Positions 1-64,000 of a DNA stretch of 64,000 nucleotides are shown in pieces. Below the pieces are notes generated by a model. The model was not told the origin of the DNA. It did no database searches and worked only from the letters and a program-made list of their open reading frames with translations. The stretch is taken from positions 86,501 through 150,500 of the forward strand of contig JALERM010000052.1 of the NCBI GenBank assembly GCA_022764165.1, read 5' to 3'. The stretch comes from Eubacterium sp. (lineage in GTDB: Bacteria > Bacillota > Clostridia > Lachnospirales > Lachnospiraceae). The translations under genes were made by a program, and so were the position numbers. Position 1 is the first letter of the stretch. Every line of letters starts with the position of its first letter.

Positions 1-13
1 CGGAAAGTCCGGT

Positions 14-472
14 ATGGGAACTACACTGGTGGCGGTCACTGTTGTAGGGTATTATGCTTACATTGCCAATGTGGGTGACAGCAGACTTTATGTATCGGAT
101 TCTCATGGATTGATACAGATTACACGGGATCATTCTTGGATTGCTGAGCTGGTCCGAAGAGGAGAACTGAGCAAAGAGGAAGCCATGGATCATCCGGGTA
201 AGAATATTATTACCAGGGCGGTAGGTACTGCGCCGGAAGTAAATATTGATTTCTTCGATGTGGAACTGGAAGAAGGAAATAAGATTCTGATGTGTTCTGA
301 CGGATTGAGCAATATGGTGAGAGATGATGTTATGCAGGAGATTCTGCAGGCATCGGAAAATATAGAAGAGTCAGCTGAAAAAATGGTACAGCAGGCAAAT
401 GAAAATGGCGGGAAAGATAATATTTCAGTAATTATTATAGAACCATTTACAGACGAGGTGAAAAAATGTTAA
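14..472 (+). CDS. prpC: PP2C-family Ser/Thr protein phosphatase (PrpC/Stp), C-terminal part; gene starts upstream of window
   Basis: GDSRLY, ITRDHS, CSDGLSNM and GGKDNISVI are PP2C motifs; overlaps the kinase ORF, the usual prpC-prkC arrangement. Confidence 0.9.
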   Translation: MGTTLVAVTVVGYYAYIANVGDSRLYVSDSHGLIQITRDHSWIAELVRRGELSKEEAMDHPGKNIITRAVGTAPEVNIDFFDVELEEGNKILMCSDGLSNMVRDDVMQEILQASENIEESAEKMVQQANENGGKDNISVIIIEPFTDEVKKC

Positions 473-2625
473 AAGAGGGCATGATTGTAGGAGAAAGATA
501 CGAGATTATCAGCAGAATCGGAAGCGGCGGTATGGCTGACGTATACAAAGCAAAAGATGGTAAGCTGAATCGTCTCGTGGCAGTGAAGGTAATGAAAGCG
601 GAATTCAGCGAAGACAAGAATTTTATTGCGAAGTTCCGCAAAGAAGCACAGGCAGCAGCAGGACTGGCACATCCGAATGTGGTGAATGTCTATGACGTAG
701 GGGAGGACAACGGCATTTATTATATCGTGATGGAGCTGGTGCAGGGTATTACTCTGAAAGACTATATTACCAGAAAGGGAAAACTGACAGTCAGAGAGGC
801 TACCAGTATTGCGATTCAGGTGTCTCTGGGACTGGAAGCTGCCCACAGAAGTAATATTGTCCACAGGGATGTAAAACCGCAGAATATCATTATTTCTACA
901 GATGGAAAAGTAAAACTTTCTGATTTTGGTATTGCAAGAGCTGCCTCTTCCAATACCATCAGTTCCAATGTGATGGGTTCCGTTCACTACAGTTCTCCGG
1001 AACAGGTGCGAGGCGGCTACAGTGATGCCAAAAGTGATATCTATTCTCTGGGTATCACCATGTATGAGATGGTTACAGGCCGTGTTCCTTTTGATGGAGA
1101 CACAACCGTGGCAATTGCCATCAAACATCTACAGGAAGAGATGGTATCGCCGAGAAAGTATGTACCGGATCTTCCGTACAGCCTTGAACAGATTATTCTA
1201 AAATGTACCCAGAAGAGTGTGGATCGCCGTTATGCCAGCATGACAGAGCTGGTGGAGGATCTGAAACATTCTCTTCTGGATCCCAATGGAAATTTCGTAT
1301 CATTGACGCCTCTGGCCAGCCATGCACAGACGGTGATGCTCTCTCAGGATGAACTGGATGCCATCCGTGATGGTCGTTCCGGTTATGCGGCACCTCAGAA
1401 GAATAATGATTATCAGGATTATGAAGATGATGAGGAGGAAGAGGAACCAGATGAGTACGATGATGATGAAGATAACGATGAAGAGGATGGAGAAATCAGT
1501 TCCAAACTGGAAAAAGCCATGACCATCGGCGGTTTCATTATTGGTGCTATTATCATCTGTATTTTGGTTTTTTTCATTGCAAAAGCGGCAGGCCTGATTA
1601 ATATTGGTGATAAACCAACGAATGACACACAGATTGAGCAGGAAATCGATCTGGATGAGATGGTGGACGAAAACGGTCAGATTACTGTTCCGAATCTGGT
1701 AAAAATTACTGAAGAAAATGCTCTTAATATGCTGGAACAGTTGGGATTGAAGGGAAATAAGACCGGAGAAAGCAAGTCTGAGTACCCGGCAGGAACAATT
1801 ATTTCTCAGGAACAGGAAGCCGGCACGAAAGTGGATCAGGGTACCGTGATTAATTATGTAGTAAGTGCGGGAACAGATTCACCGGTAGTTCCTGAAGTGA
1901 CCGGATATTCTCAGTCGGAAGCGGAAGCAGCCATTATTGCACTGGGATTGGAAACATCTATTGAGCAGGAATATAGTGATACTGTTGCTATTGGAAAAGT
2001 AATTCGTATCGATCCTGTGGCAGGAACAAAGCTTTCTGCTGGATCAACAGTGAAACTTGTGGTCAGCCTCGGTGAAGAGGATAAAAAAGTTCCGGTACCG
2101 GATGTAAAAGGAAAGGATGAAGCAATTGCTAAAAAGACTTTGACAGACAGCGGATTTCAGGTGACTGTTGAAACTACGGAGACAGCGGAGGGAGTTGAAG
2201 ACGGATGTGTTGCTTCGCAGAGTATTTCAGCAGGCACAGAAGCAGATCCCGGAACGACAGTTACGATTTATGTTTATCATGCTCCTGCAGCAACGCCGGT
2301 TCCAACCACTGAACCAGATGATCCGGGTACAGAAGATGGAGAAACCCCTACCAGCGAATGGCGCTGCAACGTGCAGTTGGTACAGCCTGAAAACTACAGC
2401 GGTGGGCTGGTGCAGCTCCTACTGGTACAGAATGTCAACGGACAGAATGTGGAGACTGTGATTCTGGAAGGACAGACGATTACTTTCCCATATATTGTGT
2501 CAGTGAAAGGTGCTGACGGTGTAGAAACAGGAACCATTTATCTGAAAGAAATGGTAGACGGAGAGTATGTGGAAAGAGGTCATTACTCCAATGTTCCGTT
2601 TAAGAAGGTAGAGTCAGGGAATTAA
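466..2625 (+). CDS. prkC: Serine/threonine kinase with C-terminal PASTA repeats (PrkC/Stk)
   Basis: Kinase motifs IVHRDVKPQNI, DFGIA and SPEQ; acidic linker, TM helix, then three PASTA-like repeats (VPNLV..., VPEVTG..., VPDVKG...). Confidence 0.95.
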   Translation: MLKEGMIVGERYEIISRIGSGGMADVYKAKDGKLNRLVAVKVMKAEFSEDKNFIAKFRKEAQAAAGLAHPNVVNVYDVGEDNGIYYIVMELVQGITLKDYITRKGKLTVREATSIAIQVSLGLEAAHRSNIVHRDVKPQNIIISTDGKVKLSDFGIARAASSNTISSNVMGSVHYSSPEQVRGGYSDAKSDIYSLGITMYEMVTGRVPFDGDTTVAIAIKHLQEEMVSPRKYVPDLPYSLEQIILKCTQKSVDRRYASMTELVEDLKHSLLDPNGNFVSLTPLASHAQTVMLSQDELDAIRDGRSGYAAPQKNNDYQDYEDDEEEEEPDEYDDDEDNDEEDGEISSKLEKAMTIGGFIIGAIIICILVFFIAKAAGLINIGDKPTNDTQIEQEIDLDEMVDENGQITVPNLVKITEENALNMLEQLGLKGNKTGESKSEYPAGTIISQEQEAGTKVDQGTVINYVVSAGTDSPVVPEVTGYSQSEAEAAIIALGLETSIEQEYSDTVAIGKVIRIDPVAGTKLSAGSTVKLVVSLGEEDKKVPVPDVKGKDEAIAKKTLTDSGFQVTVETTETAEGVEDGCVASQSISAGTEADPGTTVTIYVYHAPAATPVPTTEPDDPGTEDGETPTSEWRCNVQLVQPENYSGGLVQLLLVQNVNGQNVETVILEGQTITFPYIVSVKGADGVETGTIYLKEMVDGEYVERGHYSNVPFKKVESGN

Positions 2626-2642
2626 GAACACCTTGGGAGAGT

Positions 2643-3530
2643 TTGATGCAGGGAAAAATCATCAAAGGAATAGCCGGATTCTACTACGTGGATGTAGTAG
2701 AATCCGGAATTTATGAATGTAAGGCAAAAGGCATTTTTCGAAAAGAAAAACAGAAACCTCTGGTTGGAGACAATGTGGAGATTGAAGTCCTGGATGAAGA
2801 AGCGAAAACAGGTAATCTGGTGCAGATTTTGCCGAGAAAGAACCAGCTGATCCGGCCGGCGGTGGCCAATGTGGATCAGGCACTGGTTATTTTTGCTGTC
2901 CGACAGCCGGATCCTAATTACGGTCTTTTGAACCGTTTTTTAATTACAATGGAACAGCAGGATGTTCCGGTAATCATCTGTTTTAACAAGCAGGATTTGA
3001 TACAGCAGGAAGAACGTGAGCAATTATGTAAGATCTATTCAGGCTGCGGCTGCAGGATTTTACTGACCAGTGCAGAACAGGAAGAGGGAATTGAAGAGAT
3101 TCGGGAGATACTTGATGGAAAAACCACTGTGGTTGCAGGTCCCTCCGGGGTTGGAAAATCATCCCTCACTAATCTCCTTCAGGAAGAAATCAGTATGGAG
3201 ACCGGAGAAATCAGCAAAAAGCTAAAGAGGGGAAAGCATACCACAAGACATTCCCAGCTGATGTGTGTGGGGCATCAGACCTATCTGATGGATACTCCGG
3301 GTTTCAGTTCACTGTTTGTGGAAGGAATAGAAATAGAGGATTTACGGATGTATTTTCCGGAATTCAGAGAGTATGAAGGATGTTGCCGTTTTCAGGGGTG
3401 TACGCATGTGCATGAACCGGACTGTGTGGTAAAGGAAGCCGTGAATGCCGGGCGTATCTGCAGAGAACGGTATGACAGTTATGTACAGATATATGAGGAA
3501 TTAAAGGAAAAAGAAAAAAGGAGATATTGA
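2643..3530 (+). CDS. rsgA: Ribosome small subunit-dependent GTPase A
   Basis: Circularly permuted GTPase motifs (NKQD, GPSGVGKSSL, DTPGFSS) and C-terminal Cys/His zinc cluster. Confidence 0.95.
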   Translation: MMQGKIIKGIAGFYYVDVVESGIYECKAKGIFRKEKQKPLVGDNVEIEVLDEEAKTGNLVQILPRKNQLIRPAVANVDQALVIFAVRQPDPNYGLLNRFLITMEQQDVPVIICFNKQDLIQQEEREQLCKIYSGCGCRILLTSAEQEEGIEEIREILDGKTTVVAGPSGVGKSSLTNLLQEEISMETGEISKKLKRGKHTTRHSQLMCVGHQTYLMDTPGFSSLFVEGIEIEDLRMYFPEFREYEGCCRFQGCTHVHEPDCVVKEAVNAGRICRERYDSYVQIYEELKEKEKRRY

Positions 3531-4195
3531 AAATGTATCAATTGGCACCATCGATTTTAGCGGCAGATTTTAATTGTCTGGGCAAACAGATTTCCCAGAT
3601 TGAACAGGCGGGAGTAGAGTGGCTTCACATTGATGTAATGGATGGCAGATTTGTACCAACCATATCCTTTGGTATGCCGGTTGTCAAATCAATCAGGAAA
3701 AATACATCTTTATTTTTTGATGTACATTTGATGGTAGAGGAGCCGGATCAATTTATTGATATGTTTAAAGCATGTGGAGCCGGACAGCTGACCATTCATG
3801 CAGAGGCATGCCGCCATCTGGATCGTACGCTTCATGCAATCAGAAATGCGGGAATGCGTGTGGGCGTGGCACTGAATCCATCCACACCACTCAGTACTTT
3901 GGAGTATATCCTGGATCTGGCTGATATGGTTCTTCTTATGACGGTCAATCCGGGATATGGGGGACAGACATACATTCCTTATTGTACAGAAAAAATCCGC
4001 AGTCTGCGGAAAATGATTCTCGACAGGGGACTTCAGGTGGATATTCAGGTAGACGGCGGAATCAACGAAAAAACGATTGCTGCGGTTCTGGATGCCGGTG
4101 CCAATATTATTGTGGCCGGTTCCGCAGTTTTTGATGGTGATATCCCGGCAAATGTAAAGAAACTGTGTGATATCATGGGAGAATATGATAAATGA
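3527..4195 (+). CDS. rpe: Ribulose-phosphate 3-epimerase
   Basis: LAPSILAADF, HIDVMDGRFVP, MTVNPGYGGQ, VDGGI. Confidence 0.95.
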   Translation: MKMYQLAPSILAADFNCLGKQISQIEQAGVEWLHIDVMDGRFVPTISFGMPVVKSIRKNTSLFFDVHLMVEEPDQFIDMFKACGAGQLTIHAEACRHLDRTLHAIRNAGMRVGVALNPSTPLSTLEYILDLADMVLLMTVNPGYGGQTYIPYCTEKIRSLRKMILDRGLQVDIQVDGGINEKTIAAVLDAGANIIVAGSAVFDGDIPANVKKLCDIMGEYDK

Positions 4196-4842
4196 AAACA
4201 TTGATTATTACAGGGGGCAATATCGATACAGATTTTGCCCTTTCTTTCATAGAAAAATTAAAAGCAGATTATGTGATAGGTGTGGATCGGGGACTTTTAT
4301 TCTGTTATGAACAGAAGATTATGCCAGATTACATTGTCGGTGATTTTGACAGCCTTCCAAATGGGATTCTGGAGTGGTATAAAAAGAATAGCAATGTGCC
4401 TGTCCGTGAATATAATCCGGTGAAAGATGCCACCGATACCATGATTGCTTTAGAGAAGGCACTGGAACTGAAAAGCAGTCAGATATGGATTCTGGGTGGA
4501 ACCGGTACACGGATCGATCATGTGCTCTGCAACATCCACATACTTAAGAATGCGTATCTGGCAGGTGTGAAGGCATATCTTGTAGATAAGCACAATCGAA
4601 TCAGTCTTCCGGTTGAGAAACATTTTTATCTTGAAAAAGAAGAACAATTTGGTGAATATGTATCCTTCTTCCCACTGGGAGAGGAAGTGGAAGGGCTGAC
4701 CCTGAAGGGATTCAAATATCCGCTGGATGGATACTGCCTGCGGAATCTGGAAGGACTGGGTGTCAGCAACGAAATTGTAGATGAACGGGCAGAAGTATCC
4801 TGGGAGACGGGGATACTGGTGATGATAGAAAGCAGAGATTAA
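4192..4842 (+). CDS. thiN: Thiamine pyrophosphokinase
   Basis: GVDRGL, GDFDSL and GGTGTRIDH motifs; 4-bp overlap with rpe. Confidence 0.9.
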   Translation: MKTLIITGGNIDTDFALSFIEKLKADYVIGVDRGLLFCYEQKIMPDYIVGDFDSLPNGILEWYKKNSNVPVREYNPVKDATDTMIALEKALELKSSQIWILGGTGTRIDHVLCNIHILKNAYLAGVKAYLVDKHNRISLPVEKHFYLEKEEQFGEYVSFFPLGEEVEGLTLKGFKYPLDGYCLRNLEGLGVSNEIVDERAEVSWETGILVMIESRD

Positions 4843-5039
4843 TTGGGGACGTTTATAGTTTTTGACAAAAGTAAATAGCAAATGTTGAGTTTTTATGAGT
4901 TGTGTGATAGAATTGACACGTTATATTTTATGAATAATACAAAAATGAGAAAATAAAAAAAGTGGGATGTTTTCGGTTCTATATAGGCAGGAAGCGGCGT
5001 GACAAAGGGCGCTCCTCGTGGCAGAAGAAACGTCCCCAA
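4843..5039. repeat. ~197-bp intergenic segment bounded by a perfect 12-bp inverted repeat (TTGGGGACGTTT / AAACGTCCCCAA)
   Basis: Arms read at 4843-4854 and 5028-5039; the segment contains a promoter-like TTGACA(4914)-N16-TAATAC. Confidence 0.55.
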
Positions 5040-5049
5040 AGGAGATAGT

Positions 5050-6147
5050 ATGAAGTTAGGTATTGTAGGTCTTCCCAATGTGGGAAAAAGTACTTTGTTT
5101 AATTCTCTGACGAAAGCAGGTGCGGAGTCTGCCAATTATCCGTTCTGTACGATTGACCCGAATGTGGGGATCGTTCCGGTTCCGGATGAGCGTCTGAAGC
5201 TGCTGGGTGATTTTTATCATTCCAAAAAGGTTACACCGGCCGTTATTGAGTTTGTGGATATTGCAGGTCTTGTAAAAGGAGCATCAAAGGGAGAAGGTCT
5301 GGGAAATCAGTTCCTGGCCAATATCCGTGAGGTGGATGCGATTGTACATGTGGTTCGCTGTTTTGAAGATTCCAATGTGATTCATGTGGATGGAAGTATT
5401 GATCCTGTGAGAGATATCGAGACCATCAATCTGGAACTGATTTTCTCGGATCTTGAGATTCTGGAGAGAAGAATTGCCAAGACGACGAAGGCAGCACGTA
5501 TGGATAAGACAGCGGCGAAAGAGCTGGAATTGCAAAAGAGAATCAAAGAACATCTGGAAGACGGCAAACCGGCGATTACTCTGGAGACAGAGGATGAAGA
5601 CGAAAAAGCATGGATTTCTGAATATAATCTTCTGACCGGCAAACCGGTGATTTTTGCTGCAAATGTTACCGAGGATGATCTGGCTGATGAAGGTGCTTCC
5701 AATCCGCATGTACAGGCTGTAAAAGAACTGGCGAAAGAACAGAACAGTGGTGTGTTTGTGATCTGTGCACAGATTGAACAGGAGATTGCCGAGCTGGAAG
5801 ATGATGAGAAGAAAGAATTCCTTGAGGATCTGGGAATAGCAGAGTCAGGACTTGAGAAGTTGATTAAGGCAAGTTATGAATTGCTGGGACTGATGAGTTT
5901 CCTGACTTCTGGAGAAGATGAGACCAGAGCATGGACGATCAAAGTGGGAACGAAAGCACCGCAGGCTGCAGGAAAGATTCATACAGACTTTGAACGTGGA
6001 TTTATCAAGGCAGAAGTTGTGAATTATCAGGATCTTCTTGACTGTGGTTCCTATGCGGGAGCCAGAGACAAGGGACTGGTAAGAATGGAAGGAAAAGAAT
6101 ATGTGGTGAGAGATGGAGATGTGATTTTGTTCCGTTTTAACGTATAA
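5050..6147 (+). CDS. ychF: Redox-regulated ATPase/GTPase YchF (OLA1)
   Basis: MKLGIVGLPNVGKSTLFN, DIAGLVKGASKGEGLGNQFL, C-terminal TGS domain; start moved to the ATG after AAAGGAG. Confidence 0.95.
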   Translation: MKLGIVGLPNVGKSTLFNSLTKAGAESANYPFCTIDPNVGIVPVPDERLKLLGDFYHSKKVTPAVIEFVDIAGLVKGASKGEGLGNQFLANIREVDAIVHVVRCFEDSNVIHVDGSIDPVRDIETINLELIFSDLEILERRIAKTTKAARMDKTAAKELELQKRIKEHLEDGKPAITLETEDEDEKAWISEYNLLTGKPVIFAANVTEDDLADEGASNPHVQAVKELAKEQNSGVFVICAQIEQEIAELEDDEKKEFLEDLGIAESGLEKLIKASYELLGLMSFLTSGEDETRAWTIKVGTKAPQAAGKIHTDFERGFIKAEVVNYQDLLDCGSYAGARDKGLVRMEGKEYVVRDGDVILFRFNV

Positions 6148-6162
6148 TTGATGTCCCTTGTG

Positions 6163-6240
6163 AAAGTGGAGAGAAAACCCATAAAAACAGAAAAGTTATG
6201 AACTGGAGCTGCTTTTTGTGGGATTTCTCTCCACTTTTTT
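6163..6240 (+). terminator. Terminator-like inverted repeat after ychF
   Basis: AAAGTGGAGAGAAA ... TTTCTCTCCACTT followed by a T-run. Confidence 0.6.
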
Positions 6241-6398
6241 GTGTTCTGTGTGCAGATTGTGGTAAATACACTGCTAAATAGTGGAAATAGGGCGTTTTTT
6301 TCTATGAAAATGTAATAATATTGTAATGGTTTTCTTATCTATTTTTCAAAAATTCCCCCTTGTATTATTTTACAGTTTGGTTTAGAATGAACATATAA

Positions 6399-6443
6399 GT
6401 GGTAGAAAGTGGAGAATAGTGGTGTAAAAGGGAGGAAGTGTGG
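6399..6443 (+). promoter_or_regulatory. Phased GTGG repeats upstream of mraZ, candidate MraZ operator
   Basis: GTGG at 6399, 6409, 6419, AGGG at 6429 and GTGG at 6440: 10-11 bp spacing directly upstream of mraZ. Confidence 0.6.
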
Positions 6444-6537
6444 CAGCAAATTCCCGATTCCACTACGGAGCAGATGGTTGGGGAGAGCCGGATGTTCCTT
6501 CAGGGCATGATCCTGATTTCTCAAAGGGGTAAATTCT

Positions 6538-6969
6538 ATGTTCATGGGAGAGTACAGTCATTCGATTGACGCTAAAGGAAGATTGATTATACCGTCTAAG
6601 TTTCGCGAAGGATTGGGAGAAGAATTCGTTGTTACTAAGGGTTTGGACGGCTGCCTTTCTATTTATCCTATGGAAGAATGGAAAATCTTTGAGAAAAAGC
6701 TGGAAGCTTTACCACTTACCAACAAAAATGCACGGAAGTTTTCTCGATTCTTTGTTGCAGGCGCCACAATCTGTGAGCTGGACCGGCAGGGGAGAATTCT
6801 CGTACCGGCAACGCTGCGGGAATTTGCAGGCCTGGAGAAAGATGTGGTACTTACCGGAAATTTGAACCGGATTGAGGTCTGGAGCAAAGCGAAGTGGAGT
6901 GAGAACAACGACTATGATGATATGGATGCGATTGCAGAGGATATGCAGGAGATGGGAATTATCATCTAG
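6538..6969 (+). CDS. mraZ: Division/cell wall cluster transcriptional regulator MraZ
   Basis: [23 protein letters not shown] plus second SpoVT/AbrB-like repeat. Confidence 0.97.
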
Positions 6970-6990
6970 TCCGGCAAAAAAGGAGAATTT

Positions 6991-7941
6991 ATGGAATTTA
7001 AACACAAGTCTGTGTTACTTCATGAGACCATTGACAATCTGAAAGTGAAGCCGGATGGCATCTATGTGGATGGAACATTAGGAGGGGCAGGACATGCCTC
7101 GGAAGTATGCAAATTATTATCTGCCACGGGGAGATTAATTGGAATAGACCAGGACGATGCGGCAATAGCTGCTGCTACGGAGCGTCTGCGGGAGTATAAG
7201 AATCAGACGGTAATCATACGCAGTAACTATTGCAACATGGTCCCGGAATTGAGAAAAAGGGGAATCAGTTCTGTAGACGGAATTGTACTGGATTTGGGAG
7301 TATCTTCGTACCAATTGGATCATGCAGAACGCGGATTTACGTACCGGGAGGATGTACCTCTCGATATGCGTATGGATCAGAGGCAGGAACAGACTGCCAA
7401 AGATATTGTGAACACATATAGTGAAAGTGACCTGTATCGTATTATCCGTGATTATGGAGAAGATAAGTTTGCTAAAAATATTGCAAAACATATCTGTCTT
7501 GCACGGGCGGAGAAAACCATTAATACGACAGGGGAACTGACAGAGATTATAAAGCGGGCAATTCCCATGAAAATCAGAGCAACAGGCGGTCATCCTGCAA
7601 AACGGACATTTCAGGCACTGCGCATTGAGCTGAACCATGAGCTGGATGTGCTCCGCGATTCTTTGGACGGAATGATTGATTTGTTGAATGACGGCGGGAG
7701 AATATGTATCATAACATTCCATTCTCTGGAAGACCGGATTGTAAAAACGATTTTCCGGCGTAATGAGAATCCCTGTATCTGCCCTCCGGGATTTCCGGTC
7801 TGTGTATGTGGAAATGTAAGTAAAGGCAGAGTTGTAACAAAGAAACCAATCCTTCCTTCAGAAGAAGAATTAACCGAAAACAGCCGTTCGCAGAGTGCGA
7901 AGCTTCGTGTATTTGAAAGGCGTGTTTCCGGCAGTTGTTAA
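6991..7941 (+). CDS. rsmH: 16S rRNA (cytosine1402-N4)-methyltransferase
   Basis: [43 protein letters not shown]. Confidence 0.97.
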
Positions 7942-7954
7942 AGGAGATAATCAG

Positions 7955-8440
7955 ATGGCCAGTAATGGTAGAAGAAGGGTAAATTCACGGACGGAACGAT
8001 ATGAACAATATATCTATGACGGCAGTGCCGTCAGAAAACTACAGCCAGAACCGGAAGAAGTACCACAAAAGAAAAAAGTAAGCCATACTGTTTCCAGAAA
8101 CAGAGCAAAAGCAAAGCGAATGAGCAGAGGATATGTGGTTTTTCTTGCGGCTATTTCTGTTGTAGCATTACTGATGTGTGTGAAATACCTGCAATTAAGA
8201 TCTCAGATTACAACGCAGCTTAAAGAGATTGCCGCAGCTGAGTCTGAACTCAGTCAGCTGAAGGCAGACAACGATGCACTTTATAACAGCGTTGTTGCAT
8301 CTGTGGATCTGGAGTATATTAAAAATGTAGCGATGAATCGTCTGGGAATGAAATATCCGGATGAGGATCAACTTTATCAGTTCAATACGGCCGGAAATAG
8401 TTATGTTCGTCAGTATCAGAATATACCGGACGTAAAATAA
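7955..8440 (+). CDS. ftsL: FtsL-like cell division protein
   Basis: Small bitopic protein with coiled coil, located between rsmH and the PBP; ORF track start trimmed to ATG at 7955. Confidence 0.7.
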   Translation: MASNGRRRVNSRTERYEQYIYDGSAVRKLQPEPEEVPQKKKVSHTVSRNRAKAKRMSRGYVVFLAAISVVALLMCVKYLQLRSQITTQLKEIAAAESELSQLKADNDALYNSVVASVDLEYIKNVAMNRLGMKYPDEDQLYQFNTAGNSYVRQYQNIPDVK

Positions 8441-8452
8441 ACAGGTGGTTGT

Positions 8453-10702
8453 GTGCAGAAAAAAAGAAGTAAAAGAAGAAATAAAAGGAACCCTTTTTTA
8501 TTCAGAAAAATTAACAGTAGGATGAGTGTAAAGCTGGTAGGCCTGTTTGGTGCGGTCGTACTGGCTTTAGTAGCTTTAAGTATACGAATAACGTATATTA
8601 ATGCAAGTGAAGGAAATCAATACAAAAAGCAGGTTTTGAGCCAGTCACAACAAAAATATGAAAGCCGTGTCATTCCTTTTAAGCGGGGAGACATTCTGGA
8701 TCGCAACGGTGCTGTGCTCGCTACCAGTGAGAAGGTATATAAAATTATCCTTGACTGCAAAGTGGTGAATTCCAAGGAAGATTATATTGAACCTACAATC
8801 AAAGCCATGGTGGAGGTACTGGGAATTGACGAGGCGGTCATCCGGGAGAAACTGGAAAATGAAGATACAAAGTCCAGCCAGTACCAGATTATGAAGACAA
8901 ATGTGCCCATTACAACGAAAAAAGAGTTTGAGCAGTACACAGATGTGACATCAGAGGAGGCAAAACAAACGCTTACCGCGGAAGAACGGTCAGAGAGAAG
9001 TAAGATCAAAGGTGTATGGTTTGAAGAGAATTATCTCAGAACCTATCCTCTTGGTTCAACAGCCTGTGATCTGATCGGTTTTACGTATACTGGTGATACG
9101 GCGGACTGGGGAATTGAAGGCTATTACTCCAGTACCCTGAATGGTGTCAATGGAAGAAAATATGGGTATTTTAATTCTGATGCGGACGTTGAGCAGACGA
9201 TCATTGAACCGGAGAATGGCAACAGTGTAATTTCCACCATTGACGTTAATATCCAGCAGATTGTGGAAAAACACATTCAGACATTGATGGATGCACTGAT
9301 GTATGGTCCCAGAGGAAACAAGGGGGCGGAGAATGTCGGTGTCATTGTGGCAGATCCTAACAACGGGGACATCCTTGCTATGGCCAGCAGTGATCCTTAT
9401 GATCTGAACAATCCCAGAAATCTGGAAGATTTTTATTCGGCAGAAGAAATTGCAGCTATGGATAATGATGAAATGCTGGATGCACTATATGGAATCTGGA
9501 AAAATTATTGCATTAGTGATGCTTTCGAGCCGGGTTCCACGGTAAAACCTCTGACGGTAGCCGGTGCTTTGCAGTCAAATTCTATCTTATCCAGTGATAC
9601 TTTTGAGTGCGACGGTTATCAGATGTTCGGAGATACCAGAATACGATGTATAGTTTATCCGGGCGCTCATGGAACAGAAACGTTATCGGATTTGATTGCA
9701 GATTCCTGTAATGACGGTCTGATGCAGATTGGCGCAGAGATGGGGGCACAGGAGTTTCTCAAGTATCAGAAAATCTTTAATTTTGGGTCATCAACAGGGA
9801 TAGACCTTCCAGGTGAAGCCAGTGGCCTGATCCATTCTGAATCTGCGCTGTCAAAACAAAGCACAGAGCTTGCCTGTGCGGCATTTGGTCAGGGATATAC
9901 CTGCACGATGCTGCAGGAAATCATGGCAATCTGTTCTGCTATCAACGGAGGATATTACTATCAGCCACGTGTGGTGGATAAAGTTCTGGATGAAAACGGT
10001 AACGTGGTTAAAACCATGGAGCCTGTTGTGTCAAGACAGACGATTTCCTCAGACGTATCAGCACTGATTCGACAGTATATGGGAGCAGTGTGCGAGAAAG
10101 GCGGAACCGGTTACGGTGCAAAAGTAGATGGATACAGTATGGGAGGAAAGACCGGGACTGCACAGAAAGGTAAAAGGGAAGATAAAAAATATATTGTGTC
10201 TTTTATCGGCTTTGCTCCGCTGGACAATCCGCAGGTGGTTGTGTATGTGGTTGTAGATGAGCCAAACGCGGAGTATCAGGCTGACAGTAAATATGCACAG
10301 TATCTGTATAAAAAAATTATGACAGAAATCCTGCCGTATCTGAATATCTTTCTGGATCAGGAGCTGACCGGAAAAGAGAGCGAAGCCATGTTATATATGG
10401 AAAATGAAATTGAAGCTAATGCGGTGAAAAATCGTGAGAAAGCAGAGCGTCTGAAAAGAGAGGCAGAAGAAGGCGGGACTCAAGAAGCCGGTGGGGCATC
10501 AGAAGTAGGGGATGGTAGTCAGACACCGGAAACCGATGACGGAAACAGTGGAATAACGGTACCTGATGATGGAATACAGGAGGGAACCGATGATCCGAAT
10601 GTACCTGAACCGGAAGATAGTGATGAAGAACCAGTTCTCGACAACAAACAGGAAAGCGATGGAATCACCAACGAAGAGGCAAACCTGGGACGCGGAAACT
10701 AA
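8453..10702 (+). CDS. Penicillin-binding protein 2 / FtsI-SpoVD-type transpeptidase
   Basis: N-terminal TM, FEPGSTVKP, SCNDGL, GGKTGTAQ; GTG start. Confidence 0.9.
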   Translation: MQKKRSKRRNKRNPFLFRKINSRMSVKLVGLFGAVVLALVALSIRITYINASEGNQYKKQVLSQSQQKYESRVIPFKRGDILDRNGAVLATSEKVYKIILDCKVVNSKEDYIEPTIKAMVEVLGIDEAVIREKLENEDTKSSQYQIMKTNVPITTKKEFEQYTDVTSEEAKQTLTAEERSERSKIKGVWFEENYLRTYPLGSTACDLIGFTYTGDTADWGIEGYYSSTLNGVNGRKYGYFNSDADVEQTIIEPENGNSVISTIDVNIQQIVEKHIQTLMDALMYGPRGNKGAENVGVIVADPNNGDILAMASSDPYDLNNPRNLEDFYSAEEIAAMDNDEMLDALYGIWKNYCISDAFEPGSTVKPLTVAGALQSNSILSSDTFECDGYQMFGDTRIRCIVYPGAHGTETLSDLIADSCNDGLMQIGAEMGAQEFLKYQKIFNFGSSTGIDLPGEASGLIHSESALSKQSTELACAAFGQGYTCTMLQEIMAICSAINGGYYYQPRVVDKVLDENGNVVKTMEPVVSRQTISSDVSALIRQYMGAVCEKGGTGYGAKVDGYSMGGKTGTAQKGKREDKKYIVSFIGFAPLDNPQVVVYVVVDEPNAEYQADSKYAQYLYKKIMTEILPYLNIFLDQELTGKESEAMLYMENEIEANAVKNREKAERLKREAEEGGTQEAGGASEVGDGSQTPETDDGNSGITVPDDGIQEGTDDPNVPEPEDSDEEPVLDNKQESDGITNEEANLGRGN

Positions 10703-10712
10703 AAGGTAATAA

Positions 10713-10763
10713 CCTCACAGAGGTATCTATATAATGTATAGATATCCTCTGTGGGGTTTTTTC
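10713..10763 (+). terminator. Hairpin plus T-run between the two PBP genes, overlapping the start region of the second
   Basis: CCTCACAGAGG-TATCTAT ... ATAGATATCCTCTGTGGGG then TTTTTTC. Confidence 0.65.
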
Positions 10764-12482
10764 ATGCGTAAAAATAAGACTTTTCACAAGAAAAAGACGG
10801 TGGTGGTCTTTCTGGTATGTGCCGCTCTTCTGGTTGGACTGGCAGGACGACTGGTATATCTGATGGTATTTCGTTCGGATTATTATGCACAGAAGGCAGA
10901 TGATCTCCATGAAAGAGAGCGTAAAATCAAAGCAGCCCGCGGGAGGATTCTCGATTGTAATGGCACGGTTCTTGCTGCTAATAAGACAGTCTGCACGATA
11001 TCTGTCATACACAGCCAAATTGAAGAGCCTGAAAAAGTAAAAGCGATGCTGGTGAAAGAATTGGGGATATCTGAGGAGGAAGCAAAGAAGAGAGTGGAAA
11101 AAGTCTCATCCATTGAGCGCGTGAAGACAAATGTAGAAAAGGAAGTGGGGGACAGGATTCGGGAGTACAATCTCAGCGGCGTGAAAGTGGATGAAGATTT
11201 TAAGAGGTACTATCCTTATGGTACACTGGCATCCCGGGTGCTTGGATTTACAGGGGGAGATAATCAGGGAATTATAGGTCTGGAGGTTAAGTATGAGGAT
11301 GTGCTGAAGGGGATTGATGGAAGGATTCTGACCACAACAGATGCCAGAGGGGTGGAACTCAATGGAATCGGTGAGAGCCGGGTGGAGCCGGTGGCCGGTT
11401 ATGACCTTACTATCAGTCTGGATCGGAATATACAGGAATATGCACAACAGGAGGCACTGCGTGTAATGGAACAAAAGGAGGCAGATGCGGTCTCCATTAT
11501 TCTGATGAATCCCCAGGATGGCTCCATCTATGCCTGCGTAAATGTACCAGAATTCGACCTGAACCAGCCATTTACCTTGAATAACGGGCTGAGCAATGAG
11601 GATTTTACCCAGGAGGAACTGCAGAATCAACTGAATCAGATGTGGAGAAATCCCAGTATTAATGATACCTATGAACCGGGATCAACATTTAAAGTCATCA
11701 CTGCTTCCGCAGGTCTGGAAGCCGGCGTGGTGACGCTGGAGGATACCTTCAGCTGTCCGGGATTCCGGATTGTAGAAGACAGGCGTATCCACTGTGCCAG
11801 AAGAACCGGTCACGGAGGGGAAACCTTTCTTCAGGGAATTGAAAATTCCTGCAATCCGGTATTTATTGATGTGGCAATGCGTCTGGGTGTGGATGATTTC
11901 TGTAAATATTTTAAAAAATTTGGTCTGATGGAGAAGACAGGAATTGATCTGCCCGGGGAAGCCGGAACGATTATGCATAAACAGGAAAATATCGGTCTTG
12001 TGGAACTTGCCACCATGTCTTTTGGTCAGTCATTTCAGATCACTCCTATTCAGCTGGCATCTACTGTCTGTTCCCTTATTAACGGCGGGCAGAGAATTAC
12101 CCCTCATTTCGCGGTGGAAGCAAGAGACAGTGACGGAGTCCTGATTAAACAGTATAACTATGGGAAAGGAGAAAGAATTTTATCAGAGGAAACTTCCGAA
12201 AAAATGAGATATGCACTGGAAATGGTGGTACAGGAAGGAGGAGGAAAGAATGGTCAGGTAGAAGGTTACAGGATTGGAGGAAAGACAGCCACATCCCAGA
12301 CTCTTCCGCGAAGCGCCCATCGGTATATTTCTTCTTTTATCGGTTTTGCTCCTGCGGATGATCCTGTAATTCTGGGGCTGTGTATTATTTACAATCCTCA
12401 GGGGATTTATTATGGGGGAACAATTGCAGCTCCGGTTATAAAAAATATATTTTCGAATATTCTGCCTTACATGGGACTTTAA
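10764..12482 (+). CDS. Penicillin-binding protein 2 / FtsI-SpoVD-type transpeptidase (second copy)
   Basis: YEPGSTFK, SCNP, GGKTATSQ. The ORF could also start at 10734 inside the hairpin. Confidence 0.88.
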   Translation: MRKNKTFHKKKTVVVFLVCAALLVGLAGRLVYLMVFRSDYYAQKADDLHERERKIKAARGRILDCNGTVLAANKTVCTISVIHSQIEEPEKVKAMLVKELGISEEEAKKRVEKVSSIERVKTNVEKEVGDRIREYNLSGVKVDEDFKRYYPYGTLASRVLGFTGGDNQGIIGLEVKYEDVLKGIDGRILTTTDARGVELNGIGESRVEPVAGYDLTISLDRNIQEYAQQEALRVMEQKEADAVSIILMNPQDGSIYACVNVPEFDLNQPFTLNNGLSNEDFTQEELQNQLNQMWRNPSINDTYEPGSTFKVITASAGLEAGVVTLEDTFSCPGFRIVEDRRIHCARRTGHGGETFLQGIENSCNPVFIDVAMRLGVDDFCKYFKKFGLMEKTGIDLPGEAGTIMHKQENIGLVELATMSFGQSFQITPIQLASTVCSLINGGQRITPHFAVEARDSDGVLIKQYNYGKGERILSEETSEKMRYALEMVVQEGGGKNGQVEGYRIGGKTATSQTLPRSAHRYISSFIGFAPADDPVILGLCIIYNPQGIYYGGTIAAPVIKNIFSNILPYMGL

Positions 12483-12580
12483 TAGTTGATGTATTTTGCG
12501 AAAAGTATTATACTTATGGAGAAAATAAAGATGTGAATCCGGCATCTGTCGGATTTTCATGACAAAGTACGAGGTGAGTT

Positions 12581-13537
12581 ATGAATTATAATGTAGTGAT
12601 TCCGGTAATTATAGCATTTGTAATCAGTGCGGTCCTTGGACCGGTGATTATTCCTTTCCTGAGAAGGCTGAAAGCTTCTCAGACAGAGCGTACCGATGGT
12701 GTGAAGTCCCATCTGTCAAAAGCGGGTACTCCGACCATGGGCGGTCTGATCTTCCTGATCGCTGTCACCGTAACGTCTCTGTTCTATGTGAAAGATTATC
12801 CGAATGTAATACCGATTCTGTTCCTGACACTGGGATTTGGTCTGATCGGATTTCTGGACGATTATCTGAAAGTTGTTTTGAAACGTTCTGACGGGCTGCT
12901 TCCATGGCAGAAAATGATCGGTCAGATCGTTGTTACTGCCGTATTTGCATTCTACCTGATTCGTTTCACCGATGTGGAACTGACGCTTCTTGTTCCGTTT
13001 TCCGGAGGGTATTACTGGAATATCGGCTGGCTGGCAGTGCCGCTGATGTTTGTGGCAGTGATCGGAACCGTCAATGGTGTAAACTTTACTGACGGACTGG
13101 ATGGACTTGCTTCCAGCGTTACTATTATGGTGGCAACCTTTTTCTCTGTAGTTGCCATCGGAACACACAGTGGAATCGAACCGATTACCTGTGCGGTTGT
13201 GGGTTCTCTGATGGGATTTCTGCTGTTCAATGTATTTCCGGCAAAAGTTTTCATGGGAGATACAGGATCTCTGGCTCTCGGTGGTTTTGTGGCAGGAACG
13301 GCATATATGCTGCAGATGCCGCTGTTTATTATTCTGGTGGGATTGATTTATCTGGTGGAAGTGGCGTCTGTTATCATTCAGGTGACATATTTTAAAAAGA
13401 CAGGTGGTAAGAGAATCTTTAAAATGGCGCCGATTCATCATCATTTTGAACTTTGCGGATGGTCAGAGACAAGAATCGTTGCTGTATTTTCCATTATTAC
13501 GGCAATCCTCTGCATGATCGCCCTGCTTGCCATGTAG
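12581..13537 (+). CDS. mraY: Phospho-N-acetylmuramoyl-pentapeptide-transferase
   Basis: GTPTMGGLIF, FTDGLDGLA, FMGDTGSLALGG, APIHHHFE. Confidence 0.97.
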   Translation: MNYNVVIPVIIAFVISAVLGPVIIPFLRRLKASQTERTDGVKSHLSKAGTPTMGGLIFLIAVTVTSLFYVKDYPNVIPILFLTLGFGLIGFLDDYLKVVLKRSDGLLPWQKMIGQIVVTAVFAFYLIRFTDVELTLLVPFSGGYYWNIGWLAVPLMFVAVIGTVNGVNFTDGLDGLASSVTIMVATFFSVVAIGTHSGIEPITCAVVGSLMGFLLFNVFPAKVFMGDTGSLALGGFVAGTAYMLQMPLFIILVGLIYLVEVASVIIQVTYFKKTGGKRIFKMAPIHHHFELCGWSETRIVAVFSIITAILCMIALLAM

Positions 13538-13570
13538 AATTGTATTTGAGAAGGAGACAGTAAGAAAGAT

Positions 13571-14941
13571 ATGAGTTTAGAAGGAAAGAAAGTATTGGTA
13601 TTTGGTTCCGGAATCAGCGGTATCGGAGCAGCAGACCTGCTGAACGCTGTAGGTGCCTGTCCTGTCATCTATGACGGCAATGACCGGCTGAATGCGGAAG
13701 ATATCCGCAGCAAGCTGAAAGATGGAAAAGATGTTCCGGTGGTTCTTGGTGAACTGCCGCAGGAAGTTCGAGAAGGGCTGGATCTGGTAGTACTCAGCCC
13801 CGGTGTGCCCACAGACCTGCCTCTGGTAAATGAATTGAGAGAACAGGGTCTGAAAATCTGGGGGGAAGTGGAACTGGCCTATCAGATGGGAAAAGGACGC
13901 GTTCTTGCTATTACCGGAACGAATGGAAAAACAACAACCACAGCTATGCTGGGTAAAATTATGAGTGATTATCTGGACAGTGTTTTTGTGGTGGGAAATA
14001 TCGGAACGCCGTATACTTCGGCTGCCCTGCAGATGAAAGATGATACGGTTACTGTGGCAGAAATCAGCAGCTTCCAGCTGGAAACAATTGAGGATTTCTG
14101 CCCGCAGGTCAGTGCGATTCTGAATATTACCGAGGATCATCTGAATCGCCATCATACCATGGAAGAATACATACGTGTGAAGGAGCTGATCACCTGCAAC
14201 CAGACGAAGGAGCAGGTATGTGTCTTGAATTATGAAGATCTGACTCTGCGTGAGTTCGGAGCGCATGCACCGGCAAAGGTTGTATATTTCTCCAGTATCC
14301 AGAAACTTCCGGAAGGTATTTATCTGGATGGAAAGAACATTGTGCTGAAAGACGGAGAGAAGGAGATTGTGATTACTTCCACTGACAGATTGAAGATTCT
14401 GGGAAGACACAATCATGAGAATACCATGGCCGCTGCTGCGATGGCTTATTATGCCGGTGTTCCGGTGGAGAGCATCCGCACCAGTGTGGAAAGTTTTACG
14501 GCCGTGGAACACAGGATTGAATATGTAACAGAAAAGCAGGGTGTGGTATATTACAACGATTCTAAGGGAACCAATCCGGATGCGGCTATCAAGGGAATTC
14601 AGGCGATGGATCGTCCCACGATTCTGATCGGCGGCGGATATGATAAGGAGTCCTCTTATGAAGAATGGATTCAGGCATTTGACGGCAAGGTGAGATATCT
14701 GGTGTTGATCGGTCAGACCCGTGAGAAGATTCAGGATGCAGCACACCGGTGTGGATTTAAGAATACCATTCTTGCAGATAATCTGGAAGAAGCTGTGAAA
14801 TTGTGTGCAAGCCTGGCACGCCATGGGGATGCAGTTCTCCTGTCGCCTGCCTGTGCCAGCTGGGGACAGTTTGATAATTACGAGCAGAGAGGAAGAAAGT
14901 TTAAAGAATATGTCCATGCTCTGCCGGATGAAGAAGAGTGA
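13571..14941 (+). CDS. murD: UDP-N-acetylmuramoylalanine--D-glutamate ligase
   Basis: Mur ligase ATP site TGTNGKTTT, NITEDHLNRH, NDSKGTNPDA. Confidence 0.96.
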   Translation: MSLEGKKVLVFGSGISGIGAADLLNAVGACPVIYDGNDRLNAEDIRSKLKDGKDVPVVLGELPQEVREGLDLVVLSPGVPTDLPLVNELREQGLKIWGEVELAYQMGKGRVLAITGTNGKTTTTAMLGKIMSDYLDSVFVVGNIGTPYTSAALQMKDDTVTVAEISSFQLETIEDFCPQVSAILNITEDHLNRHHTMEEYIRVKELITCNQTKEQVCVLNYEDLTLREFGAHAPAKVVYFSSIQKLPEGIYLDGKNIVLKDGEKEIVITSTDRLKILGRHNHENTMAAAAMAYYAGVPVESIRTSVESFTAVEHRIEYVTEKQGVVYYNDSKGTNPDAAIKGIQAMDRPTILIGGGYDKESSYEEWIQAFDGKVRYLVLIGQTREKIQDAAHRCGFKNTILADNLEEAVKLCASLARHGDAVLLSPACASWGQFDNYEQRGRKFKEYVHALPDEEE

Positions 14942-15828
14942 AGCGATATTTAACAGTGACTGCAGACAGCCGTGCAGATGGGCTGTCTGTAGAACAGGTT
15001 CTGCGTCAGATAGCCGGATTTAGCAGACGGCAGATCAGCAGAGCCAAGTTCATACCAGATGGGATTATGAAAAACGGAATGCAGTGCAGGGTGACAGAGC
15101 GAGTGGTACCCGGCGACTGCATTCAGTTTTGTATAGAAGAAATTCATGAGACATCCGGGCATCTGGAGTCATTGGAACAACAGCTGCATATTCTTTATGA
15201 GGATGAAGACGTCCTTGTCGTAAAAAAGTCCCAGGGAATGGTTACCCATCCGAAGGGATGCCATTATGCCGATACCCTGGCCAATCAAGTGGTCTCGTAT
15301 TATCGTGCACGTGGGGAGGAACATATGGTGCGGCCGGTAGGAAGGCTGGACAGGGAAACCGCAGGCATTGTGGTATTTGCCAAAAACAGTATTGCTGCAG
15401 CGAGACTGCAGGATCAGAGAGAGAAGGGAATATTCCAAAAGACATATCTGGCGGTTGTAGAGGGCTATTTGCCAGTGGATGGGTTAGAATATCAGATAGA
15501 CGAGCCGATAAAACCGGATCCGGAAAACCGGCTGAAAATGGTTACGGCACCGGATGGAAAAAGGGCTGTCACCCACTATAAGATTTTACAGAGCTGTCAG
15601 AACAGTTCGTTGGCAGAAATCTGGCTGGAGACCGGAAGAACTCATCAGATTCGTGTGCATATGGCGGCACTGGGGCATCCCCTGCGGGGAGATCTTTTGT
15701 ACGGAACTTGTAAGAAAGGTGATTCCGGTGCGTGGCTCCATGCCTGGAAAGTCGTTTTCTGTCAGCCTGTGACAGGTGCAGAGATTCATCTGGAAGCACC
15801 TGTTCCCGAATACTTTCTGCACATGTAA
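14938..15828 (+). CDS. RluA/RluD-family rRNA pseudouridine synthase
   Basis: VGRLDRETAGIVVFAK and GRTHQIRVHMAALGHPL; 4-bp overlap with murD. Confidence 0.9.
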   Translation: MKRYLTVTADSRADGLSVEQVLRQIAGFSRRQISRAKFIPDGIMKNGMQCRVTERVVPGDCIQFCIEEIHETSGHLESLEQQLHILYEDEDVLVVKKSQGMVTHPKGCHYADTLANQVVSYYRARGEEHMVRPVGRLDRETAGIVVFAKNSIAAARLQDQREKGIFQKTYLAVVEGYLPVDGLEYQIDEPIKPDPENRLKMVTAPDGKRAVTHYKILQSCQNSSLAEIWLETGRTHQIRVHMAALGHPLRGDLLYGTCKKGDSGAWLHAWKVVFCQPVTGAEIHLEAPVPEYFLHM

Positions 15829-15916
15829 CCGGAAGCTTCCGCATAGATTATATAAAATTGATATTTCCGCAGGCGGGAAATTCCGGAACAATGTGGAAAT
15901 GCGGGGAGAATATCGA

Positions 15917-17035
15917 ATGCGGGTATTTGCAAATCAGCCGGCAGTTCGTCGGAAAAAAGCAGATCTGACACTTCTGGTTCTTGTGGTACTCCTCCTGATT
16001 GTGGGGCTGGTTCTCCTGTACAGCACCAGTACCTATAACGGGCGGGTAAAATTTCATGATGAGACATATTATTTCAAAAAACAGCTGTTTGCCACACTTC
16101 TTGGCGGAGTTGCCATGTACCTGGTGGCCGGGATTGACTACCATGTGACAGCCAGGTTTGCAGTACCCCTGTACCTGTGTTCTCTGGTACTTTCCACAGC
16201 TGTTTTATTTTTCGGACAGGAATACAATGGCTCCAGGCGCTGGCTGGCACTGGGGCCATTGTCTTTTCAGCCTTCGGAATTTGCTAAAGTGGCGGTGGTC
16301 ATTTTTCTTGCCCGTATGATCAGTGAAAGCAAAAAGAGAACTGACAGTCTCTGGTTTATGATTCGTACCATGGGTGCTCTGCTTCCTGTGGTGGGGCTGG
16401 TAGGGACCAATAACCTGAGCACCGCGATTATTATCCTGGGAATTGGTGTCATCCTGATTTTTGTTGCGCATCCCCGTTATCTGCCTTTTCTCGGAGTGGG
16501 GGCAGCCGGAATCGGATTTGTCGGGATATTTCTCAGTATGGAAAGCTATCGCCTGGAGCGGCTGGCTGTCTGGCGCAATCCGGAACAGTATGAAAAAGGT
16601 TTCCAGACGATACAGGGATTGTATGCCATAGGAAGCGGCGGCATTTTCGGGAAAGGACTGGGAAGCAGCCTGCAGAAACTGGGATTTGTGCCGGAAGCGC
16701 AGAATGACATGATATTTTCTATCATATGCGAGGAGACTGGGCTTCTGGGAGCCATGCTGGTGATGCTGATATTTGGTCTGCTGATCTGGCGGTTAATGGT
16801 AAATGCTGTCCATGCACCGGATCTTCTGGGGGAACTGATCTGTACGGGGATTATGGGACATATGGCTATTCAGGTGATACTGAATATCGCAGTGGTAACA
16901 AATACCATTCCCAATACGGGAATTACCCTGCCTTTTATCAGTTACGGAGGAACTTCCGTTCTGTTTTTGATGAGTGAGATGGGTCTGGCGCTTTCCGTCA
17001 GCCGCTATCATCAGTGGCAGGCAGGAACCAAATAG
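15917..17035 (+). CDS. ftsW: SEDS-family peptidoglycan glycosyltransferase FtsW
   Basis: Polytopic; GSRRWLALGPLSFQPSEFAK, AQNDMIFSIICEETG, LPFISYGGTS. Confidence 0.9.
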   Translation: MRVFANQPAVRRKKADLTLLVLVVLLLIVGLVLLYSTSTYNGRVKFHDETYYFKKQLFATLLGGVAMYLVAGIDYHVTARFAVPLYLCSLVLSTAVLFFGQEYNGSRRWLALGPLSFQPSEFAKVAVVIFLARMISESKKRTDSLWFMIRTMGALLPVVGLVGTNNLSTAIIILGIGVILIFVAHPRYLPFLGVGAAGIGFVGIFLSMESYRLERLAVWRNPEQYEKGFQTIQGLYAIGSGGIFGKGLGSSLQKLGFVPEAQNDMIFSIICEETGLLGAMLVMLIFGLLIWRLMVNAVHAPDLLGELICTGIMGHMAIQVILNIAVVTNTIPNTGITLPFISYGGTSVLFLMSEMGLALSVSRYHQWQAGTK

Positions 17036-17072
17036 CTGCTTCTGCATATGATAGAATAAGAGGAGCTGGAGA

Positions 17073-18347
17073 GTGCAGCCTGTGGGAGAAATATGGATCA
17101 AGGGAGGAACTCCGCTGTCCGGCCAGGTATCGGTACAGGGTTCCAAGAATGCGGCTTTGCCTATGATGGCGGCCGCACTTTTACATGATGGGAAAACAGT
17201 CTTACATCATTGTCCGCGGATTGCTGATGTTTTAGTTATGGAACAGATACTGAACAGACTGGGTGTGAAAACCAGATGGCAGGATCATACCCTGGAAATC
17301 GACTGCAGAAAAATAGTGGGATATGAGATTGATAATGAATTGGCCGGTTCCATGCGTTCTTCTGTGATTTTGATGGGGAGCATGATATCCAGGCAGGGAC
17401 AGGTGAAGATTGCATATCCGGGAGGGTGTACGATCGGGAAACGTCCCATAGACCTTCATCTGAAAGTATTTCAGAACATGGGGGTTAATATTCGGGAAGA
17501 GGAGAAGGGACTGTGGGCAGGCAGCAGTACACGGCTTCAGGGAACGACAGTTGAATTTCCTGTTTCCAGTGTGGGTGCCACAGAAAATGCACTGCTTGCT
17601 GCTGTTAAAGCAAAAGGAGAGACTGTTCTGAAAAACTGTGCTCTGGAGCCGGAAATCCGCCATTTGTGTTATTTCCTTCAGGCCATGGGAGCTGAGATCG
17701 GTGGAATAGGAACGGATACGCTGTGGATTCGAGGCGTGTGCACGCTCAGAGATGTGGAATATACGGTTCCTCCGGACCGGATTGTGGCCGGAACCTGTCT
17801 CTATGCAGCGGCCGCTACCCGGGGGAAAATCGTCCTGGAGCATGCACCTGTGGAGGAAATGGAGGCAGTTCTGCAGGTATATGAGAAAATGGGTGGACAA
17901 TGGGTCTGTAACAGTGGTAAACTAAAGACGGATGCTCGTGAAATCAGGTATCCGGTTTCTTTGACAGAGACAGCAAGGTATCCGGGATTTCCTACGGATA
18001 TGCAGTCTATTCTGATGGCTGTGCTTCTGACTGTTCCGGGAGAAAGCCGCATCCGTGAAACGATTTTTGAAGACCGGTATAAGGTCGTACCGGAACTGGC
18101 ACGGATGGGAGGCTGTATTGCTGTAACAGGAAAAGATGCCTGGATACGGGGAGGGATTCCGCTGTGCGGCGCAAAAGTGAAGGCTCTGGAACTGAGGGGA
18201 GCGGCTGCACTTGTGATCGCTGCACTGGCAGCAGAAGGAGAAAGTCTGATAAGTAATTCCCATTTCCTGGAACGAGGTTATGAGGAATTTGAAAATGTTA
18301 TTTCGAAACTTGGCGGAAAGATAGAGATAAGGGGAAAGATGGGTTGA
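17073..18347 (+). CDS. murA: UDP-N-acetylglucosamine 1-carboxyvinyltransferase
   Basis: GSKNAALPMMAA, PGGCTIGKRPIDLH (catalytic Cys loop), GFPTDMQS. Confidence 0.92.
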   Translation: MQPVGEIWIKGGTPLSGQVSVQGSKNAALPMMAAALLHDGKTVLHHCPRIADVLVMEQILNRLGVKTRWQDHTLEIDCRKIVGYEIDNELAGSMRSSVILMGSMISRQGQVKIAYPGGCTIGKRPIDLHLKVFQNMGVNIREEEKGLWAGSSTRLQGTTVEFPVSSVGATENALLAAVKAKGETVLKNCALEPEIRHLCYFLQAMGAEIGGIGTDTLWIRGVCTLRDVEYTVPPDRIVAGTCLYAAAATRGKIVLEHAPVEEMEAVLQVYEKMGGQWVCNSGKLKTDAREIRYPVSLTETARYPGFPTDMQSILMAVLLTVPGESRIRETIFEDRYKVVPELARMGGCIAVTGKDAWIRGGIPLCGAKVKALELRGAAALVIAALAAEGESLISNSHFLERGYEEFENVISKLGGKIEIRGKMG

Positions 18348-19495
18348 TGAGAAGAACATATAGAAGAATTCAGCTTACAAAAGAAGGAAAGAAAGCAGCC
18401 GCCTGTATCGCAGCAGGTGCTGCCCTGCTGGCGCTGCTTTTATTTTTTCTGTTGTTTCGTGTGACCAGCGTAGAAGTTGTTGGAAGTACCAAGTATACAG
18501 ACGAGGAAATAAAAGGGTATGCCCTGGAAAGTCCTCTGACATCGAATACGGTATTGGCGATGACGTTCAAAAGTCATATGGAAGCGGATAATATTCCTTT
18601 TGTGGAATCCTTTGACCTTGAGCGGCTGAGCAGGCAAAAACTGCGTATTCATGTCAATGAAAAGAAAATCATAGGATATATTGTGGAAGGAACGGACAAG
18701 CTGTATTTTGATAAGGATGGACTGGTGGTGGAACTGGTATCCATGGACGAAGAGGAAATCGCACAGATGGAGTCGGAACAAACACAGCTTGAAGAATTAA
18801 AACAGCAGGCAGAAGCGGAGGAGGCACTGCAGAGAGCAAAAGAAGCAGAAGCAGCTCTGACCGGACATGTTCAGGAAGAAGAGGATGATGGAGAAGAGGG
18901 GGAATCTCAGCCTGTTCAGGAAGTGCAGATGATTCAGGCAGAAGAAGTAAATCAGGGAAATGAAAATGCCACGGAATTTCATGCAGCGGTTACTGACGTT
19001 CCCAGGGTATTGGGAATTACAGAGGGGAGTGTTTCTCTGGGAGAAAAAATAGATGCAGTTGATCAAGGTGTATTTAATACTGTTCTGGGAATTACCCGTA
19101 TGGTAGAAAAGTATGGGATTCTTCCAGAGATAGTATTGTTCAATGAGAATCTGGAAATCACGCTGGTATACCAGGAGGGGAATATTCACTGTGAGCTGGG
19201 CAAAGATACATTGCTGGAAGAGAAAATAACCAGAGTTGCGGCTATCATGCCCAAAATGAAAGAATATACAGGGATACTTCATCTGGAAGATTATACGGAA
19301 GACACGACAAATATTATTTTTTCAAAAGAAAGTCTGTATACTTTAAAAAGCAGGATTGCGGAAGCCGGAGGAATGGATGAGTCAGATCCTGCAGAATATG
19401 ATGTTCCAACAGAAGGAGATGCAGCTCAGACGGGAGACGATTCTCAGGGCACAGAAGGTAATAGTTACGATACTGCAGGTAATCCGACGGAATAA
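18347..19495 (+). CDS. ftsQ: FtsQ/DivIB-type cell division protein
   Basis: Single N-terminal TM, POTRA-like VTSVEVVGSTKYTDEEI; position between murA and ftsZ; long acidic insert. Confidence 0.8.
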   Translation: MRRTYRRIQLTKEGKKAAACIAAGAALLALLLFFLLFRVTSVEVVGSTKYTDEEIKGYALESPLTSNTVLAMTFKSHMEADNIPFVESFDLERLSRQKLRIHVNEKKIIGYIVEGTDKLYFDKDGLVVELVSMDEEEIAQMESEQTQLEELKQQAEAEEALQRAKEAEAALTGHVQEEEDDGEEGESQPVQEVQMIQAEEVNQGNENATEFHAAVTDVPRVLGITEGSVSLGEKIDAVDQGVFNTVLGITRMVEKYGILPEIVLFNENLEITLVYQEGNIHCELGKDTLLEEKITRVAAIMPKMKEYTGILHLEDYTEDTTNIIFSKESLYTLKSRIAEAGGMDESDPAEYDVPTEGDAAQTGDDSQGTEGNSYDTAGNPTE

Positions 19496-19642
19496 AATGC
19501 AAAAAATATGAGAATTTCAAAAAAAAGAGTTGATTAATTGGAAAAGAGATTATATTATATATCTATATGTAACTAATTTTGATAAGACAGATAGTACCCG
19601 GAAGGGAATAATAGATGCGTAAGCAAAGAAGGAGGAAGTACT

Positions 19643-20809
19643 TTGTTAGAAATTATGACAAACGAAGCTGAATCATCTGCAAAGATTATTGTAATCGGTG
19701 TAGGTGGAGCTGGTAATAATGCAGTGAATCGTATGGTGGAAGAAACAATCGGTGGGGTTGAATTTGTTGGAGTGAATACAGATAAACAGGCATTGACTCT
19801 GTGTAAAGCACCGACAGTTCTTCAGATTGGTGAAAAACTTACCAAAGGTCTTGGTGCAGGAGCTAAGCCTGAGATCGGTGAAAAAGCTGCAGAAGAAAGT
19901 ACAGAAGAGATCCGCCAGCTGATGGAAGGTGCCGACATGGTATTCGTTACCTGCGGTATGGGCGGCGGAACCGGTACTGGTGCAGCACCGGTTGTTGCTG
20001 GCATCGCTAAGGAGATGGGTATTCTTACTGTTGGTGTAGTTACCAAACCTTTCCGTTTTGAAGCAAAGACCCGTATGAGCAACGCTCTGATGGGTATTGA
20101 TAAATTAAAAGACAATGTAGATACTTTGATTGTAATCCCGAATGACAAACTGCTGGAGATCGTAGATCGCCGTACCACCATGCCGGAAGCTCTGAAAAAG
20201 GCTGATGAAGTGCTGCAGCAGGCTGTACAGGGAATTACCGATTTGATTAATATGCCGGCTCTGATCAATCTGGATTTCGCAGATGTTCAGACTGTTATGA
20301 AAGACAAAGGTATCGCTCATATCGGTATCGGTGAAGCCAAAGGTGATGACAAAGCTCTGGAAGCTGTTCAGCAGGCTGTATCCAGTCCTCTGCTGGAGAC
20401 AACCATTCAGGGTGCAAGCCACGTGATCATCAATATTTCCGGAGATATTTCTCTTATGGATGCAAACGATGCTGCAAGCTATGTACAGAGTCTGGCTGGC
20501 GAGGATGCAAATATTATCTTTGGTGCCATGTATGATGATACTGCTGTGGATTCTGCAAAGATTACAGTTATCGCTACCGGACTGAACGATGCAACAGCAA
20601 AACAACCCAGCGTGAGCAAAGTTTCCGCTGTTAAGTCTTCTGGAGTAAAGGCTGAAACCGCTGCAAGTACAGTTCCGGAAAGACCGTCATTTTCATCAGG
20701 GATGACGATGCCAAGCTACCAGATGCCGAAGCCATCCGTAAGTGCACCAACCGGAAGCACTGTTCCGAAAAAAGATATCCAGATTCCGGATTTTCTGAGA
20801 AGAAGATAA
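19643..20809 (+). CDS. ftsZ: Cell division protein FtsZ
   Basis: [23 protein letters not shown]-terminal [11 protein letters not shown]. Confidence 0.98.
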
Positions 20810-20821
20810 AATGAAAATATG

Positions 20822-20853
20822 AAAAAGAATCCTGCTTTGCAGGATCCTTTTTC
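20822..20853 (+). terminator. Rho-independent terminator after ftsZ
   Basis: AAAAAGAATCCTGC TTT GCAGGATCCTTTTT. Confidence 0.8.
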
Positions 20854-20916
20854 ATATTTAGGAAAGTAAGTACTTTGGATTATGAAATCAAATTGTGAAA
20901 AATAAGAGTTTTTATA

Positions 20917-22038
20917 ATGAAAAAAAATGAATTAATCATGATTTATGGAAAAGACTATAAGGAGATGACAAAAACTCTTCTGAAAGAAGCTCATCTTGCC
21001 GATCTGATACCGGATTCTGACAGCCGGATCGGTATCAAGCCAAATCTGGTGGCACCTACAGAGGCTTCCTGGGGAGCCACCACGCACCCGGAAGTGACAG
21101 CGGGGATTATTGAATATCTGCAGGAAGCAGGATTTCGCCAGATTGTCATGCTGGAAGGTTCCTGGGTGGGTGACAAAACACAGGAGGCGATAGAAGTCTG
21201 TGGATATAATGTATTATCCGAGAAATATGGGGTTCCTTTTCTGGATATGCAGAAAGATACTTCTGTGAAAAAAGACTGTGGGGGAATGGAATTAAAAATC
21301 TGCAGTCAGGCAGATAATCTTGACTTCCTGATCAATGTACCGGTGATGAAAGGGCATTGCCAGACGAAAATCACCTGTGCACTGAAAAATATGAAAGGTT
21401 TGATTCCAAATGCGGAAAAACGTCATTTTCATAGTATGGGGCTTCACCGTCCAATTGCTCATCTTTCTATGGGGATTCGGCAGGATTTTATTGTGGTAGA
21501 TAATATCTGCGGTGACTGGGATTTTGAGGATGGAGGCAATCCGGTGATTATGAATCGCATTCTGGCGGGGCGTGATCCGGTGCTCGTGGATGCCTGGGTG
21601 TGCCGGGAAATGGGATATGAGGTGGAAGAGATTCCATATGTTTCTATGGCTGCTGAGCTTGGTGTGGGATGTGCAGATTTGTCTCAGGCAGATATCCGTT
21701 CTCTGAATCAGCCGGAGATTGAGAACATTGATACAGGAAAAAGAAAAATTGTGGAATTGCGGGATGCTGTGGAGGAAGTGGAGTCCTGCAGTGCCTGTTA
21801 CGGTTATCTGATTCCGGCACTGGATCAGTTAAAGGAAGAGGGATTATTGGAACATCTCAGATGCAAAATAGCCATCGGGCAGGGATATCGGGGAAAAACC
21901 GGAAAACTGGGCATTGGACACTGTACCAGGGCATTTGCATGTCATCTGGATGGTTGTCCTCCCACAGAACAGGAAATCTATGAATTTTTAAAAAAATATA
22001 TTAAGGAGACGTGTGAAAATGAAAATATTGTTTTATGA
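20917..22038 (+). CDS. DUF362-type protein
   Basis: IKPNLVAPTEASWGATTHPEVTAGIIEYL and MKGHCQTKITCALKNMKGLIP resemble DUF362. Confidence 0.7.
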   Translation: MKKNELIMIYGKDYKEMTKTLLKEAHLADLIPDSDSRIGIKPNLVAPTEASWGATTHPEVTAGIIEYLQEAGFRQIVMLEGSWVGDKTQEAIEVCGYNVLSEKYGVPFLDMQKDTSVKKDCGGMELKICSQADNLDFLINVPVMKGHCQTKITCALKNMKGLIPNAEKRHFHSMGLHRPIAHLSMGIRQDFIVVDNICGDWDFEDGGNPVIMNRILAGRDPVLVDAWVCREMGYEVEEIPYVSMAAELGVGCADLSQADIRSLNQPEIENIDTGKRKIVELRDAVEEVESCSACYGYLIPALDQLKEEGLLEHLRCKIAIGQGYRGKTGKLGIGHCTRAFACHLDGCPPTEQEIYEFLKKYIKETCENENIVL

Positions 22039-23005
22039 TACGAAAAGTTATGACAGGGAATCTTTTGACAGTAAAGCAGCGGAATATCCGGAGATTCAGA
22101 TTGAGTATCTCAAGTCAGAATTATCCCCCAGTACCGCCCCGCTGGCACAGGGTTATGATGCAGTCTGCGCATTTGTGAGCAGTGATGTGGGAACAGAGAC
22201 CATTGATGTACTTCATTCCTGCGGAGTAAAACTGATACTCATGCGCTGTGCCGGTTTTAATAATGTAGATATTGAGAAAGCCAAAGCGTGTGGGATGAAA
22301 GTGATGCGAGTGCCGGGATATTCGCCCGAAGCAGTGGCAGAACATGCCATGGCACTGGCATTGGCTGCGAATCGCAGGATTCATAAAGGATATGTGCGTG
22401 TAAGGGAAAATGACTTCAGTCTGGGCGGAATGCAGGGCACAAATTTTTACCGGAAAACAGCGGGAATTGTGGGAACCGGAAAAATAGGAGCAGCCATGGC
22501 AAGAATCTGCCATGGATTTGGCATGAAAGTAATTGCCTATGACGTTTACCCCAATCCGGAGCTGGACTTTGTGACCTATGTGACGCTGGATGAACTTTTG
22601 GCTCAGAGCGACCTGATTTCCCTGCATTGTCCCCTGATGGATGAGACCTATCATCTGATTAATCGGGAAACCATACAGAAAATGAAAGACGGTGTGATAC
22701 TGGTCAACACTTCCCGCGGCGGTCTTGTAAAGACAAATGACCTGATTGAGGGAATCCGTGCAAGAAAATTCTTTGCGGTAGGTCTTGACGTATACGAGGA
22801 AGAAAAGAAAAATGTATTCGAGGACCGTTCAGATGAAATTATGGAAACATCCATCACCGCACGGCTTCTTTCTTTTCCTAATGTGATCATCACTTCCCAT
22901 CAGGGATTCTTCACTTATGAGGCACTGGATGCCATCAGTGAAACTACACTGAATAATGCCAGGGCGTTTGAACGGGGAGAGATAAGTGGGAATGAGGTAG
23001 AATAA
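22019..23005 (+). CDS. D-isomer-specific 2-hydroxyacid dehydrogenase (D-lactate dehydrogenase-like)
   Basis: GxGxxG-type GIVGTGKIG, VNTSRGGLVKTNDL, HQGFFTYEAL; overlaps the end of the DUF362 ORF. Confidence 0.85.
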   Translation: MKILFYDTKSYDRESFDSKAAEYPEIQIEYLKSELSPSTAPLAQGYDAVCAFVSSDVGTETIDVLHSCGVKLILMRCAGFNNVDIEKAKACGMKVMRVPGYSPEAVAEHAMALALAANRRIHKGYVRVRENDFSLGGMQGTNFYRKTAGIVGTGKIGAAMARICHGFGMKVIAYDVYPNPELDFVTYVTLDELLAQSDLISLHCPLMDETYHLINRETIQKMKDGVILVNTSRGGLVKTNDLIEGIRARKFFAVGLDVYEEEKKNVFEDRSDEIMETSITARLLSFPNVIITSHQGFFTYEALDAISETTLNNARAFERGEISGNEVE

Positions 23006-23076
23006 AAAAGTTAGTATAAAAAAATGCTGAAAAGTTAAAAAAACACTTGCATTTCATCTGATATTCTGATATCATT

Positions 23077-23102
23077 AATTCTGGTTTTAGCGAACCAGAA
23101 TT
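23077..23102 (+). other. Perfect 10-bp hairpin abutting the tRNA 5' end
   Basis: AATTCTGGTT-TTAGCG-AACCAGAATT; promoter-like TTGCAT-N17-TATCAT lies just upstream. Confidence 0.5.
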
Positions 23103-23103
23103 T

Positions 23104-23186
23104 GCCGCTGTGGCGGAATTGGCAGACGCACTTGACTCAAAATCAAGCGGTTAACAGCCGTGCCGGTTCGAGTCCGGCCAGCGGCA
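23104..23186 (+). tRNA. tRNA-Leu (CAA)
   Basis: Acceptor GCCGCTG/CAGCGGC, anticodon stem CTTGA/TCAAG with loop CTCAAAA, long variable arm, GGTTCGAGTCC T-arm; no encoded CCA. Confidence 0.93.
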
Positions 23187-23189
23187 CTA

Positions 23190-23219
23190 GAAAAGCTCCG
23201 ATTGTTCGGGGCTTTTTTG
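23190..23219 (+). terminator. Terminator after tRNA-Leu
   Basis: AAAGCTCCGATTGTTCGGGGCTTTTTT. Confidence 0.75.
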
Positions 23220-23231
23220 TTAATCAGGCTG

Positions 23232-23288
23232 CGGACAGGGACGGTTCTTTGTTCTGCTGTATAAGACACAGAACTGTCCCTGTCTGCA
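23232..23288. repeat. REP-like palindrome
   Basis: CGGACAGGGACGGTTCTTTGTTCTG...ACACAGAACTGTCCCTGTCTG imperfect inverted repeat. Confidence 0.6.
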
Positions 23289-23315
23289 GCATCAAAAAAG
23301 TATTAAGGAGGCTAT

Positions 23316-24245
23316 ATGATACTTGATTTAGTTGTATTGGTTATCGGTTTTATTTTATTGATTAAGGGAGCTGATTTTCTGGTTACAGGTGCAGCTGGGA
23401 TAGCGGAACGGTTTCATATTCCGCAGATTGTGATCGGCTTGACGATTGTGGCATTTGGCACCAGTGCTCCGGAAGCGGCAATTAGTATTTCCGCAGGTAT
23501 GAAAGGGGTAACAGGTATTTCCATCGGTAATGTACTGGGCAGCAACATTTTGAATATTCTGCTGATTCTGGGAATTACAGCCTGTATTGTTCCTCTGAAG
23601 GTGGAACGGAATACCATTCGGTTTGAAATTCCGTTTACAATTTTTATCACTGTTTTTATGGTGGCTGTGGGAGCTTTGAAGCACGAAATGGGATTAGTTG
23701 AAGGTGTTTGTCTTTGGGTTATGTTTCTCGCTTTCCTGTTTTATCTGCTGCAGATGGCGAGAAAGAATCAGGAAGTCAGAGAAGAATGTCCCCACAAAAA
23801 GCAGCCGGTATGGGTACTTTTGCTGGTTACGATTATTGGACTGGCAGCGATTATCTGGGGAAGTAATCTGACCGTAGACAGTGCATCTTCCATAGCATCA
23901 CGGCTGGGAATGAGTGACCGTCTGATTGGTCTGACGATTGTGGCATTTGGTACATCATTGCCTGAGCTTGTTACTTCTGTGACAGCTGCCCGTAAGAATA
24001 ACGTGGATATTGCCATTGGAAATATTGTGGGAAGTTGTATTTTCAATATATTGTTTGTTTTGGGAACCACCTGTCTGGTGGCAACGATACCGTATGCGTC
24101 CAAGTTCCTGGTGGATGGACTTGTCTGTATCGGAGCAACCACTCTTCTGTGGCTTTGTGTGGTGAAAACAAAAGAACTGAGAAGATGGGGAGGTATTCTA
24201 TTCCTCCTCAGTTATGCCGGTTATTTTGCATATTTGATGATGTAG
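23316..24245 (+). CDS. Calcium/sodium antiporter, CaCA/YrbG family
   Basis: Two homologous halves, each with GLTIVAFGTSxPE and GNxxGSNIxNILxxLG. Confidence 0.9.
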   Translation: MILDLVVLVIGFILLIKGADFLVTGAAGIAERFHIPQIVIGLTIVAFGTSAPEAAISISAGMKGVTGISIGNVLGSNILNILLILGITACIVPLKVERNTIRFEIPFTIFITVFMVAVGALKHEMGLVEGVCLWVMFLAFLFYLLQMARKNQEVREECPHKKQPVWVLLLVTIIGLAAIIWGSNLTVDSASSIASRLGMSDRLIGLTIVAFGTSLPELVTSVTAARKNNVDIAIGNIVGSCIFNILFVLGTTCLVATIPYASKFLVDGLVCIGATTLLWLCVVKTKELRRWGGILFLLSYAGYFAYLMM

Positions 24246-24257
24246 GAGGATTTTATC

Positions 24258-24392
24258 ATGAATGAGACATTGAACACCTTAAAGACAAGACGAAGTGTGA
24301 GAGCTTATCTTACGGAACAGGTGAAGGAGGAACAGCTGCAGCAGGTTCCGGAGGCAAAACCAAGAAAAGAAAATTATATTTACAGGGTATAA
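24258..24392 (+). pseudogene. Truncated nitroreductase N-terminus (44-aa remnant)
   Basis: Reading from ATG 24258: MNETLNTLKTRRSVRAYLTEQVKEEQLQQVPEAKPRKENYIYRV*; the first 30 residues look like a nitroreductase N-terminus, then the similarity stops. Confidence 0.55.
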
Positions 24393-24397
24393 CAGTT

Positions 24398-24580
24398 ATG
24401 GCGGGTAAGACAAACTGTGATACATGCAGTAATTATGTATATGACGATGAGCTGGAATGTTACTGTTGTGAGGTCAATCTGGATGAAGACGAAATGTACC
24501 GGTTTATGAGTGATACATTTTATAATTGTCCGTATTATCAATTGGATGACGAATACCGGATTGTAAGAAAACAGATGTGA
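24398..24580 (+). CDS. Small Cys-rich protein (60 aa), uncharacterised
   Basis: CDTC...CYCC...C pattern suggests metal binding. Confidence 0.6.
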   Translation: MAGKTNCDTCSNYVYDDELECYCCEVNLDEDEMYRFMSDTFYNCPYYQLDDEYRIVRKQM

Positions 24581-24620
24581 GACAGGGAACGTTGGAAATT
24601 GAATTATACGGAGGAATAAC

Positions 24621-25235
24621 ATGTATAAATATAAAGATCAGAAAGAAATGAGAATGGCGATCAATGGGAGAATGATTTCCCTGATTGCAGGTGTTATGAC
24701 AGGAACCACAGCATTATTTACCACAGTGCGGTATGCGATGAGTGCTTTTCAGATTGCTTCTCAGGCGGCCGGCGGTAATCAGGATCTGCTCGCACAGATG
24801 GAAGAAGTGGGAGCCAGCATCGGATATATGAGGGTTCTTGGCGTGGCTATGATTCTTGCGGCTATCGTGGAAGTTTTTGCAGCTATTATGAGTGTCCGGT
24901 TATGCAATCGTCTGGATAAGGCGTCAGTACTGATGAAGACAGCTATTGCACTGCTTGTGGTAGAAGTAATCGTACAGCTGATCGGACTGAAAGCGGGAGT
25001 TTTTATGCTGAATAATCTCATCATGCCCTGCTGTCTTCTGTGGTCCAGCTGGCAGTTGAAAAAACTCTTTAAAATATACCCGGACAGAAAATTTGCTGTT
25101 GAGCCAAATGTGAGAAATAAAAAGAAAAAAGAAGAGCCTGCACAGAAAAAAAGCATTGCTGAGAGGGCTAAGTTACAGGCGAAAGAAGAGATTTCTGTGG
25201 AAGAGGAAAACACAGAAGAGAATATGGAACAGTAA
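24621..25235 (+). CDS. Uncharacterised integral membrane protein with charged C-terminal tail
   Basis: About four hydrophobic segments followed by a Lys/Glu-rich tail; RBS ggagg. Confidence 0.6.
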   Translation: MYKYKDQKEMRMAINGRMISLIAGVMTGTTALFTTVRYAMSAFQIASQAAGGNQDLLAQMEEVGASIGYMRVLGVAMILAAIVEVFAAIMSVRLCNRLDKASVLMKTAIALLVVEVIVQLIGLKAGVFMLNNLIMPCCLLWSSWQLKKLFKIYPDRKFAVEPNVRNKKKKEEPAQKKSIAERAKLQAKEEISVEEENTEENMEQ

Positions 25236-25255
25236 CAGGCAAAAAGAATCCGCCC

Positions 25256-25288
25256 AAAAAGAATCCTGCTTTGCAGGATTCTTTTTTT
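25256..25288 (+). terminator. Terminator, near-identical to that after ftsZ
   Basis: AAAAAGAATCCTGCTTTGCAGGATTCTTTTTTT. Confidence 0.8.
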
Positions 25289-25346
25289 GTGGTAAGTTCC
25301 CTGATAAAATGGTATACTTAGGACAGGGGAAGACCCTGTCCATGAA

Positions 25347-27062
25347 TTGAAAGGGGAGGTATCTATGGCAAGAACGGTAGGAATCGGAATTCAGAATTTT
25401 GAAAAAATAATCACGAACAACTGCTTTTATGTGGATAAAACGGATTTTATCCGTGAGTGGTGGGAAAGTATGGATGATGTGACGTTGATCACCCGTCCGC
25501 GCCGCTTTGGAAAGACATTGACGATGAGTATGGTAGAGCAGTTTTTTTCTGTAGATTATGCCAATCGGGGGGATTTGTTTGAAGGGCTTTCCATCTGGAA
25601 TCATGAAAAATACAGGGAATTGCAGGGAACGTATCCGGTGCTCAGTCTTTCCTTTGCTAACGTGAAAGAGAAAAATTACAAAACAACGAGAGAAAAAATT
25701 TGTCGCTTGTTGACAAATCTATATATTAAATATTCCTTCCTCAAAGAAAGTGAACTTCTGACAGATGCAGACAGAGCATTTTTTGATCGGATATTATCTG
25801 TGGAAATAAGTGACAGTGATGCAACGTTGGCGTTGTATCAATTAACGGATTATCTTTACCGATATTATGGGAAAAAAGTTATTATTCTGTTAGATGAGTA
25901 TGATACTCCCATGCAGGAAGCCTATGTGGATGGATTTTGGGATGAGATGGTTGGATTTACCCGGAGTATGTTTAACGCAGCGTTCAAAACCAATCCGTGG
26001 CTGGAGCGGGGAATCATGACAGGAATTACAAGAGTCAGTAAGGAATCCATTTTTTCTGATTTGAATAATCTTGAGGTAGTGACTACAACTTCAGACAAAT
26101 ATGCAACTGCATTTGGATTTACGGAAGAAGAAGTATTTGCGGCATTGGATGAATGTGGTCTTTCATCAGAAAAGGAACAGGTGAAATATTGGTATGATGG
26201 TTTTACGTTTGGAAAGCATGAGGATATCTACAATCCCTGGTCTATTCTGAATTTTTTGGATAAAGGAGCTTTCAGAACCTATTGGGCTAACACTAGTTCC
26301 AACAGTCTGGTAGGAAAACTTTTGCGGGAAGGAAATCGAAGAATTAAAGAGAAGTTTGAACAATTACTGAAAGGAGAGTCGGTGTATTCTCCGATTGATG
26401 AGCAGATTGTATACAATCAGTTGAATGGTAATGAGAGAGCTGTGTGGAGTCTGCTTTTGGCGAGTGGGTATTTGAAAGTCATTTCTTATGAGAAATACAA
26501 CGAAATTCCGGAGAACAGACACCCGCAATATGAACTCGCACTTACTAATATGGAAGTGAAGCTGATGTTTCTGAATATGGTGCGTGACTGGTTTTCAGAT
26601 GCAGAAACAGATTATAATGATTTTATCAAAGCATTGCTTGCCGGAAATATAAAGGAAATGAATGCCTATATGAATCGTGTAGCTCTTCAGACATTCAGCT
26701 ATTTTGATACTGGAAGAAGTCCGTCAGGGGCAGAACCTGAAAGATTTTACCATGGTTTTGTTTTAGGGCTGATGGTGGAATTGCAGGACAGATATGTGAT
26801 TACATCCAACCGGGAAAGCGGATTTGGAAGATATGATGTGATGCTGGAACCACGCCATCCGGAGAAGAATGATGCAATTATTATGGAATTTAAGGTATAT
26901 GACCCGGAGGATGAGAAAACACTGAGAGATACCGTGTGCGAGGCATTGAGTCAGATTGAACAGAAAAAATATGCTGCAATGCTTATAGAAAGAGGAATAT
27001 CGGAAGAACATATCAGAAGTTATGGATTTGCATTTCAGGGAAAAACAGTTTTGATAGGATGA
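25347..27062 (+). CDS. AAA ATPase with C-terminal PD-(D/E)XK nuclease domain (DUF1703-type)
   Basis: RPRRFGKTLTMSM Walker A-like motif, IILLDEYD Walker B, C-terminal GRYDVMLEPR...AIIMEFKV. Confidence 0.85.
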   Translation: MKGEVSMARTVGIGIQNFEKIITNNCFYVDKTDFIREWWESMDDVTLITRPRRFGKTLTMSMVEQFFSVDYANRGDLFEGLSIWNHEKYRELQGTYPVLSLSFANVKEKNYKTTREKICRLLTNLYIKYSFLKESELLTDADRAFFDRILSVEISDSDATLALYQLTDYLYRYYGKKVIILLDEYDTPMQEAYVDGFWDEMVGFTRSMFNAAFKTNPWLERGIMTGITRVSKESIFSDLNNLEVVTTTSDKYATAFGFTEEEVFAALDECGLSSEKEQVKYWYDGFTFGKHEDIYNPWSILNFLDKGAFRTYWANTSSNSLVGKLLREGNRRIKEKFEQLLKGESVYSPIDEQIVYNQLNGNERAVWSLLLASGYLKVISYEKYNEIPENRHPQYELALTNMEVKLMFLNMVRDWFSDAETDYNDFIKALLAGNIKEMNAYMNRVALQTFSYFDTGRSPSGAEPERFYHGFVLGLMVELQDRYVITSNRESGFGRYDVMLEPRHPEKNDAIIMEFKVYDPEDEKTLRDTVCEALSQIEQKKYAAMLIERGISEEHIRSYGFAFQGKTVLIG

Positions 27063-27065
27063 TAT

Positions 27066-27092
27066 TCGGACAGGGGACTGTCCCCTGTCCGG
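27066..27092. repeat. Near-perfect REP-like palindrome
   Basis: CGGACAGGGGACTGTCCCCTGTCCG. Confidence 0.7.
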
Positions 27093-27101
27093 AAATTTAA
27101 T

Positions 27102-27130
27102 TTGACAAAATCCATGTTTCTTACTACAAT
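27102..27130 (+). promoter_or_regulatory. Sigma-A-type promoter for sbcDC
   Basis: TTGACA-N17-TACAAT. Confidence 0.7.
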
Positions 27131-27136
27131 AGTCTG

Positions 27137-27222
27137 GTGACAAGCTTATCATGATTTGTTTGTGGCAGGAGAGTAGACCCCGGCGGGCAGAGTACGCTCT
27201 GTTTCGCAGGGGTTTTCAATAT
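27137..27222 (+). ncRNA. Structured sbcD 5' leader, candidate member of the published sbcD RNA motif
   Basis: CCCCGGCGGGCAGAG-TACG-CTCTGTTTCGCAGGGG hairpin then TTTT, between the promoter and sbcD. Position and name match a described motif; the consensus was not checked. Confidence 0.45.
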
Positions 27223-27243
27223 ATATAATTCGAGGATTTGTAT

Positions 27244-28422
27244 ATGAGATTTTTTCATTTATCCGACCTTCATATAGGCAAACAGTTCTACGGCTATTCT
27301 CTCCTGAAGGATCAGGAGTGGATTCTTCATCAGGTTCTGGAACTGGCGAAGGAGAGAAAGCCGGATGCGATTTTGATTTCAGGTGATATTTATGATAAGT
27401 CGGTGCCGGCGGCGGAGGCTGTTGCGGTGCTGGATCGTTTTTTGACAGAGCTGACGCAGCTGGAACCGCGGATTCCGGTGATGATGATCAGTGGTAATCA
27501 TGATTCTCCGGAACGTCTTTCATTTGCTTCCGGGATTCTGGAACATCAGCAGGTGTATCTGGCAGGGCTGCCGCCGGTGAGACCGGAGGAATTTATCAGG
27601 AAAGTGACACTGGAAGATGAATGGGGAAAGGTGGATTTCTGGCTTCTCCCTTATGTGAAGCCGGGATATGTGAAACAGTTATTTGCGGAAGAAGGAGCAG
27701 AAACCTGTCAGGATGCCGTGTGGAAGCTGTTGGAGCGGGAATCTGTGGATACCACCAGGCGAAATGTGATTCTGACCCACCAGTTTTATACGGCAGGCGG
27801 TGTAAACCCGAAGCAGAGTGAATCAGAGATTGTTGTGGTGGGTGGTCTGGATCAGGTGGATACCGGTTGTCTGGCTGGTTTTGAGTATGCGGCGCTTGGC
27901 CATATTCATCGCCCCCAGTCCATGGGACGGCCGTCTGTCCGCTACTGTGGAACGCCGCTGAAGTTTTCTGTCAGTGAGTGGAATCAGGAAAAGTCTCTGA
28001 CTGAAGTAGAACTGAAGGAAAAGGGAAGTCAGCCGGAAATTATCCTGCACCCTCTGCAGCCCCTTCATGATGTGAAGATTCTGCGGGGGAATCTGGAAGA
28101 GATTTTGCAGCAGGCGGAAGAGGTCAGGAAAACAGAGGGCTCTGTGGATGAGGATTATGTCAGTGTGACATTGACGGATGAGCAGGAGCCCTATCAGCCC
28201 AAGGAACGCCTAGAAGCGGTATTTCCCAATATTCTGGAAGTGCGCATGGACAATTCCAGAACCAGACAGGAGTGGCTGCCGGAAGAAGTGCAGCCTGCAG
28301 CAGATCCGGAGGAAATGTTTGCAGGTTTTTTCCTTCAGATGCAGGGAAGAGAAATGGATGAAGAAGAGCAGCAGATTTTGCGTGAGGTATTTTCACATGT
28401 CAGGGAGGGGCAGGATTTATGA
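27244..28422 (+). CDS. sbcD: Exonuclease SbcCD subunit D
   Basis: FFHLSDLHIGKQFYGYSLLKDQ, SGDIYDKSVP, GNHDSPERL. Confidence 0.95.
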   Translation: MRFFHLSDLHIGKQFYGYSLLKDQEWILHQVLELAKERKPDAILISGDIYDKSVPAAEAVAVLDRFLTELTQLEPRIPVMMISGNHDSPERLSFASGILEHQQVYLAGLPPVRPEEFIRKVTLEDEWGKVDFWLLPYVKPGYVKQLFAEEGAETCQDAVWKLLERESVDTTRRNVILTHQFYTAGGVNPKQSESEIVVVGGLDQVDTGCLAGFEYAALGHIHRPQSMGRPSVRYCGTPLKFSVSEWNQEKSLTEVELKEKGSQPEIILHPLQPLHDVKILRGNLEEILQQAEEVRKTEGSVDEDYVSVTLTDEQEPYQPKERLEAVFPNILEVRMDNSRTRQEWLPEEVQPAADPEEMFAGFFLQMQGREMDEEEQQILREVFSHVREGQDL

Positions 28423-31139
28423 GGCCCATATATTTGAAAATGTCTGCTTTTGGTTCTTATGCCAATGAGACAGAGATTGATTTTACCAATGTGGAACAGG
28501 GTGTGTTTTTGATCACCGGTGATACAGGTTCCGGAAAAACAACTATTTTTGATGCCATTACCTTTGCTCTATATGGGCAGACCAGCGGAGGAAAGCGGGA
28601 GGGCACCATGATGCGGAGCCAGTATGCGGATCTGTCCACAAGAACATTTGTGGAATTGTTGTTTGAGTGCAGGGGAGAACGTTATCGGGTCATCCGGAAT
28701 CCGGAGTATGAGAGAGAAAGCAAACGGAAGAAGAAAGACGGACAGCGTGCGGTGACAAAAGAGAAAGCCAGTGTGGAACTGTATCTTCCGGATGGGAGTC
28801 TTTATCCCGGGAACCGTCAGGAAATCAATGGGAAGCTGGTGGAAATCCTGGGGGTGGATGCCAGACAGTTTACACAGATTTCCATGATTGCCCAGGGAGA
28901 ATTTCTGAAGCTTCTGCATGCCCGGTCAGATGAGAGAAAAGAAATATTTTCCAGGATATTTGATACCAGGATTTTCCGGAGTGTCCAGGAAGAATTGAAA
29001 AACCGGACGAAGCAGCTGTACGGACAGTTGGAGGACAACCGAAAGGCCTGTCTGCGGGAAATCCAGCAGCTGGAGGCGGAGGAAGAGTGTCTGCCCGGTA
29101 TCCGGCAGCTGCTGGATCAGCTTCTGGATTCGTCTGCGAAGGAGCCTGATCTTGATCTGGAGGAGATCATCGGTGTTCAGATTCTTGAAGCAGATCGAAC
29201 AGAATATGAGCTCCTTCAGGAGCAGGATAAAAACGTCAGGAAAGAACTGGATACACAAAACCGGGTCTACAGTATTTCCAGAGAGTATGCAGAACGCTTT
29301 CGGGAACTGGATCGGATACGGGATGAGATAAAGAAGCTGGAAGCTCAGAAACAGCAGTGGGAAGTGCAGGAAGAAAAGATTGGCTGGGGACAAAAGAGCC
29401 TGGCAGTATTTCCTTTTGAGAAAGCCTGTAAAAAGGCGGCGGCAAACCGGGAAGAGACAGAGAAACGTCTGGAATACCTGACACAGTGGTTTGAAAGCCA
29501 CGGTCAGGATGTGCAGGAGAAACTGCTGCAGATGGAGGAATGGAAAAAGTTTCAGAAGCGTCTGGAAGAACAGGAAGTTCCGGTCCTTCACCGGCTGGAA
29601 CAATCGCTGGAACAGTACCGGGGACTGAAGACCAGGCTGAAAGAAATGGCATCGCTGGAGAAAAAATGGAAGACCGGGCAGGAAGCTTACCGGGAGGTAA
29701 ATGAAGCGTATCAGAAGCTTGCCCAGGAGTATGAGCAGACCTATCAGATGTATTTCCGGGAACAGGCGGGAATTATGGCGGCAGATCTGTCAGAAGGACA
29801 GCCCTGTCCGGTGTGTGGTTCTCTCCATCATCCGCAGAAGGCAGTATTGTCGGAACAGGCACCCACCAGACAGCAGGTGGAAGAACTGAAGAAGAGGAGA
29901 GAAGAAGCGGAACAGAACAGGGATCAGAAGCAGAAAGAGCTGATGGAACTGTCCGGAAAGATGGAAAAGGAGCTGGCGGTTGTCCGGGAGATGGAGCGGC
30001 AGCTTCTGGGACAGGAACAGGAAGACAGTTCTCCGGAGCAGATACGCATCCGCTGGGAAACCTGGGAAAAACAGGCACTGCAAAGACTGAAAAAAGGGAA
30101 AAAACAGGTAGCAGATACCCAGGCCGGGCTGGAAAAGAGTACGGCGGCATATCAGAAGGCAGTTCAGGAGGAAAGTATCCGAAAAGGTCAGCGTGATGAA
30201 AATGAGAAACTGCTGGAACAGCAGAAAAAGCAGGAAGCGCAGGAATACAAAAAATATCTGAAAGAAATCCGTACGCAGGGATTTGCAGATGAGGTGCATT
30301 ATCAAAGCTGCAGGATGGAACAGAAAGAAATTGAGAGGCTGCACAGTCAGCTGGAAAAATACCGAAAAAAATGTATGGAAGCGGAGCAGAAGAGAAAACT
30401 TCTGGAGCAGCAGCTGGACGGCAAAGAGCCGCCGGATATGAAAGCACTGGAAGAGAAACTGCAGGAACTGACGCAGCAGCTAAAAAATGTACAGAATCGT
30501 ATGCGGAAAGTTTACAGCAGAAGAGAGAAAAATAAAGATGCACACAGAAAGCTGCAGCTTCTGAAAACAGAACGGACGGAACTCAGAAATAGATATGAAA
30601 AAGTTGGAAATATCAGCCGCACCGCCAACGGGAATCTGACAGGTTCTGTAAAAATGGATTTTGAATCTTATATGCAGCGGCAGTATTTTGAACAGATGAT
30701 ACAGTGTGCCAACCACCATTTGCAGAAAATGGCATCCGGTCAGTTTCTGCTGCGGTGCCGCAGTCTGGACAAATTGTCCACTCAGGCAAGCGCAGGGCTG
30801 GATCTGGACGTGTACAGTCTGGTGACAGGTAAGGTAAGAGATGTAAAAACCCTGTCCGGGGGCGAGTCTTTTATGGCGGCGCTGGCACTGGCCCTGGGGA
30901 TGACGGATGTCATTACCAGAACAACCGGAGCCGTTCGTATGGATACACTGTTTATTGACGAGGGATTTGGCTCCCTGGATGAAAATTCCAGAGAACAGGC
31001 AATCCGCATTTTGCAGGGCCTGGCCTGCACCAGCCGTATGGTGGGGATCATTTCTCACGTGACGGAACTGAAGGATCAGATTCAGCAGCAGCTGATGGTA
31101 ACGAAAGGCAAGCAGGGAAGTCAGGCAGTCTGGAGGTAA
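28419..31139 (+). CDS. sbcC: Exonuclease SbcCD subunit C
   Basis: MRPIYLKMSAFGSYANETEIDF, GDTGSGKTTIFDAI, coiled coils with CPVCG zinc hook, LSGGESFMAALALALG. Confidence 0.95.
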   Translation: MRPIYLKMSAFGSYANETEIDFTNVEQGVFLITGDTGSGKTTIFDAITFALYGQTSGGKREGTMMRSQYADLSTRTFVELLFECRGERYRVIRNPEYERESKRKKKDGQRAVTKEKASVELYLPDGSLYPGNRQEINGKLVEILGVDARQFTQISMIAQGEFLKLLHARSDERKEIFSRIFDTRIFRSVQEELKNRTKQLYGQLEDNRKACLREIQQLEAEEECLPGIRQLLDQLLDSSAKEPDLDLEEIIGVQILEADRTEYELLQEQDKNVRKELDTQNRVYSISREYAERFRELDRIRDEIKKLEAQKQQWEVQEEKIGWGQKSLAVFPFEKACKKAAANREETEKRLEYLTQWFESHGQDVQEKLLQMEEWKKFQKRLEEQEVPVLHRLEQSLEQYRGLKTRLKEMASLEKKWKTGQEAYREVNEAYQKLAQEYEQTYQMYFREQAGIMAADLSEGQPCPVCGSLHHPQKAVLSEQAPTRQQVEELKKRREEAEQNRDQKQKELMELSGKMEKELAVVREMERQLLGQEQEDSSPEQIRIRWETWEKQALQRLKKGKKQVADTQAGLEKSTAAYQKAVQEESIRKGQRDENEKLLEQQKKQEAQEYKKYLKEIRTQGFADEVHYQSCRMEQKEIERLHSQLEKYRKKCMEAEQKRKLLEQQLDGKEPPDMKALEEKLQELTQQLKNVQNRMRKVYSRREKNKDAHRKLQLLKTERTELRNRYEKVGNISRTANGNLTGSVKMDFESYMQRQYFEQMIQCANHHLQKMASGQFLLRCRSLDKLSTQASAGLDLDVYSLVTGKVRDVKTLSGGESFMAALALALGMTDVITRTTGAVRMDTLFIDEGFGSLDENSREQAIRILQGLACTSRMVGIISHVTELKDQIQQQLMVTKGKQGSQAVWR

Positions 31140-31141
31140 AT

Positions 31142-32299
31142 ATGGAATTAAATAAAGAAAATATGAAAAAAATTATGTTGTTGATTGTGTTTACGGTGTT
31201 AGTACTGGCATGTGCAATAAATTATAAGACCGTGTTCCAGTATATCGCTGTTTTCTTTGGAATTATCTTTCCCTTTGTACTGGGCGGGATTATTGCGTTT
31301 ATTATCAATATTCCCATGCGGTCTCTGGAAAAAAATCTCTTCGGAAGAATTCCATGGAAGAAAAAAGAAAAACGAAAAGGGCTCATTCGGGGACTCAGTA
31401 TGGTGACCGCCATGGCATTGATCGTTGCCGTTGTTGTACTGGTATTTTTTGTGGTTGTGCCGCAGCTGGGTGATACCGTTATGGAAGTAAGCAACAATAT
31501 TGTACAGTTCTGGCCTAAGGTACAGGAATGGGCAATGAAAATTTTCTCAGATAATCCGGAAATTATGGAATGGGTGAATTCCATAGAAATTGATTGGGAA
31601 AGTCTGCTCAAACAGGCAATCAGTTTCCTGCAGACGGGTGCAGGCACCATTCTCGGATCCACGTTCAATGTGGCAAAAGTTATCGTGAACTTTGCAACTA
31701 ATTTTGCAGTGGCATTTGTATTTGCTATTTACGTACTGCTTCAGAAAGAAAAACTGCAGGTTCAGATTCGGAAGGTGATGTATGCATTTTTGCCGGAACG
31801 TGTGGTGGAATCCACTTTGGATGTGTGCCGCCTGGCAAACAAGACATTTTCCAACTTCCTGACCGGTCAGTGTCTGGAAGCGGTGATTCTGGGATGTATG
31901 TTTGTGATTGCGATGAGCATTTTCCGTTTCCCGTATGCACTTTTAATTGGTGTTTTAATTGCATTTACGGCGCTGATTCCTATTTTTGGTGCATTTATCG
32001 GATGTGCAGTGGGAACATTTTTGATTCTGATTGAAAACCCGATGCAGGCACTGGGATTTATTATTCTGTTTTTGGTGCTGCAGCAGATCGAGGGAAATCT
32101 GATTTACCCCCATGTGGTGGGGAACTCTGTGGGACTTCCGTCTATCTGGGTGCTGGTAGCCGTAACACTGGGTGCCAGCCTGATGGGAGTTGCCGGTATG
32201 TTGATATTCATTCCTCTGCTATCAGTGATTTACACACTGTTTCGGAGGCATGTATATAAAAGACTTAAAAAAAGAAAGGTGTTAGAAAAATGTGAGTAA
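31142..32299 (+). CDS. AI-2E family transporter
   Basis: Polytopic; LIGVLIAFTALIPIFGAFIG and QQIEGNLIYPHVVGNSVGLPS. Confidence 0.9.
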   Translation: MELNKENMKKIMLLIVFTVLVLACAINYKTVFQYIAVFFGIIFPFVLGGIIAFIINIPMRSLEKNLFGRIPWKKKEKRKGLIRGLSMVTAMALIVAVVVLVFFVVVPQLGDTVMEVSNNIVQFWPKVQEWAMKIFSDNPEIMEWVNSIEIDWESLLKQAISFLQTGAGTILGSTFNVAKVIVNFATNFAVAFVFAIYVLLQKEKLQVQIRKVMYAFLPERVVESTLDVCRLANKTFSNFLTGQCLEAVILGCMFVIAMSIFRFPYALLIGVLIAFTALIPIFGAFIGCAVGTFLILIENPMQALGFIILFLVLQQIEGNLIYPHVVGNSVGLPSIWVLVAVTLGASLMGVAGMLIFIPLLSVIYTLFRRHVYKRLKKRKVLEKCE

Positions 32300-32348
32300 G
32301 TCGTGGCGATTCATCACCGCCATGCATACAGAAAGGGAGAGACATAAG

Positions 32349-33722
32349 ATGATGAAGTATGGAGAAACAGAGAAAAAGAATGTAAAAACACTGGCAGATA
32401 TGTACAAAGAATTTCTGGATGCCGGAAAAACAGAACGGGAGTGTGCAGCCAATATCAGCCGTATTGCCCGGGAACATGGATACCGTGATCTGGAGGAAAT
32501 TTTGGAAAACGGGGAATCACTGAAAGCCGGCGATAAGGTATATGCAGTTAATATGAACAAGGCAGTTCTTATGATGGAAATCGGAACAGACCCGATGGAA
32601 AAGGGAATGCTGCTTGTTGGTTCTCATATTGATTCCCCGCGGCTGGATATCAAGCAGAAACCGTTATACGAAAACAGCGGAATGGCATATCTGGATACGC
32701 ATTATTATGGCGGCATCAAAAAATATCAGTGGGTGGCATCGCCTCTGGCTCTTCACGGAACAGTAGTGAAAAAAGATGGAACAGTAATTGAGGTATCTAT
32801 CGGAGAAAACCCTGAAGATCCGGTAATCGGTGTGACCGATATTCTGGTACATCTCTCTGCAAAACAGATGGAAAAACCGGGCAGTACCGTGATTGAAGGT
32901 GAGGCCCTGGATCTTCTGGTGGGAAGTACACCGGCAGAAAGTGAAGATGAAGAAAAGAAAGAAAATGCAGTAAAAGAATACATAAATCAGCTGCTGAAAG
33001 AAAAATATAATATCGAAGAAGAGGATTTTGTGTCTGCGGAACTGGAAGCGGTACCTGCCGGAAAAGCAAGAGATTTCGGACTGGATGCCAGCATGATCAT
33101 GGCTTACGGACAGGATGACAGAATCTGTGCCTTCTGTTCTCTGATGGGATTTTTGTACAGCGAACAGACTTCAAAAACAAAAGTCTGCCTGTTCGTTGAT
33201 AAAGAAGAGATTGGAAGTGTGGGTGCTACCGGTATGCATTCTCATTTCCTGGAAAATACAGCTGCCGAGGTTATGAATGCACTGGGACAGTATTCGGAAC
33301 TGAAACTTCGCCGTGCTCTGAAAAATTCCAAAATGCTGTCAGCAGATGTAAGTGCAGGTTATGATCCTCTGTACAGCGAAGCTTTTGAGAAAAATAATTC
33401 CAGTTTCCTCGGAAAAGGACCGACGATCAACAAATACACCGGTTCCCGCGGAAAGAGCGGTTCCAATGATGCCAGTGCAGAATATCTCGGCAAACTCAGA
33501 GGAATATTTGACAGCCGCAATGTGGTATACCAGACCGCAGAACTTGGTAAAATAGATGTGGGCGGTGGCGGAACGATTGCTTATATACCGGCTGCTTACG
33601 GCATGGATGTGGTAGACCTGGGAATCCCGGTGCTTAACATGCATGCCCAGTATGAGATTTGTTCAAAAGTGGACGTATATGAAGCAAGCCGCTGCTACAA
33701 AGCATTTTACGACTTGATGTGA
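32349..33722 (+). CDS. M18-family aminopeptidase
   Basis: GSHIDSPRLDIKQKPLYE, DKEEIGSVGATGMHS, NMHAQYEICSKVDVYE. Confidence 0.9.
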   Translation: MMKYGETEKKNVKTLADMYKEFLDAGKTERECAANISRIAREHGYRDLEEILENGESLKAGDKVYAVNMNKAVLMMEIGTDPMEKGMLLVGSHIDSPRLDIKQKPLYENSGMAYLDTHYYGGIKKYQWVASPLALHGTVVKKDGTVIEVSIGENPEDPVIGVTDILVHLSAKQMEKPGSTVIEGEALDLLVGSTPAESEDEEKKENAVKEYINQLLKEKYNIEEEDFVSAELEAVPAGKARDFGLDASMIMAYGQDDRICAFCSLMGFLYSEQTSKTKVCLFVDKEEIGSVGATGMHSHFLENTAAEVMNALGQYSELKLRRALKNSKMLSADVSAGYDPLYSEAFEKNNSSFLGKGPTINKYTGSRGKSGSNDASAEYLGKLRGIFDSRNVVYQTAELGKIDVGGGGTIAYIPAAYGMDVVDLGIPVLNMHAQYEICSKVDVYEASRCYKAFYDLM

Positions 33723-33812
33723 CGAGCTTTTTAGAATTTGAGGAGCAGGAAGTGTGCCTCGCAGTAAGTACGGCGAGGTGTACTTGAATCAGGAGACAGA
33801 TAAATATAAAGA

Positions 33813-35849
33813 ATGAGAGACAGGGGAAGTGGAATGGAGAAGAAAGATTATCTGGAATTTGTTCTGGAAAAACTGCAGGACCGGATTCGCAGAATTGACA
33901 GTTCGATTCTCGAAGGTGAAAAAGAAATTGAAGGCATGCATGAGTATTACTGGGAAAATTATACGGAGATGGATCAGTACGGTTATGAGAATTTCGATAA
34001 TCAGCAGGCACTCCTGACACAGATCAATACCAACCAGGCGCAGATGAAGATGAGGCGAAGACTGCTGAAAATGCTGGATTCCCCCTATTTTGCCCGTGTG
34101 GATTTTTGTTATGAGGATGAAGAAGAAGCCGAGATTTTTTATATCGGTATCGGCAATTTTGCGGAAAATGCCGGAGGTGTCCCGCTGGTTTATGACTGGC
34201 GGGCCCCGGTCAGCGGGCTGTTTTATGATTTTGACAAAGGGGATGCCTTTTACGAGGCCCCCGGCGGCAGGATGGAGGGTGAAATCACAGCCAAGTGGCA
34301 GTATAAGATCCGCCAGGGTAAGATGATTTACGCCTTTGAGAGCGATATCAAAATCGATGATGAAATCCTGAAGGCGGAGCTTGGCGGCAATGGCGATGTA
34401 CAGCTGAAAAATATTATCCGCACCATTCAGAAAGAACAAAATGCCATCATTCGAAACACCAGTGACCGGATTCTGGTGATTCAGGGTGCGGCGGGAAGCG
34501 GGAAAACCTCTGTGGCCCTTCACAGGATTGCCTATCTTCTGTATCATGACAGAAAAAATCTGAAATCATCCAACATCCTGATTTTGTCACCCAACGGAAT
34601 TTTCTCTGATTATATTTCCCACATTCTTCCGGAACTGGGAGAAGAAAATATCCAGGAAATGAGTTTTGATTTCTTTGCTTACCGGCAGCTTCGTGATACG
34701 GTGGCGGACTGTGAGGAAAAGTATGATCTGATCGAGCAGAACATGCGGGATTCCGGATGTGTGGATGCTTACCATCAGAAACAGTCAGGAGAATTTGTCA
34801 GCCAGATGGAAGGGTATCTTCTAATGCTGGAAGATGAACTGATGCAGTTTCAGGATGTGGATTTCCGCGGATATCGAATCAAATCTTCACAGGTTATTGA
34901 CTTGTTTTATCATAAGTTTCTCGATATCCCCTTACTGTCCCGTATGGAGGCGGTGATGGAATATCTCATCGATGAATACGAGACGCTGGCAGGAAAAGAC
35001 CTGGAGGAAGAAGAAAAACTGTATTTCCAGGAAAAATTCCTGCGCATGTACGAAACCAGAGATCTTTATGTAATCTATAACAGATTTCTGGAAAGCTGCG
35101 GATACCACACCCTTCCCGATGTACCTTATGAAAAAAGGATGCTGAAATATGAAGATGTCTATCCCATGCTTTACATGAAGTATCGCCTGTCACGGCCTGA
35201 ACAGCGGAATAACATCAAGCATCTGGTCATAGATGAAATGCAGGATTACAGCCGGATGCAATATGAAATCCTGATGCAGTTGTTTCCCTGCCGGATGACG
35301 ATTCTTGGTGATAAGGCGCAGACCATGGATGAAAAGCAACAGGATGTGACCCGTTTCCTTCCCCGGCTCATGCGTCATGGCTGCCGTGTGATCGAAATGA
35401 ACAAAAGCTACCGCAATACCGTGGAAATCGCCCGCTATGCGGCAGAACTGGCAGGCATCAAAGACCTGGATCTCTTTGAACGGCACGGCAAACCGGTGAC
35501 AGAAGAAACTTTTGATGATCTGACTGAAGCGGTGGAACAGATTACAAAAGCAGTCCGGCTGGGGACTGAGGCCTTTGAGACTGCTGCTGTACTCGCTATG
35601 ACCGAGGAAGAAGCATGGGAAATCTATCATCTTCTGGAAACAAAGATGCCCGTAAACTACGTGGACCGAAACAGCAGTAACTTCCGCAAAGGTCTTACCG
35701 TCACCACTTTCTACCTGGCCAAAGGACTGGAATTCGATCAGGTCTTTACCATATATGGAAAACAAAAAGAAAATGCACTCATAAGGCAGGCAAAATACAT
35801 TTGCGCCACACGGGCACTGCATGAATTGTATATGTATCAATTGCAATAG
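33813..35849 (+). CDS. HelD-like UvrD/Rep superfamily helicase
   Basis: YDWRAPVSGLFYDF, VIQGAAGSGKTSVALHRIAYLLY, VIDEMQDYS, LAKGLEFDQV. Confidence 0.85.
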   Translation: MRDRGSGMEKKDYLEFVLEKLQDRIRRIDSSILEGEKEIEGMHEYYWENYTEMDQYGYENFDNQQALLTQINTNQAQMKMRRRLLKMLDSPYFARVDFCYEDEEEAEIFYIGIGNFAENAGGVPLVYDWRAPVSGLFYDFDKGDAFYEAPGGRMEGEITAKWQYKIRQGKMIYAFESDIKIDDEILKAELGGNGDVQLKNIIRTIQKEQNAIIRNTSDRILVIQGAAGSGKTSVALHRIAYLLYHDRKNLKSSNILILSPNGIFSDYISHILPELGEENIQEMSFDFFAYRQLRDTVADCEEKYDLIEQNMRDSGCVDAYHQKQSGEFVSQMEGYLLMLEDELMQFQDVDFRGYRIKSSQVIDLFYHKFLDIPLLSRMEAVMEYLIDEYETLAGKDLEEEEKLYFQEKFLRMYETRDLYVIYNRFLESCGYHTLPDVPYEKRMLKYEDVYPMLYMKYRLSRPEQRNNIKHLVIDEMQDYSRMQYEILMQLFPCRMTILGDKAQTMDEKQQDVTRFLPRLMRHGCRVIEMNKSYRNTVEIARYAAELAGIKDLDLFERHGKPVTEETFDDLTEAVEQITKAVRLGTEAFETAAVLAMTEEEAWEIYHLLETKMPVNYVDRNSSNFRKGLTVTTFYLAKGLEFDQVFTIYGKQKENALIRQAKYICATRALHELYMYQLQ

Positions 35850-35888
35850 CTCCTTCTTCTTCCAAAATACAAAAGAGAGGTATATGGA

Positions 35889-36467
35889 ATGAATACGAAA
35901 AAAACTGATTTTGTTATCCGCATGGCCCGTCTCTCGGATGCGGAACAGCTTCTGGAAATTTATCGCCCCTATGTGGAAAATACAGCGATTTCCTTTGAAT
36001 ATGAAGTACCTTCCGTGGAGGAGTTCAGAGAAAGAATCCGGAATACAATGGAAATGTATCCCTACTATGTGGCAGTAGATGATGAACGTATTCTGGGCTA
36101 TGCCTACGTTTCACCTTTTAAAGCAAGAAAAGCGTATGACTGGGCGGTGGAGACGACTATTTATATACGTCAGGAATGCCGGGGAATGGGATGCGGAAAG
36201 GCATTGTATCTTGCTCTGGAAGAGATACTTCGCCGACAGAACATCATCAACATGAATGCCTGTATCGCCTATACAGACCACGAGGACGAACATCTGACCA
36301 ATAAGAGCATGGAATTTCATGAACACATGGGATATCGCCTGGTGGGAACTTTCCACAAATGCGGATACAAATTTGGAAAGTGGTATGATATGATCTGGAT
36401 GGAAAAAATAATACAGGAACATCCGGAGCACGCAGAACCAGTCATTCCTGTCGGGAAAATCATTTAG
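35889..36467 (+). CDS. GNAT N-acetyltransferase (phosphinothricin acetyltransferase-like)
   Basis: IRMARLSDAEQLLEIYRPYVENTAISFEYEVPS, GMGCGKALY, GYRLVGTFHKCGYKFGKWYDMIWME. Confidence 0.88.
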   Translation: MNTKKTDFVIRMARLSDAEQLLEIYRPYVENTAISFEYEVPSVEEFRERIRNTMEMYPYYVAVDDERILGYAYVSPFKARKAYDWAVETTIYIRQECRGMGCGKALYLALEEILRRQNIINMNACIAYTDHEDEHLTNKSMEFHEHMGYRLVGTFHKCGYKFGKWYDMIWMEKIIQEHPEHAEPVIPVGKII

Positions 36468-36479
36468 TGAATTTGGAAA

Positions 36480-36512
36480 AGGGACGGAGAATCTCTGGAA
36501 GTTTCCGTCCCT
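36480..36512. repeat. REP-like hairpin between convergent genes
   Basis: GGGACGGAGAATCTCTGGAAGTTTCCGTCCC. Confidence 0.6.
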
Positions 36513-36539
36513 CTTCAAATCGATAAACAAAATTCGTAA

Positions 36540-37049
36540 TCAATTCTGGCAAAGATATCCTTTGTTGTTCAATTCTTGTTCAATCAGATCCAGAGTGTCT
36601 TCAGAATCAGCGGATATGGTATGGTAATGATAACCGGAGGTCACATCCTTGAGGGGTGTGGATTTGCCGCTGTGTATTTCCTCCAGAAACTTTTTCACAT
36701 CTCTTCGGGAAGACACATTAAGTTCCGCTCTCAGACAACCATAGACACGATGACGCACAAAAACATCCAAAGCGACACCTCCCAGATCAACAATGGTATT
36801 CAGTTCATCTTCCATATCTTCATCGGAATGAAATACTTTCATGGCACGTGTGACCCGCTGTGGGGCATTTATAAGATAACCACGGTTAGTGGATATAATA
36901 TCATGGTGTTCTGCACGGATTAATGCCATATCCTGCACGATCACCTGCCTGCTGACAGAAAAATGCTCTGCCAGTGCGGTGCCGGAGATAGGTGAAGAAG
37001 CATGTGTCAGCATTTTGAGGATTTCCTGGCGTCTTTCTGTTCCTTTCAT
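36540..37049 (-). CDS. niaR: NAD-biosynthesis repressor NiaR (HTH + 3H domain)
   Basis: N-terminal HTH_11 with VSRQVIVQD; three-His domain HHDIIST, VDLGGVALDVFVRHRVYG, SGYHYHTI. Confidence 0.85.
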   Translation of the reverse strand: MKGTERRQEILKMLTHASSPISGTALAEHFSVSRQVIVQDMALIRAEHHDIISTNRGYLINAPQRVTRAMKVFHSDEDMEDELNTIVDLGGVALDVFVRHRVYGCLRAELNVSSRRDVKKFLEEIHSGKSTPLKDVTSGYHYHTISADSEDTLDLIEQELNNKGYLCQN

Positions 37050-37251
37050 GATTGTCAGTCAGTCCTTTCTCATTTTTTGTTGGATATTTCGTAACTGTTC
37101 AGTACATGCATGTATACCAGTTAAAGTATTTTCTATTATATACCAGACTCTTCAAATACATCAAGTGCAAATTCAAGATATCAGTATAATTCACACCTGT
37201 ATTGAATCCATAATTCAGATGTGCTAAACTTATGAAATATAAGGTGCCGGG

Positions 37252-37278
37252 GTGACTATGAACCCGTCCCCCAGTCAC
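37252..37278. repeat. 27-nt motif, copy 1
   Basis: GTGACTATGAACCCGTCCCCCAGTCAC. Confidence 0.7.
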
Positions 37279-37303
37279 TTTTTTAGATAGAGAGGTAAGT
37301 TAA

Positions 37304-38614
37304 ATGAATCCTGTAGTAAGTATTATTGTCCCGATTTATAATGCACAGGTGCAGCTGAATCGATGTATCGACAGTGTTTTGAATCAGGACTTTGAAGATT
37401 TTGAATTGATTCTGGTAAATGATGGAAGTAAAGATGCTTCCGGTGAGATTTGTGACAGGTATGCTGCGGAAGATGAGAGAATTCATGTGATTCATAAGGA
37501 AAATACGGGAGTATCGGACAGCAGGAATTGTGGAATTGATGCTGCAAAAGGTGAGTATCTGCAATTTCTTGACAGTGATGACTGGATTACCATGGATGCC
37601 ACCAGTCTTCTGGTGAGGGCGGCAAAAGAATATCAATGTGATCTTGTCATTGCGGATTTTTATCGGGTGGTGGGAGAGCGTGTGTCTCCCAAGGGGGATA
37701 TTCAGGAAGACAAGCTGCTGAGCAGGGAAGAGTTTGCGTCACTGATGATGGAAAAACCGGCGGATTTTTATTATGGAGTTCTCTGGAACAAGTTATATAG
37801 AAGAGAGATCGTGGAAAAGTATCATCTCCGCATGGATACTGATGTGAGCTGGTGTGAGGATTTCATGTTCAATCTGGAATATATCCGGAGGATTCAGACC
37901 ATTTATCCGCTGCGGGTTCCGGTATATTATTATGTGAAGACAAAAGGTTCGCTGGTCAGTCAGGGAATGAGTATTACCAATACCATTAAAATGAAGAAAA
38001 ATGTATTTGAGTATTACCATGCATTTTATCAGGATGTTTTCGGGGTTGAAAGCCATGAGAAAAGTCGTCTGCAGGTGTATCGGTTCCTTTTCGATGCGGC
38101 AGGGGATGGTCTGGTGCCTCCGGCCCTTCTGCCGGGTTCTTTTAAACTTGGTGAAGAACGGACACAGGTCAGTGATGAGATCCTGAGAGGTGAGGGATTC
38201 CTTCTGGAAATTTATCGGATGGAGAAGCTGCTTGACCGTCTTCTGGAGACTGTTGCCCTGAAAAATGATATGACTCTGGAGGAAGTGAGAATTCTTCTCT
38301 GTCTTTCGGAGGCAGGTGGGCTGTGCAGTAAAAAAGAACTGGCGGATATGTCCCGGATGACCAGAACAGGATTATCCCGAGTGGTTCAGAAACTTATGGG
38401 AAAGGGACTGATCGGCACGGAAGAGGGAGCAGGAAAGAAAAACGCCAAAGAAATAAAAACCCTGCCGGCATCGGAAATAATTATGAATGAAATATCCGCT
38501 GCCAAAAGGGATTGTTATCAGCTGATGTTTGCTGGCCTGGAGAGAGAAGAAATGGAACAGATTTACCGCATATCTTCCAGAATGCAGGAAAATATCCAGA
38601 GGGCTTTAAAATAG
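37304..38614 (+). CDS. Family-2 glycosyltransferase fused to C-terminal MarR-type winged-helix domain
   Basis: N-term VSIIVPIYNAQVQLNRCIDSVLNQ...LVNDGSKDASGEICD...FLDSDDW (GT2); C-term MEKLLDRLLETVALKNDMTLEEVRILLCLSEAGGLCSKKELADMSRMTRTGLSRVVQKLMGKGLI (MarR), one continuous ORF. Confidence 0.85.
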   Translation: MNPVVSIIVPIYNAQVQLNRCIDSVLNQDFEDFELILVNDGSKDASGEICDRYAAEDERIHVIHKENTGVSDSRNCGIDAAKGEYLQFLDSDDWITMDATSLLVRAAKEYQCDLVIADFYRVVGERVSPKGDIQEDKLLSREEFASLMMEKPADFYYGVLWNKLYRREIVEKYHLRMDTDVSWCEDFMFNLEYIRRIQTIYPLRVPVYYYVKTKGSLVSQGMSITNTIKMKKNVFEYYHAFYQDVFGVESHEKSRLQVYRFLFDAAGDGLVPPALLPGSFKLGEERTQVSDEILRGEGFLLEIYRMEKLLDRLLETVALKNDMTLEEVRILLCLSEAGGLCSKKELADMSRMTRTGLSRVVQKLMGKGLIGTEEGAGKKNAKEIKTLPASEIIMNEISAAKRDCYQLMFAGLEREEMEQIYRISSRMQENIQRALK

Positions 38615-38625
38615 GGAGGAAAGTT

Positions 38626-39672
38626 ATGTTATCATTTGCATGTGATTACGCAGAAGGAGCACATGAGAAAATTTTACAGAGATTGATAGAGACCAATCGG
38701 GAGCATCTTGCCGGATATGGCAGTGATCATTACTGTGAGAGTGCAAAAGAAAAAATCAGAAAGGTATGTGAATGCCCGCAGGCAGAGATTTCGTTCCTGG
38801 TGGGCGGTACACAGACAAACGCCGTGGTCATTGACGCTATGCTCCGACCCTATGAGGGAGTTGTGTGTGCACAGACCGGCCATATCAATGCCCATGAATC
38901 CGGTGCTATTGAATATACTGGACATAAAGTGATGGGAATTCCTCAGCACGAGGGAAAAATCTGTGCCGGGGAACTGGAAGCATTTCTGAAATGTTTCTGG
39001 GAAGATGAAAATTTTGAACATATGGTATTTCCGGGGATGGTGTATATTTCCCATCCTACGGAGTATGGAACTTTGTATAGTAAGCAGGAACTGACGGAAA
39101 TATCCAATGTCTGCCGCAAATATAAAATACCATTGTATATGGATGGTGCTCGCCTGGGTTATGGACTGATGAGCAGAGAGGCGGATGTGACACTTCCGGA
39201 AATCGCAGAGCTTTGCGATGTTTTCTATATCGGAGGGACAAAGGTGGGAGCACTCTGCGGGGAAGCTGTCGTATTTACAAAAAACAATATGCCGCCCCAT
39301 TTTCTCACCATCGTGAAGCAGCATGGAGCCCTGCTGGCAAAACGGCGGCTGCTGGGCATCCAGTTTGATACCTTATTTACCGATCATCTGTATTTTACCA
39401 TCAGTGCCCATGCCATAGAAATGGCGGAGCTTCTGAAGCAGGGATTCCGGGAAAGAGGATATCGTTTTTTCCTGAATTCTCCCACAAATCAGCAGTTTAT
39501 TGTACTGGATAATCGTAAAATGGAGATACTGAAAAAGAGCGTAAGTTTCAGTTACTGGGAAAAAGTTGATGAAGACCATACGGTTGTCCGTTTTGCGACG
39601 AGCTGGGCAACTACGAAAGAAGAAATCGAGGCACTGATGCAGCTTCTGGACGAAATCGGCAATCTTTCCTAA
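38626..39672 (+). CDS. Threonine aldolase-like / beta-eliminating lyase family PLP enzyme
   Basis: SFACDYAEGAHEKIL, LVGGTQTNAVVIDA, YISHPTEYGTLYS, LYMDGARLGYG, FYIGGTKVGALCGEA. Confidence 0.88.
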   Translation: MLSFACDYAEGAHEKILQRLIETNREHLAGYGSDHYCESAKEKIRKVCECPQAEISFLVGGTQTNAVVIDAMLRPYEGVVCAQTGHINAHESGAIEYTGHKVMGIPQHEGKICAGELEAFLKCFWEDENFEHMVFPGMVYISHPTEYGTLYSKQELTEISNVCRKYKIPLYMDGARLGYGLMSREADVTLPEIAELCDVFYIGGTKVGALCGEAVVFTKNNMPPHFLTIVKQHGALLAKRRLLGIQFDTLFTDHLYFTISAHAIEMAELLKQGFRERGYRFFLNSPTNQQFIVLDNRKMEILKKSVSFSYWEKVDEDHTVVRFATSWATTKEEIEALMQLLDEIGNLS

Positions 39673-39829
39673 TTCATATAAAATTTATAAATTTTTACAA
39701 AGCTTTTCTTGCAGGAAATTCCTGTCGGAGTATAATAAAGCCAGCAGGTAAAGTCAGCAGAGCCTCCGGCGGATTGCAGAGGTACGCCGAAGGTACTTGA
39801 AGATATTACTCACAGAAAGAAGGAAGATT

Positions 39830-41668
39830 ATGGATTTAAATCAGTTAAAAGAAAACAAACCGAAGCGCCCGGTTATGTTCTACTATGCAATTGCATTTGT
39901 GGTATTGCTTTTGCTGAATTTTGTATTGGTGCCATGGCTGTCAGAAAAGAGTATTAAGGAAACCACGTATAACGAATTTGTGGGACAGCTGGATGCAGGA
40001 AATGTTACCAAAGTTGAGGTGCGGCAGGATGAATATTCCATTTATTATATTGTGGAAGTGAATGGGAAAGAACTTATCTGCAAGACCGGTCTGATGGATG
40101 ACCCGAATCTGGTAGAACGTCTGGATCGGAGCGGCGTGGAGTATGGAACACCGATACCGACCAAGCAGTCACCATTTCTGGCATTGATTCTCACATGGAT
40201 TATTCCAATTGCAATTTTCATGTTTATTGGAAATATGCTTTCCAAAAAGTTGGCACAGGGCATGGGAGGTCCGGGTGCCATGTCCTTTGGAAAAAGTAAT
40301 GCAAAAATATACGTAAAATCCTCCACCGGAATCAAGTTTTCCGATGTGGCCGGTGAGGATGAGGCGAAAGAACTGCTGTCAGAGATTGTAGATTATCTGC
40401 ATCATCCCGAACAGTATCAGGCGATTGGCGCAAAGATGCCGAAAGGTGCTCTTCTTGTAGGCCCTCCGGGAACCGGTAAAACCCTTCTTGCAAAAGCCGT
40501 AGCCGGTGAGGCGGAAGTACCGTTCTTCTCGATTTCAGGTTCTGAATTTGTAGAAATGTTTGTGGGTATGGGTGCCGCAAAAGTGCGTGATCTGTTCAAA
40601 CAGGCAAACGAGAAAGCCCCCTGTATCGTATTTATCGATGAGATTGATACCATCGGTAAAAAACGAGACGGCAACTTCAGCGGCAATGATGAGCGTGAGC
40701 AGACGCTGAACCAGCTGCTGACGGAGATGGATGGCTTTGACGGATCCAAGGGTGTTGTCATTCTGGCCGCAACCAACCGTCCGGATTCTCTTGACCCGGC
40801 CCTGCTTCGTCCGGGACGGTTTGACCGCCGGATTCCGGTAGAACTTCCGGATCTGCAGGGTCGTGAAGAAATACTGAAAGTACATGCTAAAAATATTAAA
40901 ATCGCAGACAATGTAGATTTCTCTGCGATTGCGAAAGCGGCTTCCGGTGCTTCCGGTGCTGAGCTTGCCAATATTGTCAACGAGGCTGCACTCCGTGCTG
41001 TCCGTGACGGCAGAAGATTTGCCACCCAGGCAGATATGGAAGAGAGTATCGAAGTTGTTATTGCCGGTTATCAGAAAAAGAATCGGGTTCTTTCGGAAAA
41101 AGAGAAGCTGATCGTTGCTTACCACGAGATTGGTCATGCTCTGGTGGCTGCCAAACAGACCAACTCCGCGCCGGTGCATAAAATCACTATTATTCCGAGA
41201 ACTTCCGGTGCTCTGGGCTATACCATGCAGGTGGAAGACGGAGAGCACTTCCTGATGTCCAAAGAAGAACTGGAGAATAAAATTGCTACCTTTACCGGTG
41301 GCCGTGCGGCTGAGGAACTCATTTTCCACTCCATCACCACAGGTGCATCCAATGATATCGAACAGGCAACCAAGATTGCCCGCGGTATGATTACTCGGTT
41401 CGGTATGAGCGATGAGTTTGACATGGTTGCCATGGAAAATGTGACAAATCAGTATCTGGGAGGTGATTCCACCCTGGCATGTTCTTTCGAGACACAGACA
41501 CTGATCGATAAGAAAGTAGTCGAGCTGGTGAAAAAACAGCACGACAAGGCATTGCAGATTCTGCAGGATAATATCATGAAACTGCATGAACTGGCAAAAT
41601 ACCTGTATGAGAACGAAACGATTACAGGTGAAGAATTTATGAACATTCTGGAAAATAGAAATAATTAA
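39830..41668 (+). CDS. ftsH: ATP-dependent zinc metalloprotease FtsH
   Basis: [21 protein letters not shown] region, HEIGH zinc site. Confidence 0.97.
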
Positions 41669-41719
41669 TCTGTTGAATTGATATAGAGTTGGTGCTATAA
41701 TGTCAGCAGATAAATCATA

Positions 41720-41816
41720 TGCAAAATAGGATTCCATGCGTCAAGTGTTCAGTGGATGGGGAGTTGCCGCAGAAACGAAAAGCTCGTCTTACGATATGGA
41801 ATCTGCACCCGTTGCA
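41720..41816 (+). ncRNA. Tetrahydrofolate (THF) riboswitch aptamer upstream of folE
   Basis: GATTCCATGCGTCAAGTGTTCAGTGGATGGGGAGTTGCC...AACGAAAAGC...ATGGAATCTGCACCCGTTGC: P2 stem GATTCCAT/ATGGAATC with conserved-looking GCGUYAAGUGU, AACGAA and CACCCGUUGC blocks. Confidence 0.75.
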
Positions 41817-41833
41817 GCAAAAAAGATGATAGG

Positions 41834-41924
41834 CATCTCGATTGTGAAGGGAACAATATACGCAAGTGATGAGTCATTCCTTTGAGCGGATGATTGTTCG
41901 CTCATTCACATCGGGATGTTTTTT
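41834..41924 (+). terminator. Riboswitch expression-platform terminator
   Basis: CATCTCGATTGTGAA ... TTCACATCGGGATG TTTTTT with an internal GAGCGGATGATTGTTCGCTC hairpin. Confidence 0.65.
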
Positions 41925-42041
41925 CGTATAGAATTATTTTCCATATATGAACTGCATTTAACCAGAATGCCTGCATCCCGAATAACAAACATCTTCGTGC
42001 AAAAATCACGGAGTGTATGCATGATGAAGGAGGTACAGAGC

Positions 42042-42599
42042 ATGATGGATCATGAAAAAATCAAAGAAGGTGTCCGGCTGATGCTGGAAGGGATCGGAGA
42101 AGATATTAACAGAGAAGGTCTTCTGGAAACACCGGACAGAATCGCACGGATGTGTGAGCAAATCTATGGCGGACTTTACGAGGATCCCGCCGTTCATCTC
42201 AACAAACAATTTCAGGCAACTAATAATAATATGGTATTGGAAAAGGATATTACATTTTATTCTGTCTGTGAGCATCATCTGCTTCCGTTTTATGGGAAAG
42301 CTCATGTGGCCTATATTCCTGACGGAAAAGTGGCAGGTCTCAGCAAACTTGCCCGGACGGTGGAAGTATTTGCCAGAAGACCGCAGATTCAGGAAAATAT
42401 GACAGCTCAGATTGCCGATGCCCTGGAAAAATATTTAAGTCCCAAAGGGGTCATGGTTATGATTGAGGCGGAACATATGTGTATGACTATGAGGGGCGTA
42501 CAGAAGCCGGGAAGCAAGACCGTAACCACGATAGTAAAAGGCGTTTTTGCAGATGACTATACGCTGCAGCAGACATTTTTACAGATGGTGCGTCAGTAA
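42042..42599 (+). CDS. folE: GTP cyclohydrolase I
   Basis: [52 protein letters not shown]. Confidence 0.96.
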
Positions 42600-42619
42600 C
42601 ACGGATGAGAGTAGTATCG

Positions 42620-43108
42620 ATGAAAAGAATACATGACATACAAAATCATCCCATATTCCGGGAAGAATATCAGAAGCTTCAGGAGGCGGAAAAAGAACGG
42701 ATTTTTTGCCGTCATACGATGGAACATTTTCTGGATGTGGCGCGGCTGATGTATATTTATAACCTTGAAGATGGAGCCGGGATTGAAAAGGATATTATTT
42801 ATGCCGCTGCACTTCTTCACGATATCGGAAGATATGAACAGATCAGTAGAGGAACACCCCATGATATTGCGGGAAGCAGACTGGCGGAAGTGATCATGAG
42901 AGACTGTGATTTTACTGAAGAGGAGATATCCTGGGTAAAGAGGGCAATTTCCGGTCACCGGATTTCGAAAAATGACGAACATACAAAGCCGTCACTGGAA
43001 GTTTATCTGTACAGGGCAGACAAACAGTCCAGAAACTGTTTCTTTTGTCCTGCATATGGTGAGTGTAACTGGCCGGAAGAAAAGAAAAACAAAAACATCT
43101 GTTATTAA
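42620..43108 (+). CDS. HD-domain hydrolase within folate operon
   Basis: HTMEHFLDVARL, AALLHDIGRYEQ, SGHR. Confidence 0.85.
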   Translation: MKRIHDIQNHPIFREEYQKLQEAEKERIFCRHTMEHFLDVARLMYIYNLEDGAGIEKDIIYAAALLHDIGRYEQISRGTPHDIAGSRLAEVIMRDCDFTEEEISWVKRAISGHRISKNDEHTKPSLEVYLYRADKQSRNCFFCPAYGECNWPEEKKNKNICY

Positions 43109-43130
43109 ACGAATCTAACAGGAGAACACT

Positions 43131-43937
43131 ATGAGAATCGGAAATAGAAAATTTGATACAAAGAATAAAACATATATTATGGGAATACTGAATGTGACAC
43201 CGGATTCCTTTTCAGACGGAGGAAAGTATAACCATCTGGATGCCGCACTGTTTCATACAGAAGAAATGCTGCGGGATGGGGCGGATATCATCGATATTGG
43301 AGGAGAATCCACCCGTCCGGGCCATACGGTTATCACTGATGAGGAAGAAATTGCCCGTGTGACACCCGTGATTCAGGCTGTAAAAAGCCGTTTTGATGTA
43401 CCGGTATCCATCGATACCTATAAAGGAAAGGTTACAGAAGCAGCTTTGCAGGCTGGTGCTGATCTGGTAAATGATATCTGGGGATTTAAGCATGACAAAA
43501 AGGTTGCAGATTTGACGGCAAAATACGGTGCTACCTGCTGTCTGATGCATAACAGGCATGAGGCAGTGTATGAAAATTTCCTGGATGACATGGTTCGGGA
43601 TATGGAAGAATGCGTGCAGATCGCCCGGGAAGCAGGAGTTGCTGATGACAGAATTATTCTGGATCCCGGTGTGGGATTTGGAAAAACCTATGAGATGAAC
43701 CTGGAAGCCATTCACCATGTGGACGTACTGCACCGTCTGGGATTTCCCATTCTTCTTGGAACCTCCCGAAAGTCCGTGATCGGTCTGACTCTGAATCTTC
43801 CCGCTGACCAGCGAGTGGAAGGAACCATGGTCACTACGGTCATCGGTGTGATGAAAGGATGTGCCTTTGTCAGAGTACACGATATCAAAGAAAATAAACG
43901 AGCCATTCAGATGACCGAAGCAATTCTGGGTCGTTAG
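43131..43937 (+). CDS. folP: Dihydropteroate synthase
   Basis: MGILNVTPDSFSDGG, DIGGESTRPG, DPGVGFGKT, GTSRKS. Confidence 0.97.
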   Translation: MRIGNRKFDTKNKTYIMGILNVTPDSFSDGGKYNHLDAALFHTEEMLRDGADIIDIGGESTRPGHTVITDEEEIARVTPVIQAVKSRFDVPVSIDTYKGKVTEAALQAGADLVNDIWGFKHDKKVADLTAKYGATCCLMHNRHEAVYENFLDDMVRDMEECVQIAREAGVADDRIILDPGVGFGKTYEMNLEAIHHVDVLHRLGFPILLGTSRKSVIGLTLNLPADQRVEGTMVTTVIGVMKGCAFVRVHDIKENKRAIQMTEAILGR

Positions 43938-43945
43938 GGGGCAGT

Positions 43946-44755
43946 ATGGATAAGATTACAATACGAAATCTGGAAATATTTGCGAATCATGGAGTTTACC
44001 CGGAAGAAAACGTTCTGGGGCAGAAATTTGTGATTACCGCTGTGTTATACACCAGTATAAGGAAAGCCGGAACGACAGATGAACTGGAGCATTCTGTTAA
44101 TTACGGGGAAGTCAGCCATTTTATAAAGAGATTTGTGGAAGGACATACCTGGAAATTATTGGAGAGTGTGGCAGAACATCTGGCAGAAGCATTGTTGGTG
44201 TCATTTCCCCTTGTTCACAGAGTGGACCTTGAGATTCAGAAACCATGGGCACCTGTTGGGCTGCCGCTGGAAACCGTATCTGTTGCTATCTCCAGAGAAT
44301 GGCATACGGCATATATAGCTTTGGGCTCAAACATGGGAGATAAAAAAGGATATCTTGATTTTGCGGTGGAAAAACTTCAGGAACGAAAGGACTGTTGTGT
44401 AAAAGTCGTATCAGATTATCTTGTCACAGAGCCATACGGCGGAGTGGAGCAGGATGACTTCCTGAATGCAGCTCTGGAACTGAAAACCATTCTGGAACCG
44501 GAGGAACTGCTGGAAGTGCTGCATGAGATTGAATATGAGGCAAAAAGAGAGCGGACGATACACTGGGGTCCCAGAACACTGGATCTGGATATCCTGCTGT
44601 ATGATGATCTGGTACTGGATACTCCCGATCTGCACATCCCTCATATCGAGATGCATCTGAGAGATTTTGTCTTAATTCCTCTGGCGCAGATCGCTCCGTG
44701 GAAACGCCATCCACTGATTGGGAAGACCGTGGATGAAATGAAGAACAATCTGTAA
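43946..44755 (+). CDS. folBK: FolB-FolK fusion: dihydroneopterin aldolase / HPPK
   Basis: N-term FolB (FANHGVYPEENVLGQKFVI), C-term HPPK (ALGSNMGDKKGYL, RTIHWGPRTLDLDILLYDD). Confidence 0.95.
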   Translation: MDKITIRNLEIFANHGVYPEENVLGQKFVITAVLYTSIRKAGTTDELEHSVNYGEVSHFIKRFVEGHTWKLLESVAEHLAEALLVSFPLVHRVDLEIQKPWAPVGLPLETVSVAISREWHTAYIALGSNMGDKKGYLDFAVEKLQERKDCCVKVVSDYLVTEPYGGVEQDDFLNAALELKTILEPEELLEVLHEIEYEAKRERTIHWGPRTLDLDILLYDDLVLDTPDLHIPHIEMHLRDFVLIPLAQIAPWKRHPLIGKTVDEMKNNL

Positions 44756-44879
44756 AAAATATTTAAAAATGTTATACTTTGAATAAATTTTTGCTATAAT
44801 TCCAGTAAGAATAGTGAATGAGTCATGAGAAGAATCATTCGCAGCAGGAAAACGACAAGTTATTCAAGGGAGAAGGATT

Positions 44880-45872
44880 ATGGAACATTATAACCCGTTA
44901 CTGGAAAAAAACAGCAGCAAAAAATTTTTTACAATTGGAGAGATTATGCTTCGTCTGAGCCCTCCAAACTATGAGAAGATCCGCATGGCCAGCAGTTTTG
45001 AGGCCAGCTATGGCGGAAGTGAAGCTAACATCGCACTGGCACTGGCAAATATGGGTGTGGACAGCACTTTCTTTTCTGTAGTGCCGAATAACAGTCTGGG
45101 AACCTATTATCTGGAAACCGGTTATGGAATTCGTGCCAGCAAGGTTACTTATGACCGTAAACACAGTGCCATGACAGAGTATGATTTTGATCAGGTAGAT
45201 ATGAATGCACTTCTGGAGGGATATGACTGGCTGCATCTGAGCGGCATTACCCCGGCTCTGGGTCAGAACTGCCGGAAGATGATCATGGACTGCCTGCGTA
45301 CCGCCAAAGAAAAAGGAATGATGGTAAGCTTTGACGGAAACTTCCGCAGTACTTTGTGGAGCTGGGAAGAGGCAAGAGATTTCTGTACCGAATGTCTGCC
45401 GTATATTGATGTGCTTCTGGGAATTGAACCGTATCACCTCTGGAAAGATGACAATGATCACAGCAAAGGTGACTGGAAAGACGGTGTGCCGCTGCAGCCA
45501 ACCTATGAACAGCAGGACGAGGTATTCCAGCATTTTGTAGAAAAATACCCGAACCTGAAGTGCATTGCCCGTCATGTTCGGTATGCCCACAGCGGAAGCG
45601 AGAACAGCCTGAAAGCTTACATGTGGTACGAAGGACATACCTTTGAAAGCCGCCTGTTTACCTTCAACATCCTTGATCGCGTAGGCGGCGGAGATGCATT
45701 CGCCAGCGGCCTGATTTATGCCATGATGCACAACTACCGCCCCATGGATATGGTCAACTTCGCAGTAGCCAGCAGCGTGATCAAACACACTATCCACGGT
45801 GACGCCAACATCACGGATGATGTGAAAACCATTCAGAACCTGATGAACATGAACTACGATATCAAGAGATAA
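44880..45872 (+). CDS. PfkB-family sugar kinase, probably 2-keto-3-deoxygluconate kinase
   Basis: YGGSEANIALALANMG, SFDGNFRSTLW, DRVGGGDAFASGL. Confidence 0.82.
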   Translation: MEHYNPLLEKNSSKKFFTIGEIMLRLSPPNYEKIRMASSFEASYGGSEANIALALANMGVDSTFFSVVPNNSLGTYYLETGYGIRASKVTYDRKHSAMTEYDFDQVDMNALLEGYDWLHLSGITPALGQNCRKMIMDCLRTAKEKGMMVSFDGNFRSTLWSWEEARDFCTECLPYIDVLLGIEPYHLWKDDNDHSKGDWKDGVPLQPTYEQQDEVFQHFVEKYPNLKCIARHVRYAHSGSENSLKAYMWYEGHTFESRLFTFNILDRVGGGDAFASGLIYAMMHNYRPMDMVNFAVASSVIKHTIHGDANITDDVKTIQNLMNMNYDIKR

Positions 45873-46020
45873 TGCGGAAACAGGAGCAGCGGAGGCTGCT
45901 CCTGTTTTGTAATTCATTTGAATGGGGACGGAGAATCATAATGAAAAAAGTCCTTTGAAAATACCAGATTTTGTGTTATGATGCTACCAGTAAAGACTTG
46001 TATTTATGAGGAGGAAGACC

Positions 46021-47685
46021 ATGGAAAAAGAGGTAGTTTCCAGAAATTTTATTGAACAGATTATTGATAAAGATCTTGCAGAAGGTAAGTATGAGACGAT
46101 TTGTACCCGTTTTCCGCCGGAACCTAACGGATATCTGCATATCGGACATGCTAAGTCGATTCTGCTGAATTATGGACTTTCCCAGGAATTTAATGGCAGA
46201 TTTAACCTGCGTTTTGATGATACAAACCCGACGAAAGAAAAAATTGAATTTGTAGAATCCATTAAAGCCGATGTGAAATGGCTGGGTGCTGACTGGGAAG
46301 ACCGTCTGTTTTTTGCATCCAATTATTTTGATCAGATGTATGAAGCAGCAGTTAAGTTGATTAAAAAAGGCAAAGCATTTGTTTGTGATTTGACAGCAGA
46401 AGAAATTCGTGAGTACAGAGGTACTCTGACAGAGCCGGGAAAGAACAGCCCTTACCGTGACCGCAGTGTGGAAGAAAATCTGGACCTGTTTGAACGGATG
46501 AAGAACGGTGAATTTGAGGATGGAAGTAAAGTACTCCGTGCAAAGATTGACATGGCGTCACCGAACATCAATATGCGCGATCCGGTTATTTACCGTGTGG
46601 CTCATATGACCCACCATAACACCGGAGATAAATGGTGTATTTATCCGATGTATGACTTTGCACATCCGATTGAAGATGCCATTGAAGGTGTGACCCATTC
46701 TATCTGTACACTGGAATTTGAAGATCACCGTCCGCTGTATGACTGGGTGGTAAAAGAACTGGAATATCCATTCCCGCCGAAGCAGATTGAGTTCGCAAAA
46801 CTGTATCTGACCAACGTGGTTACCGGAAAACGTTATATCAAGCGTCTGGTTGAGGAAGGAATCGTGGATGGCTGGGATGATCCGCGTCTGGTATCTATTG
46901 CCGCACTGAGAAGAAGAGGATTTACACCGGAATCAATCAAAATGTTCGTAGAACTGTGTGGCGTTTCCAAGGCAAATAGTTCGGTGGATTATGCAATGCT
47001 GGAGTATTGCATCCGTGAAGATCTGAAACTGAAACGGTCCCGTGTGATGGCAGTTCTGGATCCGCTGAAACTGATTATTGACAATTATCCGGAAGGTCAG
47101 GTTGAGGAACTGGAAGCTCCGAACAACATGGAAAATGAAGAACTTGGCAGCAGAATGGTTCCTTTCAGCAAAGAACTGTATATTGAAAGAGAAGATTTCA
47201 TGGTTGAACCGCCGAAGAAATACAAACGGCTGTACCCGGGCAATGAAGTACGTCTGATGAATGCATATTTTGTCACCTGTACCGGATACGATACCGATGA
47301 AGAAGGTAATGTAACCGCTGTTCACTGTACCTATGATCCTGCCACCAAGGGAGGAAATGCTCCGGACGGCCGCAAAGTGAAAGGAACGATTCACTGGGTA
47401 AGTGCACAGGACAATGTAAAAGCAGAAGTACGTCTGTATGAAAATATTATTGACGAAGAGAAAGGTGTCTACAATGAAGACGGTTCTCTGAATCTGAATC
47501 CGAATTCACTTACAATCGTAAAAGACTGTTATCTGGAAAGAAGCCTGAAAGATGCAAAACCATACGACAGCTTCCAGTTTGTAAGAAATGGATTCTTCTG
47601 TGTGGATGCAAAGGATTCCAAAGAAGATGCTCTGGTATTTAACCGGATCGTATCTCTGAAGAGTTCTTTCAAACTGCCGAAATAA
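46021..47685 (+). CDS. glnS: Glutamine--tRNA ligase
   Basis: [35 protein letters not shown], GlnRS-type C-terminal anticodon domain. Confidence 0.93.
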
Positions 47686-47786
47686 AATCGGCATATCAGA
47701 ATCAGGTGAAAGATGATTCCCGCCCGACAGGGCGGTGAACATATCTTTGCATAAAGAGGGCGGGAACAGTTGTGGTTTGCGAAACA

Positions 47787-47823
47787 TAACTGTTCAGTAC
47801 GGGATAGTGGCTGCTGAATAGTT
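47787..47823. repeat. Imperfect hairpin TAACTGTTCAG...CTGAATAGTTA
   Basis: Inverted repeat; the first 14 nt, TAACTGTTCAGTAC, recur at 37092-37105. Confidence 0.5.
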
Positions 47824-47861
47824 ACTGTAAAACATACTACTGACAGTTGGGAGGAATAATT

Positions 47862-48356
47862 ATGACAGTAGAAGAATTAGTAAAAGTCCTTGAAATGCAG
47901 GAAGAGATTCTCCAGTTCTCCAGTTTCACAAATGCAGATGCCTGGGAACTGGGCAATATGGTGATACAGGAGGCAAAACGGCTTGGGCTCACAGTTGCCG
48001 TGCGTATTCGCCTGAACAATGGGTATACGGTATTTCAGTATGGCATGGACGGCACCAATCTGCTTAATGAACAGTGGATGACCCGAAAAGAAAACACCGT
48101 AAAGACGCTGGAAGAAAGCAGTCTTCGCTTCTGCATGAACCTTCGTGCAAATCAGGAAAGCCTGGAAGACCATTTCCTTGATCCACGTGAATATGCAGCC
48201 TGTGGAGGAGGATTCCCTATCCGTGTAGAAGAAGTGGGAGTCATCGGAACAATTGTTGTGTCCGGACTGGATCATGTATCCGATCACGACCTTCTGGTCA
48301 AATGCATCAGCAAATACCTGCATGTGGCCGAAGTACCGCGGATTCGAGCAGTGTAA
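47862..48356 (+). CDS. UPF0303 / HbpS-like heme-degrading domain family protein
   Basis: ELGNMVIQEAKRLGLTVAVRI, YAACGGGFPIRVEEVGVIGTIVVSGL. Confidence 0.75.
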   Translation: MTVEELVKVLEMQEEILQFSSFTNADAWELGNMVIQEAKRLGLTVAVRIRLNNGYTVFQYGMDGTNLLNEQWMTRKENTVKTLEESSLRFCMNLRANQESLEDHFLDPREYAACGGGFPIRVEEVGVIGTIVVSGLDHVSDHDLLVKCISKYLHVAEVPRIRAV

Positions 48357-48368
48357 AAAAGTTGAAAT

Positions 48369-48422
48369 TACCCCGGGGAAAAAGTAAAAGTCCCCGGGGA
48401 CTTTTACTTTTTCCCCGGGGTA
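48369..48422. repeat. Perfect 54-bp palindrome
   Basis: TACCCCGGGGAAAAAGTAAAAGTCCCC|GGGGACTTTTACTTTTTCCCCGGGGTA; each base pair checked. Confidence 0.95.
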
Positions 48423-48432
48423 TTCTTAACTT

Positions 48433-48682
48433 ATAGGCTTCATTGATTAGTTTGTGGATGTTCCTCCTACCATTTTTCGTTTTCGATAGGCTCTAATAGC
48501 TGCTATTATTATTTCCATCCTATCTTTTTTTGATTTTTATAGGCTATATCATTTGGTTCTGGGATTTGTAGCCTACGCTTTTATCAATTTCAGTAAGCTC
48601 AGTAAGGTATTTTCGGAATTTTTAGCCTACGTTTCTTCTTATTTGGTAGGATGAAAATCAAATAAGAATCATTTGAGCCTAT
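48433..48682. repeat. Degenerate tandem array, about 5 units of ~53 bp
   Basis: ATAGGCT at 48433, 48486, 48539; GTAAGCT 48593; GTAGGAT 48646. CCTAC/T at 48466, 48519, 48572, 48626, 48678. Confidence 0.75.
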
Positions 48683-48709
48683 AATGAGTAGTTCGACGCA
48701 AAATAATGG

Positions 48710-49657
48710 CTACCTGAACTGTAACAGCGGCAAGGCTGCCATCATGTCCGCAGGAAGCGGCGCACGAAACTGCAGTGGTTCTCCCGTGATAGGATGAACA
48801 AATTCCAGTGCATGTGAGTGAAGCGCCTGCCTGTTCATGTGTACAGTGTCCGGATTGTACAGGGTATCGCCGCACAGTGGATGTCCGATGGATGTCATAT
48901 GAACACGAATCTGGTGGGTTCGTCCGGTTTCCAGGTGAAGTTCCGCCAGTGATATGCCATGGCTGAGAACGGCAGGATCACTGGAACTTCCCTGGAAAGA
49001 AGAACCGGGATAATAGGCCAGCCGCTGATAGTGTGTGATGGCAGGCTCTCCATGCTCCGGATCCACACATCGTTCAATCACAGAGTCCCCCACCCGGCCG
49101 ATAGAGGTATCTATGGTGCCGCTGGGAGGAAGGCAGCCTTCCACTAATGCCAGATAGGTGCGGTGGATCTCACGGTTTTTCATTTGCTGTGACAGAATCG
49201 CTCCGCTCAGCATATTCTTTGACAGAATCAAGAGTCCGGTGGTGTCCCGGTCAAGACGATTGATACAGCGAAATACAAAAGGAATGCCCTGAGATTCATA
49301 ATACCAGGCAATGCCGTTGGCAAGTGTATTTTCATAATTTCCAATCGAAGGGTGGATAGGAGTATCTGCCTGCTTATCGATAATCAACAAATCTTCATCT
49401 TCATATATGATATGAATGGGAAGAGGAACCGGAACAATCTTTTCAGAAGGCATTTCATCTTTCAGGCAAATCTTCAGTTCATCACCAGCCTGCAGGGGAA
49501 AATAAAAAAGTGCAGGCTCCCCATTAAGAATGACAGAACCCGGATGCTGCTTCAGGTACGTGCGGATATGGCGAGAATAACCGTGCTGCGAGAGAAAATC
49601 TCCTGTTCGCATGCCGTGTTCAGTATTTGTTATGTGGTAAGTGAATATTCGCTGCAT
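48710..49657 (-). CDS. RluA/RluD-family pseudouridine synthase
   Basis: S4-like N-terminus, INRLDRDTTGLLILSK, GRTHQIRVHMTSIGHPL. Confidence 0.9.
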   Translation of the reverse strand: MQRIFTYHITNTEHGMRTGDFLSQHGYSRHIRTYLKQHPGSVILNGEPALFYFPLQAGDELKICLKDEMPSEKIVPVPLPIHIIYEDEDLLIIDKQADTPIHPSIGNYENTLANGIAWYYESQGIPFVFRCINRLDRDTTGLLILSKNMLSGAILSQQMKNREIHRTYLALVEGCLPPSGTIDTSIGRVGDSVIERCVDPEHGEPAITHYQRLAYYPGSSFQGSSSDPAVLSHGISLAELHLETGRTHQIRVHMTSIGHPLCGDTLYNPDTVHMNRQALHSHALEFVHPITGEPLQFRAPLPADMMAALPLLQFR

Positions 49658-49772
49658 AGAGGCTCCTTTATCATTTCCTGTCTATAATTATGCAGTATCT
49701 TCGCCGTTGCGGGCAAAAATACAGTGAAAATATCTTAACATAACTAGTGAGATTGGGCAATCGACAGATTTA

Positions 49773-49811
49773 AATTGCCCCGGGGATTTTTACATTCTCC
49801 CCGGGGCAATT
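49773..49811. repeat. 14-bp perfect-stem hairpin of the CCCCGGGGA type
   Basis: AATTGCCCCGGGGA-TTTTTACATTC-TCCCCGGGGCAATT. Confidence 0.85.
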
Positions 49812-49941
49812 ATTTGCAAGAACTAATTGTAGAATTGAAAGAATTGTGTTAGAATAGGCATCAGATAGAGAAATTCCGGAAGATATCTAAGCAATGCAGT
49901 GATGTACATAAGGTTTCCGGAGGTTGAAAGGATGGATGATC

Positions 49942-51000
49942 ATGGAAAAAGAAAAATATATTGCCTATGTCGGCACCTATACACATGGCAGCAGTATTGG
50001 AATTCATCTTTATGATGTGGATGTGGAAGAGGGTACACTTTCAGAACGGAAAGTGGTGCCGGTGAATAACTCTTCTTATGTGGTAAAGTCCAAGAATGGA
50101 AAGTATCTGTATTCCATCGCAGATGAAGGTGTTGCCGTATTTGCGATTAAAGAAGATGGTGACCTGGAGCCTATCAATAAAGTGGATATTGATGGAATGC
50201 GCGGCTGTTATCTTTCTGTGGATGATAATGGAAAATATCTGTTTGTTGGTGGATATCATGACGGAAAAGTGACGGCAGTTCATACACACAGAGATGGAAG
50301 ACTGGGTAAAGTGTTTGACGGTGTATTTCATAAAGGAATCGGAAGTGTAGCAGAGCGTAATTTCCGCCCGCATGTAAGCTGTGTGCTGCCGACTCCGGAA
50401 GGAAAGTACATTTGTGCAGTTGATAATGGAATCGACCAGGTTAAACTGTATCGTATCAACACTACAAGAAATCGTCTGGAACTGGTGGATATTCTCAGAT
50501 GTAAACGTGAGTCCGGTCCGAGGGAAATCGTATTCAGCAAAGATGGAAAGTATGCATACATTCTTTTTGAGCTGATTAATACAGTAGGTGTATTCCGGTA
50601 TAAAGATAACGGAAAGACTCCGGAGTTTGAATTGGTTCAGACGATTGAGACATTGTCAGATGAACTGGATCCGCAGCATGATTGTGCCGCAGCTATTACC
50701 ATTTCTCCGGATGGAAAGTATTTGTTTACTTCTACTGCAGGAGATAACTCTGTGGCAATGTTCACTATCAATCAGGAGGACGGTACCCTGGTAAAAGATT
50801 TTGCACTGCCGATCAGCGGAGAATATCCGAAGGATATTGCCCTGTTCCCGGATGGCAAACATATTGCAGTTGTGAATCATGAGTCCAACAGTATTACCAC
50901 ATTTACCATTGATTATGAAAATAAAGTCCTGGTGATGAAGGGAAGACCGATGAAGGTGGAGACTCCGAACTGTATTCTGATTACCAAAGTTGAAGTGTAA
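49942..51000 (+). CDS. Lactonase-family beta-propeller protein (6-phosphogluconolactonase-like)
   Basis: YVGTYTHGSSIGIHLYDVD, RPHVSCVLPTPEGKYICAVDNGIDQVKLY, repeated blade motifs SPDGKYLF. Confidence 0.82.
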   Translation: MEKEKYIAYVGTYTHGSSIGIHLYDVDVEEGTLSERKVVPVNNSSYVVKSKNGKYLYSIADEGVAVFAIKEDGDLEPINKVDIDGMRGCYLSVDDNGKYLFVGGYHDGKVTAVHTHRDGRLGKVFDGVFHKGIGSVAERNFRPHVSCVLPTPEGKYICAVDNGIDQVKLYRINTTRNRLELVDILRCKRESGPREIVFSKDGKYAYILFELINTVGVFRYKDNGKTPEFELVQTIETLSDELDPQHDCAAAITISPDGKYLFTSTAGDNSVAMFTINQEDGTLVKDFALPISGEYPKDIALFPDGKHIAVVNHESNSITTFTIDYENKVLVMKGRPMKVETPNCILITKVEV

Positions 51001-51043
51001 CGTTAATAAATGTAGCCATTAAATGAGAAATTGTAACTGATGA

Positions 51044-51125
51044 GGTCTATACAAGAAAAAAGTTTGCCAGAACCCCGTTTTTTTGATTTTGCGGGGTCTT
51101 GGCAGACTTTTTTCTTGTATAGACC
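51044..51125. repeat. 82-bp long hairpin (34-nt arms with three mismatches)
   Basis: GGTCTATACAAGAAAAAAGTTTGCCAGAACCCCG ... CGGGGTCTTGGCAGACTTTTTTCTTGTATAGACC; possible terminator with strong secondary structure. Confidence 0.8.
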
Positions 51126-51200
51126 CTGTTAGTGTTTACCACCTTCCAAGAGGAAGTCTCCGGTGGATAGCAGGGGTGAATAGATGTATATCGCCCGCTG

Positions 51201-51227
51201 GTGACTACGAACCCGTCCCCTGGTCAC
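51201..51227. repeat. 27-nt motif, copy 2
   Basis: GTGACTACGAACCCGTCCCCTGGTCAC. Confidence 0.7.
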
Positions 51228-52318
51228 CCATAAATCTTTTCCAGATACTCCATCTTTGCGCTCATATTCATCAGAAGTGCATCCGCAATCACCAGTGCAG
51301 CCATGGATTCTACCACAACCACCGCCCGTGGAACGATGATCGGGTCGTGGCGTCCTTTGATAGAAATCTCTATCTCTTCCCCTGATTTATTGACCGTATG
51401 TTGCAGTGAGGCAATGGAAGGTGTTGGTTTGATGGCAGCACGGAAAATGAGCTCACTTCCGTCACTGATACCTCCCAGCACTCCTCCTGCATGATTTGTC
51501 TTTTTGCCCATCGTACCGTCTTCTTTCAAAACGAAAGCGTCATTATTTTCCAGTCCGGTAGACTGTGCGGCAGCCATTCCTGAACCGATTTCAAATCCTT
51601 TGACAGCTCCGATGGAAAGTATGGCTTTTGCCAAGTTGGCATCCAGCTTTTCAAACACAGGGTCGCCAAGACCTGCAGGGAGTCCTTTCACCACACATTC
51701 CACCATACCGCCGGAAGAATTTTTATCTTTCATACAGTCATTCAGATAGTCGGCGGCTTTTGCGGCAGCGTCTGCATCCGGCATATACAGGTTGTTCCGG
51801 AAAATTTCTTCTTCATCAAAGGATGATATGGTGACAGGTCCGATGGTGCGTGTGTATGCCATGACAGAAATTCCCAGCTGTTCCAGCAGCCTGGCGGCAA
51901 TCGCACCGGCAGCCACACGGCCGATGGTCTCACGTCCGGATGAACGACCGCCTCCCCGGTAATCCCGGAATCCGTATTTCTGATCGAAGGTGTAGTCAGC
52001 GTGACCGGGGCGGTAGTAGGAAGCAATTTCGGAATAATCTTTGGAACGCTGAGAAGTATTTCTCACCATAAGAGAAATTGGAGTTCCTGTAGTCTTTCCC
52101 TCAAACACACCGGAGAGAATCTCAACGGCGTCGTCCTCCTTTCGGGGAGTGGCGAAACGGCTTTGCCCGGGTTTGCGCCTGTTTAAAAATATCTGAATAT
52201 CTTCCTCGCAGAGAGGAAGTCCGGCAGGGCAGCCATCAACGACAACACCGATACCGGCACCATGGGATTCCCCCCATGTGGAAATTCTGAAAATAGTACC
52301 AAATGATGATCCAGCCAT
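51224..52318 (-). CDS. aroC: Chorismate synthase
   Basis: FRISTWGESHGAGIGVVVDGCPAGL, RPGHADYTFDQKYG, YRGGGRSSGRET. Confidence 0.97.
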   Translation of the reverse strand: MAGSSFGTIFRISTWGESHGAGIGVVVDGCPAGLPLCEEDIQIFLNRRKPGQSRFATPRKEDDAVEILSGVFEGKTTGTPISLMVRNTSQRSKDYSEIASYYRPGHADYTFDQKYGFRDYRGGGRSSGRETIGRVAAGAIAARLLEQLGISVMAYTRTIGPVTISSFDEEEIFRNNLYMPDADAAAKAADYLNDCMKDKNSSGGMVECVVKGLPAGLGDPVFEKLDANLAKAILSIGAVKGFEIGSGMAAAQSTGLENNDAFVLKEDGTMGKKTNHAGGVLGGISDGSELIFRAAIKPTPSIASLQHTVNKSGEEIEISIKGRHDPIIVPRAVVVVESMAALVIADALLMNMSAKMEYLEKIYG

Positions 52319-52482
52319 AATAAAACTGGGCTCCTTTCTAATGCTTTTCCCGTAATTATAAAACAGGCCTGTAAATTTGTAAAGAAAAATGCCGTATGTG
52401 CTTTTTTCATGTAATTCCGGTTTGCTTTTAGGAAATAATATGATATAATAACATAAGAGTGTGATTACAAAGGAGTGTAACT

Positions 52483-52719
52483 ATGAGTCAGGCTAAAGTT
52501 GATAAGTATAAAAAAGAGAAAGCAAATCGTCAGAAAATAATGAAAAGAGAAAAAAGACTGCACCGCCTTGAGATGACAGCGATTGGTGTTGTCTGTGCAG
52601 TTTTTGTGGGATGGATCGGCTACTCTGTTTATGATAAAGTAAGTGCCAATCAGGAAACAGAAGTTATTACTTTTGATGCCGGAGCAGTTCAGGATTATCT
52701 GACAGGGCTGACAGAATAA
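52483..52719 (+). CDS. Small single-pass membrane protein upstream of pyrH, uncharacterised
   Basis: 78 aa: basic coiled N-terminus, TM TAIGVVCAVFVGWIGYSV; good RBS aaaggagtg. Confidence 0.7.
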   Translation: MSQAKVDKYKKEKANRQKIMKREKRLHRLEMTAIGVVCAVFVGWIGYSVYDKVSANQETEVITFDAGAVQDYLTGLTE

Positions 52720-52738
52720 GGGAAAGGGAGTACAGTAT

Positions 52739-53437
52739 ATGAAGAGAGTATTGTTAAAACTGAGCGGAGAAGCTCTTGCGGGAGAGAAGAAAACAGGTTT
52801 TGATGAAGCGACCGTTACGGAGGTGGCAAAGCAGGTAAAAGTTCTTGTTGAAGAAGGAACTGAGATTGGTGTCGTGATCGGCGGCGGAAACTTCTGGAGG
52901 GGAAGAACCAGTGAAACCATCGACAGAACAAAAGCAGACCAGATTGGTATGCTGGCAACGGTGATGAACTGCATCTATGTATCCGAGATTTTCCGTTCCG
53001 TAGGTATGAAGACTGAGGTTCTGACTCCGTTTGTATGCGGTGCTTTTACGAAGCTGTTTTCCAAGGATGAGGCTAACGAATGCTTTGCACAGGGGAAGGT
53101 AGTATTTTTTGCAGGCGGAACCGGTCATCCATACTTCTCAACAGATACAACAACGGTACTTCGTGCAGTTGAGATCGAGGCAGAGACCATTTTGCTGGCA
53201 AAAGCCATCGATGGTGTGTATGACAGCGATCCAAAGATCAATCCAAACGCAGTGAAGTATGACAGTATTGACATTCAGGAAGTTATTGATAAAAAACTTG
53301 CTGTCATGGACCTGACCGCTTCGATTCTCTCTATGGAGAATAAGATGCCGATGCTGGTATTCGGTCTGAACGAAGAAAACAGCATCATCAAAGCAGCCCG
53401 CGGGGAAATCAATGGAACACGGGTAATTGTGAAATAA
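52739..53437 (+). CDS. pyrH: UMP kinase
   Basis: [32 protein letters not shown]. Confidence 0.97.
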
Positions 53438-53480
53438 AAATCAAAATGTGAAAATAAATGAAACCAGGAGGAACAATGAT

Positions 53481-54032
53481 ATGGATGAAAGAATTGTGAA
53501 GTATGAGCAGAAGATGGAAAAAACTCTGGCAAATCTGGACAGTGAGTTTGGCACCATCCGTGCAGGGCGTGCCAATCCGCACGTTCTGGATCGCATCATG
53601 GTAGATTATTATGGATGCCCCACTCCACTGCAGCAGGTGGCTAATATTTCTGTGCCGGAAGCAAGAATGATCGTGATTCAGCCGTGGGAAGGCTCTCTTG
53701 TAAAGGCTATTGAGAAAGCCATCAACATGTCTGATCTGGGAATCAATCCGACCAATGACGGCAAGATTATCCGTCTGGTATTCCCTGAACTTACAGAGGA
53801 ACGCAGAAAAGATCTTGTAAAAGATGTAAAGAAAAAAGGAGAAGCTGCTAAAGTAGCGATCCGCAATATCCGTCGTGATGCCAATGATATGCTGAAAAAG
53901 CTGGGCAAAACCGATGTATCAGAGGATGAAATCGATGAACTGGAAGAGAAAGTACAGAAAATGACGGACAAATACATTAAAAAAGTGGATGCTGCTGTGG
54001 AAGTAAAATCCAAGGAAATTTTAACTGTATAA
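53481..54032 (+). CDS. frr: Ribosome recycling factor
   Basis: [52 protein letters not shown]. Confidence 0.97.
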
Positions 54033-54059
54033 ACTGACAAAAAACGTATGTCATGAGGG

Positions 54060-54105
54060 AGGCATCACACATGGAATCTACGCCATGGTATGATGCCTCT
54101 TTTTA
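54060..54105 (+). terminator. Terminator between frr and uppS
   Basis: GAGGCATCA-CACATGG...CCATGGTATGATGCCTCTTTTT. Confidence 0.7.
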
Positions 54106-54114
54106 GGAGGAAGC

Positions 54115-54828
54115 ATGAGAGTACCAAATCATATAGCAATTATTCTGGACGGCAACGGAAGATGGGCGAAAAGCAAAGGTATGCCGAGAAGCTATGGACA
54201 TGTGAAAGGCTGCGAGAATCTGGAAGATATCTGTGAAGTGGCCAAGGAACTGGGTGTTAAATATCTGACCGTGTATGCATTTTCTACGGAAAACTGGAAA
54301 CGCTCAAAAGAAGAAGTGGAAGGTCTGATGAAGCTGTTCCGCAATTACCTGAAAAAATGTATCAAGATTTCAAAGAAAAATAATATGCGGGTGAAGATTA
54401 TCGGTGATCCTTCAGCATTTGATGAGGATATTCAGCAGAGCATCCGGGAACTGGAAGAGTTTTCTAAAGATTTTGATGATCTGCATTTTCAGATCGCATT
54501 GAATTATGGAAGTCGGGATGAAATTACCAGGGCAGTGAACCGGATGCTGGAGGACCAGAAAAAGGGAATCCTTACCGGTGAGGTGACGGAGGAGACGATT
54601 TCTTCTTATCTGGATACGGCAGGAATTCCTGACCCGGATCTGCTGATCCGGACCAGCGGGGAACTGAGGCTTTCCAATTATCTGCTGTGGCAGTTGGCCT
54701 ATACGGAATTTTATTTTACAGATGTGCCATGGCCGGATTTTAAAAAGAAGGAATTGGTCAAAGCTATTGAAAAATATAATGAAAGAGACAGAAGGTATGG
54801 CGGCGTAAAGGAGGATACCAATGTTTAA
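54115..54828 (+). CDS. uppS: Undecaprenyl diphosphate synthase
   Basis: IAIILDGNGRWAK, YAFSTENWKRS, DLLIRTSGELRLSNYLLWQ. Confidence 0.97.
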   Translation: MRVPNHIAIILDGNGRWAKSKGMPRSYGHVKGCENLEDICEVAKELGVKYLTVYAFSTENWKRSKEEVEGLMKLFRNYLKKCIKISKKNNMRVKIIGDPSAFDEDIQQSIRELEEFSKDFDDLHFQIALNYGSRDEITRAVNRMLEDQKKGILTGEVTEETISSYLDTAGIPDPDLLIRTSGELRLSNYLLWQLAYTEFYFTDVPWPDFKKKELVKAIEKYNERDRRYGGVKEDTNV

Positions 54829-55630
54829 AACAAGATTGTTAAGCGGGATCGTTCTGGTAATCATTGCTCTGGCAACGATTATCTGTGGAGGTCCGGTGCT
54901 GTTTATCACACTTCTTTGTGTGTCCCTGATCGGGATGCAGGAGCTTTACCGTGCAGTGGGTGTTCGGAAGGAAGGCTTTAACCTGTTGGAGATGATCAGT
55001 TATCTTGGTGTCACAGTATATTATCTGGCTGTCTGGCTGCTGCCGGTTAAATATCATCTGCCGTCTCTGATGCTCAGCATTTTGCTGATCATGTCGGTGT
55101 ATGTATTTACATATCCCAGATACCAGGCAGGACAGATCATGGCATCATTTTTTGGAATTGCCTATGTGGGTGTTATGCTGTCTTATGTACTGCAGACCCG
55201 TATGCTGGAGGGAGGAGCCTTTCTTGTATGGCTGATTTTCCTCTGTTCCTGGGGCTGTGATACCTGTGCCTACTGTGTAGGTGTCCTGATTGGAAAACAT
55301 AAAATGGCTCCGGTGCTGAGCCCGAAAAAATCAATCGAAGGTGCGGTCGGCGGTGTTGTCGGTGCGGCACTTCTGGGGGCTTTATATGCCTGGGCAGTGT
55401 CGGGATATAATCCGAATTCTGCACACACGCCGCTGATTTATGCGATTATCTGTGCGGTTGGTGCACTGGTTTCCATGGTAGGTGATCTGGCAGCATCGGC
55501 GATCAAAAGACAGCAGAATATTAAAGACTATGGAACATTGATTCCGGGCCACGGAGGGATTCTGGACCGTTTTGACAGTGTGATCTTTACGGCTCCGATC
55601 ATTTATGTTCTTGCGATTTCACTGATATGA
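54821..55630 (+). CDS. cdsA: Phosphatidate cytidylyltransferase
   Basis: Polytopic; LSPKKSIEGAVGG and GDLAASAIKRQQNIKDYGTLIPGHGGILDRFDS. Confidence 0.95.
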   Translation: MFKTRLLSGIVLVIIALATIICGGPVLFITLLCVSLIGMQELYRAVGVRKEGFNLLEMISYLGVTVYYLAVWLLPVKYHLPSLMLSILLIMSVYVFTYPRYQAGQIMASFFGIAYVGVMLSYVLQTRMLEGGAFLVWLIFLCSWGCDTCAYCVGVLIGKHKMAPVLSPKKSIEGAVGGVVGAALLGALYAWAVSGYNPNSAHTPLIYAIICAVGALVSMVGDLAASAIKRQQNIKDYGTLIPGHGGILDRFDSVIFTAPIIYVLAISLI

Positions 55631-55661
55631 TGATACAAGGGTCAGAAAAGAGGGAAAAATT

Positions 55662-56813
55662 ATGGGAAAAACCATTGCAATATTAGGCTCTACCGGTTCG
55701 ATTGGTACACAGACACTGGAGGTGGTGAGAGAAAATGGTGATATCACGGTTGCCGCTCTCAGTGCCGGCTCCAACATTACACTGCTGGAACAGCAGGTAC
55801 GGGAATTTTCTCCCCGTCTGGTTGCTGTGTGGAATCCGGAGAAAGCTGTAGAACTGAAGACCAGGCTGGCAGATATGAAGGTAAAGGTTGTCAGCGGTAT
55901 GGAAGGACTTCTGGAACTGGCTGTTTTGGAAGAGGTGGAAATTCTGGTGACTGCTATTGTGGGTATGATCGGAATCCGTCCCACCATGGCGGCCATTGAA
56001 GCTGGCAAAGACATTGCCCTTGCCAATAAGGAGACCCTGGTAACAGCGGGTCATCTGATCATGCCGCTGGCAAAAGAAAAAGGTGTCAGGATTCTTCCGG
56101 TGGACAGCGAACACAGTGCCATTTTTCAGGCAATTCAGGGTTCCGGAAGAAAGGAAATCCATAAATTGCTGATCACCGCTTCCGGCGGACCATTCCGCGG
56201 CAGGAAACGGGAGGAACTGGAACATGTGCAGGTGGAAGATGCTTTGAAACATCCCAACTGGGCGATGGGGAGAAAAATAACCATTGATTCGGCAACACTG
56301 GTCAATAAAGGACTGGAAGTTATGGAGGCCCGCTGGCTCTTTGATGTGGATCTGGATCATATTCAGGTGGTGGTACAGCCAAAGAGTATCATTCATTCCA
56401 TGGTGGAATTTGTTGACGGTGCCGTACTGGCGCAGCTGGGAACCCCGGACATGAAACTGCCGATCCAGTATGCCCTGTATTATCCGGAGCGCAGATATCT
56501 GCCGGGAGAACGGCTGGACTTTTCAGCACTGAAAGAAATAACCTTTGATAATCCGGATATGGATACTTTTAAGGGACTGCCGCTGGCAATGCAGGCATCC
56601 CGCCTGGGTGGCAGTATGCCGACCGTTTTCAATGCCGCCAATGAGCGTGCGGTAGCCATGTTCTTGAAGAAGCAGATTGGATTCCTTGATATTTACAGGA
56701 TTATCGAAGAATCCATGGAACGCCATGAAATCATTCAAAATCCTGTGCTGGAGCAGATCCTTGAGACGGAAGCGAAGACATATGAGTGGATTGAAAGCAG
56801 GTGGAACGTTTGA
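55662..56813 (+). CDS. dxr: 1-deoxy-D-xylulose-5-phosphate reductoisomerase
   Basis: ILGSTGSIGTQTL, ALANKETLVTAG, PVDSEHSAIFQ, ITASGGPFRG, HPNWAMG. Confidence 0.97.
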   Translation: MGKTIAILGSTGSIGTQTLEVVRENGDITVAALSAGSNITLLEQQVREFSPRLVAVWNPEKAVELKTRLADMKVKVVSGMEGLLELAVLEEVEILVTAIVGMIGIRPTMAAIEAGKDIALANKETLVTAGHLIMPLAKEKGVRILPVDSEHSAIFQAIQGSGRKEIHKLLITASGGPFRGRKREELEHVQVEDALKHPNWAMGRKITIDSATLVNKGLEVMEARWLFDVDLDHIQVVVQPKSIIHSMVEFVDGAVLAQLGTPDMKLPIQYALYYPERRYLPGERLDFSALKEITFDNPDMDTFKGLPLAMQASRLGGSMPTVFNAANERAVAMFLKKQIGFLDIYRIIEESMERHEIIQNPVLEQILETEAKTYEWIESRWNV

Positions 56814-58096
56814 GTATATTAATTGCAGCCCTGATATTGGGAATTGTGATCATTGTACATGAGTTTGGTCATTTCCTTCTGGCAAAAATGAATGGAATCG
56901 TCGTAGAAGAATTTGCTGTGGGAATGGGACCTCGGATTCTGTCTACAGAGAGGGGAGGTACACGCTATTCTTTGAAGGCGATACCTTTCGGGGGCTCCTG
57001 TATGATGAAAGGAGAGGACTGGGAAGATGAGAGTGAGGGAAGTTTCTTAAGTAAATCATTACCTCGCAGAATCTCTGTGATCGCTGCGGGCCCGTTGTTT
57101 AATTTTATTCTGGCATTTTTCGGAGCAATGATCATCGTCAGTATCATTGGCTATGATCCTCCTCAAGTACTTCAGGTTACAGAAGGATCACCGGAAGCAG
57201 AAGCCGGACTTCAGCCCGGAGATATCATTACAGAATTTGATGGCAGAAATATTTATCTGGGCAGAGATCTTTACACCTATCTGAACACGCAGGGACTGCA
57301 GGAAAAAGATATTGAAATTTCTTTTCAGCGGGATGGGGAAGAACATACTGTAGTTTACCGTCCTAAAATAGTGGATCGTTATATGCTGGGATTTACCTAT
57401 AATCCTTCTGAGCAGCAGCCGGAAATTCTGTCTGTGGTAGAGGGAGGAGCATTGGATCGGGCAGGTATTGAGGCCGGAGATTATATTTATGCGATCGATG
57501 GCAATCAGGTAAACTCCGGAACGGAGCTTGAGAAATATTTTACAGAACATCCGCTGGGAGATAAAGAAATCACGTTGACTTACCTGCGTGACGGACTGGA
57601 TTACGATGTACAGGTAACACCTACGTCTACACGCTATGTGGAGCAGGGCTTTCGATATAATATGGGAAGAGTGAAAACGTCTCCTCTCGGTGTACTCAAA
57701 TATAGTGCACTGGAACTGAGATATTGGGTAGTCACCACTCTGGATGGATTTAGAATGCTGTTTACCGGAAAAATAGGAATGGAAAGTCTTTCCGGCCCGG
57801 TCGGCGTGGTCAATGTGATCGGAGATGCTTATGAGGAAAGCAAAAGCGAAGGAACGCTGATTACCTGGCTCACCATGATTAATATGATGATTCTCATATC
57901 GGCCAATCTGGGTGTAGTCAATCTGCTGCCGCTGCCGGCACTGGACGGCGGACGTCTGGTATTTTTGATCATCGAAGGACTTCGGGGCAAACCGATCAAC
58001 AGAGAAGCAGAAGGTATGGTACATTTTGCAGGATTACTGCTGCTGATGATTCTGCTGGTATTTATTACTTTCAGGGATGTGAGAAATCTGTTCTGA
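56801..58096 (+). CDS. rseP: RIP metalloprotease RseP (site-2 protease)
   Basis: VHEFGHFLLAK, two PDZ domains, NLLPLPALDGGRL. Confidence 0.95.
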   Translation: MERLSILIAALILGIVIIVHEFGHFLLAKMNGIVVEEFAVGMGPRILSTERGGTRYSLKAIPFGGSCMMKGEDWEDESEGSFLSKSLPRRISVIAAGPLFNFILAFFGAMIIVSIIGYDPPQVLQVTEGSPEAEAGLQPGDIITEFDGRNIYLGRDLYTYLNTQGLQEKDIEISFQRDGEEHTVVYRPKIVDRYMLGFTYNPSEQQPEILSVVEGGALDRAGIEAGDYIYAIDGNQVNSGTELEKYFTEHPLGDKEITLTYLRDGLDYDVQVTPTSTRYVEQGFRYNMGRVKTSPLGVLKYSALELRYWVVTTLDGFRMLFTGKIGMESLSGPVGVVNVIGDAYEESKSEGTLITWLTMINMMILISANLGVVNLLPLPALDGGRLVFLIIEGLRGKPINREAEGMVHFAGLLLLMILLVFITFRDVRNLF

Positions 58097-58132
58097 GATT
58101 GAAGCAGAACCAGAAATAAGGAGTGAGTGGAT

Positions 58133-59338
58133 ATGGGAATGTATTATTTAAACAGCATTTCACCCTATTATTTGTATAAAAGTGAGGCATCCAGCCCATA
58201 CTTTGTGGATAAATCTTTGCTGTTGAAAGAATTGTTTCCTCTGGCAGAGGCGGGAAACAGACATGTTTGTATTACCCGTCCCCGAAGATTCGGAAAAACT
58301 GTCATGGCAAATATGGTAGGGGCTTTTTTTGGCAGGGGGACAGATTCCGGCGATGTATTTCATAAGCTGAAGATTTCAGAAGAGAAGGGGTATCAGAAAC
58401 ACTTGAATCAACATAATATCATTTATATTGATTTCAGTGTGGTTGATGACGAATGTACCAGTTATAAAGAATATATGGATGGTATCAAGGAAACATTAAA
58501 ATCTGATTTGCATGCAGCGTATCCGGATGTCTGTTTTCGGGAAAAAAGTCCTGTACGGGAAGATTTTATGCAGGTTTTCGCATCGAGAAATGAAAGATTC
58601 CTGTTTGTGTTTGATGAATGGGATGCTGTTTTCCATATGCCGTTTGTTACAGAAAATGAAAAAAAATCCTATCTTTTGTTTTTGAAAGGTTTATTGAAAG
58701 ATAAACCTTATGTATCACTTGCATACATGACAGGGATTTTGCCCATTGCAAAGTATTCCAGTGGGTCGGAATTAAATATGTTTATCGAATATACTATGGC
58801 GTCAGAAACAAAATTTGGAGAGGATTTTGGCTTTTCTGAAGCAGAAGTAGATATGCTGTATCAAAGATACCAAAGTAAATGTATCGAACAGAGAGAGAAG
58901 ATGTTTGTTACACGAGAAGGGCTGCGTACCTGGTATGATGGATATTATACAAAAACAGGAGAGAGGATGTATAATCCCCGTTCGGTGACAGCGTCTCTGT
59001 CAAACAATAATCTGGGAAATTATTGGACCAGTTCGGGACCCTATGATGAGATATTCTATTATATTGAACATAACGTAGATGATGTGCGTAAAGATCTGGC
59101 ACTGATGGTATCCGGCGAGGGAATATCTGCGAAAATTCAGGAATATGCAGCAACATCCATGAATCTGACTACCCGAGGAGAGATTTTTTCTGCAATGGTT
59201 GTGTATGGATTTTTGAGCTATTACAAAGGGAAAGTCTACATTCCCAATAAAGAGCTGATGGAAACGCTTGTAGGAATCAGTTATAAGAAAACGGAAAAAA
59301 TACATCAATGCAGAGTAGAAACCCTGCACATATCGTAG
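58133..59338 (+). CDS. AAA ATPase of the DUF1703 type apparently lacking its PD-(D/E)XK nuclease core
   Basis: TRPRRFGKTVMANM, FLFVFDEWD, RTWYDGYYT; the C-terminus passes directly from YIPNKELME to a tail-like TLVGISYKKTEKIHQCRVETL. Confidence 0.75.
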   Translation: MGMYYLNSISPYYLYKSEASSPYFVDKSLLLKELFPLAEAGNRHVCITRPRRFGKTVMANMVGAFFGRGTDSGDVFHKLKISEEKGYQKHLNQHNIIYIDFSVVDDECTSYKEYMDGIKETLKSDLHAAYPDVCFREKSPVREDFMQVFASRNERFLFVFDEWDAVFHMPFVTENEKKSYLLFLKGLLKDKPYVSLAYMTGILPIAKYSSGSELNMFIEYTMASETKFGEDFGFSEAEVDMLYQRYQSKCIEQREKMFVTREGLRTWYDGYYTKTGERMYNPRSVTASLSNNNLGNYWTSSGPYDEIFYYIEHNVDDVRKDLALMVSGEGISAKIQEYAATSMNLTTRGEIFSAMVVYGFLSYYKGKVYIPNKELMETLVGISYKKTEKIHQCRVETLHIS

Positions 59339-59387
59339 TCTGGCTGCATATAGTAACGAGACAGGAATATATGCGAGGAAATCAGTC

Positions 59388-60647
59388 ATGCATACAGGCG
59401 TAAGAGCAATGCAGGAAAATATGGTGGATAGAGGAAGGCTTCAGATACAGGTAAGGACGGAGGTGCAGAACCGGCCGATTGCAGGTGCCCGAGTATCGAT
59501 TTCCTATACCGGGGCTCCAGGAGAACCTCTGGAGGAAGTACAGACCGATGCCAATGGTCAGACGGAAATCCTGGACCTTCCCACACCTCCGCTGGAATAC
59601 AGTCTGGAACCTTCCGAATACCAGCCATACTCGGAATTCAATCTGAATATACAGGCTCCCGGTTATGAACCGGTGGAAATCTCCGGTTCAGAACTTCTCT
59701 CCGGAGAAACCAGTGTACAGGATGTGATGATGAAACCGGCCAGTGAGGGAGAATTTGAAGATGTAGTCATACCGGCTCATACACTTTTTGGTGATTATCC
59801 GGAAAAAATCCCGGAGGATGAAATCAAACCCATGGATCAATCCGGAGAAATCGTGCTGAGCCGTGTTGTGATTCCCGAATATGTAGTGGTTCATGACGGA
59901 GCTCCCAGTGATTCAACGGCACGGAACTATTATGTGCGGTATCGGGATTATATCAAAAATGTAGCCTGCAGCGAAATCTACGCCACCTGGCCAATCGAAT
60001 CTATTAAAGCAAATGTACTGGCAATCATGTCCTTTACCTTAAACCGTGTGTATACGGAATGGTACCGGAACAAGGGATATGATTTTACCATCACGTCTTC
60101 CACGGCCTTCGATCACAAATGGATCCACGGCCGTAACATTTTTGACAGCATTTCTATGGTAGTGGATGAATTATTTGAGAATTATCTGTCCCGCCCCAAT
60201 GTACGTCAGCCGATTTTGACACAGTATTGTGATGGCAATAGAGTGACTTGTCCAGACTGGATGAGTCAGTGGGGAAGCTGTAGTCTGGGAGAACAGAACT
60301 ACACCGCAATTGAAATCCTGCGATATTACTATGGCGATAATATGTACATCAACTCTGCCGAGGAGATATCCGGAATCCCGGCCTCCTGGCCCGGCTATAA
60401 CCTGGATATCGGCTCCAGTGGTCAAAAAGTTCTGCAGCTTCAGATGCAGTTAAATACTATCAGTGATGTTTACACTTCCATTCCTTCTGTAACGGCAGAT
60501 GGAATCTATGGCGAACGAACTGCCGATGCGATCAGAAGATTCCAGTCTGTATTTGGACTCCCTCAGACCGGTGTGGTGGATTATCCTACCTGGTATAAAG
60601 TACAGGAAATATTTGTAGGAATTACGAGAATTGCGGAATTAGTTTAA
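59388..60647 (+). CDS. SpoIID/SleC-like protein with carboxypeptidase-regulatory-like N-terminus and C-terminal peptidoglycan-binding domain
   Basis: Ig-like N-term (GARVSISYTGAPGEPLEEVQTDANGQTEI), central NVLAIMSFTLNRVYTEW, C-term LDIGSSGQKVLQLQMQLN...VTADGIYGERTADAIRRFQSVFGLPQTGVVD (PG_binding_1). Confidence 0.7.
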   Translation: MHTGVRAMQENMVDRGRLQIQVRTEVQNRPIAGARVSISYTGAPGEPLEEVQTDANGQTEILDLPTPPLEYSLEPSEYQPYSEFNLNIQAPGYEPVEISGSELLSGETSVQDVMMKPASEGEFEDVVIPAHTLFGDYPEKIPEDEIKPMDQSGEIVLSRVVIPEYVVVHDGAPSDSTARNYYVRYRDYIKNVACSEIYATWPIESIKANVLAIMSFTLNRVYTEWYRNKGYDFTITSSTAFDHKWIHGRNIFDSISMVVDELFENYLSRPNVRQPILTQYCDGNRVTCPDWMSQWGSCSLGEQNYTAIEILRYYYGDNMYINSAEEISGIPASWPGYNLDIGSSGQKVLQLQMQLNTISDVYTSIPSVTADGIYGERTADAIRRFQSVFGLPQTGVVDYPTWYKVQEIFVGITRIAELV

Positions 60648-60653
60648 ATAAGA

Positions 60654-60715
60654 GAGTGACCGGGGGACAGGTACATAGTCACTATTGTGACTATGTACCT
60701 GTCCCCCGGTCACTC
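60654..60715. repeat. Perfect 29-bp stem hairpin; contains 27-nt motif copy 3 at 60687-60713
   Basis: GAGTGACCGGGGGACAGGTACATAGTCAC-TATT-GTGACTATGTACCTGTCCCCCGGTCACTC between convergent genes. Confidence 0.9.
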
Positions 60716-60720
60716 CCTGC

Positions 60721-61464
60721 TTAAAACATCATCATGCATATAACCATCAATATTGGCTGATGTGCGATATATACCCAGATGGTATTCCTCCCGATACTGG
60801 ACAGTACAGGTACAGGATTCCAGGTGAGTGCACGTTCAGGTATGTATTTTTCAATCAACGGTTGGAGATAATAACCGCCCCAGAATACAAATAGCCATGG
60901 AATCAGTGGAAAATAATCACTGGAAGTAAATCCGGCATTGGGAAATCCAAGCCAGGCTCCGGCAAATGTCTGATAAAGCCAGTCGGGAAGCTGCAGCAAC
61001 CGCAGCGAATAGCACCCCAGAAATCTATCCGGTATCTGCTCACACAGCAGAAAAAGCAGGAGAGAAATCATCAATCCCATGCCGGATGGAATACGTCTCA
61101 GCCAGGGCTGTAGCAATGCTGTAATTAAAATCGCACATCCAATAAGATTAAGAATACCGATCCAGATAGCTTCCTCTGGAATCACAAAAATAGTGACACC
61201 TGTAATCGCAAATCCAATCAGATTTAATACAATTCCCCGCCTGATCGGCTTTCGTGAAAAATGAAATACAATCCCGGAAATCATGATAAAAGTGCAGCAG
61301 ATCCATTGCTGCCATATGTTAGGAAATAAGCCGTCCAGCCAGTCAGGATTGCGGCCATAGATGATAAAAACATCATATAAAAAGTGAAATAAAACCATAT
61401 TCAGTAACGTGTAGCCGCGCAGCAGATCGAAGATATGCCAGCGCATTCTTTTGTATTCGGACAT
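60721..61464 (-). CDS. DUF1624 / heparan-alpha-glucosaminide N-acetyltransferase-like membrane protein
   Basis: HIFDLLRGYTLLNMVLFHFLYDVFIIYG, polytopic, C-term GRNTIWVYIAHQPILM. Confidence 0.75.
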   Translation of the reverse strand: MSEYKRMRWHIFDLLRGYTLLNMVLFHFLYDVFIIYGRNPDWLDGLFPNIWQQWICCTFIMISGIVFHFSRKPIRRGIVLNLIGFAITGVTIFVIPEEAIWIGILNLIGCAILITALLQPWLRRIPSGMGLMISLLLFLLCEQIPDRFLGCYSLRLLQLPDWLYQTFAGAWLGFPNAGFTSSDYFPLIPWLFVFWGGYYLQPLIEKYIPERALTWNPVPVLSSIGRNTIWVYIAHQPILMVICMMMF

Positions 61465-61908
61465 AAAGTACCCCCCTTGTTAAATGCAGTATAACAGACC
61501 GGGGAGATAAAAACAAGGTATATACTATCTCAAACGGACTTGTATAACTTACGTACGGTGTCAGGTGGTGCACCCTGCAAGGGCTTGAAATAATGTAGGT
61601 GGAAATCCTATCTGGAAAGGAGCTAACCACTTCACTAGAAGTGAGTTTTGGGCTGATAGTGGCAACATTAACTGTTAAGCGTAAACAACGAGATAGTAGG
61701 GATAGTTATGGAACACCGAAATACCTACGAACAGGAGGGCGATGCTGTCACCTGGGCAGAAGCCAACATGTGGGTTTATCGATATGGTGAGATTTCACAC
61801 ACTCCTGCGGTGTCGAAGACCTGTTCATGCTATACAAGGATTTCAAGTCAACAGGGGAGAACCTGTATCATCCATATCCTGTGTAAAATGTGGTATGCCA
61901 GACAACCA

Positions 61909-63870
61909 AGTGCGAGCTGCGAAATCAGCATAGCTGATTTCCCCTAGCGAGCGGAAGAGATTCTGCAAGCTTTGGTAAGCTGATAATCATACAGTAGGAG
62001 AATCCTATCAGGTAAGGTCTAACCAACCGCCTGTACCGAGTCCTTGGAATCAAAGCGGTAACGTTAGATTTAAGCGTAGGACAGGGAGCAACAGAGCCGA
62101 AACGAAAGTGAAGTGATTGAGCTGGGAAATTTGCATGAGGATGGAAATGGTCGATGTGTTTTGGTTCACAGCAGACAACACTGTTATGACCGATATGGTG
62201 AGGTTATGACGGCATCCCCCAGTCTGAGAACTTGGCGAGGTTGATGATAAGTATGTTATCGGAACAGCTGAGGTCCTGCCATTTCCTCGTAAGAGGTATG
62301 GAAACCAAAACAAAGAAATGCGTTAGAAATCCAAATGAATGGCAGGAAGTCCGACACAGCCATAGTATCGTAGAAGTCTGTGAAAGCAGATGGAGAAAAG
62401 GGCTGTGCACTTTATAGCTTCAAGTGATAAGAAACTACGCAGACGAAAGAGAGCTGAAGAACATGGTGAACGAGTTACTTGGAATACAACACAATATCGC
62501 AAAAGCAAACAGAACTGACAGAAAGGTTCAAAATCTTGCATCATATATCAATGAAAATACTCTGAGAGCAATCCATAAAACTATGGATAAAAGAAAAGCG
62601 TACGGAATTGATAAAGTGACAAAAGAAGATTATGAACAGAATCTTGAGGAAAATCTTGCGAGCCTTGTAAAACGGATGAAAAACGGAAGTTACCGCCCAA
62701 ATCCAACAAGGCGAGTCTATATTCCGAAAGAAACAAAAGGCAAACTGAGACCACTTGGAATTTCCTGTTATGAGGATAAATTGGTGGAAAATGCGATTGC
62801 ACAGATACTGGAGCAGATTTATGAACCGAAGTTTTATAATGAGAGCTTTGGGTTTCGTCCCAACAGGAACTGTCATCAGGCAGTGAGGGAAATCATAGAG
62901 ATGGTACAGTATCGGAAGACGAATTATGTGGTGGAAGCAGATATCAGAGGTTTCTTTGATAATGTAGACCATGAATGGCTGATGAAGATGCTGTCACATG
63001 ACATAGCAGACAAGAAGTTTCTGGAGATAATTGAGAAATTTCTGAAAGCAGGAATCATGGAGAATGGTAAATATCTTGACAGCGAACGGGGAACCCCACA
63101 GGGAAACGGTGCCAGTCCAATACTTGCAAATATTTATCTACATTATGTACTGGATAACTGGTTTGATGTAATCGTAAAGAGACAATGTAAAGGCGAATGT
63201 TATCTCATTCGCTATTGTGATGATTTTGTCTGTTGTTTTCAGAATCAATATGAAGCACAGGTATTCAAGCAGAGACTGGAAGAACGCTTTGGGAAATATG
63301 GACTGGAACTGGCCGAAGAAAAGACAAAGATTTTGGAATTCGGGAGGTTTGCCAGGAAAAACCGAAAAGCAAGAGGAGAAAGGAAACCAGATACCTTTGA
63401 CTTCCTTGGTTTTACGTTTTATTGCGGAATGGACAGTAAGAACCAATTTTTCCGTTGTAGGGTAAAGACCAGTAAGAAGAAATTCCGCAGTAAAATCAAA
63501 GCAATGAAAGAATGGATAAAGGTACATAGAGCAATGCCATTAGAGCAGATATTCAAAACAGTCAATGCGAAACTGAGAGGACACTACCAGTATTACGGAG
63601 TGACCGACAATACAAAGGAAGTGAAGAACTTTCTGATACAGACAAAATGGTTGTTGTTTAAGTGGCTCAATCGGAGAAGTCAGAGAAGAGGTTATACAAC
63701 GGATACTTTCTTTAATGGTTTACTCAGGACATTTCCATTACTTGAACCAAGTATCAAAGTGAGTTTGTTTTACAGATAGAGTGTGAAATATAGAGTGAAA
63801 AGCCGTATGCGTTAATAGCGCACGTACGGTTTTGACTAGGGATATGGGGAGTAATCCCCATATCTACTAG
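61909..63870 (+). mobile_element. Inner group II intron with its own RT/maturase (boundaries approximate)
   Basis: GTGCG at 61909; domain I-like CAGTAGGAGAATCCTATCAGGTAAGGTCTAACCAACC; ORF 62424-63779; domain V AGCCGTATGCGTTAATAGCGCACGTACGGTTT (63801-63832); domain VI GATATGGGGAGTAATCCCCATATCTAC. Confidence 0.75.
62424..63779 (+). CDS. ltrA: Group II intron reverse transcriptase/maturase, without HNH endonuclease domain
   Basis: RRVYIPKETKGKLRPLGI, FGFRPNRNCHQAV, GTPQGNGASPILANIYLHYVLD, RYCDDFVCCF, C-terminal GIIM region; ORF ends without an HNH block. Confidence 0.93.
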   Translation: MIRNYADERELKNMVNELLGIQHNIAKANRTDRKVQNLASYINENTLRAIHKTMDKRKAYGIDKVTKEDYEQNLEENLASLVKRMKNGSYRPNPTRRVYIPKETKGKLRPLGISCYEDKLVENAIAQILEQIYEPKFYNESFGFRPNRNCHQAVREIIEMVQYRKTNYVVEADIRGFFDNVDHEWLMKMLSHDIADKKFLEIIEKFLKAGIMENGKYLDSERGTPQGNGASPILANIYLHYVLDNWFDVIVKRQCKGECYLIRYCDDFVCCFQNQYEAQVFKQRLEERFGKYGLELAEEKTKILEFGRFARKNRKARGERKPDTFDFLGFTFYCGMDSKNQFFRCRVKTSKKKFRSKIKAMKEWIKVHRAMPLEQIFKTVNAKLRGHYQYYGVTDNTKEVKNFLIQTKWLLFKWLNRRSQRRGYTTDTFFNGLLRTFPLLEPSIKVSLFYR

Positions 63871-64000
63871 AGAAAGGGAGGATGGCAAACGTGATACAGT
63901 GTAGTCGGATGCCCGAATAGTACCGATGAAGCAATTGAAAGATTGTGGAGGGAAGTCGAGAGAAAGCTGTTATCCTCACAGCTTTGGCATACGGAACAAT

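Follow-up and report, generated by a model that had tools for sequence, protein, structure and literature searches.

A dispersed, probably MITE-like element with IS66-type ends and an internal degenerate 53-bp tandem array in a Eubacterium genome

BOX elements of Streptococcus pneumoniae are modular intergenic repeats in which the number of central units varies, as in the element described here, and they provide a lead for comparison, although their unit length and ends differ from those of the 53-bp array element. BrickBuilt of P. gingivalis, a MITE with IS5-family ends, contains tandem units of 23 bp, and the array units of PgRS measure 41 bp (PMC4596501). Elements of the BrickBuilt, MITE464, and PgRS kind occur in about 19 copies per genome, and many of the copies are missing one end (PMC4596501). 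IS66 elements, in turn, generally generate 8-bp target duplications (PMC3916326). The present locus lies in a 64,000-nucleotide stretch of a Eubacterium sp. genome, referred to as the window, and its features are listed in Table 1. With good confidence, it is judged to be a copy, truncated at its left, of a MITE-like transposable element that is non-autonomous, and the family to which it belongs is best read as a MITE of IS66 type whose interior is a degenerate tandem array.

Table 1. Features at and beside the array (window coordinates)
Feature	Position	Strand	Remarks
HbpS-like (PF03928) gene	47865..48356	+	flanking, convergent
GC-rich palindrome, CCCCGGGGAAAAAGTAAAAGTCCCCGGGG...	48359..48432	.	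arms 92% complementary; separate repeat family
Core of unit 2 of full element	48434..48469	+	TAGGCT-N24-CTCCTA, 36 bp
Core of unit 3 of full element	48487..48522	+	TAGGCT-N24-ATCCTA
Core of unit 4 of full element	48540..48575	+	TAGGCT-N24-AGCCTA
Core of unit 5 of full element	48594..48629	+	TAAGCT-N24-AGCCTA
Hybrid core, left part of unit 6 and right part of unit 7	48647..48681	-	35 bp
Right terminal module	48682..48723	-	ends in CTGAACTGTAAC (GTTACAGTTCAG on the minus strand)
RNA pseudouridylate synthase (PF00849) gene	48710..49657	-	flanking, convergent
12-bp terminal inverted repeat GTTACAGTTCAG	48712..48723	-	also encodes the C-terminal end of the pseudouridine synthase

The array comprises five TAGGMT/CCTA pairs at 53-bp spacing, spanning 48434-48681. 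Read directly from the sequence, the motifs TAGGCT, TAGGCT, TAGGCT, TAAGCT, and TAGGAT start at 48434, 48487, 48540, 48594, and 48647, respectively, and CCTA starts at 48466, 48519, 48572, 48626, and 48678; the first-pass annotation had given the same CCTA positions and had counted its heptamers from one base earlier. The chain consists of five such motifs at intervals of 52–54 bp, each (5/5) paired to a CCTA at +32 (±1). When 48360-48710 was dinucleotide-shuffled 5000 times, no chain exceeded 2 motifs, compared with 5 observed, and at most one pair at +32 arose, compared with 5 observed. The five-unit chain was reached in 0/5000 shuffles, and the phase-locked degenerate array proposed earlier is therefore present and its regular TAGG/CCTA phasing is not reproduced by shuffled sequence. 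Across the whole window, the two-core pattern occurs three times, all at the array, and in none of 100 whole-window shuffles. Tandem Repeats Finder, which had been recommended for the region, is blind to the array even at score 30 because the units are too diverged. The array is non-coding, as annotated, and its interpretation as a CRISPR array was rejected, again in agreement with the annotation, since the units are diverged over their whole length except for the short motifs.

A DNA search of the same genome returned 33 matches at about two dozen places, with 78–91% identity in the longer ones, and what the first-pass annotation had missed is that the array belongs to a scattered family of mobile elements, characterized by terminal inverted repeats and target duplications of 8 bp. 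The sites are mostly clearly intergenic, and the elements are short (230–560 bp) and non-coding. In the most complete copies, GTTACAGTTCAG is followed by as many as seven diverged 53-bp units and then by CTGAACTGTAAC; the left terminal module begins GTTACAGTTCAG..AGCC.NTATC..., and the inverted terminal module closes in ...CTGAACTGTAAC. Each unit consists of a 36-bp TAGG-N28-CCTA core and a linker, mostly of 17 bp. Compared by their inner 24 bases, the units are all homologous, 1 to 5 in direct and 6 and 7 in inverted orientation; unit 1 matches the reverse of unit 7, and unit 2 the reverse of unit 6, both at 75%, compared with 28% in shuffles (99th percentile, 50%). These comparisons indicate that all seven units descend from one ancestral unit, and the initial description needs correction in that the DNA between the motifs, though strongly diverged, is related from unit to unit. 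The units lost differ by copy: L031 has both ends and, between them, units 5 to 7; L020 carries units 2 to 4; and the window copy carries units 2 to 5 and a 6/7 hybrid. Units 6 and 7 are both inverted in the full element, and the hybrid is their join in the window copy, which shows a gap of about 54 columns in the alignment; the fifth "unit" of the window is this 35-bp hybrid, the product of a deletion of about 54 bp. Contig C144, which has array pieces at both ends, gave a first impression of an autonomous element that was later dropped; its ends are identical to those of further contigs, as expected of assembly overlaps, and its two genes look, to judge from their translations, like an AbiE-type toxin-antitoxin pair.

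At its right, the feature extends to 48723, past the limit first annotated, and the last residues (LLQFR) and stop of the pseudouridine synthase are read from the TIR region of the element; in four congeners, the alignment of the orthologues stops at residue 310 of 315. Two of these congeners (L079 and L081) have the same convergent HbpS-like gene after the pseudouridine synthase gene, with no array between them. The periodicity, whose absence from homologous loci had been named as a refutation, is indeed lacking there, and the array is missing at these loci of other species because it is an insertion. At its left, the window copy has no end of its own; the element is cut off next to the GC-rich palindrome, which measures 74 bp and beside which the array begins. 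This palindrome is part of another repeat family: the sequence CCCCGGGGANTTTTAC, found at window positions 48371-48420 and 49778-49793, belongs to a second species-specific dispersed palindromic repeat. It has 64 matches in its own genome, compared with none in four congeners and none backward, and a pair of inverted copies makes a long hairpin after the HbpS-like gene of the window. Elsewhere in the window, two matches to group II intron D1-D4 and one to a group II domain lie near each other at 61602-62232 and 63798-63872, possibly representing two introns in tandem or nested, and a THF riboswitch was observed at 41720-41816.

The 12-mer end is present in 22 exact copies in the genome, compared with 0 in the backward control, and was found once each in two of four congeners and in neither of the other two. 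As in MITEs, GTTACAGTTCAG and CTGAACTGTAAC form terminal inverted repeat pairs, of which the window copy has the right end only. Target-site duplications matching at 7–8 of 8 bases flank 7 of 17 candidate end pairs (four exact, in L031, L043, L053, and L055, and three with one mismatch), compared with four matches at 7 of 8 and none at 8 among 272 cross pairings. Two of the seven members, L031 (exact) and L014 (7 of 8), bear the 53-bp array, L049 holds an array fragment, and the remaining ones have other short insides between the same ends. The window copy has lost its left end and hence its duplication, the duplications being seen on other members of the TIR family. The GTTACAGTTCAG end was also observed around unrelated insides in the short elements L037, L055 (144 bp), L053 (56 bp), and L043 (33 bp), which are flanked by 8-bp duplications, the last comprising barely more than the two ends.

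An intact IS66-family transposase of 555 aa (PF03050, E 3e-18) is encoded at 486-2153 of contig C186 (L060); its gene is single-copy in this genome and has no matches at E ≤ 1e-50 in 60 relatives. The end CTGGCTGAACTGTAAC lies about 30 bases past the transposase stop, and the IS66 element closes in CTGAACTGTAAC; its end and those of the array elements (e.g., L038) are identical over 16 bases and have GTTACAGTTCAGCCAG in common. One IS66 copy with this end was seen, with its right end only; no left TIR was found within the first 560 bases of the contig, and the left end lies beyond it. The IS66 element has no TAGG/CCTA core, and the array therefore did not visibly come from it; the array elements have no ORF, and in the absence of a transposase of their own their kinship with IS66 is by ends only. 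Because the same genome holds an IS66 end and the duplications measure 8 bp, an IS66-type transposase acting in trans is the most likely mobilization route. Such a transposase would move the element through its ends, and the number of units would change through recombination between units.

Between copies, the motif columns are conserved at 94%, compared with 82% elsewhere, and none of 351 circular shifts of the motif mask gave an equally large difference. Of the TAGG-to-CCTA distances counted, 103 measure 32 bp and the others are rare and scattered, and these two results bear out the early proposal that length and the TAGG/CCTA pair are what is retained. The length of the T-rich linker varies from 15 to 18 bp while that of the core stays fixed. 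A search by geometry alone returned 113 matches, compared with 9 backward, and at least three arrays (C84:5598, C13:27276, and C13:40214) have no recognizable TIR. The TIR-less arrays on C84 and C13 keep the 32/53 spacing, which is partly selected by the search itself since they were found via geometry, and their inner similarity to canonical units is at or little above chance; despite the geometry-based search, their three- and four-unit runs are far beyond chance. The 53-bp grammar without IS66-type ends was observed in L110 (1597-1810) and L064 (1501-1642), and the units of the L110 array are more uniform, perhaps owing to recent expansion. The motif columns, the fixed 32-bp distance, and the diverged arrays favor selection over mere inheritance. 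Arithmetically, 32 and 53 bp correspond to about 3.05 and 5.05 turns at 10.5 bp, which would place all half-sites on one helix face, and a DNA-binding protein is the most likely reader of the motifs; of the two functions initially suggested, the binding of a protein along one face of the helix is still the best guess. The TAGGMT/AKCCTA pairs, with 32 bp between partners and a repeat period of 53 bp, would then be putative binding sites for the transposase or a host factor, which may bring the ends together or regulate the element. A wider formulation, which we offer tentatively and consider rather unlikely as a whole, is that TAGGMT-N24-AKCCTA constitutes a geometric DNA code read on one face by a dedicated protein and spread both in IS66-type mini-transposons and alone, with selection keeping the spacing and half-sites and leaving the sequence between them free.

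The grammar of two successive cores occurs 44 times in this genome, compared with 0 in 115 relatives. A stricter pattern was absent from 298 other genomes of the family, a DNA similarity search of 40 relatives gave three very short weak matches only, and searches of phages and plasmids gave no match. As far as can be judged at one genome per species, the element is confined to this species or to strains close to it.

The same observations bear on three other explanations. The array may be an independent functional repeat, such as a set of sites bound by a nucleoid or regulatory protein, which IS66-type MITEs captured and which did not evolve for transposition; the grammar common to the TIR-less intergenic arrays, the survival of the geometry after loss of the inner sequence, and the missing motif in the IS66 element all point this way, whereas many of the arrays found sit in elements with at least one recognizable terminal module, the TIR-less copies may be decayed or truncated elements, and absence of the grammar from all tested relatives is unlike a conserved host system. 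This explanation is possible, if on balance unlikely. An improbable one is a plain functionless minisatellite, whose regularity would be a memory of tandem duplication: the homology of all seven units means that regular spacing is partly inherited, but the motif columns exceed their neighbors in conservation between copies, the core is fixed in length next to a linker of 15–18 bp, and strongly diverged arrays hold the same spacing.

A string of RNA hairpins, as the first-pass annotation had suggested, or transcription of the locus into a structured non-coding RNA would be consistent with single-strand folds more stable than those of shuffles (z -2.6 and -3.7) and with inverted units that permit a long foldback. 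The consensus fold of 11 copies, however, has a covariation term of 0.08 kcal/mol with changes on both sides in 1/29 predicted pairs, no Rfam match lies at the array site, and the promoter scan is at chance level, which makes such an RNA highly improbable. The usual picture of bacterial MITEs is one of bare ends around filler, whereas the filler here has a strict grammar, and a grammar outlasting the rest of the sequence suggests some reader. If the reader were the IS66 transposase, the family would provide a bacterial instance of foldback-type transposon arms with internal repetition; if it were a host protein, transposition would have spread a network of binding arrays specific to the species.

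Among known systems, the array family resembles BrickBuilt, MITE464, and PgRS as a species-restricted, intergenic, MITE-like element that has IS-like TIRs and an inner tandem array whose copy number varies. The units of BrickBuilt and PgRS are direct, and lightly diverged in BrickBuilt, whereas those described here measure 53 bp, are strongly diverged, and comprise five direct and two inverted units; likewise, BrickBuilt and PgRS have IS5-family ends and no consistent target-site duplication, in contrast to the IS66-type ends and 8-bp duplications of the present family. Neither its unit length nor its TIRs agree with those in the text and Table 2 of PMC4596501, which places the array family outside the BrickBuilt/PgRS family. 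It is like IS66-family insertion sequences in the end GTTACAGTTCAGCCAG, common to the IS66 element of its own genome, and in the 8-bp target duplication, and unlike them in that the array element has no transposase and the IS66 element found has no TAGG/CCTA core. As in Foldback and Galileo of Drosophila (PMC3573991), terminal inverted repeats are built of internal repeats and rearranged and solo-arm copies occur; those elements are eukaryotic and have a P-element superfamily transposase, and no homology is claimed. BrickBuilt of P. gingivalis, together with PgRS, is the closest described case, with the same plan in a different transposon family, and what is new relative to BrickBuilt and PgRS is the IS66-type ends, the longer and much more diverged units, the two inverted units, and the consistent 8-bp duplication.
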